DNA of 40,896 nucleotides from Patulibacter medicamentivorans (GTDB lineage Bacteria; Actinomycetota; Thermoleophilia; Solirubrobacterales; Solirubrobacteraceae), in assembly GCF_000240225.1 (NCBI RefSeq), contig NZ_AGUD01000039.1, forward strand, positions 1 to 40,896, given 5' to 3'. The position numbers and the translations under genes were made by a program. How positions within the stretch are numbered: the stretch's first letter is position 1; every line of letters begins with the position of its first letter. Of this stretch, positions 1 through 40,896 are shown in pieces. The notes below the pieces were generated by a model. The model was given only the letters and a program-made list of their open reading frames with translations. It was not told where the DNA came from and did not search any database.

Positions 1-604
1 CGTCGCCGGCGCCCGGCGCCAGCGGCTCGCGCAGCGGCAGGTTCAGGTGCACCGGCCCCGGTCCGCGACCGTCGCCGGCGGCCGCCTCCAGCATCCGCGC
101 GGCGAGCGCCCTCGCGAACCGGACGCCGCCGCGGTCGGCGGTGTCGAGCGCCAGCTCCTGGCTCCAGCGGACGGCCGTCGCGAAGATCCCCGGCTGCTCG
201 ATCGTCTGACCGGCGCCGACGTCCCGCAGCTCGGCCGGGCGGTCGGCGCTGAGGACGATCAGCGGGATCCGGGCGTGGTGAGCCTCGACGACCGCCGGCA
301 GGTAGTGGGCGACCGCGCTGCCGGACGTGCAGCAGAGCACCACCGGCCGGCCGCTGGCCTTCGCCAGCCCGAGGGCGACGAAGCCGGCGCTGCGCTCGTC
401 GATCACGCTGTGCGCCCGCAGCGCGCCGTGGGCGGTGAGGGCGGCCAGCAGCGGGGCGTTGCGCGACCCGGGCGAGGTGACGACGTCGCGGACGCCGCCG
501 CGGACCAGCTCGTCGACGAGCACGGCCAGCAGCACCCGGCTGCCGCGCCCGTCGCGGGCGGGCTCCGGAGGCGCGGAGGGACGGTCGTCGGGCGCGGCGG
601 TCAC
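1..604 (-). CDS. menD: MenD, SEPHCHC synthase (N-terminal part, cut by window edge)
   Basis: This thiamine-diphosphate enzyme joins isochorismate to 2-oxoglutarate-derived succinic semialdehyde in menaquinone synthesis, in the cytoplasm. About 201 codons are visible, running off the left edge. The frame carries the family's N-terminal signatures: SPGSRNAPL at residues 44-52, DERSAGFVALGLAK with the ThDP-activating glutamate at 70, TSGSA at 93-97, DRPAELRDVGAGQTIEQ at 121-137 and HLNLPLREPL near 187-195. The start is taken as GTG at 604, which gives about 20 extra residues before the conserved core; an internal GTG (codon 24) is possible. It is divergent from menH with 56 bases between, and the other men genes follow. 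The family assignment is very secure; only the start is uncertain. Confidence 0.95.
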   Translation of the reverse strand, partial: MTAAPDDRPSAPPEPARDGRGSRVLLAVLVDELVRGGVRDVVTSPGSRNAPLLAALTAHGALRAHSVIDERSAGFVALGLAKASGRPVVLCCTSGSAVAHYLPAVVEAHHARIPLIVLSADRPAELRDVGAGQTIEQPGIFATAVRWSQELALDTADRGGVRFARALAARMLEAAAGDGRGPGPVHLNLPLREPLAPGAGD

Positions 605-614
605 GGTTCGAGGG

Positions 615-648
615 TGCCAGAGAGCGCGCGCGAGCGTCGGCTCTGGCA
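615..648. promoter_or_regulatory. Inverted repeat between divergent menD and menH
   Basis: The 56-base gap between the divergent menD and menH starts contains a perfect 8-bp inverted repeat, TGCCAGAG at 615-622 and CTCTGGCA at 641-648, with an 18-base spacer of alternating GC. Its position suggests an operator or divergent-promoter element. No convincing TAnnnT box is visible beside either start. The role is inferred from position and symmetry only. Confidence 0.35.
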
Positions 649-660
649 GCCTTCTGCTCG

Positions 661-1407
661 ATGTCGCCCACGACGATCCTCGCGCTGCACGGGTTCGGCG
701 GCTCATCGCGCTCCTGGGACACGGTCGCCGCGCGGCTCGATCCGCGGCGCTTCCGGCTGTGCGCGGTCGACCTCCGCGGGCACGGCAGCCGCAGCGACCA
801 TCGGCCGATCGAGCTCGAGGACGTGCTCGACGACCTGCGCTCGGATCTCGACGCGCTGGACGCCGCCGAGCCGGTGATCCTGGCCGGCTACTCGCTCGGC
901 GGCCGGATGGCCCTGCACCTGGCGCTGGAGGAGCAGCGGCGGATCGCCCACCTGGTGCTGATCTCGTCGACGCCGGGCACCCCGGGCGAGCACGAGCGCG
1001 CGTCGCGTCGGATGTCCGACGAGCTGCAGGCGGCGTGGCTGCTGGAGAACGGCAGCCAGGCGTTCGCCGACCGCTGGGGCCGGATGCCGCTGTGGGAGGG
1101 CGACCCGCCCGCGGTCCGCGAGGCCCAGCGGGCGGAGATCGCGGCCGCCGACCCCGAGGGGCTGGCGGCGGTCCTACGCGGTCTGGGGCCGGGCGCGGTA
1201 CCCGCGGTGTGGCATCGACTTGCGACGCTTGCGGTTCCGCTGACGGTCGTCGCCGGGGCCCGCGACCGCCGCTACTGCGACATCGCCCGTCGCGTCGTCG
1301 AGCTTGCGGCGAAGCCGGCGGGCGAGGTCGTTGTTCCCGGCGCTGGCCATGGCCTGCTGCGCGAGTCGCCGGCGGCGGTGGCTGAGGCGCTGGGCGCGCT
1401 GGGCTGA
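661..1407 (+). CDS. menH: MenH-like alpha/beta hydrolase (SHCHC synthase)
   Basis: This is an alpha/beta-hydrolase of 248 residues, the usual MenH length (about 250). MenH eliminates pyruvate from SEPHCHC to give SHCHC, the step after MenD. The nucleophile elbow GYSLGG lies at 76-81 (Ser78), with the likely acid Asp202 in GARDRRY and His230 in GAGHGLL completing the triad. The oxyanion motif HGFGGSSRSW is at 10-19. It is divergent from menD and close to menC, menA, menB and menE, which supports MenH over a generic hydrolase; the fold alone would not prove the substrate. The ATG at 661 has no clear Shine-Dalgarno. An antisense reading frame overlaps its last 234 bases (see findings). Confidence 0.85.
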   Translation: MSPTTILALHGFGGSSRSWDTVAARLDPRRFRLCAVDLRGHGSRSDHRPIELEDVLDDLRSDLDALDAAEPVILAGYSLGGRMALHLALEEQRRIAHLVLISSTPGTPGEHERASRRMSDELQAAWLLENGSQAFADRWGRMPLWEGDPPAVREAQRAEIAAADPEGLAAVLRGLGPGAVPAVWHRLATLAVPLTVVAGARDRRYCDIARRVVELAAKPAGEVVVPGAGHGLLRESPAAVAEALGALG

Positions 1408-1418
1408 CGTCTCGGTGC

Positions 1419-1769
1419 TCATCGTCCGCTGCTCCTGGGGATGGAGTGGTGGGGGATCCCCAGGAGGACGTCGGCGGTCGCCGTGTCGACGATGCCGTCC
1501 GCGCGCAGGCCGCGATCGGCCTGCCAGCGGGCGACGGCGGCGCCGGTCCGCGGGTCGTAGCGGCCCGAGACGTCGGCGTCGGACAGGTATCCCTCGTGCA
1601 CCAGCCGCTGCTGGACCCGGCTGGCCTGGGCGGCGGGGACCGCCGCCATGCCCAGGCCGGTGCTCGACAGGGCCACGACCGAGGCCACGGCGATCGGCCG
1701 GGCCGCGGCGCGGACGCGCTGAGCGGGTCGGGTGAGGCGTCTGGCGGGGTGCTCGGAGGACTGGGACAT
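1419..1769 (-). CDS. Small exported peptidoglycan-binding-domain protein
   Basis: This is a 116-residue protein. A basic N-terminus (residues 1-25), a hydrophobic stretch (26-44) and an AQA-S junction near 47-50 look like a Sec signal peptide. The rest (about 51-104) is one peptidoglycan-binding type 1 repeat, RVQQRLVHEGYL...GRYDPRTGAAVARWQADRGL..DGIVDTAT, as in cell-wall hydrolases and spore proteins. There is no catalytic domain, so it is probably a wall-anchored or wall-sensing accessory protein. The start is taken at the second in-frame Met (1769) because AGGAG lies nine bases upstream; an ATG at 1835 would add 22 residues. Its stop TGA overlaps the ATG of a downstream antisense frame. 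It is convergent with menH with 11 bases between. Confidence 0.75.
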   Translation of the reverse strand: MSQSSEHPARRLTRPAQRVRAAARPIAVASVVALSSTGLGMAAVPAAQASRVQQRLVHEGYLSDADVSGRYDPRTGAAVARWQADRGLRADGIVDTATADVLLGIPHHSIPRSSGR

Positions 1770-1925
1770 TCGCGATGACTCCTGGGGGAGGGGAATCGAT
1801 CGAGAACCATCCTGTCGCGGCCACCTCAAGGCCACCTATGCGCGAGGACTGGAGTTCGTGAAACCTGCGCCGGGACGACGCAGATCGACCGCGTCGTCGC
1901 CGCTCCCGGCGGGGCTTCCCCCGGC

Positions 1926-2816
1926 TCAGGCCAGGCCGCGGGCGGCGCGGCCCTGGTCGCGCAGGCGCAGCGCGATCTCCATGTCGGCCGCGGTCGGCTC
2001 CTTGCCCTCGGTCCCCGGGCCCTCGAAGATCACCGGCAGGCCGCCGAAGCGCGGCTCGCTGAGGACCGCCGCGATCCCCTCCTCGCCGATCTCGCCCTCG
2101 CCGAGCGGCGCGTGGCGGTCGCGGTTGGAGCCGAGCGGGGTCTGCGAGTCGTTGACGTGGATGCAGCGCAGCCGGTCGAGCCCGAACGACGCGTCGGCCT
2201 CGGCGAGCACGGCGTCGAGCGCGCTGGCGGTCCGGACGTCGTAGCCCGAGGCCAGCAGGTGGCAGGAGTCCAGGCAGAGCCCGATCCGCTCGTGGCCGCC
2301 GGAGACCTCCAGCAGCCGGTGCAGCTCGTCGAACGAGCGGCCGAGCGTGCCGCCGGTGCCGGCGGTGTCCTCGAGCAGCAGCGGGCAGTGGTCGGACTCG
2401 GCCAGGGCCTCCTTGAAGACCTCGCCGCAGTTCTCGATCCCGATCGCCGGATCGCCGTCCTTCGCCGACCCGGGGTGGAGGACCACGCCGTCGGCGCCGA
2501 TCGCGTCGCCGACCCGCAGCGAGTGGGTGATCGCGGCCAGCGACTTCTCGCGCAGCTCCGGGTCCGGGGTCGCGGCGTTGGCCAGGTAGAGCGCGTGGAT
2601 CACGACGCTCTGGATCGGCGACGCCGCGAGCGCCTCGCGGAACTCGGCGATCGACTCCTCGGAGTGGTTGGTCGGCGCCCAGCGGCGCGGCGACTGGCTG
2701 AAGATCTGGATCGACTCGCAGCCGAGGGCGACGCCGCGCTCGATCGCCTTCGGCAGTCCGCCGGCGGGCGAGACGTGGAGGCCGAGCAGGGGGAGGTCGC
2801 TGGAGCGGTCGGGCAT
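1926..2816 (-). CDS. nfo: Endonuclease IV (AP endonuclease)
   Basis: This is a zinc-dependent apurinic/apyrimidinic endonuclease of base-excision repair, 296 residues against about 285 in E. coli. All nine metal ligands can be placed: His74 (IHALYLAN), His114 (LHPGS), Glu149 (LLEDTAG), Asp183 and His186 (CLDSCHLLASGYD), His220 (HVNDSQ), Asp233 and His235 (DRHAPLGEGEIG) and Glu265 (FEGPG). GLHVSPAGG near residue 12 is the family's first strand. It sits inside the menaquinone cluster on the same strand as menC but has no pathway link. A TATCGT box ends 10 bases before the ATG, so transcription probably starts at or very near the start codon; no Shine-Dalgarno is visible. Confidence 0.97.
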   Translation of the reverse strand: MPDRSSDLPLLGLHVSPAGGLPKAIERGVALGCESIQIFSQSPRRWAPTNHSEESIAEFREALAASPIQSVVIHALYLANAATPDPELREKSLAAITHSLRVGDAIGADGVVLHPGSAKDGDPAIGIENCGEVFKEALAESDHCPLLLEDTAGTGGTLGRSFDELHRLLEVSGGHERIGLCLDSCHLLASGYDVRTASALDAVLAEADASFGLDRLRCIHVNDSQTPLGSNRDRHAPLGEGEIGEEGIAAVLSEPRFGGLPVIFEGPGTEGKEPTAADMEIALRLRDQGRAARGLA

Positions 2817-2826
2817 GGCCGGCGCG

Positions 2827-2832
2827 ACGATA
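2827..2832 (-). promoter_or_regulatory. Candidate -10 box of nfo (TATCGT)
   Basis: TATCGT on the minus strand lies 10 bases upstream of the nfo ATG at 2816. It belongs to the recurrent TAnnnT-before-start pattern seen through this window and would give a leaderless or few-base leader. No clear -35 is visible. Confidence 0.4.
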
Positions 2833-2874
2833 GCGGCGCCCGCGGGCCGGACGTCGGGCCGGCTCGCCGCGGCC

Positions 2875-3930
2875 TCAGACCAGCCCGGCGCCGCGCGGCA
2901 CGCTGATCGTGCCGTCCTTGGCGATCAGGCGCGTGGCGAGGTCGCCGAGGCTGACGTCGCCGATCCCGACCGCGTCGAGGGCGGCGGGCTCGAAGAGCGT
3001 CAGGGTCGCCAGGCCGGACGCGTCGCGGAGCTTCAGCGCGGCGGCGGCGTGGACGGCGGCGGCGACGCCGAGCGGCCCGTCCCAGGTCGACGCCAGCAGC
3101 ACGTCGGCGCGGGTCGAGCGGGCGAGCGCGGCGCGCGCCAGCAGGCCGCCGATCCCGCCGCTGCGGCCGATCTTGAGGACGACGACGTCGGCGGCGCCGG
3201 AGGCGATCGCACCCGGCTCGTCGGCGGTCTCGTCCATCGCCACCCGCACCGGCAGCCGATCGCGGATCAGGCGCAGGTCGGTGATCCCGTGGACGGGCTC
3301 CTCGACCAGCTCGACGCCGTAGGGCGAGAGCGCGGCGATCGCGGTCAGCGCCTCGCCGGTCGACCAGGCGCCGTTGGCGTCGAGCCGCAGCGCGACGTCG
3401 GGGCCGATCGCCTCGCGGACGGCGCGCACGCGCTCCTCGTCGTCGTCGAGCCCGACCTTGACCTTGACGGTCTCGAAGCCGGCGTCGGCGGCCTCGCGGG
3501 CGCTCTCGGCCGCGTCGGCCGGGTCCTGGGCGCCGATCGTGGCGTTGACCGGGACCCAGTTCGCGGGCTCCTCGGTCAGCATCGAGGCGACCGAGCGCTG
3601 CTCGCGACGCGACGCGCGGTCCCAGAGGGCCAGGTCGACGGCGGCCAGCGCGTGCGGCAGGTCGGTGACGGTGCGGCACCGCTCCAGCGCGGTCGCGCCG
3701 CTGCCGTTGGTGACGCCGCGCAGCGTCCGGCGGCAGGACTCGAGGGCCTCGCGGCAGCGCTCCAGCGAGACGCCGTCGTAGGGCTCCAGCGGTGCGGCTT
3801 CGCCGTAGCCGACCATCCCGTCGTCGTCCTCGAGCTCGACCAGGAGCATCCGACGCTCCGCGATCTCTCCCCACGCGGCACGCACCGGCTGGGAGAGCCG
3901 GATCGCCACTTCCTGGATGCGCAGATCCAC
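2875..3930 (-). CDS. menC: o-Succinylbenzoate synthase (enolase superfamily)
   Basis: This enzyme dehydrates SHCHC to o-succinylbenzoate. At 351 residues it has the enolase-superfamily capping and barrel layout: GYGEAAPLEPYDG at 41-53 in the 20s/50s loop region, KVKVG at 156-160 with catalytic lysines, metal ligands Asp184 (LRLDANGAW), Glu210 (LVEEPV) and Asp233 (AMDETAD), and the second catalytic lysine Lys253 (VLKIGRSGG). Motifs alone do not separate OSBS from N-acylamino-acid racemase or dipeptide epimerase, but placement next to menA, menB and menE makes MenC by far the best call. The start is GTG at 3930, preceded by TACGCT seven bases upstream, which suggests a leaderless transcript of its own. 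Confidence 0.92.
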   Translation of the reverse strand: MDLRIQEVAIRLSQPVRAAWGEIAERRMLLVELEDDDGMVGYGEAAPLEPYDGVSLERCREALESCRRTLRGVTNGSGATALERCRTVTDLPHALAAVDLALWDRASRREQRSVASMLTEEPANWVPVNATIGAQDPADAAESAREAADAGFETVKVKVGLDDDEERVRAVREAIGPDVALRLDANGAWSTGEALTAIAALSPYGVELVEEPVHGITDLRLIRDRLPVRVAMDETADEPGAIASGAADVVVLKIGRSGGIGGLLARAALARSTRADVLLASTWDGPLGVAAAVHAAAALKLRDASGLATLTLFEPAALDAVGIGDVSLGDLATRLIAKDGTISVPRGAGLV

Positions 3931-3937
3931 GGACGGG

Positions 3938-3943
3938 AGCGTA
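3938..3943 (-). promoter_or_regulatory. Candidate -10 box of menC (TACGCT)
   Basis: TACGCT on the minus strand is separated from the menC GTG by seven bases (cccgtcc), the spacing expected if transcription starts on the start codon. There is no Shine-Dalgarno in between, so initiation would be leaderless. Confidence 0.5.
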
Positions 3944-4019
3944 CGCGCCGACGCCGGAGCCGGTCGCCAGGCCCACCTGATCGGCGCCGGTCACCGTGAT
4001 CGGCGACCGTCGGCGGCGG

Positions 4020-4952
4020 TCAGGAGACGAGGATGCCGGCCGACAGCAGCACGCAGAAGACCAGCTCCAGCTGGCCAGTGCCGGCGAGCGCCGCGTTCAG
4101 CGTCGGCCCGTCGACGTGGCCGCGCACCTGCTGGACGAGCCGCACCGCCAGCGGGGCCGAGAGCAGCACCAGCAGCAGCGCGGGGGAGAGCTCCTCGTCG
4201 ATCGCGCCGACCAGGGCGGCGAGCACGTAGGCGCCGCCGAGCATCGCCGCGTAGAGCTGTCGCGTCCGCTCGCGGCCGAGCCGCACCGCCAGCGTCCGCT
4301 TGCCGGCGCGGCGGTCGGTGTCGATGTCGCGGACGTTGTTGACGACCAGCACGGCGGCGGCCATCAGGCCGACCGGGACCGACAGCGCCAGGGCGGTGCC
4401 GTCGAACCGCTCGGCCAGCGCGTAGTGCGTTCCGGTGACGGCGACGAGGCCGAAGAAGAGGAAGACGAACAGCTCGCCGAGGCCCTCGTAGCCGTAGGGC
4501 CGGGGGCCACCGGTGTAGAGCACGCCGGCGACGATCGAGGCCGCCCCGATCGCGAGGATCACCCACCCGACGGTGATGATCAGGTAGAGCCCGCAGAGGA
4601 CCGCGATCCCGAAGCTGACCCAGGTCGCGATCAGCACCTGCTGCGGCGGCACCAGGTCGCCGGCGGTGACCCGCAGCGGGCCGAGCCGATCCTCGGTGTC
4701 GGCGCCGCGACGGGCGTCGGAGTAGTCGTTGGAGAGGTTCGCTCCGACCTGGATGAAGAGCGCGCCGAGCAGCGCGGCCAGGAAGCCGCCGAGTCGGAAG
4801 GCGTCCTGGTGGATCGCCAGCGCGGTGCCGACCAGGACCGGCGCCAGGCCCACCGGCAGCGTCTTGGGACGCGCCGCCAGGATCCAGATCCGGACCGGGC
4901 TCGGTCGGGGGGCGGTGCCGGAGTCGGCGACGTGGTCGGCGTGGGTGCTCAT
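4020..4952 (-). CDS. menA: 1,4-Dihydroxy-2-naphthoate polyprenyltransferase
   Basis: MenA is an integral membrane UbiA-family enzyme that attaches the polyprenyl side chain to dihydroxynaphthoate. It has 310 residues and about eight or nine hydrophobic segments. The two Mg/diphosphate-binding motifs are clear: NLSNDYSDARRGAD with Asn75, Asp76 and Asp79, and NNVRDIDTDRRAGKRTLAVRLG with Asp209 and Asp213. RPKTLPVGLAPVLVGTA near 28-44 is the usual MenA first helix. Its ATG lies four bases after the menB stop on the same strand, so menB and menA form a tight two-gene operon. No strong Shine-Dalgarno is seen, which is consistent with translational coupling to menB. Confidence 0.96.
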   Translation of the reverse strand: MSTHADHVADSGTAPRPSPVRIWILAARPKTLPVGLAPVLVGTALAIHQDAFRLGGFLAALLGALFIQVGANLSNDYSDARRGADTEDRLGPLRVTAGDLVPPQQVLIATWVSFGIAVLCGLYLIITVGWVILAIGAASIVAGVLYTGGPRPYGYEGLGELFVFLFFGLVAVTGTHYALAERFDGTALALSVPVGLMAAAVLVVNNVRDIDTDRRAGKRTLAVRLGRERTRQLYAAMLGGAYVLAALVGAIDEELSPALLLVLLSAPLAVRLVQQVRGHVDGPTLNAALAGTGQLELVFCVLLSAGILVS

Positions 4953-4956
4953 CGGA

Positions 4957-5853
4957 TCAGGCGCGCTTGGGGAAGCGGGAGAAGTCCGGATGACGCTTCT
5001 GCTTGTAGGCGTCGCGTCCTTCCTGGGCCTCCTCGCTGCCGTAGAAGAGCAGGTTGGTGTCGTGGGCCAGCTGCTGCAGGCCGGCGTAGCCGTCCTCGGC
5101 GGCGTGGAAGCTGGCCTTCAGCAGCCGCAGCGCGAACGGCGAGTTGGCCAGCATCTCCTCGCACCAGCGGACGGTCTCGGCCTCGAGCTCGTCGAGCGGC
5201 ACGACGGTGTTGACCAGGCCCATCGCCAGCGCCTCCTGGGCCGAGTACTGGCGGCAGAGGAACCAGATCTCCTTCGCCTTCTTCGGGCCGACGAGGTCGC
5301 TCAGGACGCTGGCGCCGAAGCCGCCGTCGAACGAGCCGACCTTGGGACCGGTCTGGCCGAAGCGGGCGTTGTCGGCGGCGATCGTCAGGTCGCAGCAGAG
5401 GTGCAGCACGTGGCCGCCGCCGATCGCGTAGCCGGCGACCATCGCCACGATCGGCTTCGGCAGCCGGCGCATCTGGATCTGCAGGTCGGTGACGTGGAAG
5501 CGCCCGACCGAGGCCCCGGAGGGCTGGCGGTCGGGGTTGTCGGGATCGGTCAGGTAGCCGGAGTCGCCCCGGACCTGCTGGTCGCCGCCGGAGCAGAAGG
5601 CCAGCGGGCCCTCGCCGGTCAGGAGGATCACGCCGACCGCGGTGTCCTCGCGGGCGCGCTCGAGCGCGTGCGAGACCTCGATCAGCGTCTGCGGGCGGAA
5701 GGCGTTGCGGACCTCGGGGCGGTCGATCGTGATCTTGGCGATCGACCCGGCGCTCGGGCCGGCGCCCGGCTCCAGCTCCGGACCGTGGTTCGACGAGACC
5801 TCGTAGCGGATGTCGCTGTAGTCGCCTTCGGGCGTCCAGATGACGTCGGACAC
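4957..5853 (-). CDS. menB: 1,4-Dihydroxy-2-naphthoyl-CoA synthase, type I
   Basis: This crotonase-fold enzyme closes the second ring of the naphthoquinone (o-succinylbenzoyl-CoA to DHNA-CoA). From the GTG at 5853 it is 298 residues; AAGGAG lies just upstream, whereas the upstream GTG at 5898 has no such site. The family core is present: RPEVRNAF at 45-52, [14 protein letters not shown] at 87-100, [11 protein letters not shown] at 141-151, VGSFDGG with Ser174, and a C-terminal [17 protein letters not shown]. The residue at 169 in [11 protein letters not shown] is glycine, the feature of bicarbonate-dependent type I MenB as in E. coli. The mycobacterial enzyme instead has aspartate there. A TAGCGT box about 70 bases upstream may be its promoter. 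Confidence 0.97.
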
Positions 5854-5939
5854 GGGTCTCCTTCGCGGGTCGATGGTGCCGGGCCGGGGCGCGCGCACGC
5901 GCGGCCGCGGAGCGACGGACCGGCTGAACGCTAGTGCGA

Positions 5940-6044
5940 CCGGCGCCCGGGCGCCGGCCGGGCCGGCGGTGGCGGTCGGCGCGGGGCCTGCTCTGGCGGC
6001 GTTCGGATGACCCGAACGCGCGCAGAGCGCCGCCGGGGCAGGCC
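5940..6044. repeat. Palindrome plus three-tier nested inverted repeat between menB and menE
   Basis: The 224-base gap between divergent menB and menE holds two symmetric elements. One is a perfect 18-bp palindrome, CCGGCGCCCGGGCGCCGG, at 5940-5957. The other is a nested hairpin with three perfect stems: GGCCTGC (5985-5991) with GCAGGCC (6038-6044), GGCGGC (5995-6000) with GCCGCC (6029-6034), and GTTCGG (6001-6006) with CCGAAC (6012-6017). An 11-base asymmetric arm lies on the right. It could act as a bidirectional insulator, cruciform or operator. No function is established. Confidence 0.6.
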
Positions 6045-6063
6045 GCCGCCCGGCGCCAGCGGC

Positions 6064-6069
6064 TAGCGT
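6064..6069 (+). promoter_or_regulatory. Candidate -10 box of menE (TAGCGT)
   Basis: TAGCGT ends eight bases before the menE GTG at 6078. The spacing fits transcription starting on the start codon, in line with other genes of this window. Confidence 0.45.
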
Positions 6070-6077
6070 CCGACGGC

Positions 6078-7388
6078 GTGCAGGTGCCGTCCTGGATCGT
6101 GCGCGCCGCCGCGCGCCGCCCCCACCACGAGGCGCTGGTCGGCGTCTCCTACCGCCAGCTGCTCGCCGCCGTCGACGACACCGCGGGGCGGCTCTGGCGG
6201 CTGGGCGCCCGTCCCGGCGAGCGCGTCGTGCTGGCGCTGCCGCCGGGCGAGCGGTTCGTGGTCGTCCTCCACGCGCTGCTGCGGATCGGCGCGATCGCCG
6301 TCCCGCTCGACCCGGCGCTGCCGGCGGCCGAGCGCGAGCGCCGCGGCGCGACGGCGATCCTGGCCGTCGACGCGACGACCGACCTGGCGACGACCGTCCC
6401 GGACCCCGCGGTGCGACGGCTCGACCACCACGACCTCGACGCGACGGCGATCGTCGTCCACACCAGCGGCACGAGCGGGGCCGCCAAGCCGATCCCGCTG
6501 ACCTACGGCAACTGGCTGTGGAGCGCGCTCGGATCGGCCACGGCGCTCGGCTGCCCGCCGCAGGAGCGATGGCTCTGCGCGCTGCCGCTCAACCACGTCG
6601 GGGGGCTCAGCGTGCTCATGCGGAGCGCGATCGCGGCGACGACCGCGGTCGTCCACGAGCGCTGGGATGGCGAGCGGGTCCTCGACGCGCTCCACGGCCG
6701 GGACGCCGCGGCGGGCCCGATCACCGTCGTCTCGCTGGTCCCGACGACCCTTCGGCGGCTGCTCGACGCCGGCCTCCGCGGCGGACCGGACGGCGCCGCA
6801 TCGCTGCGCTGGGTGCTGCTCGGCGGGGCCGCGATCCCCGCCGGCCTGCTGGAGGACGCGGCTCGGGCGGGCGTCCCCGTCGCGCCGACCTACGGGATGT
6901 CCGAGGCCTGCAGCCAGATCGCCACGCTCGGTTCGCCGCTCTTCTGCACGACCGTCGCGACCGCGCCCGACGGCGAGCTGCTGGTCCGGGGCCCGACGGT
7001 CTCCGCGGCGGCGGTCGGCGACGACGGCTGGTTGCGCACCGGAGACCTGGGGGCGATCGACGAGCGCGGCCACCTGCGGGTCACCGGCCGCAAGGCCGAC
7101 ACGATCATCAGCGGTGGCGAGAACGTGCTGCCGCTCGAGGTCGAGCGGGTGATCGAGGCCGACCCGGCGGTCGCCGAGGCGGCGGTCTTCGGCCGTCCCG
7201 ACCGCGAGTGGGGGGAGCGGGTCTGCGCGAAGCTGGTGGCGGCGCCGGGGACGACCCTCGACGTCGACGCGCTGCGCGAGCGGCTGGCCGCCCAGCTGGC
7301 CCGCCACCAGCGCCCGCGCGAGATCGAGATCGTCGACGCGCTGCCGCGGACCACCTCCGGCAAGCTGCTGCGACGGGCGCTGGGCTGA
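6078..7388 (+). CDS. menE: o-Succinylbenzoate-CoA ligase
   Basis: This is an ANL-superfamily adenylate-forming ligase that activates o-succinylbenzoate with ATP and CoA before MenB. It has 436 residues, short like other MenE proteins. Motifs, numbered from the GTG at 6078: P-loop [10 protein letters not shown] at 128-137, LPLNHVGG near 170, YGMSE at 272-276, TGD at 321-323, hinge [20 protein letters not shown] from 337, and [10 protein letters not shown] with the catalytic Lys429. The frame stays open upstream to 5934, but those 48 codons are arginine/alanine-rich and overlap the hairpin element. The GTG followed by [11 protein letters not shown], with its TAGCGT box, is the natural start. 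It completes the menB-menA-menC-menE set. Confidence 0.93.
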
Positions 7389-7390
7389 CG

Positions 7391-7396
7391 TAGGCT
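7391..7396 (+). promoter_or_regulatory. Candidate -10 box before the DUF1707 gene (TAGGCT)
   Basis: TAGGCT lies immediately after the menE stop and ends nine bases before the ATG at 7406, with no Shine-Dalgarno between. It suggests a separate, leaderless transcript for the DUF1707 protein. Confidence 0.45.
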
Positions 7397-7405
7397 TGGG
7401 CCGCG

Positions 7406-7987
7406 ATGGTGGACGGCGACGAGCAGCCCGGACCCGGGCCCCGGGAGCAGGCCGCCCCGCCGGCCCTCCGCGCCTCCGACGCCGATCGCGAGCGGGTGAT
7501 CGAGGCCCTGCGCCGTCACACGGCCGCCGGCCGGCTCGATCACGAGGAGCTGGAGGAGCGGCTGACCGGCACGCTCGAGGCGAAGACGGTCGACGAGCTC
7601 GCCGCCTTGACCGCCGATCTGCCGGCCCTGACGGAGCAGGATCCGCACCCGAAGCGCCCGGACGAGGCGGTCCGGCGCGAGCTGAAGGCCCAGTTGGCGC
7701 AGAAGGCCGGCGGCGCCGCGGCGATCAGCCTGCTGTGCGTCGTGATCTGGCTGGCGAGCGGCGCGTCGGGCCACTTCTGGCCGATCTGGGTGATCATCGG
7801 CACCGGGGCCGGCGTGGTCGGCACCTCGTGGCGCGGCCTGGGACCCGGTGGCGATCCGCAGAGCGAGCTGGAGCGGCTGCGCGAGGAACGGCGCCGCGGG
7901 CGTCACGGCCACGGCCGCCGTCGGCACGACCGGCACGCGCTGCCACCGGCGGCGCGGCCGCCGCACGACCGCCGTCGCCGCCGCTGA
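7406..7987 (+). CDS. DUF1707 membrane protein
   Basis: This is a 193-residue protein in three parts. Residues 21-73 form a DUF1707 domain (LRASDADRERVIEALRRHTAAGRL, then the acidic EELEERL and the DELAALTADLP ending). This short helical domain is typical of actinobacterial membrane proteins with stress or wall roles. Two membrane segments follow, about 103-119 and 124-142, joined by a short loop. The tail (150-193) is rich in Arg and His. The function is unknown; many DUF1707 proteins have this 2TM form. It starts 17 bases after the menE stop but has its own TAnnnT box. Confidence 0.85.
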   Translation: MVDGDEQPGPGPREQAAPPALRASDADRERVIEALRRHTAAGRLDHEELEERLTGTLEAKTVDELAALTADLPALTEQDPHPKRPDEAVRRELKAQLAQKAGGAAAISLLCVVIWLASGASGHFWPIWVIIGTGAGVVGTSWRGLGPGGDPQSELERLREERRRGRHGHGRRRHDRHALPPAARPPHDRRRRR

Positions 7988-8039
7988 TCGGTCGCCCTGG
8001 GGAGCAGCCGACCGGCGCGCCGCGTGCGACGATGAGCGG

Positions 8040-8912
8040 GTGAGCGACGCGCCGGAGCCGGACCTCGACGAGCAGCGGGCGCGCAGCCGCCAGCAGTGGG
8101 AATCCCAGGCGGCGGTGTGGGAGCGCCTGCGCCCGTGGCAGCAGGCGGCGTTCGAGCCGATCTCGCACTGGATGGTGGACGCGATCTCCCCGCAGCCGGG
8201 CCACGTCGTGCTGGAGGCGGCGGCGGGCCTGGGGGACACCGGTCTGCTGGCCGCCGAGCTGGTCCACCCCGGAGGCCGCGTGATCCTCGCCGACGGGGCC
8301 GAGGCGATGGTGGCCGCGGCGCGCCGTCACGCGGAGGAGCGCGGCATCCTCAACGTCGAGGCGACCCCGATGGAGCTGGAGTGGCTCGACATGGAGGCCG
8401 CCTCGCTCGACGGGCTCCTGGTCCGCTTCGGCTACATGCTCGTGCCCGACCCGGAGGCCGCCCTGCGCGACGCCCGGCGCGTGCTGCGGCCCGGCGGCCG
8501 GATCGCGCTGGCGGTCTGGGACCGCTACGAGGACAACCCCTGGTTCCGGGCGCCGATCGAGATCCTCGTCGCCCGCGGCCTGCTGCCCGCGTGGCCGCCG
8601 TCGTCGACCCATCCGTTCGCGCTCGGCGACCGCGAGCGCCTGATCGAGCTGCTGGGCAGCGCCGGGTTCGTCCTGCCCGAGGTCGAGCGACTGGAGATCA
8701 CCTACCGCTCGCCCGACGCGGCGACCCACCGCCGCAACCTGCTCGCGCTGTCGTCGATCGCGGGGCAGGCCGTGGCCGGGCTGCCGGACGACGAGCGGGC
8801 GGCGGTCGAGGCCGAGATCGACGAGGCCTTCGCCGCCTACCCGGATCCCAGCGGAGCGGAGGGCGCCGTCGCGGTGCCCGGCGCGGTGCTCGTGGCCTCC
8901 GCCGACGCCTGA
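8040..8912 (+). CDS. Class I SAM-dependent methyltransferase
   Basis: This is a 290-residue Rossmann-fold methyltransferase. The SAM-binding motif I is [13 protein letters not shown] at about 57-69 (the usual DxGxGxG is degenerate: [10 protein letters not shown]), followed by the acidic strand-2 end ILADGAEAM at 82-90 and a post-motif [18 protein letters not shown]. The substrate is unknown. Its proximity to menE raises the thought of demethylmenaquinone methyltransferase, but the sequence lacks the MenG/UbiE N-terminal signature and is about 60 residues longer, so I do not name it. The start is the GTG at 8040; a nearer ATG at 8032 runs into a stop after three codons. Confidence 0.8.
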
Positions 8913-8994
8913 TCCGGCGGCTGCGCGGGATACGGGACGCTCGGACGGATTCCCGCACGGGCGCACGGCGCCCGCAACCCTCGCGCGCTTAGAC

Positions 8995-9003
8995 TCCGCG
9001 CCT
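8995..9003 (+). promoter_or_regulatory. Candidate -10 region of ilvC (TAGACT)
   Basis: The sequence ttagactccgcgcctatg places TAGACT eight bases before the ilvC ATG at 9004, with no ribosome-binding site between. This is one of the clearest leaderless-type starts in the window. Confidence 0.5.
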
Positions 9004-10005
9004 ATGTTCTACGACGACGACGCGGATCTGACGCTGCTCGACGGCAAGACCGTCGCGATCATCGGCTTCGGGTCCCAGGGCCACGCGCACTCCCAGAACC
9101 TCAAGGACTCGGGCGTCAACGTCGTCGTCGGCCTCCGCGAGGGCTCCTCGTCGGTCCAGAAGGCCAAGGACGCCGGCCTCGAGGTGCTCTCGATCGCCGA
9201 CGCCGCCAGCAAGGGCGACATCGTCCAGATCCTGGTCCCGGACGAGCTGCACCGCGACGTCTGGGAGAACGAGGTCAAGGACGGCATCGCGCCGGGCAAC
9301 CTGGTCCTCTTCGGCCACGGCTTCTCGATCCTCTACGGCGAGGTCCAGCCGCCCGCCGACGTCGACGTCGCGCTGGCCGCTCCGAAGGGCCCGGGCCACC
9401 TGGTCCGCCGCCAGTACCAGGAGGGCTCCGGCGTCCCGGGCCTGATCGCCGTCCACCAGGACGCGACCGGCAACGCCAAGGCGCTGACCCTGGCCTACGC
9501 CAAGGGCATCGGCTGCACCCGCGGCGGCGTCTTCGAGACGACCTTCAAGGACGAGACCGAGACCGACCTGTTCGGCGAGCAGGCCGTCCTCTGCGGCGGC
9601 GCCTCGGCGCTGGTCCAGGCCGGCTTCGAGACCCTGACCGAGGCCGGCTACCCGGCCGAGATGGCCTACTTCGAGTGCCTCCACGAGCTCAAGCTGATCG
9701 TGGACCTGATGTACGAGAAGGGCCTCGCGGGGATGCGCTACTCGATCTCCAACACGGCCGAGTACGGCGACCTGACCCGTGGCCCGCGCGTCGTCAACGA
9801 CAGCGTCAAGGCCGAGATGAAGAAGATCCTCGGCGAGATCCAGGACGGCACCTTCGCCCGCGAGTTCATCGCCGAGAACCGCGCCGGCAACGAGAACTTC
9901 AACCGGCTCCGCGAGGAGCAGGCGAAGACCCAGCTCGAGCTGACCGGCAAGGAGCTGCGCAAGCAGATGGACTGGATCGACGACGGCGGCTTCAGCCAGG
10001 GCTGA
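9004..10005 (+). CDS. ilvC: Ketol-acid reductoisomerase, class I
   Basis: IlvC converts 2-acetolactate or acetohydroxybutyrate to the dihydroxy acids of valine and isoleucine synthesis, using NADPH and Mg. The protein is 333 residues, the short class I size. The dinucleotide motif [13 protein letters not shown] is at 21-33, and the loop [10 protein letters not shown] with Arg and Ser residues fits NADPH preference. His105 (FGHGFSI) and Lys128 (APKGPGH) are the conserved active-site residues. The metal ligands Asp188, Glu192, Glu224 and Glu228 are all present. It stands alone: the usual neighbours ilvB and ilvN are not in the window. A strong hairpin follows its stop. Confidence 0.98.
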
Positions 10006-10044
10006 GCCGCGCCACGCGCGGGGCAGCCGCCTCGCGTCGCGGCC

Positions 10045-10077
10045 CCCGCGCGACCGGCCATGTCCGGTCGCCGCGGG
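10045..10077 (+). terminator. Hairpin after ilvC
   Basis: CCCGCG-CGACCGG (10045-10057) faces CCGGTCG-CCGCGGG (10064-10077) around a six-base loop, giving a stem of about 13-14 bp with one bulge. There is no U tract, as is common for terminators in GC-rich actinobacteria. It lies 40 bases after the ilvC stop and before the next gene. Confidence 0.6.
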
Positions 10078-10095
10078 CTCTGAGAGGATCGGGGC

Positions 10096-10626
10096 GTGAG
10101 CGCCGAGCCCGAGACCGGGGATCGCGAGCCGCGGCCATCGAGCGTGCTGGCCAGCAGCTCGCTGCTGGCGGCCGGCTCGGTCCTGACGGCCGGGTCGGTG
10201 CTGACCGCCCGATCGCGCCGCCCGGAGCGATCACCGGAGGCGCTCGCGACCGACGCCGCCAACCCGGCCGGGCTGGCGGGGACGTCGGACCAGCCGACGC
10301 GGATCACGGCGCCGGCCGCGGCTCCGCTGCCGCCGCGCCAGCCGGCCCCGCGGCCGTCGATCGGGACGACCGCGCCGGCCCCGGCGCGAGGCGCCGCCGG
10401 TCGCTCCGCCGCCGAGCCGCCGCTCGACGTCGGCCGGCTGGTGGTGGCGATCGTGATCGCGGTGCTGACCGGCGGCTTCGGCGCGGTGATCGGCGGGATC
10501 ATCCTCCTGCGGGGGCCGATCGGCCCGGTCCAGCGCGCGATCGGCTGGCTCTTCGCGATCGCCGGCGCGCTCTGGCTGCTGTTCCTGGTGCTGGGGATCG
10601 CCGCCAGCATCAACACCTGGAACTGA
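10096..10626 (+). CDS. Proline/alanine-rich two-helix membrane protein, unknown function
   Basis: This is a 176-residue protein that I do not recognise. Residues 1-110 are low-complexity, rich in Ala, Pro, Arg and Ser, with a small internal repeat (AAGSVLTAGSVLTA near 25-38), and are probably disordered and cytoplasmic. Two strong membrane segments follow at about 115-138 and 147-170 with a short RGPIGPVQR loop, and the protein ends four residues later. The arrangement resembles small actinobacterial DUF-type 2TM proteins. The GTG start at 10096 has only a weak purine-rich upstream (gaggatcgggg). It is convergent with the carboxypeptidase gene, 13 bases apart. Reality as a gene is supported by the coherent membrane segments. 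Confidence 0.65.
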   Translation: MSAEPETGDREPRPSSVLASSSLLAAGSVLTAGSVLTARSRRPERSPEALATDAANPAGLAGTSDQPTRITAPAAAPLPPRQPAPRPSIGTTAPAPARGAAGRSAAEPPLDVGRLVVAIVIAVLTGGFGAVIGGIILLRGPIGPVQRAIGWLFAIAGALWLLFLVLGIAASINTWN

Positions 10627-10639
10627 CGCGGCCGGGGCC

Positions 10640-12130
10640 CTAGCTCGGCACCAGCCCGTAGAGCGCGCCGAACTTCGTCGTCAGGTAGCGCACGAGGGGA
10701 TCGGGATCGAGCGGGCCGCCGGTGGTCGCCCGCAGGATCTCGTCGGTGGTCCGGGTGCGCCCGTGGCGGTGGACGTTCTCGCCCAGCCAGGCCCGCAGCG
10801 GCGCCGCGTCCCCGCGTGAGATCGCGCCTTCGAGGTCGGGGATCGCGGCGCCGGCCGCCTCCCACAGCTGGGCGCTGATGATGCTGCCCAGGGCGTAGGT
10901 CGGGAAGTAGCCCAGCTCGCCGAAGCTCCAGTGGATGTCCTGCAGAACGCCGTGCGCGTCGTCGGGCACGTCGACGCCGAGCAGCTCGCTCATCCGGGCG
11001 TTCCAGGCCGCCGGCAGGTCGTCGACCTCGAGGCTGCCCTCGAGCATCGCGACCTCGAGCTCGAACCGCAGCACGATGTGCATCGCGTAGGTGACCTCGT
11101 CGGCCTCGACCCGGATCAGCGACGGCCGGACGACGTTGACCGCCCGCAGGAAGGCATCGAGGTCGACGCCGGCGAGCGCGTCGCCGAACAGCTCCTGGGC
11201 GCGTGGGTACCAGTGCGCCCAGAACGCCCGCGAGCGACCGACCTGGTTCTCCCACAGCCGGCTCTGCGACTCGTGGATCCCCAGCGACGTCCCGGTGTCG
11301 GCGGTGGTGCCGGCCAGCGCCGGGTCGACCTGGAACTCGTAGAGGCCGTGGCCGACCTCGTGCAGCGTCGAGAGCAGGCCGCTGAGCGGGTCGGCCTCGT
11401 CGTAGCGGGTCGTCACCCGCACGTCGCCGGGCCCGACCTTCTGCGAGAACGGGTGGGTCGAGACGTCGAGCCGCCAGCTCTCGTCGTCGAAGCCGATCGT
11501 GCGGCCGATCTCCAGCGACAGCGTCCGCTGGGCGTCGACCGGGTAGACGCCGCCCAGCGGGTCGGGCAGCGGCTTGCCGGCGATCGCGGCGATCAGCGGC
11601 CGCAGCCCGGCCTGGAGGCGGTCGAACACCGACCGGACCTCGGCGGTCGTCATCTCGGGCTCGAACTGGTCCAGCAGCGCGTCGTAGGGGTGCGCGGCCT
11701 CGGGGAAGCACGCGGCCACGCGGCGGCGCAGCTCGAGGTTGCGCTTCAGCGCGGGGGCGAAGAGCGCGAAGTCGCTGGTCTCGCGGGCCTTCTGCCAGAC
11801 CGGCTGGGCGTCGGCGGCGGCCTGGGCGATCTCGGCGACCAGCTCGCCCGGGACCCGGCGGGCGCGCTCGTGGTCGCGGCGGACGGCGCGGATCACGCCC
11901 GGGTCCTCGCCGGCGGCCTCGGCCGCGTCCAGCAGCGATCCCAGCTCCGGATCGGTCAGGCGCTCGTGCGCGAGCCGCTCGACGGTGCCGCCGGCGCGGC
12001 CGCGGGCCGCGGTGCCGGCCGCCGGCATCGCCACCTGCTGGTCCCAGCCCAGCACGCGTGAGGCGTGCTGCAGGTCGTCGAGCTCGCGCAGCCGCTCGCG
12101 GAGGGCGGCCCGCGGATCGTCGGCGCTCAT
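10640..12130 (-). CDS. Carboxypeptidase Taq-type metallopeptidase (M32)
   Basis: This is a cytoplasmic zinc carboxypeptidase of family M32, 496 residues (family about 500). The zinc motif HEVGH is at 257-261 in TLHEVGHGLYEFQ, and the third-ligand motif HESQSRLWEN is at 286-295. Other family marks are the N-terminal LGWDQQVAMPAAGTAARG near 27-44, DVRVTTRYDE at 236-244, and VTYAMHIVLRFELE. The C-terminal TYALGSIISAQLWEA is also typical. The ATG at 12130 overlaps the stop codon of a 10-codon upstream reading frame, so translation may be coupled. It is convergent with the two-helix membrane protein. Confidence 0.95.
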   Translation of the reverse strand: MSADDPRAALRERLRELDDLQHASRVLGWDQQVAMPAAGTAARGRAGGTVERLAHERLTDPELGSLLDAAEAAGEDPGVIRAVRRDHERARRVPGELVAEIAQAAADAQPVWQKARETSDFALFAPALKRNLELRRRVAACFPEAAHPYDALLDQFEPEMTTAEVRSVFDRLQAGLRPLIAAIAGKPLPDPLGGVYPVDAQRTLSLEIGRTIGFDDESWRLDVSTHPFSQKVGPGDVRVTTRYDEADPLSGLLSTLHEVGHGLYEFQVDPALAGTTADTGTSLGIHESQSRLWENQVGRSRAFWAHWYPRAQELFGDALAGVDLDAFLRAVNVVRPSLIRVEADEVTYAMHIVLRFELEVAMLEGSLEVDDLPAAWNARMSELLGVDVPDDAHGVLQDIHWSFGELGYFPTYALGSIISAQLWEAAGAAIPDLEGAISRGDAAPLRAWLGENVHRHGRTRTTDEILRATTGGPLDPDPLVRYLTTKFGALYGLVPS

Positions 12131-12159
12131 CGGCGGGCAGTGACGGGACGGAAGGACAT
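12127..12159 (-). CDS. Putative 10-codon upstream ORF coupled to the M32 gene
   Basis: On the minus strand an ATG at 12159 opens a frame encoding MSFRPVTARR. Its TGA overlaps the start of the carboxypeptidase ATG (ATGA arrangement). A TAGCGT box at 12172-12167 ends seven bases before this ATG, the spacing of the other leaderless-type starts. A leaderless transcript would therefore begin with this small frame, and the peptidase would be translated by re-initiation. No peptide function is implied. Confidence 0.4.
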   Translation of the reverse strand: MSFRPVTARR

Positions 12160-12213
12160 GGCCGCGACGCTATCGGACGGGCCCGCCGGCTCCCGCGGGT
12201 CGCGCGACGGTGA

Positions 12214-13560
<1,347 letters not shown>

Positions 13561-13579
13561 CCAGAGGAGCCACCGCACC

Positions 13580-15193
13580 ATGCCCGAGACCCCCAAGGTC
13601 CTCGTCAAGGAGAAGGTCGGCCCGTCCGGGATCGACGCCCTGCGCGAGGCCGGCTTCGACGTCGACCTCGGCATCGACTGGGACGACGAGACGTTCCTCG
13701 CCAAGCTGCCGGAGTACGACGGCGTCCTGATCCGCTCGGCGACCAAGTTCACCCCGGAGCTGATCGACAAGGCGACCAACCTGAAGGTCGTCGGCCGTGC
13801 CGGCGTCGGCGTCGACAACGTCGACATCCCGGCCGCGACCAAGCGCGGGATCGTCGTCGTCAACGCGCCGCAGTCGAACGTCGTCACCGCCGCCGAGCAC
13901 ACGGTCGCGCTGATGATGGCGCTGGCCCGCAACATCCCGCAGGCGAACGCCTCGATGGCGGCCGGCAAGTGGGAGCGCTCGAAGTTCTCCGGCGTCGAGC
14001 TGTACGGCAAGACGATCGGGATCATCGGCTTCGGCCGGATCGGCCAGCTAGTCGCCGAGCGCGCCCAGGGCCTGGCGATGCGCGTGCTGGCCTTCGATCC
14101 CTACGTCAGCGCCGAGCGCTACAAGGAGCTGGGCGTCGAGAAGGCCGCCGACAGCGACGAGATCTACGCCGAGGCCGACTTCATCACGATCCACCTGCCG
14201 AAGACGCCGGAGACCGCCGGCTGGCTCGGGACCGCGGCGTTCGCCAAGGTCAAGCCGGGCGTGCGGGTGCTGAACGTGGCCCGCGGCGGCCTGATCGACG
14301 AGGCCGCGCTGCAGGTCGCGCTCGACGCCGGCACCGTCGCCGGCGCCGCGCTCGACGTGTTCCCGGAGGAGCCCGTCAGCGACCACCCGCTCGCCGGCTA
14401 CGACAACGTGATCCTGACGCCGCACCTGGGCGCGTCGACGGCCGAGGCCAACGACCGCGCCGGCTTCCAGGCGGCCGAGCAGATGGTCGCCGCCCTCACC
14501 GGCGGCACCGTCACGTCGGCCGTCAACGCGCCGGCGGTCGGCCGCGAGGATCTCGAGGTGCTGCGGCCGTTCCTGCCGCTCTCGTCGAAGCTCGGCCGCG
14601 TCGCCGCCGACCTGGCCGGCGGCAGCTCGATCGACCGGATCGAGGTCGAGGTCCTCGGCCGGATCGCCGAGCGCGACGTCCGCCCGCTCTCGCTGGCGGC
14701 GTTGCGGGGCGTGCTCGAGGGGCGCACCGAGGAGTCGGTCAACGACGTCAACGCGCCGTCGATCGCCGCCGAGCGCGGGATCGAGATCGAGGAGACCACG
14801 CGCACGCAGGCGCGCGACTTCACCGACCTGATCCGCGTCACCGTCGTCTCGGAGGGCGTCCGCCACCGCGTCGTCGGCACCACGCTCGGCCGCCGGAACC
14901 GCCCGCACCTGCTGGAGGCCTGGGGCCAGCGCTTCAACCTCCAGCTGGACGGCCACCTGCTGATCCTGCGCTACAGCGACCGCCCGGGCATGGTCGGGCG
15001 GATCGGCGCGCTGCTCGGCGACGCCGGGGTCAACATCGAGCAGGCGGCGGTCGGCTACGACCAGGACGACGACGGCGGTCGCGGCGAGCACGCCGTGATG
15101 GTCATCACCACCGACGGCCCGGTCGCGGCCGAGGTCCTCGACCGGATCCTGCAGCAGGACGGCTTCGTCGAGGGGCGCGCCGTCTCGCTCTAG
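13580..15193 (+). CDS. serA: D-3-phosphoglycerate dehydrogenase, ACT-containing long form
   Basis: This enzyme catalyses the first step of serine synthesis, NAD-dependent oxidation of 3-phosphoglycerate. It has 537 residues, the long type I form with substrate and nucleotide domains (1-315), an intervening allosteric domain (about 316-455) and a C-terminal ACT domain (about 461-537, HLLILRYSDRPGMVGRIGALLGDAGVNIEQ...). The NAD motif is GFGRIGQ at 150-156; catalytic Arg235, Glu264 and His282 are present. The ACT domain implies serine feedback control, as is known for the mycobacterial enzyme. AGAGGAG lies 10 bases before the ATG. It is cotranscribed with serC; a strong hairpin follows the stop. 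Confidence 0.98.
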   Translation: MPETPKVLVKEKVGPSGIDALREAGFDVDLGIDWDDETFLAKLPEYDGVLIRSATKFTPELIDKATNLKVVGRAGVGVDNVDIPAATKRGIVVVNAPQSNVVTAAEHTVALMMALARNIPQANASMAAGKWERSKFSGVELYGKTIGIIGFGRIGQLVAERAQGLAMRVLAFDPYVSAERYKELGVEKAADSDEIYAEADFITIHLPKTPETAGWLGTAAFAKVKPGVRVLNVARGGLIDEAALQVALDAGTVAGAALDVFPEEPVSDHPLAGYDNVILTPHLGASTAEANDRAGFQAAEQMVAALTGGTVTSAVNAPAVGREDLEVLRPFLPLSSKLGRVAADLAGGSSIDRIEVEVLGRIAERDVRPLSLAALRGVLEGRTEESVNDVNAPSIAAERGIEIEETTRTQARDFTDLIRVTVVSEGVRHRVVGTTLGRRNRPHLLEAWGQRFNLQLDGHLLILRYSDRPGMVGRIGALLGDAGVNIEQAAVGYDQDDDGGRGEHAVMVITTDGPVAAEVLDRILQQDGFVEGRAVSL

Positions 15194-15204
15194 CCGCGCC
15201 GATC

Positions 15205-15238
15205 CCCTCGGCTGGTTCGCGCGCGGACCAGCCGAGGG
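15205..15238 (+). terminator. Perfect 12-bp hairpin after serA
   Basis: CCCTCGGCTGGT (15205-15216) pairs perfectly with ACCAGCCGAGGG (15227-15238) across a 10-base loop, 12 bases after the serA stop. There is no U tract. It probably ends the serC-serA transcript and separates it from the leuA leader promoter, whose -10 box begins nine bases later. Confidence 0.7.
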
Positions 15239-15246
15239 AGCGCTGC

Positions 15247-15391
15247 TACGCTGCCCGGCAGTCATGGCTCGGCGCCTCGACCTCGCTCTTCTGCTCGTGC
15301 TCCTCCCCCGCTAGGGGGAGCGATGCGTGGCGGCCGCGAAGCCGCGAACTCACAGCAGGCAGGATCCGAGGACGAGCCCCACAGGAGACAC
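15247..15391 (+). promoter_or_regulatory. leuA promoter and leader-peptide attenuator region
   Basis: A TACGCT box (15247-15252) lies 11 bases before the ATG of a 16-codon leucine-rich peptide. At the end of the peptide, CTCCCCC (15303-15309) pairs perfectly with GGGGGAG (15314-15320) around GCTA, and this hairpin includes the leader stop codon. A second small hairpin (GCGGC/GCCGC) follows near 15330-15346. The leader segment GTGCTCCT (15297-15304, Val-Leu-Leu codons) is complementary to the leuA ribosome-binding site AGGAG plus CAC (15383-15391) with one bulged A. Ribosome stalling at the leucine codons could therefore expose the leuA site. The model is inferred from sequence. Confidence 0.65.
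15264..15314 (+). CDS. leuL: Leucine-rich leader peptide of leuA
   Basis: This is a 16-codon frame encoding MARRLDLALLLVLLPR, followed by TAG. Seven of sixteen residues are leucine (five CTC, one CTT, one CTG), with clusters of three and two in a row. It sits 84 bases before the leuA start on the same strand. A TACGCT box 11 bases upstream gives a nearly leaderless transcript. Leader peptides with runs of the end-product amino acid are the hallmark of ribosome-mediated attenuation, and such leaders are known for leuA in several actinobacteria. The encoded codons overlap both a hairpin and an anti-ribosome-binding-site segment. Confidence 0.8.
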   Translation: MARRLDLALLLVLLPR

Positions 15392-15397
15392 CCGACC

Positions 15398-17029
15398 ATG
15401 ACCACGCCCAGCGACCCGAACCGGGTCATCATCTTCGACACCACCCTGCGCGACGGCGAGCAGTCGCCGGGCATCTCGCTCAACAAGGGCGAGAAGCTGG
15501 AGATCGCCCACCAGCTCGCGCGGCTCGGGGTCGACGTGATCGAGGCCGGCTTCCCGATCGCCTCGCCCGGCGACTTCGAGGCGGTCCAGGCGATCGCCCG
15601 CGAGGTCGACGGCCCGGTGATCGCCGGGCTCGCCCGCGCCCAGGCCGGCGACATCACGCGGGCGGGGGAGGCGGTCCGCGACGCCGCGAAGCCGCGGATC
15701 CACACCTTCATCTCGACCTCCGACATCCACATCGAGCACCAGATGCGCAACACGCGCGCCGACGTGCTCGAGGGCGCCAAGGCGGCGGTCGCGCACGCCA
15801 AGTCGCTCGTCGACGACGTCGAGTTCAGCCCGATGGACGCCACCCGCGCCGACCCGGAGTTCACCGCCCAGGTGCTCCAGATCGCGATCGACGAGGGCGC
15901 CACGACGATCAACGTTCCCGACACCGTCGGCTACGCGACCCCCGACGAGTACGCGGAGTTCCTGAGCAAGCTCTACGAGTACACGCCGGCCCTGCGCGAC
16001 GTCGTGCTCTCGGTCCACTGCCACGACGACCTCGGGCTGGCGGTCCCCAACTCGCTGGCCGGCCTGTCGGTCGGCGCGCGCCAGGTCGAGTGCGCGGTCA
16101 ACGGGATCGGCGAGCGGGCCGGCAACACCTCGCTCGAGGAGATCATCATGCTCCTGGAGACCCGCAGGGACCGGCTCGGCTACACGACCGGCGCGGTCAC
16201 GACCGAGATCGCCCGCACCAGCCGCCTGGTCTCGCGCCTGACCGGCTACGCGGTCCAGCCGAACAAGGCGATCGTCGGCCGCAACGCCTTCAGCCACGAG
16301 TCGGGGATCCACCAGGACGGGGTCCTCAAGAACCGCCAGACGTTCGAGATCATGGACCCGGCCTCGATCGGGATCGACGACGCCGAGCAGCTGGTGCTGG
16401 GCAAGCACTCCGGTCGGGCCGCGCTGAAGGACGCGCTGTCCAAGCTCGGCTACGAGCTCGACGGCCAGGCGCTGCGGCAGGCGTTCGACAAGTTCAAGGA
16501 GGTGGCCGACCGCAAGAAGCAGGTCACCGCCATGGACCTCGAGGCGCTGGTGACCGACGAGCTGCGGGGCGACGACGCGGTCGGCGCCTTCCGGCTGGTC
16601 AGCTACGCCGTCGAGGCGACCAGCGACGCCCGCCCGCCGCACGCCGTGGTCGTCGTCGGGACGCCCGATCGCGGCGAGGTCTCCGGGTCGTTCACCGGCG
16701 ACGGCCCGGTCGACGCGGTCTTCCGGGCGATCGACGCCGCCGTCGGGGTCGACGCCCGCCTGCGCGAGTACCGGGTCGACGCGGTCACCGGCGGCCAGGA
16801 CGCGCTCGCCCAGGCCTCGGTCGTCGTCGAACTGGGGACCGCCGGCGCGGCGGTCCGCTGGGACCTGCCGGGCGTCGTGGCCGGCGACCGCGTGACCGGT
16901 GCCGGCCAGGCCGTCGACACCGACACGATCCGGGCGTCGGCGATCGCCTACCTGCGGGCGGTCAACGTGGCGGCCCGCAAGCTCGCCGCCGGGCATCGCG
17001 CCGACGGGGCGCTCGAGCCGACGCCCTAG
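15398..17029 (+). CDS. leuA: 2-Isopropylmalate synthase
   Basis: LeuA condenses acetyl-CoA with 2-oxoisovalerate, the committed step to leucine. It has 543 residues from the ATG at 15398 (AGGAG 10 bases upstream); an in-frame ATG at 15323 falls in the attenuator region and is rejected. The barrel motif DTTLRDGEQSPG is at 14-25, the metal-binding HCHDD with His207 and His209 is in SVHCHDDLGLAVPNS, followed by GIGERAGNTSLEE at 236-248 and FSHESGIHQDGVLKN at 298-312. Residues from about 400 form the C-terminal allosteric domain that binds leucine, so feedback inhibition is expected besides attenuation. It is the short bacterial form of about 510-550 residues, not the 600-residue corynebacterial one. 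Confidence 0.96.
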   Translation: MTTPSDPNRVIIFDTTLRDGEQSPGISLNKGEKLEIAHQLARLGVDVIEAGFPIASPGDFEAVQAIAREVDGPVIAGLARAQAGDITRAGEAVRDAAKPRIHTFISTSDIHIEHQMRNTRADVLEGAKAAVAHAKSLVDDVEFSPMDATRADPEFTAQVLQIAIDEGATTINVPDTVGYATPDEYAEFLSKLYEYTPALRDVVLSVHCHDDLGLAVPNSLAGLSVGARQVECAVNGIGERAGNTSLEEIIMLLETRRDRLGYTTGAVTTEIARTSRLVSRLTGYAVQPNKAIVGRNAFSHESGIHQDGVLKNRQTFEIMDPASIGIDDAEQLVLGKHSGRAALKDALSKLGYELDGQALRQAFDKFKEVADRKKQVTAMDLEALVTDELRGDDAVGAFRLVSYAVEATSDARPPHAVVVVGTPDRGEVSGSFTGDGPVDAVFRAIDAAVGVDARLREYRVDAVTGGQDALAQASVVVELGTAGAAVRWDLPGVVAGDRVTGAGQAVDTDTIRASAIAYLRAVNVAARKLAAGHRADGALEPTP

Positions 17030-17073
17030 CGGGACGCATCCGCTCGGCCGGGCCGGCCGTTGGACGGGGTGAG

Positions 17074-17099
17074 GGAGCGAGGCCCATCGGCCCCGCTCC
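17074..17099 (+). terminator. Hairpin between leuA and the ferritin-like gene
   Basis: GGAGCG-a-GGCC (17074-17084) faces GGCC-c-CGCTCC (17089-17099) around a four-base loop, a 10-bp stem with one A/C mismatch. It lies 45 bases after the leuA stop and 26 bases before the next start, so it could reduce read-through. No U tract. Confidence 0.4.
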
Positions 17100-17124
17100 A
17101 CGCCACGACCTACGGGAGAATCCC

Positions 17125-17823
17125 ATGCCGCACCTCGTCAACCTCGAGCAGCTCGACGTGGACGGCGACGTCCGCGACGTCGCCGAATCCGCCGGCTTCG
17201 ACCGCAGCACCTTCCTGCGCACCGGCGCGCTGGCCGGCGCCGGCCTCGTCGCCGGCGCCTCGATCTTCGGCCTGCCGTCGATCGCCGAGGCGAAGATCTC
17301 GAGCAAGCAGTCGCTGGCCAACGACATCCGGATCCTCAACTACGCGCTGACCCTGGAGTACCTGGAGGCGGCGTTCTACGAGGCCGCCGTCGCCGCGAAC
17401 GACTTCGCCTCGCCGGAGCTGAAGCAGTTCGCCCAGGTCGTGGCCGTCCACGAGGCCGAGCACGTCGCGTTCCTGCGGAAGGGCCTCGGCAAGAAGGCGG
17501 TGAAGGCGCCGAAGCTCGACATGACCGCCGTCGCCGGCGCGATCTCGAAGACCAGCTTCGGGCCGACGGCCGTGGCGCTGGAGGACACCGGCGTGGCCGC
17601 CTACGCCGGCCAGGGCCCGAACATCAAGACCCGCGGCTACGTCCAGGCGGCGCTCTCGATCCACTCGGTGGAGGCCCGCCACGCCGCGTGGATCCGCTGC
17701 ATCCTCGGCGGCGGCGCGGTCGGCGCGAGCCCGAAGTCGTACCCCGCGCCGGCCACGTTCGACAAGCCCCGCAGCGAGTCGCGGACGCTGAAGATCGTCG
17801 TCGGGACCGGCCTGCTCGCCTAG
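17125..17823 (+). CDS. Exported ferritin-like domain protein
   Basis: This is a 232-residue protein. Residues 26-56 (FDRSTFLRTGALAGAGLVAGASIFGLPSIAEA) form an export signal that looks like a Tat signal with only one arginine (RSTFLRTG). The mature part is a four-helix ferritin-like domain with a complete set of candidate di-iron ligands: Glu78 (LTLEYLEAAFYE), Glu110 and His113 (HEAEH), Glu153 (ALEDTG) and Glu183 and His186 (SVEARH). It resembles the ferritin_2 / desiccation-related (PCC13-62-like) group, whose function is poorly known. GGGAGAA lies before the ATG. It follows leuA by 95 bases with a hairpin between, so a metabolic link is doubtful. Confidence 0.85.
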   Translation: MPHLVNLEQLDVDGDVRDVAESAGFDRSTFLRTGALAGAGLVAGASIFGLPSIAEAKISSKQSLANDIRILNYALTLEYLEAAFYEAAVAANDFASPELKQFAQVVAVHEAEHVAFLRKGLGKKAVKAPKLDMTAVAGAISKTSFGPTAVALEDTGVAAYAGQGPNIKTRGYVQAALSIHSVEARHAAWIRCILGGGAVGASPKSYPAPATFDKPRSESRTLKIVVGTGLLA

Positions 17824-17923
17824 CCCGCGCCGCGGTCGGCGGTCGAGGGGCGTCCGCCGCGCGGGCGTCCCCCGGGGTCCCCGGATGCGCCAACGGGCGA
17901 GCGGATTCCGCCGTGCGGAGCCT

Positions 17924-17929
17924 TAGGGT
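17924..17929 (+). promoter_or_regulatory. Candidate -10 box of the NCS2 permease gene (TAGGGT)
   Basis: TAGGGT lies 65 bases before the permease ATG in a 171-base gap. A transcript from here would carry a leader of about 58 bases ending in AGAGGA, four to five bases before the ATG, so this gene uses a normal ribosome-binding site. The gap also holds an imperfect GC-rich stem near 17847-17872, possibly a terminator of the ferritin-like gene. Confidence 0.35.
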
Positions 17930-17994
17930 GGGCCCTGCGCGGTGGCCGCCCGGGGCCGGTCGCGGCGCGTCGTTCGCCGCCCCGCAGAGGACCC

Positions 17995-19347
17995 ATGGAC
18001 CGCTTCTTCCGCATCAGCGAGCGGGGCAGCAGCGTGCGCACCGAGGTGCTCGCCGGCCTGGCCACGTTCGCGACGATGGCCTACATCCTGGCCGTCAACC
18101 CGTCGATCCTCGGCGCGATCGCCGACGGCAGCGGCCTGAAGCTCGACCACGGCGAGCTGGTCACCGTCACGGCCCTGGTCGCCGGGGCGATGACGATCGC
18201 GATGGGCGTCTTCGCCAACGTCCCGTTCGCGCTCGCGGCCGGGCTCGGGATCAACGCCTTCGTCGCCTACACGCTGGTAGCGGGCGACGGGCTCGGCTGG
18301 TCCGAGGCGATGGGCGTGATCGTCGTCGAAGGCGTCGTGATGCTGGTGCTGGTGCTCGTCGGCCTGCGCGAGGCGGTGATGAACGCGATCCCCGATGCGC
18401 TCAAGCGCGCGATCGGCGCCGGCATCGGCCTGTTCATCGCCTTCATCGGCTTCAAGGACGCCGGGATCGTGATCCGCCCGGAGAGCGCCGACCCGATCGT
18501 CTCGATCACGCGCGATGTCGGGACCTGGAACACCGCGGTCTTCCTGATCGGCCTGGTCCTGATCGCGGTGCTGATGACCCGCCGGGTCCCGGGCGCCCTG
18601 CTGATCGGGATCGTCGCCTCGACGCTCTTCGCCGGCGTCGTCAACAAGCTGGCCGACGGCACGCCGGTGCCGGGGGCGGTGCGGCCCGACTCGATCGCGG
18701 AGGCGCCGCACTTCGGCCTCGTCGGCGACTTCTCGTTCGACTTCTTCAGCACCCTCGGGGCCGGGGCCGCGATCGCCGTCGTGGTGACGGTCCTGATGTC
18801 GAACTTCTTCGACGCGATGGGCACCGCGCTGGCCCTCGGCCGCCGGGCCGGCCTGACCGACGACCAGGGCCGGCTGCCGGGCATGAGCCGCGTGCTGCTG
18901 GTCGAGTCGGTCGGCGCCGTCGCCGGCGGCGCGGCCTCGGCGTCGTCGAACACGATCTACATCGAGAGCTCGGCCGGCGTCGAGCAGGGCGGCCGCACCG
19001 GCCTGGCCAACGTCGTCACCGGCGCGCTGTTCCTGATCGCGATGTTCTTCGCGCCCGTGGTCGGCGTGATCCCGACCGCGGCGACCGCGCCCGCGCTGGT
19101 GATCGTCGGCGCGCTGATGATCAGCGTCGTGGCCAACATCGAGTGGGACGACATCGGGATCGCCGTGCCCGCCTTCGCCACGATCGCCCTGATGCCGTTC
19201 ACCTTCTCGATCGCCAACGGGATCGGCGCAGGGATGGTGCTCTACGTCCTGATCGCGGCGCTCCGCGGCCGCTGGCGCGAGATCCACCCGCTGCTGGCGG
19301 TGGTGGCCGGGGTGTTCGTCTGGTACTTCCTCCACGGGACGGTCTAG
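17995..19347 (+). CDS. NCS2-family purine permease (AzgA-like)
   Basis: This is a 450-residue polytopic membrane protein, probably a proton symporter for adenine, guanine or hypoxanthine. The AzgA-branch start RTEVLAGLATFATMAYILAVNPSIL is at 16-40, AAGLGINAFVAYTL near 80-94, and the substrate-region motif FFDAMGTALALGRRAGL near 275-291 corresponds to the conserved FDTxGT segment. Late helices carry AVAGGAASASSNTIYIESSAGVEQGGRTGLAN, another strong family signature. Twelve to fourteen membrane segments are expected. A regulator gene follows 89 bases downstream but has its own promoter. Confidence 0.92.
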   Translation: MDRFFRISERGSSVRTEVLAGLATFATMAYILAVNPSILGAIADGSGLKLDHGELVTVTALVAGAMTIAMGVFANVPFALAAGLGINAFVAYTLVAGDGLGWSEAMGVIVVEGVVMLVLVLVGLREAVMNAIPDALKRAIGAGIGLFIAFIGFKDAGIVIRPESADPIVSITRDVGTWNTAVFLIGLVLIAVLMTRRVPGALLIGIVASTLFAGVVNKLADGTPVPGAVRPDSIAEAPHFGLVGDFSFDFFSTLGAGAAIAVVVTVLMSNFFDAMGTALALGRRAGLTDDQGRLPGMSRVLLVESVGAVAGGAASASSNTIYIESSAGVEQGGRTGLANVVTGALFLIAMFFAPVVGVIPTAATAPALVIVGALMISVVANIEWDDIGIAVPAFATIALMPFTFSIANGIGAGMVLYVLIAALRGRWREIHPLLAVVAGVFVWYFLHGTV

Positions 19348-19398
19348 GGGCGGCGCCGGGCGGGGGCCTGCCGGCGCGCCTACCGTGGAGACGTCCGC

Positions 19399-19436
19399 TT
19401 GACCGTACGCTTGTACGTGATACTGTACAGCGCGAG
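19399..19436 (+). promoter_or_regulatory. Promoter with overlapping GTAC-repeat operator
   Basis: This is the best promoter in the window. TTGACC (19399-19404), a 16-base spacer and TACTGT (19421-19426) end 10 bases before the ATG. Three GTAC tetramers (19405, 19413 and 19425) lie between the -35 and the start. TGTAC (19412-19416) and GTACA (19425-19429) form an inverted repeat across the -10 box, and CGTACG-like half-sites overlap the spacer. A repressor binding here would block polymerase, and autoregulation by the XRE-cupin protein is the simplest reading. Confidence 0.65.
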
Positions 19437-20039
19437 ATGGCGACCCCCACCGTCATGCCGGCCGACGCCGAGCGGATCGAGATCGGCCCGCGCGTCCGCG
19501 CCCTGCGCGAGAACATGGGCCTGTCGCTGCGCGACGTCGCCGAGCGCTGCGGCGTGTCGGCAACGACTCTGAGCCAGGTCGAGCGGGGGGAGACGTCGCC
19601 GACCCTGCAGGTCGCCGCGCGGATCGCCGCTGGCCTGGACCTGCGCCTGAGCCAGCTGCTGCGCCTCGACGAGAGCAGCTCGGTGACCATCGTCCGTCGT
19701 GGCGAGCGTCGTCGCGGCGGCGACGCCAAACGCGGTCACGTGATCGAGATCCTGACCGCGCCGCTGCCGGGCCAGCGCAGCGAGCTGACCCGCCACGAGC
19801 TGCGGGCCGGCGCCCGCACCGGCAACGCCGACGACCCGCCGATGCACGAGCCCGGCAGCCGCGAGATCGCGCTGGTCGAGCACGGGGCGCTGGTCCTGCA
19901 CTGCGACGGGGTCGACCACGCCCTTGCCGAGGGCGACTGCGTCACCTTCGACGCCGATCTGCCACACCACTTCGACAACCCCGGTCCCGGGGACGCGGTC
20001 CTGTTGGCCGTCGTCAGCGCCGGCCTGCGCCGCAGCTGA
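19437..20039 (+). CDS. XRE-family regulator with C-terminal cupin domain
   Basis: This is a 200-residue transcription factor. Residues 16-76 form a helix-turn-helix of the XRE/Cro type (VRALRENMGLSLRDVAERCGVSATTLSQVERGETSPTLQVAARIAAGL). Residues 115-195 form a cupin sensor barrel (MHEPGSREIALVEHGALVLHCDGVDHALAEGDCVTFDADLPHHFDN). Relatives such as PuuR and SutR bind small metabolites in the cupin. It lies between a purine-type permease and leuC; leuC begins 51 bases downstream with no obvious promoter between, so the regulator and leuCD may be cotranscribed. The ligand is unknown: leucine-pathway metabolite, purine or sulphur compound are all possible. Confidence 0.92.
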   Translation: MATPTVMPADAERIEIGPRVRALRENMGLSLRDVAERCGVSATTLSQVERGETSPTLQVAARIAAGLDLRLSQLLRLDESSSVTIVRRGERRRGGDAKRGHVIEILTAPLPGQRSELTRHELRAGARTGNADDPPMHEPGSREIALVEHGALVLHCDGVDHALAEGDCVTFDADLPHHFDNPGPGDAVLLAVVSAGLRRS

Positions 20040-20090
20040 CGACGCCGACCCGTCGCCGAGACCACTCACTCCACCCTCACGGAGCGCACG

Positions 20091-21512
20091 ATGCCCAAGA
20101 CGCTGTTCGACAAGATCTGGGAGGCCCACGAGGTCGCCGAGGGCCTGATCTACATCGACCTCCACATGGTCCATGAGGTCACGAGCCCGCAGGCGTTCGA
20201 CGGCCTGCGGCTGGCCGGCCGTCCGGTCCGCCGGCCCGACAAGACCCTGGCGACCGCCGACCACAACGTGCCGACGGACGGCACGCCGGTCGCGGCCCGG
20301 ATCAAGGACGCGCTCTCCCGGACCCAGGTCGAGACGCTGGAGCGCAACTGCGCCGAGTTCGGCGTCCCGGTCTTCTCGCTCGGCTCCAACCGCCAGGGCA
20401 TCGTCCACGTCGTCGGCCCCGAGCAGGGCATGACCCAGCCGGGCATGACGATCGTCTGCGGCGACTCGCACACCGCCACCCACGGCGCCTTCGGCGCGCT
20501 GGCCTTCGGCATCGGCACCAGCGAGGTCGAGCACGTCCTGGCCACCCAGACCCTGGTCCAGAAGAAGCCGAAGTCGATGCGGATCCGCTTCGAGGGCGAG
20601 CTGCCCTACGGCGTCACCGCCAAGGACATGATCCTGGGCGCGATCGGCCAGATGGGCGTCGACGGCGCCGTCGGCTACGTCGTCGAGTTCGCCGGTCCGG
20701 CCGTCGAGCAGCTCTCGATGGAGGGCCGGATGACGATCTGCAACATGACGATCGAGGGCGGCGGCCGCGCGGGCATGATCGCCCCCGACCAGACGACCTT
20801 CGACTACGTCCAGGGCAAGCCGGCCGCCCCGAAGGGCGAGGCCTGGGACGCCGCGGTCGAGCAGTGGAAGCAGCTCTACACCGACGAGGGCGCGGTCTTC
20901 GACAAGGAGATCGTCGTCGACGTCACCCAGCTGTCGCCGCGGGTCACCTGGGGGACCACCCCGGGGATGGTCGTCGGCGTCGACGGCACGGTCCCGACGC
21001 CCGACAGCTTCGACGACGTGGCCCAGCGCGAGCAGGCCCAGCGGGCGCTGGAGTACATGGGCCTGGAGGGCGGCGAGCGGATCGAGGAGATCAAGATCGA
21101 CCGCGTCTTCCTGGGCTCCTGCACCAACGGCCGGCTGGCCGACCTGCAGGCCGCCGCCGACGTGATCCAGGGCCGCAAGGTGGCCGACCACGTCTACGCG
21201 ATGGTCGTCCCCGGCTCGGTCCAGGTGAAGATCGCGGCCGAGCAGCTGGGCCTCGACAAGGTCTTCACCGACGCCGGCTTCGACTGGCGCGGAGCGGGCT
21301 GCTCGATGTGCCTGGGCATGAACCCCGACGTGCTGCAGCCGGGCGAGCGCTGCGCGTCGACGTCGAACCGCAACTTCCAGGGCCGCCAGGGCAAGGGCGG
21401 CCGCACGCACCTGGTCTCGCCGCAGATGGCCGCCGCGGCCGCGATCGAGGGCCACTTCGTCGACATCCGCGAGTGGCAGACGACCGACGACCGCGAGCCG
21501 GCCGCCGTCTAG
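20091..21512 (+). CDS. leuC: 3-Isopropylmalate dehydratase large subunit
   Basis: LeuC, with LeuD, isomerises 2-isopropylmalate to 3-isopropylmalate through isopropylmaleate, using a 4Fe-4S cluster. The protein is 473 residues. The three cluster cysteines are Cys344 (LGSCTNGR), Cys404 and Cys407 (GCSMCLGMN). Other aconitase-family motifs are the [16 protein letters not shown] start near 25-40, [30 protein letters not shown] at 124-153 and [12 protein letters not shown] near 420-432. A weak ACGGAG precedes the ATG. leuD begins 32 bases after its stop. Confidence 0.98.
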
Positions 21513-21544
21513 GCGCCGATCCCGAGCTTCGAGAGGACACGACC

Positions 21545-22153
21545 ATGGATCCCGTGAAGATCATCGAGGGCAAGGTCTCCGACCTGCACCGCGACGACGT
21601 CGACACCGACCAGATCATCCCCGCCCGCTTCATGAAGCGGGTCGAGCGCACCGGCTTCGGCGAGTACCTGTTCCACGACGCCAAGCAGGCGCCCGACTGG
21701 AACGTCGAGATCGGCAACCCGATCCTGACCGCCGGCGCCAACTTCGGCTCCGGCTCGAGCCGCGAGCACGCGCCGTGGGCGCTCGAGGATGCCGGCTTCA
21801 AGGCGATCGTCGCGACGTCGCTGGCCGACATCTTCTACTCCAACTCGACCAAGATCGGCCTGCTGCCGGTCGAGCTGCCGGAGGACCAGGTCCGCAGGAT
21901 CGCCGCCGCCGGTCAGGCCCGGATCGACCTCGAGGCGCAGACGGTCGAGGCCGGGGGGGAGTCGTTCCCGTTCGAGATCGACCCCGAGACCAAGCACCGG
22001 CTGCTGAACGGCCTCGACGACATCAGCCTGACGCTGGCCGAGGGCGACAAGATCGACGCCTACGAGGCCCGTCAGGCGCAGCGCGCCTGGTCGGGGCCGA
22101 GCTCGCTCGACCTCCCCGCCGAGGACCCGATCGCCACGACCCCCGTCGCCTAG
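21545..22153 (+). CDS. leuD: 3-Isopropylmalate dehydratase small subunit
   Basis: This is the swivel-domain partner of LeuC, 202 residues. Typical motifs are DDVDTDQIIPARFMKRVERTGFG, GANFGSGSSREHAPWALEDAGFKAIVATSLADIFYSNSTKIGLLPVEL and a C-terminal DDISLTL. AGAGGA stands about eight bases before the ATG. A strong ribosome-binding site for the next gene (AGGAGG) starts right at the leuD stop (cctaggagg), so leuC, leuD and the two methyltransferase genes look like one operon. Confidence 0.98.
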   Translation: MDPVKIIEGKVSDLHRDDVDTDQIIPARFMKRVERTGFGEYLFHDAKQAPDWNVEIGNPILTAGANFGSGSSREHAPWALEDAGFKAIVATSLADIFYSNSTKIGLLPVELPEDQVRRIAAAGQARIDLEAQTVEAGGESFPFEIDPETKHRLLNGLDDISLTLAEGDKIDAYEARQAQRAWSGPSSLDLPAEDPIATTPVA

Positions 22154-22163
22154 GAGGACGCGC

Positions 22164-22901
22164 ATGACCGCTCCCTTCGACACGACGGCGGAGGGGGCGG
22201 CCCCCTCCGCCGGCTGGTACGACCGCTGGTCGACCGGCTATGACGACCAGCGCCGGCAGCTGATCCCGCCGTTCGACGCCTTCTACGGCACCGCCGTCGA
22301 GGTCGCCGCGCTCGGCCGCGGCGGTCCCGCGCGCGTGCTCGACCTCGGTGCCGGGACCGGGCTGCTGTCGGCGGCGGTCGCCGACGCGCTGCCGCAGGCC
22401 GAGCTGGTGCTGCTGGACGAGGCCCCCGGGATGCTGGAGCAGGCGCGCACGCGGCTGGCCGATCTCGGCGACCGCGTGACCTACGCGCTCGCGAGCATGC
22501 AGGACCCGTGGCCGGCGGGCGACTACGACGTGGTCGTCTCGTCGCTGGCGATCCACCACCTGGACGACGACGCCAAGCGGGCGCTGTTCCGCCGGGTCCG
22601 CGAGCGGCTGCGGCCGGGTGGCGTGTTCGTCAACGCCGAGCAGATCGCGGGGCCGACGCCGGCCGTCGACGCCCTCAACGTCGAGCGCTGGGGCGCCCAG
22701 ATCGCCGCCGCCGGGATCACGCCGCAGCAGCGGGCCGAGGCCGACGCGCGGATGGCGCTCGACCGTCCGGCGCCGGTCGAGGATCAGGTCCGGTGGCTGC
22801 GCGAGGCCGGCTTCGCCGAGGCCGACTGCGTCTTCAAGCAGTGGCGGTTCGCCGTCTACGCGGGCTGGCGGGACGCGGCGACGCTGGCGGTGGCGGCATG
22901 A
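22164..22901 (+). CDS. SAM-dependent methyltransferase in the leu operon (first of two)
   Basis: This is a 245-residue class I methyltransferase. Motif I, VLDLGAGTGLL, is at 58-68 and the acidic strand-2 residue Asp85 is in LVLLDEAPGMLEQA. DVVVSSLAIHHLDD (about 115-128) and RLRPGGVFVNAEQI give the post-motifs. The overall pattern recalls CmoA/YrrT-type small-molecule or tRNA methyltransferases, but the substrate cannot be read from sequence. It starts 10 bases after leuD behind AGGAGG, and its TGA overlaps the ATG of the next methyltransferase (ATGA). Both are thus expressed together with leuCD. Confidence 0.88.
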   Translation: MTAPFDTTAEGAAPSAGWYDRWSTGYDDQRRQLIPPFDAFYGTAVEVAALGRGGPARVLDLGAGTGLLSAAVADALPQAELVLLDEAPGMLEQARTRLADLGDRVTYALASMQDPWPAGDYDVVVSSLAIHHLDDDAKRALFRRVRERLRPGGVFVNAEQIAGPTPAVDALNVERWGAQIAAAGITPQQRAEADARMALDRPAPVEDQVRWLREAGFAEADCVFKQWRFAVYAGWRDAATLAVAA

Positions 22902-23752
22902 GCGACGACCGGACCCCGCCCGCCTCCGACGGCCCGCGCGACTGGGAGGCCGGCGTCTACCACCGCGTCTCGCAGCCGCACGCCGGCTGGGGCGCCGACG
23001 TCCTCGGGCGGCTGGAGCTGCGCGGCGACGAGACCGTGCTCGACGCCGGCTGCGGCAGCGGCAAGGTCACCGCCCAACTGGTGCAGCGGCTGCCGCGCGG
23101 GCGCCTGATCGGCGTCGACGGCTCGCCGGCGATGATCGAGCAGGCCCTCAAGCTGCTGCCGCCGACGGTCGAGCTGGTGCTGCAGGACCTGACCGAGCTG
23201 GCGCTGCCGGACCCGGTCGACGCCGTCGTCTCGTCGGCGACGTTCCACTGGATCGCCGACCACGAGCTGCTGTTCGCGCGGCTGGCCGGCGTGCTGCGCC
23301 CGGGCGGACGGCTCGAGGCGCAGTGCGGCGGGGCCGGCAACGTCGCCGACGTCGAGGCGGCGATCGACCGGCTGCGCCAGCGCGAGCCGTGGGCGACCGC
23401 CTTCACCGGCTGGGACGGCCCGTGGAACTTCGGCGGCCCGGAGGAGACCGAGGCCCGCCTGCGCGCGGCCGGCTTCGTCGACGTCCGCTGCTGGCTGGAG
23501 CCGCGCGACGTGACGCCGGACGACGCCTACTCGTTCCTGCACGCGGTGGTCCTCGGCGCCCACCTCGACCGGCTGCCGGTCGAGGTCCACGACGACTTCG
23601 TCGAGGCCGTCCGGAGCGAGCTGGCGAGCGCCGGCGGCGAGCCGATCACGATCCACTACGAGCGCCTGAACATCAGCGCCGTCCGGGCCGGCGGCGATGC
23701 CGGAGCCGGCGAGAGCCCCGACCAGATCGCCGCGCGGCTGCGCGGCGCATGA
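22898..23752 (+). CDS. Tam-like SAM methyltransferase (carboxylate O-methyltransferase candidate)
   Basis: This is a 284-residue protein whose layout closely follows E. coli trans-aconitate methyltransferase Tam: an RDWEAGVYHRVSQPHAGWG start, motif I LDAGCGSG at 48-55, GVDGSPAMIEQA at 72-83, a DAVVSSATFHWIADHELLFARLAGVLRPGGRLEAQC block, and GPWNFGGPEETEARLRAAGF. Tam methylates trans-aconitate; yeast Tmt1, another member, also acts on 3-isopropylmalate. Being translationally coupled (ATGA) to the first methyltransferase and placed between leuD and leuB, it may act on an isopropylmalate or isopropylmaleate intermediate. The methyltransferase call is secure; the substrate is inference. Confidence 0.87.
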   Translation: MSDDRTPPASDGPRDWEAGVYHRVSQPHAGWGADVLGRLELRGDETVLDAGCGSGKVTAQLVQRLPRGRLIGVDGSPAMIEQALKLLPPTVELVLQDLTELALPDPVDAVVSSATFHWIADHELLFARLAGVLRPGGRLEAQCGGAGNVADVEAAIDRLRQREPWATAFTGWDGPWNFGGPEETEARLRAAGFVDVRCWLEPRDVTPDDAYSFLHAVVLGAHLDRLPVEVHDDFVEAVRSELASAGGEPITIHYERLNISAVRAGGDAGAGESPDQIAARLRGA

Positions 23753-23758
23753 CCCCAC

Positions 23759-23764
23759 TACCCT
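23759..23764 (+). promoter_or_regulatory. Candidate -10 box of leuB (TACCCT)
   Basis: TACCCT begins seven bases after the stop of the Tam-like gene and ends nine bases before the leuB ATG. There is no Shine-Dalgarno in this gap, so leuB may be transcribed from a leaderless promoter in addition to read-through. Confidence 0.45.
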
Positions 23765-23773
23765 CCACCGCCT

Positions 23774-24814
23774 ATGTCGCACTCGATCGCAGTCCTCCCC
23801 GGTGACGGGATCGGCCCGGAGATCACCGCGCCGACCCTCGAGCTGCTGGGGGAGCTGGGGGACTTCACGTTCACCGAGCACCCGTTCGGCGGCGCCTCGA
23901 TCGACGTCCACGGCACCGCGCTGACCGACGAGACGCTCGACGCCTGCAAGCGCTCGGACGCCGTGCTGCTGGCCGCCGTCGGCGGGCCGAAGTGGGACAC
24001 CACCGACCCGTCCAAGCCGCGTCCCGAGCAGGGGCTGCTCGGCCTGCGCAAGCAGCTCGGCCTGTTCGCCAACCTGCGGCCGGTGCGGCCGGTCCCGGCG
24101 CTCTACGACGCCTCGGCGCTGAAGCGCGAGATCCTCGACGGCACCGACCTGCTGGTCGTCCGCGAGCTGACCGGCGGGATCTACTTCGGCGAGAAGACCC
24201 GCACCGCCACCGACGCCTCGGACCTCTGCCACTACACCGTCGCCGAGGTCGACCGGATCGCCCGCGTCGCCTTCGACGCGGCCCGCAAGCGCCGCAACCT
24301 CGTCCACTCGGTCGACAAGGCCAACGTGCTGGAGACCTCGCGCCAGTGGCGCCAGGTCGTCCACGAGGTCCACGGCGCCGACTACGCCGAGGTCCAGCTC
24401 GAGGACCAGCTGGTCGACTCGTGCGCGATGGAGCTGATCGCCCGTCCGACCCAGTTCGACGTGATCGTCACGGAGAACCTCTTCGGCGACATCCTCAGCG
24501 ACGCGGCGGCGATGCTCTCGGGCTCGCTCGGGATGCTGCCGTCGGCGTCGGTCGGCAACCCCGACGGCCCCGGCCTCTTCGAGCCCGTCCACGGCTCGGC
24601 GCCGGACATCGCCGGTCAGGGGATCGCCAACCCGCTGGCGACCTTCCTGTCGGCGGCGATGCTGCTGCGCCACGGGCTCGGGCTCGAGGCCGAGGCGACC
24701 GCGATCGAGGCCGCCGTCGACGGCGCGCTCGGCGACGGCCTGCGGACCCGCGACCTCGGCGGCACCGCGACCACCGCGGAGGCGCTCGACGCCGTCCGCC
24801 GCCGGCTGGCCTGA
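23774..24814 (+). CDS. leuB: 3-Isopropylmalate dehydrogenase
   Basis: LeuB oxidises and decarboxylates 3-isopropylmalate with NAD to give the leucine keto acid. It has 346 residues. Motifs: AVLPGDGIGPEIT at the N-terminus, AAVGGPKWD, RPEQGLLGLRKQLGLFANLRPVRP with the substrate arginines, RELTGGIYFGEKTR, VDKANVLETSRQWR with the catalytic lysine, VTENLFGDILSDAAAMLSGSLGMLPSAS with the metal aspartates, and FEPVHGSAPDIAGQGIANP with the NAD loop. It ends the leucine block and is followed by a perfect hairpin. Confidence 0.98.
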   Translation: MSHSIAVLPGDGIGPEITAPTLELLGELGDFTFTEHPFGGASIDVHGTALTDETLDACKRSDAVLLAAVGGPKWDTTDPSKPRPEQGLLGLRKQLGLFANLRPVRPVPALYDASALKREILDGTDLLVVRELTGGIYFGEKTRTATDASDLCHYTVAEVDRIARVAFDAARKRRNLVHSVDKANVLETSRQWRQVVHEVHGADYAEVQLEDQLVDSCAMELIARPTQFDVIVTENLFGDILSDAAAMLSGSLGMLPSASVGNPDGPGLFEPVHGSAPDIAGQGIANPLATFLSAAMLLRHGLGLEAEATAIEAAVDGALGDGLRTRDLGGTATTAEALDAVRRRLA

Positions 24815-24820
24815 TCGGGT

Positions 24821-24849
24821 CCGGCCGCCGGCGCGACGCCGGCGGCCGG
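24821..24849. terminator. Perfect 13-bp hairpin between convergent leuB and tetR-type gene
   Basis: CCGGCCGCCGGCG (24821-24833) and CGCCGGCGGCCGG (24837-24849) are exact reverse complements around a three-base loop. It fills the 41-base gap between two convergent genes and so can serve both as terminator. No U tract on either side. Confidence 0.75.
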
Positions 24850-24855
24850 TCGCGG

Positions 24856-25476
24856 TCACCCGCGGGGCTCCGGGTCGGCCTCCGGCGGGACGATCGACCG
24901 ATCGAGCCGGGAGGCGGCGCCGATCGCGCCGACGAGGGCCTCGGCGAGGACCTCGACCAGCGACTCGATCTCCGGCTCGCCGCGGACGATCCAGTCGCCC
25001 GCCGCGGCCTCGACCGCGGCCACCCAGGAGCGGATCGCGGCCAGGGCCAGCGGCGAGTCCGCGGCGCCCGGGATCGCGGCCGCGACCCGCTGCGCGAACG
25101 CCTCGCGGGTGCGCGCCACGATCGCCGCGATCTCGGGGTCGGTGGCCGCCGCCCGACGGAACGCGACGTGGGCGGCCGGCGCCTTGCGGACGCTGCCGAA
25201 GTACTCGCGCAGCCCCTGGCGCAGCTGCTCGTCCTCCGGGCGGGAGCGGTCGGTCCGCTGGGCCGCCAGTCGGCCCGAGGCGGCGCGGATCGTCTCGACG
25301 TAGAGCTCGCGCTTGCCGCCGAAGTAGTGGTAGAGCAGTGCCCGCGAGATCCCGCAGGCGCTCGCGATCTGGTCCATCGACAGCTGCTCGAAGGGCTGCT
25401 CGGCGAACAGCCCCATCGCCGCCTCGAGCACCTGCTCGCGGCGCTGCTCGACCGGCAGGCGGGTACGGATCGCCAT
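24856..25476 (-). CDS. TetR-family transcriptional regulator
   Basis: This is a 206-residue repressor-type protein. The N-terminal domain has the TetR helix-turn-helix, with the LFAEQPFEQLSMDQIASACGISRALLYHYFGGKRELY block at about 24-59. The C-terminal domain (about 75-195) is helical and variable, so the ligand is not predictable. It is divergent from a cytochrome P450 gene with about 106 bases between; control of that P450 (and itself) is the simplest hypothesis. The ligand would then be the P450 substrate or a related lipophilic compound. Confidence 0.93.
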   Translation of the reverse strand: MAIRTRLPVEQRREQVLEAAMGLFAEQPFEQLSMDQIASACGISRALLYHYFGGKRELYVETIRAASGRLAAQRTDRSRPEDEQLRQGLREYFGSVRKAPAAHVAFRRAAATDPEIAAIVARTREAFAQRVAAAIPGAADSPLALAAIRSWVAAVEAAAGDWIVRGEPEIESLVEVLAEALVGAIGAASRLDRSIVPPEADPEPRG

Positions 25477-25533
25477 CGCGCGCCAGTCTAGGTCCGGGAA
25501 CTGTGCGGCATGTCACGGATGACGCTCATCGCT

Positions 25534-25556
25534 CTATTCTACGTTGCGTCCAATAG
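25534..25556. promoter_or_regulatory. Inverted repeat in the TetR/P450 divergent promoter
   Basis: CTATT (25534-25538) and AATAG (25552-25556) form a perfect 5-bp inverted repeat across 13 bases. The element overlaps TATTCT and TACGTT, candidate -10 boxes for the P450 gene. An AT-rich symmetric site in an otherwise GC-rich gap is what a TetR operator would look like. The next bases inward and outward do not pair. Confidence 0.4.
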
Positions 25557-25582
25557 CGGGCGGACGGGAAGCGGGCGGAGCG

Positions 25583-26998
25583 ATGGCGATCAGCAGCATC
25601 GAAGCGGCGGGAGCGACCACGGCGGCGGCCTCGCCCGCGGGCGCGCTGGACGCGATCGAGGCGTCGCGGCTGCCGCTGCCGCCGCTGGTCGATCTGCCGC
25701 GCCGGCTGCAGGTGCTGCGGATGAGCGTCCGCCAGGGCGCCTTCGTGCGCGCCGCCCAGCGTCGCCACGGGGACGTCTTCGGCGTCGACATCGCGACCGG
25801 CGGCGACCCGCCGCTGACCGTCGTCAACCACCCCGACCACGTCAAGTCGCTGTTCACCGCCGACCCGCGCCTGGCGCCGTCGCTGACTCGCGAGTCGGCG
25901 CTGCGGCCGATCGTCGGCGACCGCGCGGTCCTGACGGCGATCGGCCCGCGCCACATGCGCCAGCGCAAGCTGCTGCTGCCGCCGTTCCACGGCGAGGCGA
26001 TCGCCCGCTACCAGCAGCAGATCCAGGCCGCCGCCGAGCGCGAGATCGCCGAGTGGCCGGTCGGCCGGCCGTTCGCCCTCGCCCCGGCCGCCCAGGCGAT
26101 CACGCTCGACGTGATCCTGGCCGGGATCTTCGGGATCGAGGGACGGCCGGCCCCGGGGACCCACGAGCACCGCCTGCGGCGGATCGTGCGGGGGATCCTG
26201 GCCGCGTCGGTCGGCCCCGGCGCGAAGCTCGCGGAGCTGCTCAACCGCGGTCGCGACGAGGCGGTCGGCCCGCAGCGGCTGGCGATGCGGATGCTCGACC
26301 GGGCGATCTACCCCGTGATCGCCGAGCGCCGGGCGACCCACGAGCCCGGGGCCCGCCACGACGTGCTCTCGCTGCTGCTCGACGCCGAGACCGAGGACGG
26401 CGAGCGCCTGACCGACCTCGAGTTGCGCAACGAGCTGCTGACCCTGGTGCTCGCCGGCCACGAGACGACCGCCAGCACGCTGGCGTGGACCTTCGAGCGG
26501 CTGCTGCGGACGCCCGACGCCTACGCGCGGCTGTGCGACGTGGCGCGGTCGGGCGAGGACGACGACGGGTACCTGGACGCGGTGATCCACGAGTCGATGC
26601 GGATCCGACCGGTGATCCCGACGATCGCGCGCGAGGTGACCGTGCCGTGGCGCTTCGGCGACCACGCGGTGCCGGCCGGGTCGTGGGTCCTGATCAGCAT
26701 CCTGCTGCTGCACCAGCGCCCGGACGTCTACCCGGACCCGCGCGCCTTCCGGCCGGAGCGGTTCGTGGGCGTCAAGCCGGGCACCTACACCTGGATCCCG
26801 TTCGGGGGCGGCATCCGCCGCTGCCTGGGCAGCGCGCTGGCGATGGCCGAGCTGCGGATCGTGCTGCGCGAGATCGTGCGCCGGACCGAGATGACGGCGC
26901 CGGACCCGGCGGCCGAGCCGGGGCGCTACCGCAACGTGACGATGATCCCGGCGCGGGGCGGGCGGCTGGTGGTGACCGCCCGCCGGGCCGCCGCCTAG
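25583..26998 (+). CDS. Cytochrome P450 monooxygenase
   Basis: This is a soluble P450 of 471 residues. Numbered from the ATG at 25583 (GGAG four bases upstream), the I-helix oxygen motif AGHETT is at 291-296, the K-helix ESMRIRP has Glu337 and Arg340, the PERF meander is near 391-394, and the heme loop FGGGIRRCLG carries the cysteine ligand Cys414. The MRQRKLLLPPFHGEAI segment near 125-140 resembles the CYP110/CYP138-like group, many of which oxidise fatty acids or terpenes. No ferredoxin gene is adjacent, so electron donors lie elsewhere. The stop codon overlaps that of the convergent phosphatase gene (shared CTAG). Confidence 0.95.
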   Translation: MAISSIEAAGATTAAASPAGALDAIEASRLPLPPLVDLPRRLQVLRMSVRQGAFVRAAQRRHGDVFGVDIATGGDPPLTVVNHPDHVKSLFTADPRLAPSLTRESALRPIVGDRAVLTAIGPRHMRQRKLLLPPFHGEAIARYQQQIQAAAEREIAEWPVGRPFALAPAAQAITLDVILAGIFGIEGRPAPGTHEHRLRRIVRGILAASVGPGAKLAELLNRGRDEAVGPQRLAMRMLDRAIYPVIAERRATHEPGARHDVLSLLLDAETEDGERLTDLELRNELLTLVLAGHETTASTLAWTFERLLRTPDAYARLCDVARSGEDDDGYLDAVIHESMRIRPVIPTIAREVTVPWRFGDHAVPAGSWVLISILLLHQRPDVYPDPRAFRPERFVGVKPGTYTWIPFGGGIRRCLGSALAMAELRIVLREIVRRTEMTAPDPAAEPGRYRNVTMIPARGGRLVVTARRAAA

Positions 26999-27999
26999 CC
27001 CGTGTAGAACGGGTTCGGCAGCTTGAACGTCCGCTCGGAGTGGCCGCCGACGATGTCGCTCGTCTGGTCGCCGACGTTGGCGACGATCCGGTACCCGCGG
27101 GCCTCGATCGCCGCTCGCTCGGCGGTCTTGTAGGTCGCCGAGCTGGCGAACGGGTTCTCCTTGAACGAGAGCCCGTCCCAGCGGTCGTAGCCGACGGCCC
27201 GCAGGTTGCGGACGGTCGTCTCGCGGAGGCCGGGGACGATCACCGGGCGGGCGGTGATCAGGAAGATCGCCATGCCGCGCTTGCGGGCCTCGAAGTAGGC
27301 GTCCGAGACGCCGGGCATCTTCGTGCCGGTGCCGCTCAGCGCGCCGGGGAACTGGCCGACCGAGCCGCTCTCGGGGTCCGATCCCGGCACCCCGATGTAG
27401 TTCGACAGCAGCGTCTCGTCGATGTCGAAGACGACGGCCAGCGGGCCGAGGCCGCGGCAGGCCGACGCGGTCGGACGGGCGATCGACGGCGGAACGGCCG
27501 CGGCGGCCGCGGCCTGGGCCGTGCGGGCGGCGGAGCGGGCCTTGCGGCGAAGCGCCGTCGCCTTCCGCGCGGCCTGGCGGATCGCGGTCCTGGTCGCGCC
27601 CTTGCGCTTGGCGATCCGGCGGGCGGCGGTGCGGGCGCTGTTGGCCCTGCGCGCCGCGCGCTTGGCGGCGGCGGCGGTCCGAGCGGCGGTCGCGAGCTGC
27701 TCGGCGGTCGGCTCGCGGACGGTCGCGGTGCCGGGCTTGCCGTCCGCGCCGATCGCCAGCCCGTAGGCCTTGCAGGCGGCCGTCAGCTGGATCGCCTGGT
27801 CGCTGCGCTTGCGGATCCAGGCGGTCGCCGGCGCGGCCGCGGCGACGACGTCCCTGGCGTACTGGCCGCTCTGCAGGTACTGGGTCTTCGACGCCGGGGC
27901 GGTCTCGCGGGCGCTGGCCGAGGCGGCCGGCGCGGCCGCCGGGGCGGCCAGGGCGATCGCGGCCGCGACGGCCACGGGCAGGGTTCGCAGTCCTCGCAT
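26995..27999 (-). CDS. Secreted HAD-type acid phosphatase with Ala/Arg-rich spacer
   Basis: The protein is 334 residues from the ATG at 27999. A Sec signal (residues 1-30, hydrophobic core then ASASA) precedes a region of about 70 residues (98-170) almost entirely Ala, Arg, Lys and Thr, likely a long basic helix that could bind anionic wall polymers or nucleic acid. The C-terminal part is a HAD phosphatase of the acid phosphatase B type. Nucleophile motif FDIDETLLSNY has Asp192 and Asp194, motif II is ITARP, then a lysine near FKENPF and motif IV VGDQTSD. The substrate is unknown. An alternative ATG is at 28008. Its terminal TAG overlaps the stop of the convergent P450. Confidence 0.87.
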   Translation of the reverse strand: MRGLRTLPVAVAAAIALAAPAAAPAASASARETAPASKTQYLQSGQYARDVVAAAAPATAWIRKRSDQAIQLTAACKAYGLAIGADGKPGTATVREPTAEQLATAARTAAAAKRAARRANSARTAARRIAKRKGATRTAIRQAARKATALRRKARSAARTAQAAAAAAVPPSIARPTASACRGLGPLAVVFDIDETLLSNYIGVPGSDPESGSVGQFPGALSGTGTKMPGVSDAYFEARKRGMAIFLITARPVIVPGLRETTVRNLRAVGYDRWDGLSFKENPFASSATYKTAERAAIEARGYRIVANVGDQTSDIVGGHSERTFKLPNPFYTG

Positions 28000-28126
28000 G
28001 ACGGGCATCCTGACTGATCCAGGTGGACAACAGGTTGCACATCTGTCACCCAGGGCCGGGAACGGCGCGGCGCAACGAACGGGCAACGTCGCGGCAGCGC
28101 TGCGCCGGGGCGACCGCCGCAGCGGA

Positions 28127-28132
28127 TAGGGT
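28127..28132 (+). promoter_or_regulatory. Candidate -10 box of thiC (TAGGGT)
   Basis: TAGGGT lies 15-20 bases before the first base of the TPP aptamer. A start about seven bases downstream would place the 5' end just ahead of the riboswitch P1 stem, as expected. Confidence 0.4.
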
Positions 28133-28147
28133 CCGGGAACCACACAC

Positions 28148-29621
<1,474 letters not shown>

Positions 29622-29691
29622 CCGGCGGCGTTGAGGCGCCGGGTGCCCGTGGCCGGCGCGGGGGTCGGCGCGCGCCCCTGGCGTGGGTGGT

Positions 29692-29795
29692 GTGGCGTCG
29701 ATTCACCCCCTCATGGCACAGGTGGCGTCATTTGCCGTCGGTATGCGACCGAAAATGGCGCCACCTCGGCGTGCCGCTCGGAAATGACGCCACCT
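29692..29795. repeat. Four-copy GTGGCGTC repeat forming a long hairpin
   Basis: Two direct copies, GTGGCGTCGATT (29692-29703) and AGGTGGCGTCATTT (29720-29733), face two inverted copies, AAAATGGCGCCACCT (29752-29766) and AAATGACGCCACCT (29782-29795). Copies 2 and 4 are a perfect 14-bp inverted repeat. Copies 2 and 3 pair fully if one G-U is allowed, around an inner TCGGT-atgcg-ACCGA stem, giving a 47-base hairpin with two stacked helices. Its AT-containing tips stand out in this GC-rich DNA. It resembles an interspersed REP-like or RNA element; whether it recurs elsewhere in the genome cannot be seen here. Confidence 0.75.
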
Positions 29796-30044
29796 CGCTG
29801 CCGCAGACGCGCCTCGGGACCCGCCCGCGTCGCGTGCGCGCTCGCCTTCTGCGGTCCGGCGGTTCGCCCAGCCCCGGCCGCCCGCCGTGGCCGCGCGGCC
29901 GGCCCAGCCGGGACACGCGCCCCTCGACGTGACGCTCGCCAGCCCCGCGCTTCGCTGAACCGCACCCGGTCGCCCATCGACCAGCGCAAGGCGGCCGGCC
30001 CGAACGACCTGAGGCCCCCGCCGAGCCAACCCCGCACCACCAGC

Positions 30045-30095
30045 CCACCGCCACGGCCACTGGCCACCGCCACGGCCCCTGGCCACCGCCACTGG
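30045..30095. repeat. 19-bp tandem repeat
   Basis: The unit CCACCGCCACGGCCACTGG occurs at 30045-30063, again with one change at 30064-30082 (CCCCTGG ending), and a third shortened copy (CCACCGCCACTGG) runs 30083-30095. It is non-coding as far as seen and probably arose by slippage. Confidence 0.7.
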
Positions 30096-30128
30096 CGACC
30101 GGCCTCCGGCCACCCCCCCCAACGACGA

Positions 30129-30172
30129 ACGGCCCCGCCGTCCCGGCCGAGAGGGTCGGGCGACGGGGCCGT
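30129..30172. terminator. Hairpin downstream of the small minus-strand gene
   Basis: ACGGCCCCG (30129-30137) pairs with CGGGGCCGT (30164-30172), and further short pairings (CGTCCC with GGGCGACG-like bases) extend the stem with mismatches. It lies about 40 bases beyond the stop of the minus-strand gene at 30211 and faces the thiC side, so it may terminate in both directions. Confidence 0.5.
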
Positions 30173-30210
30173 CGTGGCGACGACCGCGGGCCGGGGCCCG
30201 CGCCAGGGGG

Positions 30211-30417
30211 TCAGTCGTCGGTGCGGGAGCCGCCGAGCCAGGCGGGGGCGCTGGCGACGCGGCAGTGCTCGACGCCCTCGGCGTCGATCGGGTCCGGCGC
30301 GTGACCGGCGTCGAGGAACGCGTCCTCGAGCGCGCCGGCGCGCAGGGCGAGCATCGCGCGGATCCGCTCGTCGCGGTCCTTCATCGACATGACGGGGTGC
30401 AGGGAGCGGTTGGGCAT
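30211..30417 (-). CDS. Small protein of unknown function (68 residues)
   Basis: This short frame, MPNRSLHPVMSMKDRDERIRA... ending WLGGSRTDD, is preceded by GGAGG three bases before the ATG. A TACCGT box about 70 bases upstream may be its promoter. The middle (KDRDERIRAMLALRAGALEDAFLDAG) looks helical, and the composition is less arginine-heavy than shadow frames nearby. It has one cysteine and no membrane segment. I do not recognise the family. It is divergent from ilvE with about 250 bases between. Two later ATGs (codons 10 and 12) are alternatives but lack ribosome-binding sites. Confidence 0.5.
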   Translation of the reverse strand: MPNRSLHPVMSMKDRDERIRAMLALRAGALEDAFLDAGHAPDPIDAEGVEHCRVASAPAWLGGSRTDD

Positions 30418-30601
30418 GGTCCTCCGACGCGCCGGGGACGGGGGTGCCGACCGCTGGGAGGCCGGTTCCCGACGCCTGCATCGACGGTACGCCCGGTCGG
30501 CGGAGGCGACCACCCCCGGGACGCGCTCGGCCCACCGGTCGGGGGGTGGCCGGGCGGGCGCGGTGGCGCCAGGTCCGCCGCCGTCCGGCGCCGCGAGGGC
30601 G

Positions 30602-30607
30602 TACAGT
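30602..30607 (+). promoter_or_regulatory. Candidate -10 box of ilvE (TACAGT)
   Basis: TACAGT lies 62 bases before the ilvE GTG. A leader of about 55 bases would end in AGGAG, seven bases before the start, so ilvE uses a normal ribosome-binding site. No small leader frame is visible in this stretch. Confidence 0.4.
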
Positions 30608-30669
30608 CCGAGGACCCGCTTTCGCTGGGGCGGGACCAACGAGCACGATCAGCGACGAGGAGCGACGCG

Positions 30670-31611
30670 GTGCCGCAGGCGGACGTCATCTGGAAGAACG
30701 GCGAGCTCGTCCCCTGGGACGAGGCCAAGGTGCACGTGCTGACGCACGCCCTGCACTACGGCACCGGCGTCTTCGAGGGCGTCCGCTGCTACGACACCGA
30801 GATCGGCCCGGCGATCTTCCGCCACCCCGAGCACGTCGACCGGCTGTACAAGTCGGCCGAGCTGTTCTACATGCCGATCCCGTTCACGCCCGAGCAGATT
30901 CGCCAGGCGACGCTCGAGACGGTCGCGGCCAACGGCCTGCGCTCGTGCTACATCCGGCCGATCGTCTTCCGCGGCGAGGGCCCGATGGGCCTCAGCCCGC
31001 TCGACTCCCCGGTCGACGTCGCGATCGCCTGCTGGGAGTGGGGCGCCTACCTGGGCGACGACGGCAAGGCCAACGGCGTGCGCGCCAAGGTCTCCTCGTG
31101 GCGGCGGCTCTCGCCCGCGGGCCTGATCCCGCACGCGAAGGCGACCGGCCAGTACCTGAACTCGGTGCTCGCCAAGATCGAGGTCACGAAGGCCGGCTAC
31201 GACGAGGCGATCCTGCTCGACGAGGCCGGCGTGGTCTGCGAGGGCTCGGGCGAGAACATCTTCGTGGTCCGCGAGGGCCGGATCTTCACGCCGCCCCAGA
31301 CCGCCTCGATCCTCGACGGGATCAACCGCCGCTCGGTGATGGAGATCGCCCGCGACCTCGGCTACGAGCTGGTCGAGCGCGACATCGCCCGCGCCGAGCT
31401 GTACCTGGCCGACGAGGTCTTCGTGACCGGCACCGCGGCCGAGCTGACGCCGGTCCGCGAGATCGACGACCACGCGATCGGCGGCGGCGAGCCGGGACCG
31501 ATCACGCGCGAGGTCCAGCGGGTCTTCGAGGACGCGCTGCACGGCCGCGACGAGCGCTACCGCCGCTGGCTGGACCCGGTCCCCGTCCGCGAGCAGGTTC
31601 GACCCTCGTGA
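30670..31611 (+). CDS. ilvE: Branched-chain amino acid aminotransferase
   Basis: This is a fold-type IV PLP transaminase making leucine, isoleucine and valine from their keto acids. It has 313 residues from the GTG at 30670, seven bases after AGGAG. HALHYGTGVFEGVRCYDTEIG (27-47), RLYKSAELFYMPIP, the PLP-lysine region LIPHAKATGQYLNSVLAK with Lys157, and EGSGENIFVVREGRIFTPP are family hallmarks, as are the late FVTGTAAELTPVREID residues. Related D-amino acid transaminases and 4-amino-4-deoxychorismate lyases share parts of this, but the long IlvE-type N-terminus and pathway context support IlvE. Its stop TGA overlaps the GTG of a short isoleucine-containing frame upstream of cimA. Confidence 0.95.
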   Translation: MPQADVIWKNGELVPWDEAKVHVLTHALHYGTGVFEGVRCYDTEIGPAIFRHPEHVDRLYKSAELFYMPIPFTPEQIRQATLETVAANGLRSCYIRPIVFRGEGPMGLSPLDSPVDVAIACWEWGAYLGDDGKANGVRAKVSSWRRLSPAGLIPHAKATGQYLNSVLAKIEVTKAGYDEAILLDEAGVVCEGSGENIFVVREGRIFTPPQTASILDGINRRSVMEIARDLGYELVERDIARAELYLADEVFVTGTAAELTPVREIDDHAIGGGEPGPITREVQRVFEDALHGRDERYRRWLDPVPVREQVRPS

Positions 31612-31658
31612 GCGACAGGACCGACATCGGGCGCCGGGCGATCCGGCGAATTCCCTAG
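31608..31658 (+). CDS. Putative isoleucine-containing leader peptide before cimA
   Basis: A 16-codon frame starts at a GTG whose last two bases overlap the ilvE stop (GTGA) and encodes MSDRTDIGRRAIRRIP, then TAG. Three isoleucines (ATC, ATC, ATT) in sixteen is more than expected in this proteome, and cimA, the isoleucine-route entry enzyme, begins 114 bases after the leader stop. Mutually exclusive hairpins follow directly. It could be the sensor of an attenuator, with ribosomes supplied by coupling to ilvE. The evidence is weaker than for the leuA leader, since the isoleucines are not in a run. Confidence 0.4.
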   Translation: MSDRTDIGRRAIRRIP

Positions 31659-31662
31659 GGCA

Positions 31663-31733
31663 CCGGGCCGGCACGGCCTGGTCGCCCGTGCCTGACCGAT
31701 TCGCGGACCGCGCGCAGCAGCGCGCGGATCCGC
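31663..31733 (+). promoter_or_regulatory. Alternative hairpins in the ilvE-cimA gap
   Basis: Two stems compete. CCGGGCC (31663-31669) with GGCCTGG (31675-31681, one G-U) excludes GGCACGG (31670-31676) with CCGTGCC (31686-31692). A third, very stable hairpin follows: GCGGA (31703-31707) with TCCGC (31729-31733) enclosing CCGCGCGC / GCGCGCGG around AGCA with one bulged A. This layout resembles an attenuator (alternative stems, then a terminator-like stem) but no U tract follows. cimA has no evident ribosome-binding site. Confidence 0.45.
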
Positions 31734-31772
31734 ACCGTCCGATGTCCGTCCGAACCCCCAAGACCACCACCC

Positions 31773-33398
31773 ATGACCACCTCCGTACCCTCTCGGCCCT
31801 TCGAGCTCTACGACGCCACGCTCCGCGACGGCATGCAGGGCGAGGGCATGTCGCTCTCCGCCGAGGAGAAGCTGCGCGTCGCCAGGAAGCTCGACGAGCT
31901 CGGCGTCCACCTGATCGAGGCTGGCTTCCCGGCCTCGAACCCCAAGGAGCAGGAGCTGTTCGCCCTGCTCGCCCAGGAGACCTGGGAGTCGAGCCGGATC
32001 GCCGCCTTCGGCATGACCCGCCGGCGCGACGTGCGCGCCGACCAGGACCCGGCGCTGCGGATCCTCGCCGACTGCTTCTGCGACGTCACGACGATCGTCG
32101 GCAAGACCTGGGGCCTGCACCTGGAGAAGGTCGTCCGCGTCGACCCGGCCGAGAACCTGCGCCTGATCGCCGACTCGGTCGCGTTCCTGGTCGGCGAGGG
32201 CAAGCGCGTGATCTACGACGCCGAGCACTTCTTCGACGCCTGGCGCGACGACCGCGAGTACGCCCACCGCTGCCTACGGGCCGCCGTCGAGGCGGGCGCC
32301 GACACGATCACGCTCTGCGACACCAACGGCTCGTCGCTGCCGATGCAGGTCCACGAGGCGGTGCGGGCGGTCGTCGACGAGCTGGGCGAGCACGTCCGGG
32401 TCGGCATCCACGCCCACGACGACGCCGGCTGCGGGGTGGCCAACTCGCTGCTCGCGGTCCAGGCCGGCGCGACCCACGTCCAGGGCACGACCAACGGGAT
32501 CGGCGAGCGGACCGGCAACGCCAACCTGACGACGATCACCGCCGACCTCGAGCTGAAGATGGGCATCCGCTCGCTGCCCGAGGGCCGGCTGGCGAAGCTG
32601 ACCGAGACGGCCCACTTCGTCGACGAGCTGCTCAACCGCCCGCCGCGGACCACCCAGCCCTACGTCGGCCGCAACGCGTTCGCCCACAAGGGCGGCCTGC
32701 ACGTCGCCGGGATCCGGGCGGACGCGTCGACCTTCGAGCACGTCGACCCGGCGACCGTCGGCAACGCCCGCGACGTGCTCGTCTCCGAGCTGGCCGGCAA
32801 GGGCACCGTGATCGAGAAGGCGGCCGAGGCCGGGCTCTCGGTCGACGACGCGCAGGCGGTCCGGATCATCGACCGGGTCAAGGAGCTGGAGCACCGCGGC
32901 TACCAGTTCGAGGCCGCCGACGGCAGCTTCGAGCTGCTGCTGCGACGGGAGACCGGCACCTACGACCCGCTCTTCACGCTCGAGAGCTGGCGCGTGATCG
33001 TCGAGCAGCGAGCGGGCGGCCAGGTCGAGACCGAGGCCACGATCAAGATCTGGATCGGCGACGAGCGGTTCGTCCGCACCGCCGAGGGCAACGGTCCGGT
33101 CCACGCGCTCGATCGCGCGCTGCGGAGCGCGATCGGCCAGGTCCACCCGCACCTCTCCGACATCGAGCTGGTCAACTTCAAGGTCCGGATCCTCGACGAG
33201 ACGAAGGGCACCGGCGCGGTCACGCGGGTCCTGATCGACGCCAGCGACGGCAACCGGACCTGGGGCTCGATCGGGGTCGGCGAGAACCTGATCGGCGCCT
33301 CGTGGGACGCCCTGGTCGAGTCGCTGGCCTGGGCCGAGCAGCCGGGACGACGCGGCCCGCAGCTGGCGGCGGCGCCGGCGGAGGTCGAGTCGGCATGA
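31773..33398 (+). CDS. cimA: (R)-Citramalate synthase
   Basis: CimA condenses pyruvate with acetyl-CoA, opening a threonine-independent route to 2-oxobutyrate and isoleucine. It has 541 residues, of the LeuA-like superfamily but the CimA branch. The start reads FELYDATLRDGMQGEGMSLS (DATLRDG instead of the DTTLRDGEQSPG of LeuA), followed by VGKTWGLHLEKVVR, YDAEHFFDAWRDDREYA, GIHAHDDAGCGVANSLLAVQAGATHVQGTTNGIGERTGNANL and FAHKGGLHVAGI. These are typical of the long bacterial citramalate synthases. A C-terminal regulatory domain (about 420-530) is present. The product feeds LeuCD and LeuB, which also handle citramalate. Its stop overlaps the ATG of the next gene. Confidence 0.94.
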   Translation: MTTSVPSRPFELYDATLRDGMQGEGMSLSAEEKLRVARKLDELGVHLIEAGFPASNPKEQELFALLAQETWESSRIAAFGMTRRRDVRADQDPALRILADCFCDVTTIVGKTWGLHLEKVVRVDPAENLRLIADSVAFLVGEGKRVIYDAEHFFDAWRDDREYAHRCLRAAVEAGADTITLCDTNGSSLPMQVHEAVRAVVDELGEHVRVGIHAHDDAGCGVANSLLAVQAGATHVQGTTNGIGERTGNANLTTITADLELKMGIRSLPEGRLAKLTETAHFVDELLNRPPRTTQPYVGRNAFAHKGGLHVAGIRADASTFEHVDPATVGNARDVLVSELAGKGTVIEKAAEAGLSVDDAQAVRIIDRVKELEHRGYQFEAADGSFELLLRRETGTYDPLFTLESWRVIVEQRAGGQVETEATIKIWIGDERFVRTAEGNGPVHALDRALRSAIGQVHPHLSDIELVNFKVRILDETKGTGAVTRVLIDASDGNRTWGSIGVGENLIGASWDALVESLAWAEQPGRRGPQLAAAPAEVESA

Positions 33399-34546
33399 GC
33401 GGCGAGGCCGGCGAGCGGGACCGGATCCCGCTCGCCCAGCCGGTGATCGGCGAGGCCGAGGAGCAGGCCGTGCTCGAGGTGCTGCGCTCCGGCCAGCTCT
33501 CGCTCGGCCCGAAGCTGCTCGCGTTCGAGCGGCGGTTCGCCGAGCGGCTCGGCGTCGACCACGCGTCGGCGGTCTCGTCGGGCACCGCCGGCCTGCACCT
33601 GGCGCTGCGGGCGGTCGGGGTCGGTCCGGGCGACGAGGTGATCAGCTCGCCGTTCTCGTTCATCGCCTCCAGCAACACGATCCTGATGCAGGACGCGACG
33701 CCGGTCTTCGTCGACGTCGAGCCCGACACGCTGACGATCCCGGCCGACGCCGTGGCGGCGGCGGTCACCGAGCGGACCGCCGCGCTGCTGCCGGTCCACA
33801 TCTTCGGCCAGCCGGCCGACGTCGCCGGGATCGAGCCGCTCGGGCTGCCGATCGTCGAGGACGCGGCTGAGGCGCTGGGCGCGGTCCACGCCGACGGGAC
33901 GCCGGTCGGCGGGCGCGGCCACCCGGCGATCTTCGCCTTCTACGCCAACAAGCAGCTGACGACGGGGGAGGGCGGCCTGGTCGCGACCGCCGACCCGGCG
34001 ATCAAGGCGACGATCGACAGCGAGCGCAACCAGGGCCGGGCGCCCGACATGCAGTGGCTCGACCACGATCGGCTGGGCTTCAACTACCGGCTGAGCGACA
34101 TCCAGTGCGCGCTCGGGTTGGCCCAGCTCGATCGCCTGGACGGCATGCTGGCCGACCGCGCCCGGGTTGCGGCCTGGTACGCCGAGGCGCTCGCCGACCT
34201 CGTCGCCCGCACGGGCCTGGAGCTGCTGGCGCCGGACGCCGGCGGCGAGCGGCGGTCGTGGTTCGTCTACGTGGTCCGGGTCCCGCGCGGCGTCGACCGC
34301 GACGCCACGATCACGGCCCTGGCGGAGCGAGGGATCCAGACCCGCCCGTACCTGCCGGCGATCCACCTGTTCTCGTTCTACCGCGAGCGGTTCGGCTTCC
34401 GCGAGGGCCAGTTCCCGGTCACCGAGGACGCCGCCGCCCGCGGCCTGTCGCTGCCGTTCTTCCCCGCGATGACCCAGGATCAGGTCGCGCGGGTGGTGGC
34501 CGAGCTGACCGCGGTGCTGACCGGCGACGGCGCGCCCGCCGCGTAG
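33395..34546 (+). CDS. DegT/DnrJ/EryC1/StrS-family aminotransferase
   Basis: This is a PLP-dependent sugar-type aminotransferase of 383 residues. IPLAQPVIGEAEEQAVLEVLRSGQLSLGPKLLAFE is the usual start, SSGTAGLHLAL and the GDEVISSPFSFIASSN block bind the cofactor, and the PLP lysine is Lys186 in FYANKQLTTGEGG. GFNYRLSDIQCALGLAQLD and FVYVVRVP follow. Members aminate keto-sugar nucleotides for glycans or antibiotics. No other sugar-nucleotide gene is near. It is translationally coupled (ATGA) to cimA, which is surprising for a sugar enzyme and may hint at a different keto substrate, although this is only positional. It is convergent with the SDR gene. Confidence 0.92.
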   Translation: MSGEAGERDRIPLAQPVIGEAEEQAVLEVLRSGQLSLGPKLLAFERRFAERLGVDHASAVSSGTAGLHLALRAVGVGPGDEVISSPFSFIASSNTILMQDATPVFVDVEPDTLTIPADAVAAAVTERTAALLPVHIFGQPADVAGIEPLGLPIVEDAAEALGAVHADGTPVGGRGHPAIFAFYANKQLTTGEGGLVATADPAIKATIDSERNQGRAPDMQWLDHDRLGFNYRLSDIQCALGLAQLDRLDGMLADRARVAAWYAEALADLVARTGLELLAPDAGGERRSWFVYVVRVPRGVDRDATITALAERGIQTRPYLPAIHLFSFYRERFGFREGQFPVTEDAAARGLSLPFFPAMTQDQVARVVAELTAVLTGDGAPAA

Positions 34547-34564
34547 GGGCGCTCGCCGGGCCGC

Positions 34565-35305
34565 CTAGACCAGCCCGCCGGTCGCCGCGATCGACTCGGC
34601 CGTGATCCAGCCGCCGTCGGGGCCGACCAGGAAGGCGATCACCGCCGCGATCTCCTGGGGCTGCGCGATCCGCCGCAGCGGCGTCGTGGCGAGGAAGTCG
34701 TCGAGCGACTCGCGCACGCCGTCGGAGAGCCCGTCGGTGTCCGTCAGCCCGGGTAGCACCGAGTTGACGGTGATCCCGCGCGGCCCCAGCTCGTGGGCGA
34801 GCGAGGCGCCGAGCGTGTCGATCCCCGCCTTCAGCCCGGCGTAGAGCCCGACGTCGGGAAACGCGCGTCGGACGTAGCCGGTCGAGACGTTGACGATCCG
34901 GCCGCCGTCGCGCAGCCGGGTCGCCGCCTGGCGCATCGTCTCGAGGCTGCCGCGGAAGCTGAGGGCGATCGCGTGCTCGATCTGCTCGTCGGTCAGGCCG
35001 GCGACCGGACCGTGGGAGTCGATGTTGGCCGAGGCGTTGTTGACCACGACGTCGACGCCGCCGAACCGCTGCTCGGCGACGTCGAACAGCTCCACCACGT
35101 CGGCTTGGACGCCGATGTCGCCCTGGACGGCGATCGCCTGTCCGCCGCGGGCCTCGATCGCGGTCACGACCTCGGCGGCCGCCGCACCGCTGCGATGCCA
35201 GTTGACGACGACGGCGGCCCCGTCGGCGGCCAGCCGCTCGGCGGTCGCGCGTCCGATGCCGCGCGAGGCGGCGGTGACGATGGCGGTCTTGCCCTGCAAG
35301 GTCAT
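34565..35305 (-). CDS. SDR-family NAD(P)-dependent oxidoreductase
   Basis: This is a classical short-chain dehydrogenase/reductase of 246 residues. The cofactor glycine motif is TAASRGIG at 11-18 and the structural NNAS at 89-92. The catalytic triad is Ser141, Tyr155 and Lys159 (YAGLK). The ending GGWITAESIAATGGLV matches FabG-like members. Substrate is not predictable; 3-oxoacyl or keto-alcohol reduction are common. It is divergent from a LysR-type gene, a frequent regulator-target arrangement. GGAG stands before the ATG and a TAGCGT box lies further upstream in the shared gap. Confidence 0.93.
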   Translation of the reverse strand: MTLQGKTAIVTAASRGIGRATAERLAADGAAVVVNWHRSGAAAAEVVTAIEARGGQAIAVQGDIGVQADVVELFDVAEQRFGGVDVVVNNASANIDSHGPVAGLTDEQIEHAIALSFRGSLETMRQAATRLRDGGRIVNVSTGYVRRAFPDVGLYAGLKAGIDTLGASLAHELGPRGITVNSVLPGLTDTDGLSDGVRESLDDFLATTPLRRIAQPQEIAAVIAFLVGPDGGWITAESIAATGGLV

Positions 35306-35385
35306 GGGTGCTCCGGGTCGGGGTCCGGCCGTCGCGATCGGCGGCGGCGCCCTTCGACGCTACGTGCGACGATCGATCACGTCCA

Positions 35386-35414
35386 ATCGCTTCACGATGG
35401 CCACTCGATAACGT
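35386..35414. promoter_or_regulatory. LysR/SDR divergent promoter: ATCG-N5-CGAT and TAACGT box
   Basis: ATCG-cttca-CGAT (35386-35398) is a small dyad of the size expected for a LysR half-site region. TAACGT (35409-35414) ends six bases before the LysR-gene ATG at 35421 and would be its -10 box with a leaderless start. On the other strand TAGCGT about 55 bases before the SDR ATG is the matching candidate. Autorepression and SDR activation are the usual model. Confidence 0.4.
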
Positions 35415-35420
35415 TGTGTG

Positions 35421-36341
35421 ATGGATGTCTCCACTCGAGCCCTGCGGACCTTCGCGATCCTCGCCGAGGAGCTGCACTTCGGCCGGGCGGCCGAGCGGCT
35501 CGGCGTCGCCCAGCCGGCGGTCAGCCAGCAGCTGCAGCGGCTGGAGTCGGCGATCGGGGTCCGGCTGGTCGACCGCTCGGGCCGTCGGGTCGTCCTGACC
35601 GACGCCGGCGAGGCGTTCCTGCCCGAGGCGATTCGGGCCGTCGAGAGCGCCGGTCGGGCGAGCGACGCGGCCCGCAGCGCCTGGCGGGGCGAGCTCGGGA
35701 TCCTGCGGATCGGGCTGACGGCCGGAACTCCGAGCGAGGGGATGGTCTCGCTGCTGCGCGAGCATGCGGCGCGCTGGCCGGACGTCACCGTCCAGATCCG
35801 CGAGCGGCCGCAGACCCAGGTGCTGGCCGGGATCGCCGACGGGACGCTTGACGTCGGCGTCGTCGCGGGCAGCGTCGCCCCGCACACCGACCCGTCGATC
35901 CTCTTCACCGTCGTCTGCCGCGAGCGGGTCGCCGTGGCGCTCCACGCCGAGCACCCCCTGGCAGGCCGGCGGTCGCTGTCGACGTGCGAGCTGACCGGGG
36001 AGTCGTTCAGCCTGATCGCCCGCGACGCGATGGTCGGGCAGGTCCTGCGCGTCGAGGGGATCTGCGCCCGGGCCGGCTTCGACCCGACCGCCTACGCCGA
36101 GGTCCACGACGTCGCCACGCAGCTGGCGATGGTCGGCACCGGCCGCTGCATCGCCGTCGTCGCCGACGGCGCCCGTCGCCACGCGCCGGACGACGTCGTG
36201 CTGGTCCCGCTCGAGGACGCGACGCCGGTGTCGACCTTCCTCGCCTACCGCGACCGTAGCCTCTCGCGGGCCCTGCGGACGTTCCTGACGCTGGCGCCGG
36301 AGGTCCACGTGGACGCGGCGGCCAGTGCGCTGCCGGCCTGA
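35421..36341 (+). CDS. LysR-family transcriptional regulator
   Basis: The protein is 306 residues from the ATG at 35421 (a GTG directly before it is also possible). The winged helix-turn-helix spans about 3-60, with LRTFAILAEELHFGRAAERLGVAQPAVSQQLQRLESAIGVRLVDRSGRRVVLTDAG, a textbook LysR signature. The rest (about 90-300) is the two-lobed periplasmic-binding-protein-like effector domain (LRIGLTAGTPSEGMV...). It is divergent from the SDR gene, which is its probable target. The effector is unknown. Confidence 0.95.
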   Translation: MDVSTRALRTFAILAEELHFGRAAERLGVAQPAVSQQLQRLESAIGVRLVDRSGRRVVLTDAGEAFLPEAIRAVESAGRASDAARSAWRGELGILRIGLTAGTPSEGMVSLLREHAARWPDVTVQIRERPQTQVLAGIADGTLDVGVVAGSVAPHTDPSILFTVVCRERVAVALHAEHPLAGRRSLSTCELTGESFSLIARDAMVGQVLRVEGICARAGFDPTAYAEVHDVATQLAMVGTGRCIAVVADGARRHAPDDVVLVPLEDATPVSTFLAYRDRSLSRALRTFLTLAPEVHVDAAASALPA

Positions 36342-36381
36342 CGCCCGGCCTGGCGGGCGACGCTCACCCGTGGCCGAAACC

Positions 36382-36387
36382 TAGACT
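36382..36387 (+). promoter_or_regulatory. Candidate -10 box of argH (TAGACT)
   Basis: TAGACT, the same hexamer as before ilvC, ends 11 bases before the argH ATG at 36399. There is no Shine-Dalgarno between, so a leader of a few bases at most is likely. Confidence 0.45.
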
Positions 36388-36398
36388 GGCGGCTACCT

Positions 36399-37760
36399 AT
36401 GTCGCGATTCGCTGAGCCGCAGGATCCTGTCTTCCGGGAGATGAACACGTCGCTCGGGTTCGACCGCCGACTGTGGCGCCAGGACATCCGCGGCTCGCGG
36501 GCCCACGCCCGGATGCTGGCCGCCCGCGGCATCATCGGCGAGGACGACCTGGCCGCGATCCTGCGCGGGTTCGAGCAGATCGAGGGCGAGCTGGAGCGCG
36601 GCGAGTTCCCGTTCGAGCCCGACGACGAGGACATCCACATGGCGGTCGAGCGCCGCCTGACCGCCCTCGTCGGCGATCCGGGCGCCCGCCTGCACACCGC
36701 CCGCTCGCGCAACGACCAGGTCGCGACCGACGTCGCGCTGTGGGTCGGCGAGGCGACCGAGCGGGCGGTGACCGCGATCGAGACCCTGATGGGCGCGCTG
36801 ATCGACGTCGCCCAGGCGCACCGCGACTGGCCGATGCCGGCCTACACCCACCTCCAGCGGGCGCAGCCGGTCTACCTGGCCCACCACCTGCTGGCCTACG
36901 TCTGGATGCTCGAGCGCGACCGCGCCCGGTTCCGCTTCGCCGGCGAGCAGGCGCTGCGCCGGATGCCGCTCGGCGCCGGCGCCCTGGCCGGGGTCAACTT
37001 CGACACCGACCGGACGATGACCGCGGCCGAGCTCGGCTTCGGCGAGCCGGCCCCGAACTCGATCGACGCCGTCTCCAACCGCGACTTCGTCCTCGACTAC
37101 CTGAGCGCCGCGGCGACCTGCGCGACGCACCTCTCGCGGCTGGGCCAGGAGATCGTCCAGTGGGCGAGCGAGGAGTTCGGCTTCCTGACGCTGCCGGACG
37201 CCTGGTCGTCGGGCAGCTCGCTGATGCCGCAGAAGAAGAACCCGGACTGCGCCGAGCTGCTGCGGGCCAAGGCTCCGCGGATCGTCGGCCACCTGCAGGC
37301 GCTGCACGGCGTGATCCACGCCCTGCCGCTGACCTACAACAAGGACCTGCAGGAGGACAAGGAGCACCTGTTCGACGCGGCCGACACGATCGAGCAGGCG
37401 CTGGCGGCGGCGGCGGGGATGATCTCGGGCGCGACCTTCCGCGCCGATCGGATGGCCGCCGCGGCCGCCGACGAGTTGCTGGCCGCGACCGACCTGGCGG
37501 ACGCGCTCGTGCAGCGCGGCGTCCCGTTCCGCCAGTGCCACGCGATCGTCGGCGGCCTCGTCCGCGAGGCGGTCGAGTCGGGTCGCACGCTGTCGCAGCT
37601 CTCCGACGAGGAGCTGACCGCCCGCAGCGAGCACCTGGGCCCGTGGATCCGCGAGCTGCTCGAGCCGCTGTCGCTGCTGGAGCGCAAGCAGAGCCAGGGC
37701 GGCACGGCGTCGGCCCGCGTCACCGAGCAGCTGACCCTGGCGCGAGCGCTGCTCGCCTGA
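36399..37760 (+). CDS. argH: Argininosuccinate lyase
   Basis: ArgH cleaves argininosuccinate to arginine and fumarate, the last arginine step. It has 453 residues. DEDIHMAVERRLTALVGDPGARLHTARSRNDQVATD (77-111), the YTHLQRAQPVYLAHHLLAY region with His151, and the signature GSSLMPQKKNPD at 272-283 are present; LPLTYNKDLQEDKEHLFDA follows. The other arg genes are not adjacent, which is unusual because argH often ends an arg operon. A glycosylase gene begins two bases after its stop. Confidence 0.98.
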   Translation: MSRFAEPQDPVFREMNTSLGFDRRLWRQDIRGSRAHARMLAARGIIGEDDLAAILRGFEQIEGELERGEFPFEPDDEDIHMAVERRLTALVGDPGARLHTARSRNDQVATDVALWVGEATERAVTAIETLMGALIDVAQAHRDWPMPAYTHLQRAQPVYLAHHLLAYVWMLERDRARFRFAGEQALRRMPLGAGALAGVNFDTDRTMTAAELGFGEPAPNSIDAVSNRDFVLDYLSAAATCATHLSRLGQEIVQWASEEFGFLTLPDAWSSGSSLMPQKKNPDCAELLRAKAPRIVGHLQALHGVIHALPLTYNKDLQEDKEHLFDAADTIEQALAAAAGMISGATFRADRMAAAAADELLAATDLADALVQRGVPFRQCHAIVGGLVREAVESGRTLSQLSDEELTARSEHLGPWIRELLEPLSLLERKQSQGGTASARVTEQLTLARALLA

Positions 37761-37762
37761 CG

Positions 37763-38440
37763 GTGACCGGCCGGCGGGCAGCGGGCGCCGACGCGCGGGC
37801 GGCCGCGAGCGACGAGCCCGACTGGTCGCCGCCGCCGGCCTTGCCGCGGCGGTTCTACGACCGGCCCGTGGTCGAGGTCGCGCGCGAGCTGCTCGGATGC
37901 GTCCTGGTCCAGGGCGCGACCGCCGGCCGGATCGTCGAGACCGAGGCATACCACGACAGCGAGCCCGCCTGCCACGGCTACGGCACCCCGCCGCGGCCGA
38001 CCGATCGCACGCGGGTCCTGTTCGGACCGCCGGGCCACGCCTACGTCTACCGCTCCTACGGCATCCACGCGATGGTCAACGCGGTCTGCGAGCCGGAGGG
38101 CACGGCGGCGGCGGTCCTGATCCGCGCGGTCGAGCCGCTCGCGGGGGTCGGGCTGATGCGCGAGCGCCGGCCCGGCCGCTCGGAGCGCGAGCTGGTCGCC
38201 GGTCCGGGGCGACTGACGGTCGCCCTCGGCATCACGCTCGAGATGGACGGCAGCGACCTGGCGACCGGCGCGGTCCGGATCCTCGAGCCGCCGCCCGCGG
38301 CCCGGCCGGTCGAGCTGGTCGACGGACCGCGGATCGGGATCACCAAGGCGGTCGAGCTGCCGTGGCGGTTCGCCGACGCGTCGAGCGTCGACGTCTCGCG
38401 ACCGTGGCCGCCCGCGATGCGGTCCGCCGCGCGGCGCTGA
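37763..38440 (+). CDS. DNA-3-methyladenine glycosylase (AAG/Mpg family)
   Basis: This is a base-excision repair glycosylase removing alkylated purines, 225 residues from the GTG at 37763. ARELLGCVLV leads to the catalytic block GRIVETEAYHDSEPACHG, where Glu61, Tyr63 and His71 match the human AAG active-site Glu125, Tyr127 and His136. RVLFGPPGHAYVYRSYGIHAMVN and the late GPRIGITKA segment also match. The first 25 residues are poorly conserved and could be trimmed. With only two bases between, it is probably cotranscribed with argH. It is convergent with the penicillin-binding protein gene, 13 bases apart, with no terminator seen. Confidence 0.94.
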   Translation: MTGRRAAGADARAAASDEPDWSPPPALPRRFYDRPVVEVARELLGCVLVQGATAGRIVETEAYHDSEPACHGYGTPPRPTDRTRVLFGPPGHAYVYRSYGIHAMVNAVCEPEGTAAAVLIRAVEPLAGVGLMRERRPGRSERELVAGPGRLTVALGITLEMDGSDLATGAVRILEPPPAARPVELVDGPRIGITKAVELPWRFADASSVDVSRPWPPAMRSAARR

Positions 38441-38453
38441 CCCGGGGCCCGCC

Positions 38454-40896
38454 TCAGCCGAGTGGCACGGCGCCGCCGGTGCCACCACCGCCGGCCCCGC
38501 CGCCACCGCCACCGCCACCGCCGCCCGAGCCGGACCCCGATCCCGACCCCGACCCGGTCCCGTTGGCGCCGCCGGCCGGTGGCGTGTTCGCGGGCGGCGT
38601 GGTCTGCGGCGTGGTCGACGCGCCGCCGCCACCCGTCCCGCCGCCGCCACCGCCGCCGTCGGTGGCGGTCGTGCCGGTGCCGTCGGTGGTGCTGGTCCCC
38701 GAGCCGGTCGCGTCCGTCCCGGTGCCGCTGCCGCCGTCGCTGCCCTGCACCTGGGTGCCGTCGCCGACCGGCACGTCGCTGCCGCTCGGCTCGCGCTGGT
38801 TCTTGGGGGCGCGGGCGGTCAGGATCGACTCGGCCGCGCCGACGAACGTGCCCCAGATCGCGGCGGGGTAGGTGCCGCCCTCGACCGGCTCGCCGTTGTA
38901 CTCGGTCTGCATCGGCTTGCCGGAGTTCGGGTAGCCGACCCAGACGGCGACCGTCAGCCGCTTGCTGAAGCCGACGAACCAGGCGTCGACGTTGTTCGAC
39001 GTGGTGCCGGTCTTGCCGGCCGCGAAGCCGCCGTAGGCCGCCCGCTTGCCGGTGCCGATCGTGACGACGGACTGCATGATCGCCGTCGTCGTGTCGGCGA
39101 CCTGCGGCGAGAGCACGCGGATCTTGCGCGGATGGTTGCGGACGACCTTGTTGCCGTTGACGACCTCGGTGATCCCGACCGGGCCGCCGTGGGGCGCGCC
39201 GAGCGAGCCGTTGACGCGAACGCCGCGGGTCGCGAACGTCTCGTAGGCGTGGGCCATGTCGAGCACGGTCACGTTGCGCTTCGGCGCGCCGAGCGTCAGC
39301 GCGGCGTTGCTGGAGACCGGCGTGCGGATGCCCATCTGGCGGATCAGCTTGGCGATCTTCTTGGTGCCGACCTTGAGCCCGACCTCGGAGTAGACCGTGT
39401 TGTCGGAGAAGGTCAGCGCACGGGCCAGGGTCGTCGTGCCGGAGTAGGCGTTGTGGTCGTTGGTGACGCGGAAGAGCTCGCGGTTGCCGGCCGAGTCGCG
39501 GACGCGGAAGACCTTCTTGCCCGACGTCCAGGTCGAGTCGGGGGAGATGCCCGCGCGCAGCGCCTGGGCGAGGGTGAAGGGCTTGAACGCCGACCCGGGC
39601 TGGCGCTTGCCCTGGGTGGCGAGGTTGAACGGCGCCGCCCGGTAGTTGCGTCCGCCGACCATCGCCCGGACCTCGCCGGTTGGGTTGTCGATCGCGACCA
39701 GCGACGCCTGCGGCCCGTCCGGCGAGGACAGGTAGGTGTTGATCGCGGTCTGCGCGGCCTGCTGCAGCGGCTGGTCGAGCGTCGTCGTGACCTTCAGCCC
39801 GCCCTCGTAGGTCTTCTGGACGCCGTAGCGCTCGACCAGCTGGGCGCTGACCCAGGAGGCGAAGTAGGGGTTCTTGGAGTCCAGCGAGGGCGGCTCGATC
39901 TGGTCCTTCGGCGGCAGCGGCTCGTTGTGGGCCGTCTCGTACTCGGCGCGATCGAGCATCCGTTGCTGGAGCATCTTCAGCAGCACGGTGTTGCGGCGGC
40001 GCAGCGCGGCCCCGGGGTCGACGTTCGGGTCGAAGCGCGAGGGCGAGGCGATGATCGCCGTCAGCAGCGCGGCCTCGGCCGGGCGCAGCTCCTTGGCGCA
40101 GGGCCGGTTCGGGGTCCGTCCGCAGCCGACGTGGTCGAGGCTCTTGCCGAAGTACGTGCGGGCCGCCGACTCGACGCCGTAGGCGCCGTTGCCGAAGTAG
40201 ACCCGGTTGAGGTACATCGTGAGGATCTTGCTCTTCGTCCACTTGCGGGTCATGTGGTACGCGAGCGCCGCCTCGCGGAGCTTCTGGAAGACGGTCCGCT
40301 TGTTCTCCGCCTCGAGCGCCATCTTCACCAGCTGCTGGGTGATCGTCGACGCGCCCTGGACGGCCCCGCCGCTGATGACGTCCTGGACGGCGGCGCGGGC
40401 GATGCCGCGGATGTCGACGCCGCTGTTCTCGAGGAACCGCTGGTCCTCCATCGCGATGACCGCGTCCTTCATCGTCGGCGCGATCTGGTCGGCGGTCACG
40501 ACGTAGCGCGCGTTCGAGCCGGCGAGGACACCGATCTGCTTGCCGCTGCGGTCCAGCAGGATCGAGTTGCGGGCCGAGCGGAACTCCTTGGCGGTGTCCA
40601 GGTCGGGCAGGTCGCCGGCGACGGCCATCATCATCCCGAAGACCGTCGAGACGATCGCCAGCGCCGCGATCGGGACCAGCAAGCCGAGCAGCCGCAGCCA
40701 GCGGAAGCGCAGCTTCGGACGCGGGGGCCTGCCGCCGCCCCCGTCGCCCAGCCCCTGATCGACCGGGGGCAGGTCGTGGCCCGCGGGCGGACCGCCGCCG
40801 ACGGCCTCGGGGGTCGCGAGCGCGCCGCCGGCCTGCGGGCCGGCCTGCTCGGCGGTGCCGGAGGCGAAGCGTGCCGTCGGCGCCGGATCGCCCGGG
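38454..40896 (-). CDS. Class A penicillin-binding protein (5' end outside window)
   Basis: This is a bifunctional peptidoglycan synthase. The frame is open to the right edge; before it ends there, a Pro/Gly-rich cytoplasmic tail leads to RFRWLRLLGLLVPIAALAIVSTVFG, a membrane anchor. Counting from the leucine codon TTG at 40682, the glycosyltransferase 51 domain shows AMEDQRF (Glu79), GASTITQQLVK at 110-120 and KSKILTMYLNRVYFGNGAYGVESAA. The transpeptidase has SAFK (Ser364, Lys367), SDN (426-428) and KTG (557-559). The last 115 residues (about 627-742) are a Thr/Gly/Ser tail with pure GS and G runs. Several class A PBPs end in such disordered tails; this one is unusually glycine-pure. Confidence 0.95.
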   Translation of the reverse strand, partial: PGDPAPTARFASGTAEQAGPQAGGALATPEAVGGGPPAGHDLPPVDQGLGDGGGGRPPRPKLRFRWLRLLGLLVPIAALAIVSTVFGMMMAVAGDLPDLDTAKEFRSARNSILLDRSGKQIGVLAGSNARYVVTADQIAPTMKDAVIAMEDQRFLENSGVDIRGIARAAVQDVISGGAVQGASTITQQLVKMALEAENKRTVFQKLREAALAYHMTRKWTKSKILTMYLNRVYFGNGAYGVESAARTYFGKSLDHVGCGRTPNRPCAKELRPAEAALLTAIIASPSRFDPNVDPGAALRRRNTVLLKMLQQRMLDRAEYETAHNEPLPPKDQIEPPSLDSKNPYFASWVSAQLVERYGVQKTYEGGLKVTTTLDQPLQQAAQTAINTYLSSPDGPQASLVAIDNPTGEVRAMVGGRNYRAAPFNLATQGKRQPGSAFKPFTLAQALRAGISPDSTWTSGKKVFRVRDSAGNRELFRVTNDHNAYSGTTTLARALTFSDNTVYSEVGLKVGTKKIAKLIRQMGIRTPVSSNAALTLGAPKRNVTVLDMAHAYETFATRGVRVNGSLGAPHGGPVGITEVVNGNKVVRNHPRKIRVLSPQVADTTTAIMQSVVTIGTGKRAAYGGFAAGKTGTTSNNVDAWFVGFSKRLTVAVWVGYPNSGKPMQTEYNGEPVEGGTYPAAIWGTFVGAAESILTARAPKNQREPSGSDVPVGDGTQVQGSDGGSGTGTDATGSGTSTTDGTGTTATDGGGGGGGTGGGGASTTPQTTPPANTPPAGGANGTGSGSGSGSGSGGGGGGGGGGAGGGGTGGAVPLG
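38496..38556. repeat. Simple-sequence repeats encoding the PBP tail
   Basis: The PBP tail is encoded by short tandem units: (CCGCCA)n-like triplets around 38496-38527 (glycine run on the minus strand) and C-C-C-G-A-(T/C) hexamers around 38532-38556 (Gly-Ser repeats). Copy number may vary by slippage without changing frame, since units are multiples of three. Confidence 0.65.

What the first reader, a model, noticed from the sequence alone, without database searches (positions are those of the whole stretch)
15247..15397. leuA leader peptide with seven leucines and an anti-ribosome-binding-site segment
The 16-codon frame MARRLDLALLLVLLPR sits between a TACGCT box and leuA. Its stop codon lies in a perfect 7-bp hairpin. 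The Val-Leu-Leu codons GTGCTCCT (15297-15304) can pair with the leuA ribosome-binding site AGGAG and the CAC after it (15383-15391), one A bulged. This suggests a translational attenuator: ribosomes stalled on leucine codons would keep the site free. Leader-peptide control of leuA is known in actinobacteria, but this particular pairing scheme is read here from sequence.
Basis: partly seen in the sequence, partly recalled or inferred. Interest (0 to 1): 0.65.

Follow-up and report, generated by a model that had tools for sequence, protein, structure and literature searches.

The report
Leucine-sensing leader locks leuA translation
A tiny leucine-rich reading frame in front of the leucine-synthesis gene leuA very likely works as an RNA switch: when it is empty it folds onto the start of leuA and shuts it, and a ribosome starved of leucine on it keeps leuA open; it is a lineage-specific variant of a leader described in other actinobacteria in 2005.

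Summary
In detail: a 16-codon, seven-leucine frame, a -10 box just before it, a 7-bp hairpin at its stop codon and the named complementarity are all present. It is not chance: the same leader lies directly upstream of leuA in about 105 relatives across the class, and a -10-like box ends 6-16 nt before the leader start in 99 of 107.

It belongs to the kind published in 2005 as the actinobacterial "LEU element". The general reading, a leader-peptide translational attenuator, is supported.

What coevolves is a two-part long helix. Leu codons pair with a purine block upstream of the SD (nearest-relative swaps, p=4e-6). The leader's own start region pairs in fixed register with the leuA start, AUG against AUG (p=0.005; all four Watson-Crick types at one position). 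In a sister family the Leu codons do pair with the SD, as in the 2005 scheme.

Modelled stalling at the first or second Leu codon makes the leuA start about 5 kcal/mol easier to open; a ribosome at the stop codon does not. No experiment backs this yet.

The parts
15247..15252 (+). -10 box TACGCT; its end is 11 nt before the leader ATG, so the transcript should begin only a few nt before the ATG (near-leaderless)
   Evidence: in 99 of 107 relatives a TANNNT box ends 6-16 nt (mostly 8-11) before the leader start. Transcript start itself not mapped.
15264..15314 (+). leader ORF MARRLDLALLLVLLPR*, seven Leu codons
   Evidence: homologous leaders in relatives, consensus LDLRLLLLPPRGE* or ...LLPR*
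15261..15272 (+). 5' strand of the outer helix: leader start region, GTCATGG pairs 15396-15402 and TCGG pairs 15392-15395
   Evidence: mean pair probabilities 1.00 and 0.92; register-specific covariation
15276..15298 (+). 5' strand of the inner helix: Leu-codon stretch pairing with 15355-15376
   Evidence: coevolution
15303..15320 (+). hairpin P2 (7 bp, loop GCTA) with the leader stop codon inside
   Evidence: P 0.99; 98.7% of cells paired in 63 sequences
15330..15345 (+). hairpin P3, GCGGC 15330-15334 with GCCGC 15341-15345
   Evidence: 98.7% of cells paired in 63 sequences. In the window alone the thermodynamic fold is ambiguous here
15355..15376 (+). purine-rich anti-leader strand that pairs with the Leu codons (3' strand of the inner helix)
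15383..15387 (+). leuA Shine-Dalgarno AGGAG, mostly in an internal loop between the two helices in the predicted off state
15392..15402 (+). 3' strand of the outer helix, containing the leuA start codon 15398-15400
   Evidence: covariation
15398..17029 (+). leuA, 2-isopropylmalate synthase, the controlled gene

Best explanation
A leucine-sensing translational attenuator. Shown by comparison: a conserved short Leu-rich ORF just after a promoter, two conserved hairpins, and a long helix in which (inner part) the Leu codons pair with a purine block upstream of the SD and (outer part) the leader's own start region pairs with the leuA start codon and the bases before it. Inferred mechanism: the leader is read as soon as it is made. 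With enough charged tRNA-Leu the ribosome finishes and leaves, the long helix forms, the leuA start is closed, and the leader's own start is buried with it. When leucine is short the ribosome stops at an early Leu codon (first at codon 5 in the window), its footprint covers the 5' strand of the helix, and the leuA SD and AUG stay open. The outer helix is the lock; the Leu codons are both sensor and inner strand.
For: Conserved leader and promoter position; element directly upstream of leuA; also before a second, unrelated-type leuA (L046), before leuS heading a leuS-leuA2 stretch (L061, L227), and with Val/Ile/Leu codons before ilvB (L144, L145). Swap tests in 63 elements: Leu codons x upstream block z -10.1, leader start x SD/start z -5.0, Leu codons x SD z -0.3. 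Swaps between 31 pairs of nearest relatives: p=4e-6, p=0.005, p=0.86 in that order. Outer helix: paired 59% against 46% expected in the true register, no excess in 12 other registers; 6 of 9 pairs with compensatory changes. Synonymous resampling of leader codons weakens the pairing (mean z -1.36 over the type). Footprint modelling: opening cost of the leuA start falls from 9.3 to 5.2 (median) with the first Leu codon in the A site, and from 9.3 to 2.0 in the window; unchanged with the ribosome at the stop codon.
Against: No expression, TSS or ribosome-profiling data for this lineage. In the window alone the duplex is only moderately better than dinucleotide shuffles (z -1.5) and than synonymous resampling (rank 0.30). 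The footprint model is crude, and any ribosome covering the leader 5' part, starved or not, would open the start; stalling at the third or last Leu codon does not open it in the window. Mutations of leader codons in Streptomyces coelicolor leuA did not behave as classical attenuation predicts (Craster 1999, as reported in PMC1262725). Patulibacter americanus has the leuA without the leader. With relatives paired on the tree, the true register is best of 11 but not by far (22 of 79 both paired, next 18).
Confidence: 0.7

Rival explanations
1. One reading: the Leu codons themselves (15297-15304) sequester the leuA SD (15383-15391).
For: The complementarity exists. Leu codons clearly pair with the SD in the sister family (27 elements, duplex about -15 kcal/mol) and in canonical LEU elements (PMC1262725).
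Against: In the window, forced pairing costs 8.9 kcal/mol and has probability 0. No coevolution in 63 relatives. It could still be a short-lived alternative fold.
Confidence: 0.07
2. Transcription attenuation: leader translation decides between a terminator and an antiterminator, or Rho loads on the untranslated leader.
For: Classical for amino-acid leaders; ilvB1 of M. tuberculosis works this way (PMC13236596). One phylum member (L207) has a leucine leader followed by a hairpin and T-run.
Against: No U-run after P2 or P3 in the window; in 85 of 90 elements no 8-nt stretch between P2 and leuA holds more than 4 T. Covariation puts the leuA start codon itself in the helix, which points to translation. 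Rho-dependent loss of the transcript is not excluded.
Confidence: 0.12
3. The leader RNA is the binding site of a regulatory protein (proposed for the LEU element in 2005, with the DEAD-box protein ML1624 of M. leprae as candidate).
For: P2 and P3 are nearly invariant; the authors of PMC1262725 preferred this because codon mutations in S. coelicolor had little effect on regulation.
Against: Leu codons replaced by Val/Ile/Leu codons before ilvB in the same scaffold (L144, L145), and the use of the element before leuS and a second type of leuA, fit sensing by codons. Long-helix covariation needs no protein.
Confidence: 0.08
4. The leader has no regulatory role now; its conservation reflects promoter spacing or common descent.
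For: Lost in P. americanus without loss of leuA.
Against: Conserved over three or more families with compensatory base changes, and associated with four leucine or branched-chain genes.
Confidence: 0.03

Closest known systems
LEU element upstream of leuA in Actinobacteria (Seliverstov et al. 2005, PMC1262725)
   Same: Leu-run leader ORF directly upstream of leuA, no intrinsic terminator, leader RNA pairs with the leuA translation start region, hairpins between.
   Different: There the base stem is Leu codons with the SD, plus a proposed pseudoknot. In the window's type the Leu codons pair with a block upstream of the SD, and the leader start region pairs with the leuA start codon. Two plain hairpins are seen here; a pseudoknot was not searched for.
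LeuL1 leader of Streptomyces lividans leuA (PMC8079986)
   Same: Leaderless Leu-run leader (MRFGLLLLSCRGEGL*) before leuA, no terminator; similar loci were recovered here (L218, L220).
   Different: Shorter leader; leader-start pairing with the leuA start is weak or absent there; its leuA is of the other type (TIGR00970).
Leaderless polycysteine uORFs of mycobacterial cys operons (translation attenuation; cited in PMC13236596, the original paper not held)
   Same: Leaderless uORF rich in the sensed amino acid; pairing between uORF and downstream RNA hides the SD.
   Different: Cysteine and other genes; comparison rests on the citing paper and general knowledge, not on sequence tests made here.
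ilvB1 transcription attenuator of Mycobacterium tuberculosis (PMC13236596)
   Same: Branched-chain leader peptide sensing charged tRNA before a biosynthetic operon.
   Different: Acts through a Rho-independent terminator; none is seen here.

Membership tests
LEU element (Seliverstov 2005) | short ORF with a run of Leu codons directly upstream of leuA | tested here: met
LEU element (Seliverstov 2005) | base stem formed by Leu codons and the leuA SD | tested here: not met
   in the window and 62 relatives of its type: forced pairing +8.9 kcal/mol, P=0, no coevolution; met in the sister family of 27. Hence filed as a variant of this kind, not as a plain member
LEU element (Seliverstov 2005) | conserved pseudoknot between the two stem strands | not tested
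   only nested folds were computed; two local hairpins P2 and P3 fill this region
LEU element (Seliverstov 2005) | no intrinsic terminator between leader and leuA | tested here: met
translational attenuator with a leaderless uORF | uORF at the very 5' end of the transcript | tested here: inconclusive
   conserved -10 position in 99 of 107; transcript start not mapped
translational attenuator with a leaderless uORF | uORF RNA pairs with the translation start region of the downstream gene, with covariation | tested here: met
translational attenuator with a leaderless uORF | starvation for the encoded amino acid raises translation of the downstream gene | not testable with these tools
   needs reporters or ribosome profiling; modelled only
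transcription attenuator (trp/ilvB class) | hairpin followed by U-run before the gene | tested here: not met
Rfam families | match at the curated threshold | tested here: not met
   no match at gathering score in L001, L031, L105, L228 and others; the sub-threshold matches in the window are below the gathering scores

The most novel reading that the evidence does not exclude
A start-to-start lock: the initiation region of the uORF base-pairs with the initiation region of the gene it controls, so one helix closes both and the messenger stays off once the leader has been left empty, while the Leu codons serve as the inner strand and sensor. This would be a distinct design of translational attenuator, typical of Solirubrobacterales, which has also been put before leuS and a second leuA type and, with recoded codons, possibly before ilvB.
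Probability: 0.4. Interest if true: 0.65.

Novelty: new variant of a known kind. Interest (0 to 1): 0.5.

Why it matters
How the actinobacterial LEU element works was left open in 2005: codon mutations in Streptomyces gave puzzling results, and a protein was invoked. Here two related lineages use the same leader and hairpins with two different pairing schemes that converge on closing the leuA translation start, and one scheme shows clear coevolution. That favours control of translation by the leader ribosome and gives exact base pairs to mutate. It also shows that eye-found complementarity to an SD can mislead: the pairing that evolution keeps is next to it.

Tried and rejected
Rfam: only sub-threshold chance matches in the window (SAH riboswitch 21.8 bits, gathering 37; plant miRNA models on the serA-leuA inverted repeat) and none at gathering score. 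Transcription terminator: no U-run. Covariation test of Leu/SD pairing in the sister family: uninformative, both strands nearly invariant (z 0.6). A first stall model with the ribosome in the middle of the Leu run showed little opening in the window; stall at the first Leu codons does. The tree-based sign test on well-supported branches only had too few pairs to decide; replaced by nearest-relative comparisons. ilvB leaders were sought in 30 class genomes: none in Solirubrobacteraceae. L149 (second hit in the window's genome) is a GC-rich false positive.

Full report
What is there. The window holds serC, serA (ends 15193) and leuA (ATG 15398). Between serA and leuA lies TACGCT (15247-15252), a 16-codon frame MARRLDLALLLVLLPR* (15264-15314), a 7-bp hairpin with the stop codon in it (15303-15320), a second hairpin GCGGC/GCCGC (15330-15345), a purine-rich stretch and AGGAG (15383-15387). 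The genome is Patulibacter-like: its LeuA is 85% identical to that of P. americanus and its nearest relatives are Solirubrobacterales.

Conservation. DNA search of 40 relatives gave leuA upstream regions; 28 of 30 fetched loci carry a Leu-run leader followed by a C5/G5 hairpin and the GCGGC hairpin. A covariance model of this core found it throughout the class (about 100 places above 40 bits) and only weakly in the rest of the phylum. Of 115 extracted elements, 110 have leuA just downstream. The leader consensus is LDLRLLLLPPRGE* or ...LLPR*; in 99 of 107 a TANNNT box ends 6-16 nt before its start, mostly 8-11. This spacing implies a near-leaderless uORF, as was measured for Streptomyces lividans LeuL1 (PMC8079986); here it is inferred, not measured. 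Leu codons in the leader are CTC 51%, CTT 32%, CTG 13%; in the 5' part of the leuA genes CTG 46%, CTC 44%, CTT 5%, a choice that suits pairing with purines.

Which pairing. Base-pair probabilities split the elements into two types. In the window's type (63 sequences, type A) the Leu codons pair with a block upstream of the SD, and the leader start region pairs with the SD/start region. In the other type (27 sequences of one family, type B) the Leu codons pair with the SD (GAGAAGGAG) directly. Swapping leaders and downstream parts among type A elements: Leu codons x upstream block, native better by 3.3 kcal/mol, z -10.1; leader start x SD region, z -5.0; Leu codons x SD, z -0.3; leader start x upstream block, z -0.7. 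Swapping only between 31 disjoint pairs of nearest relatives, which controls for descent: 23 of 26 (p=4e-6), 18 of 26 (p=0.005), 15 of 26 (p=0.86) and 14 of 28 (p=0.92). Type B gives no signal because both strands hardly vary.

The outer helix has one register: leader base i with leuA base 1-i (A of each AUG = 0), so the two start codons lie in the same helix. In that register 59% of cells pair against 46% expected from column make-up; the 12 other registers show no excess (-0.04 to +0.02). At the second codon's first base the pairs are UA 24, GC 11, AU 4, CG 4 (49 of 63 paired, 26 expected). On the MAFFT alignment 6 of 9 outer pairs have changes on both sides and the whole structure (outer helix, P2, P3) beats all 500 shuffles and all slides. 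The leader base at that position changed at least 22 times on the leuA tree, so this is not one inherited event; with relatives paired on the tree the true register is the best of 11, though the next is close. In the window the outer helix is GTCATGG 15261-15267 / CCATGAC 15396-15402 (P 1.00) and TCGG 15269-15272 / CCGA 15392-15395 (P 0.92); the inner helix runs 15276-15298 / 15355-15376 with probabilities from 0.18 to 0.98. For the window on its own the duplex is only moderately better than shuffles (z -1.5); the case rests on the family.

Forcing 15297-15304 on 15383-15391 raises the best energy from -67.3 to -58.4 kcal/mol and its ensemble probability is 0.

How it should work. Blocking a 31-nt ribosome footprint in the fold and asking what it costs to open the leuA SD and start: type A median 9.3 (free leader), 5.2 and 5.0 (first and second Leu codon in the A site), 6.5 (third), 8.4 (last), 9.7 (ribosome at the stop codon). 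The window: 9.3 free, 2.0 at the first Leu codon (codon 5), 4.8 at the second, 9.4 at the third, 7.7 at the stop. Type B: 8.8 free, 5.7-6.2 from the second Leu codon on, 11.7 at the stop. So a leucine-starved ribosome should open leuA and a finished one should not. This is inference from a static model with no kinetics.

Function by association. The same scaffold lies before a leuA of the other type (L046), before leuS heading a leuS-leuA2 stretch (L061, L227) and, with a leader ending TLSFVLSIVVIPL, before ilvB (L144, L145). The sensed codons thus follow the pathway of the gene.

Relation to what is known. The 2005 LEU element is the same kind of thing: Leu-run leader, leuA, no terminator, leader pairing with the translation start (PMC1262725). 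Canonical elements recovered here (Streptomyces-like MRFGLLLLSCRGEGL*, Mycobacterium-like VQRVLLLGRRDGV*) mostly favour Leu-codon/SD pairing with weak leader-start pairing. Type A fails the base-stem criterion and is therefore filed as a variant. The literature held has nothing on such leaders in this class.

Limits. No expression data; the transcript start is inferred; only nested folds were computed; the split into types followed inspection of the same data, although the swap tests do not depend on the split for their direction.

Noticed in passing
L006 / L150 (Patulibacter americanus DSM 16676, upstream of leuA): The nearest named relative has leuA but no leader; a long GGAGTCCGCCGC...GCGGCGGACTCC inverted repeat fills the serA-leuA gap instead.
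   Followed up: partly
L061 (G050:C85) with L227: The leucine leader scaffold heads leuS (leucyl-tRNA synthetase), with a TIGR00970-type leuA just after the leuS end.
   Followed up: partly
L046 (G242:C43): The same leader scaffold sits before a TIGR00970-type leuA, not the leuA type of the window.
   Followed up: partly
L144 and L145 (G129, G224): The same hairpin scaffold before ilvB with a leader ending TLSFVLSIVVIPL, i.e. Val/Ile/Leu codons in place of the Leu run.
   Followed up: partly
L090 and L055 (G229:C50): Two tandem copies of the element about 1.1 kb apart; the first has no leuA after it.
   Followed up: no
L186, L187, L189, L190, L193, L197, L198 (family f23): A different conserved element upstream of leuA, TACGACTAnCCAGGGTGGCCnCCGGGCGAATTACCGGCCCGGCC, possibly coding a leader ending RITGPGL; no Rfam match at gathering score in those scanned.
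   Followed up: no
L207 (G401): Leucine leader MRSFALELLLR* before leuA followed by a hairpin and a T-run, i.e. a terminator-type attenuator in the same phylum.
   Followed up: no
window 15205-15238: Near-perfect inverted repeat (CCTCGGCTGGT...ACCAGCCGAGG) between serA and the leader promoter; likely the end of the serA transcript, without a U-run.
   Followed up: no
L228 (G000:C331:18509-20197): The window's genome has a second leuA of the TIGR00970 type without any leucine leader; several same-genus genomes (G001, G003, G004, G007) show no close match to the window's leuA type.
   Followed up: partly
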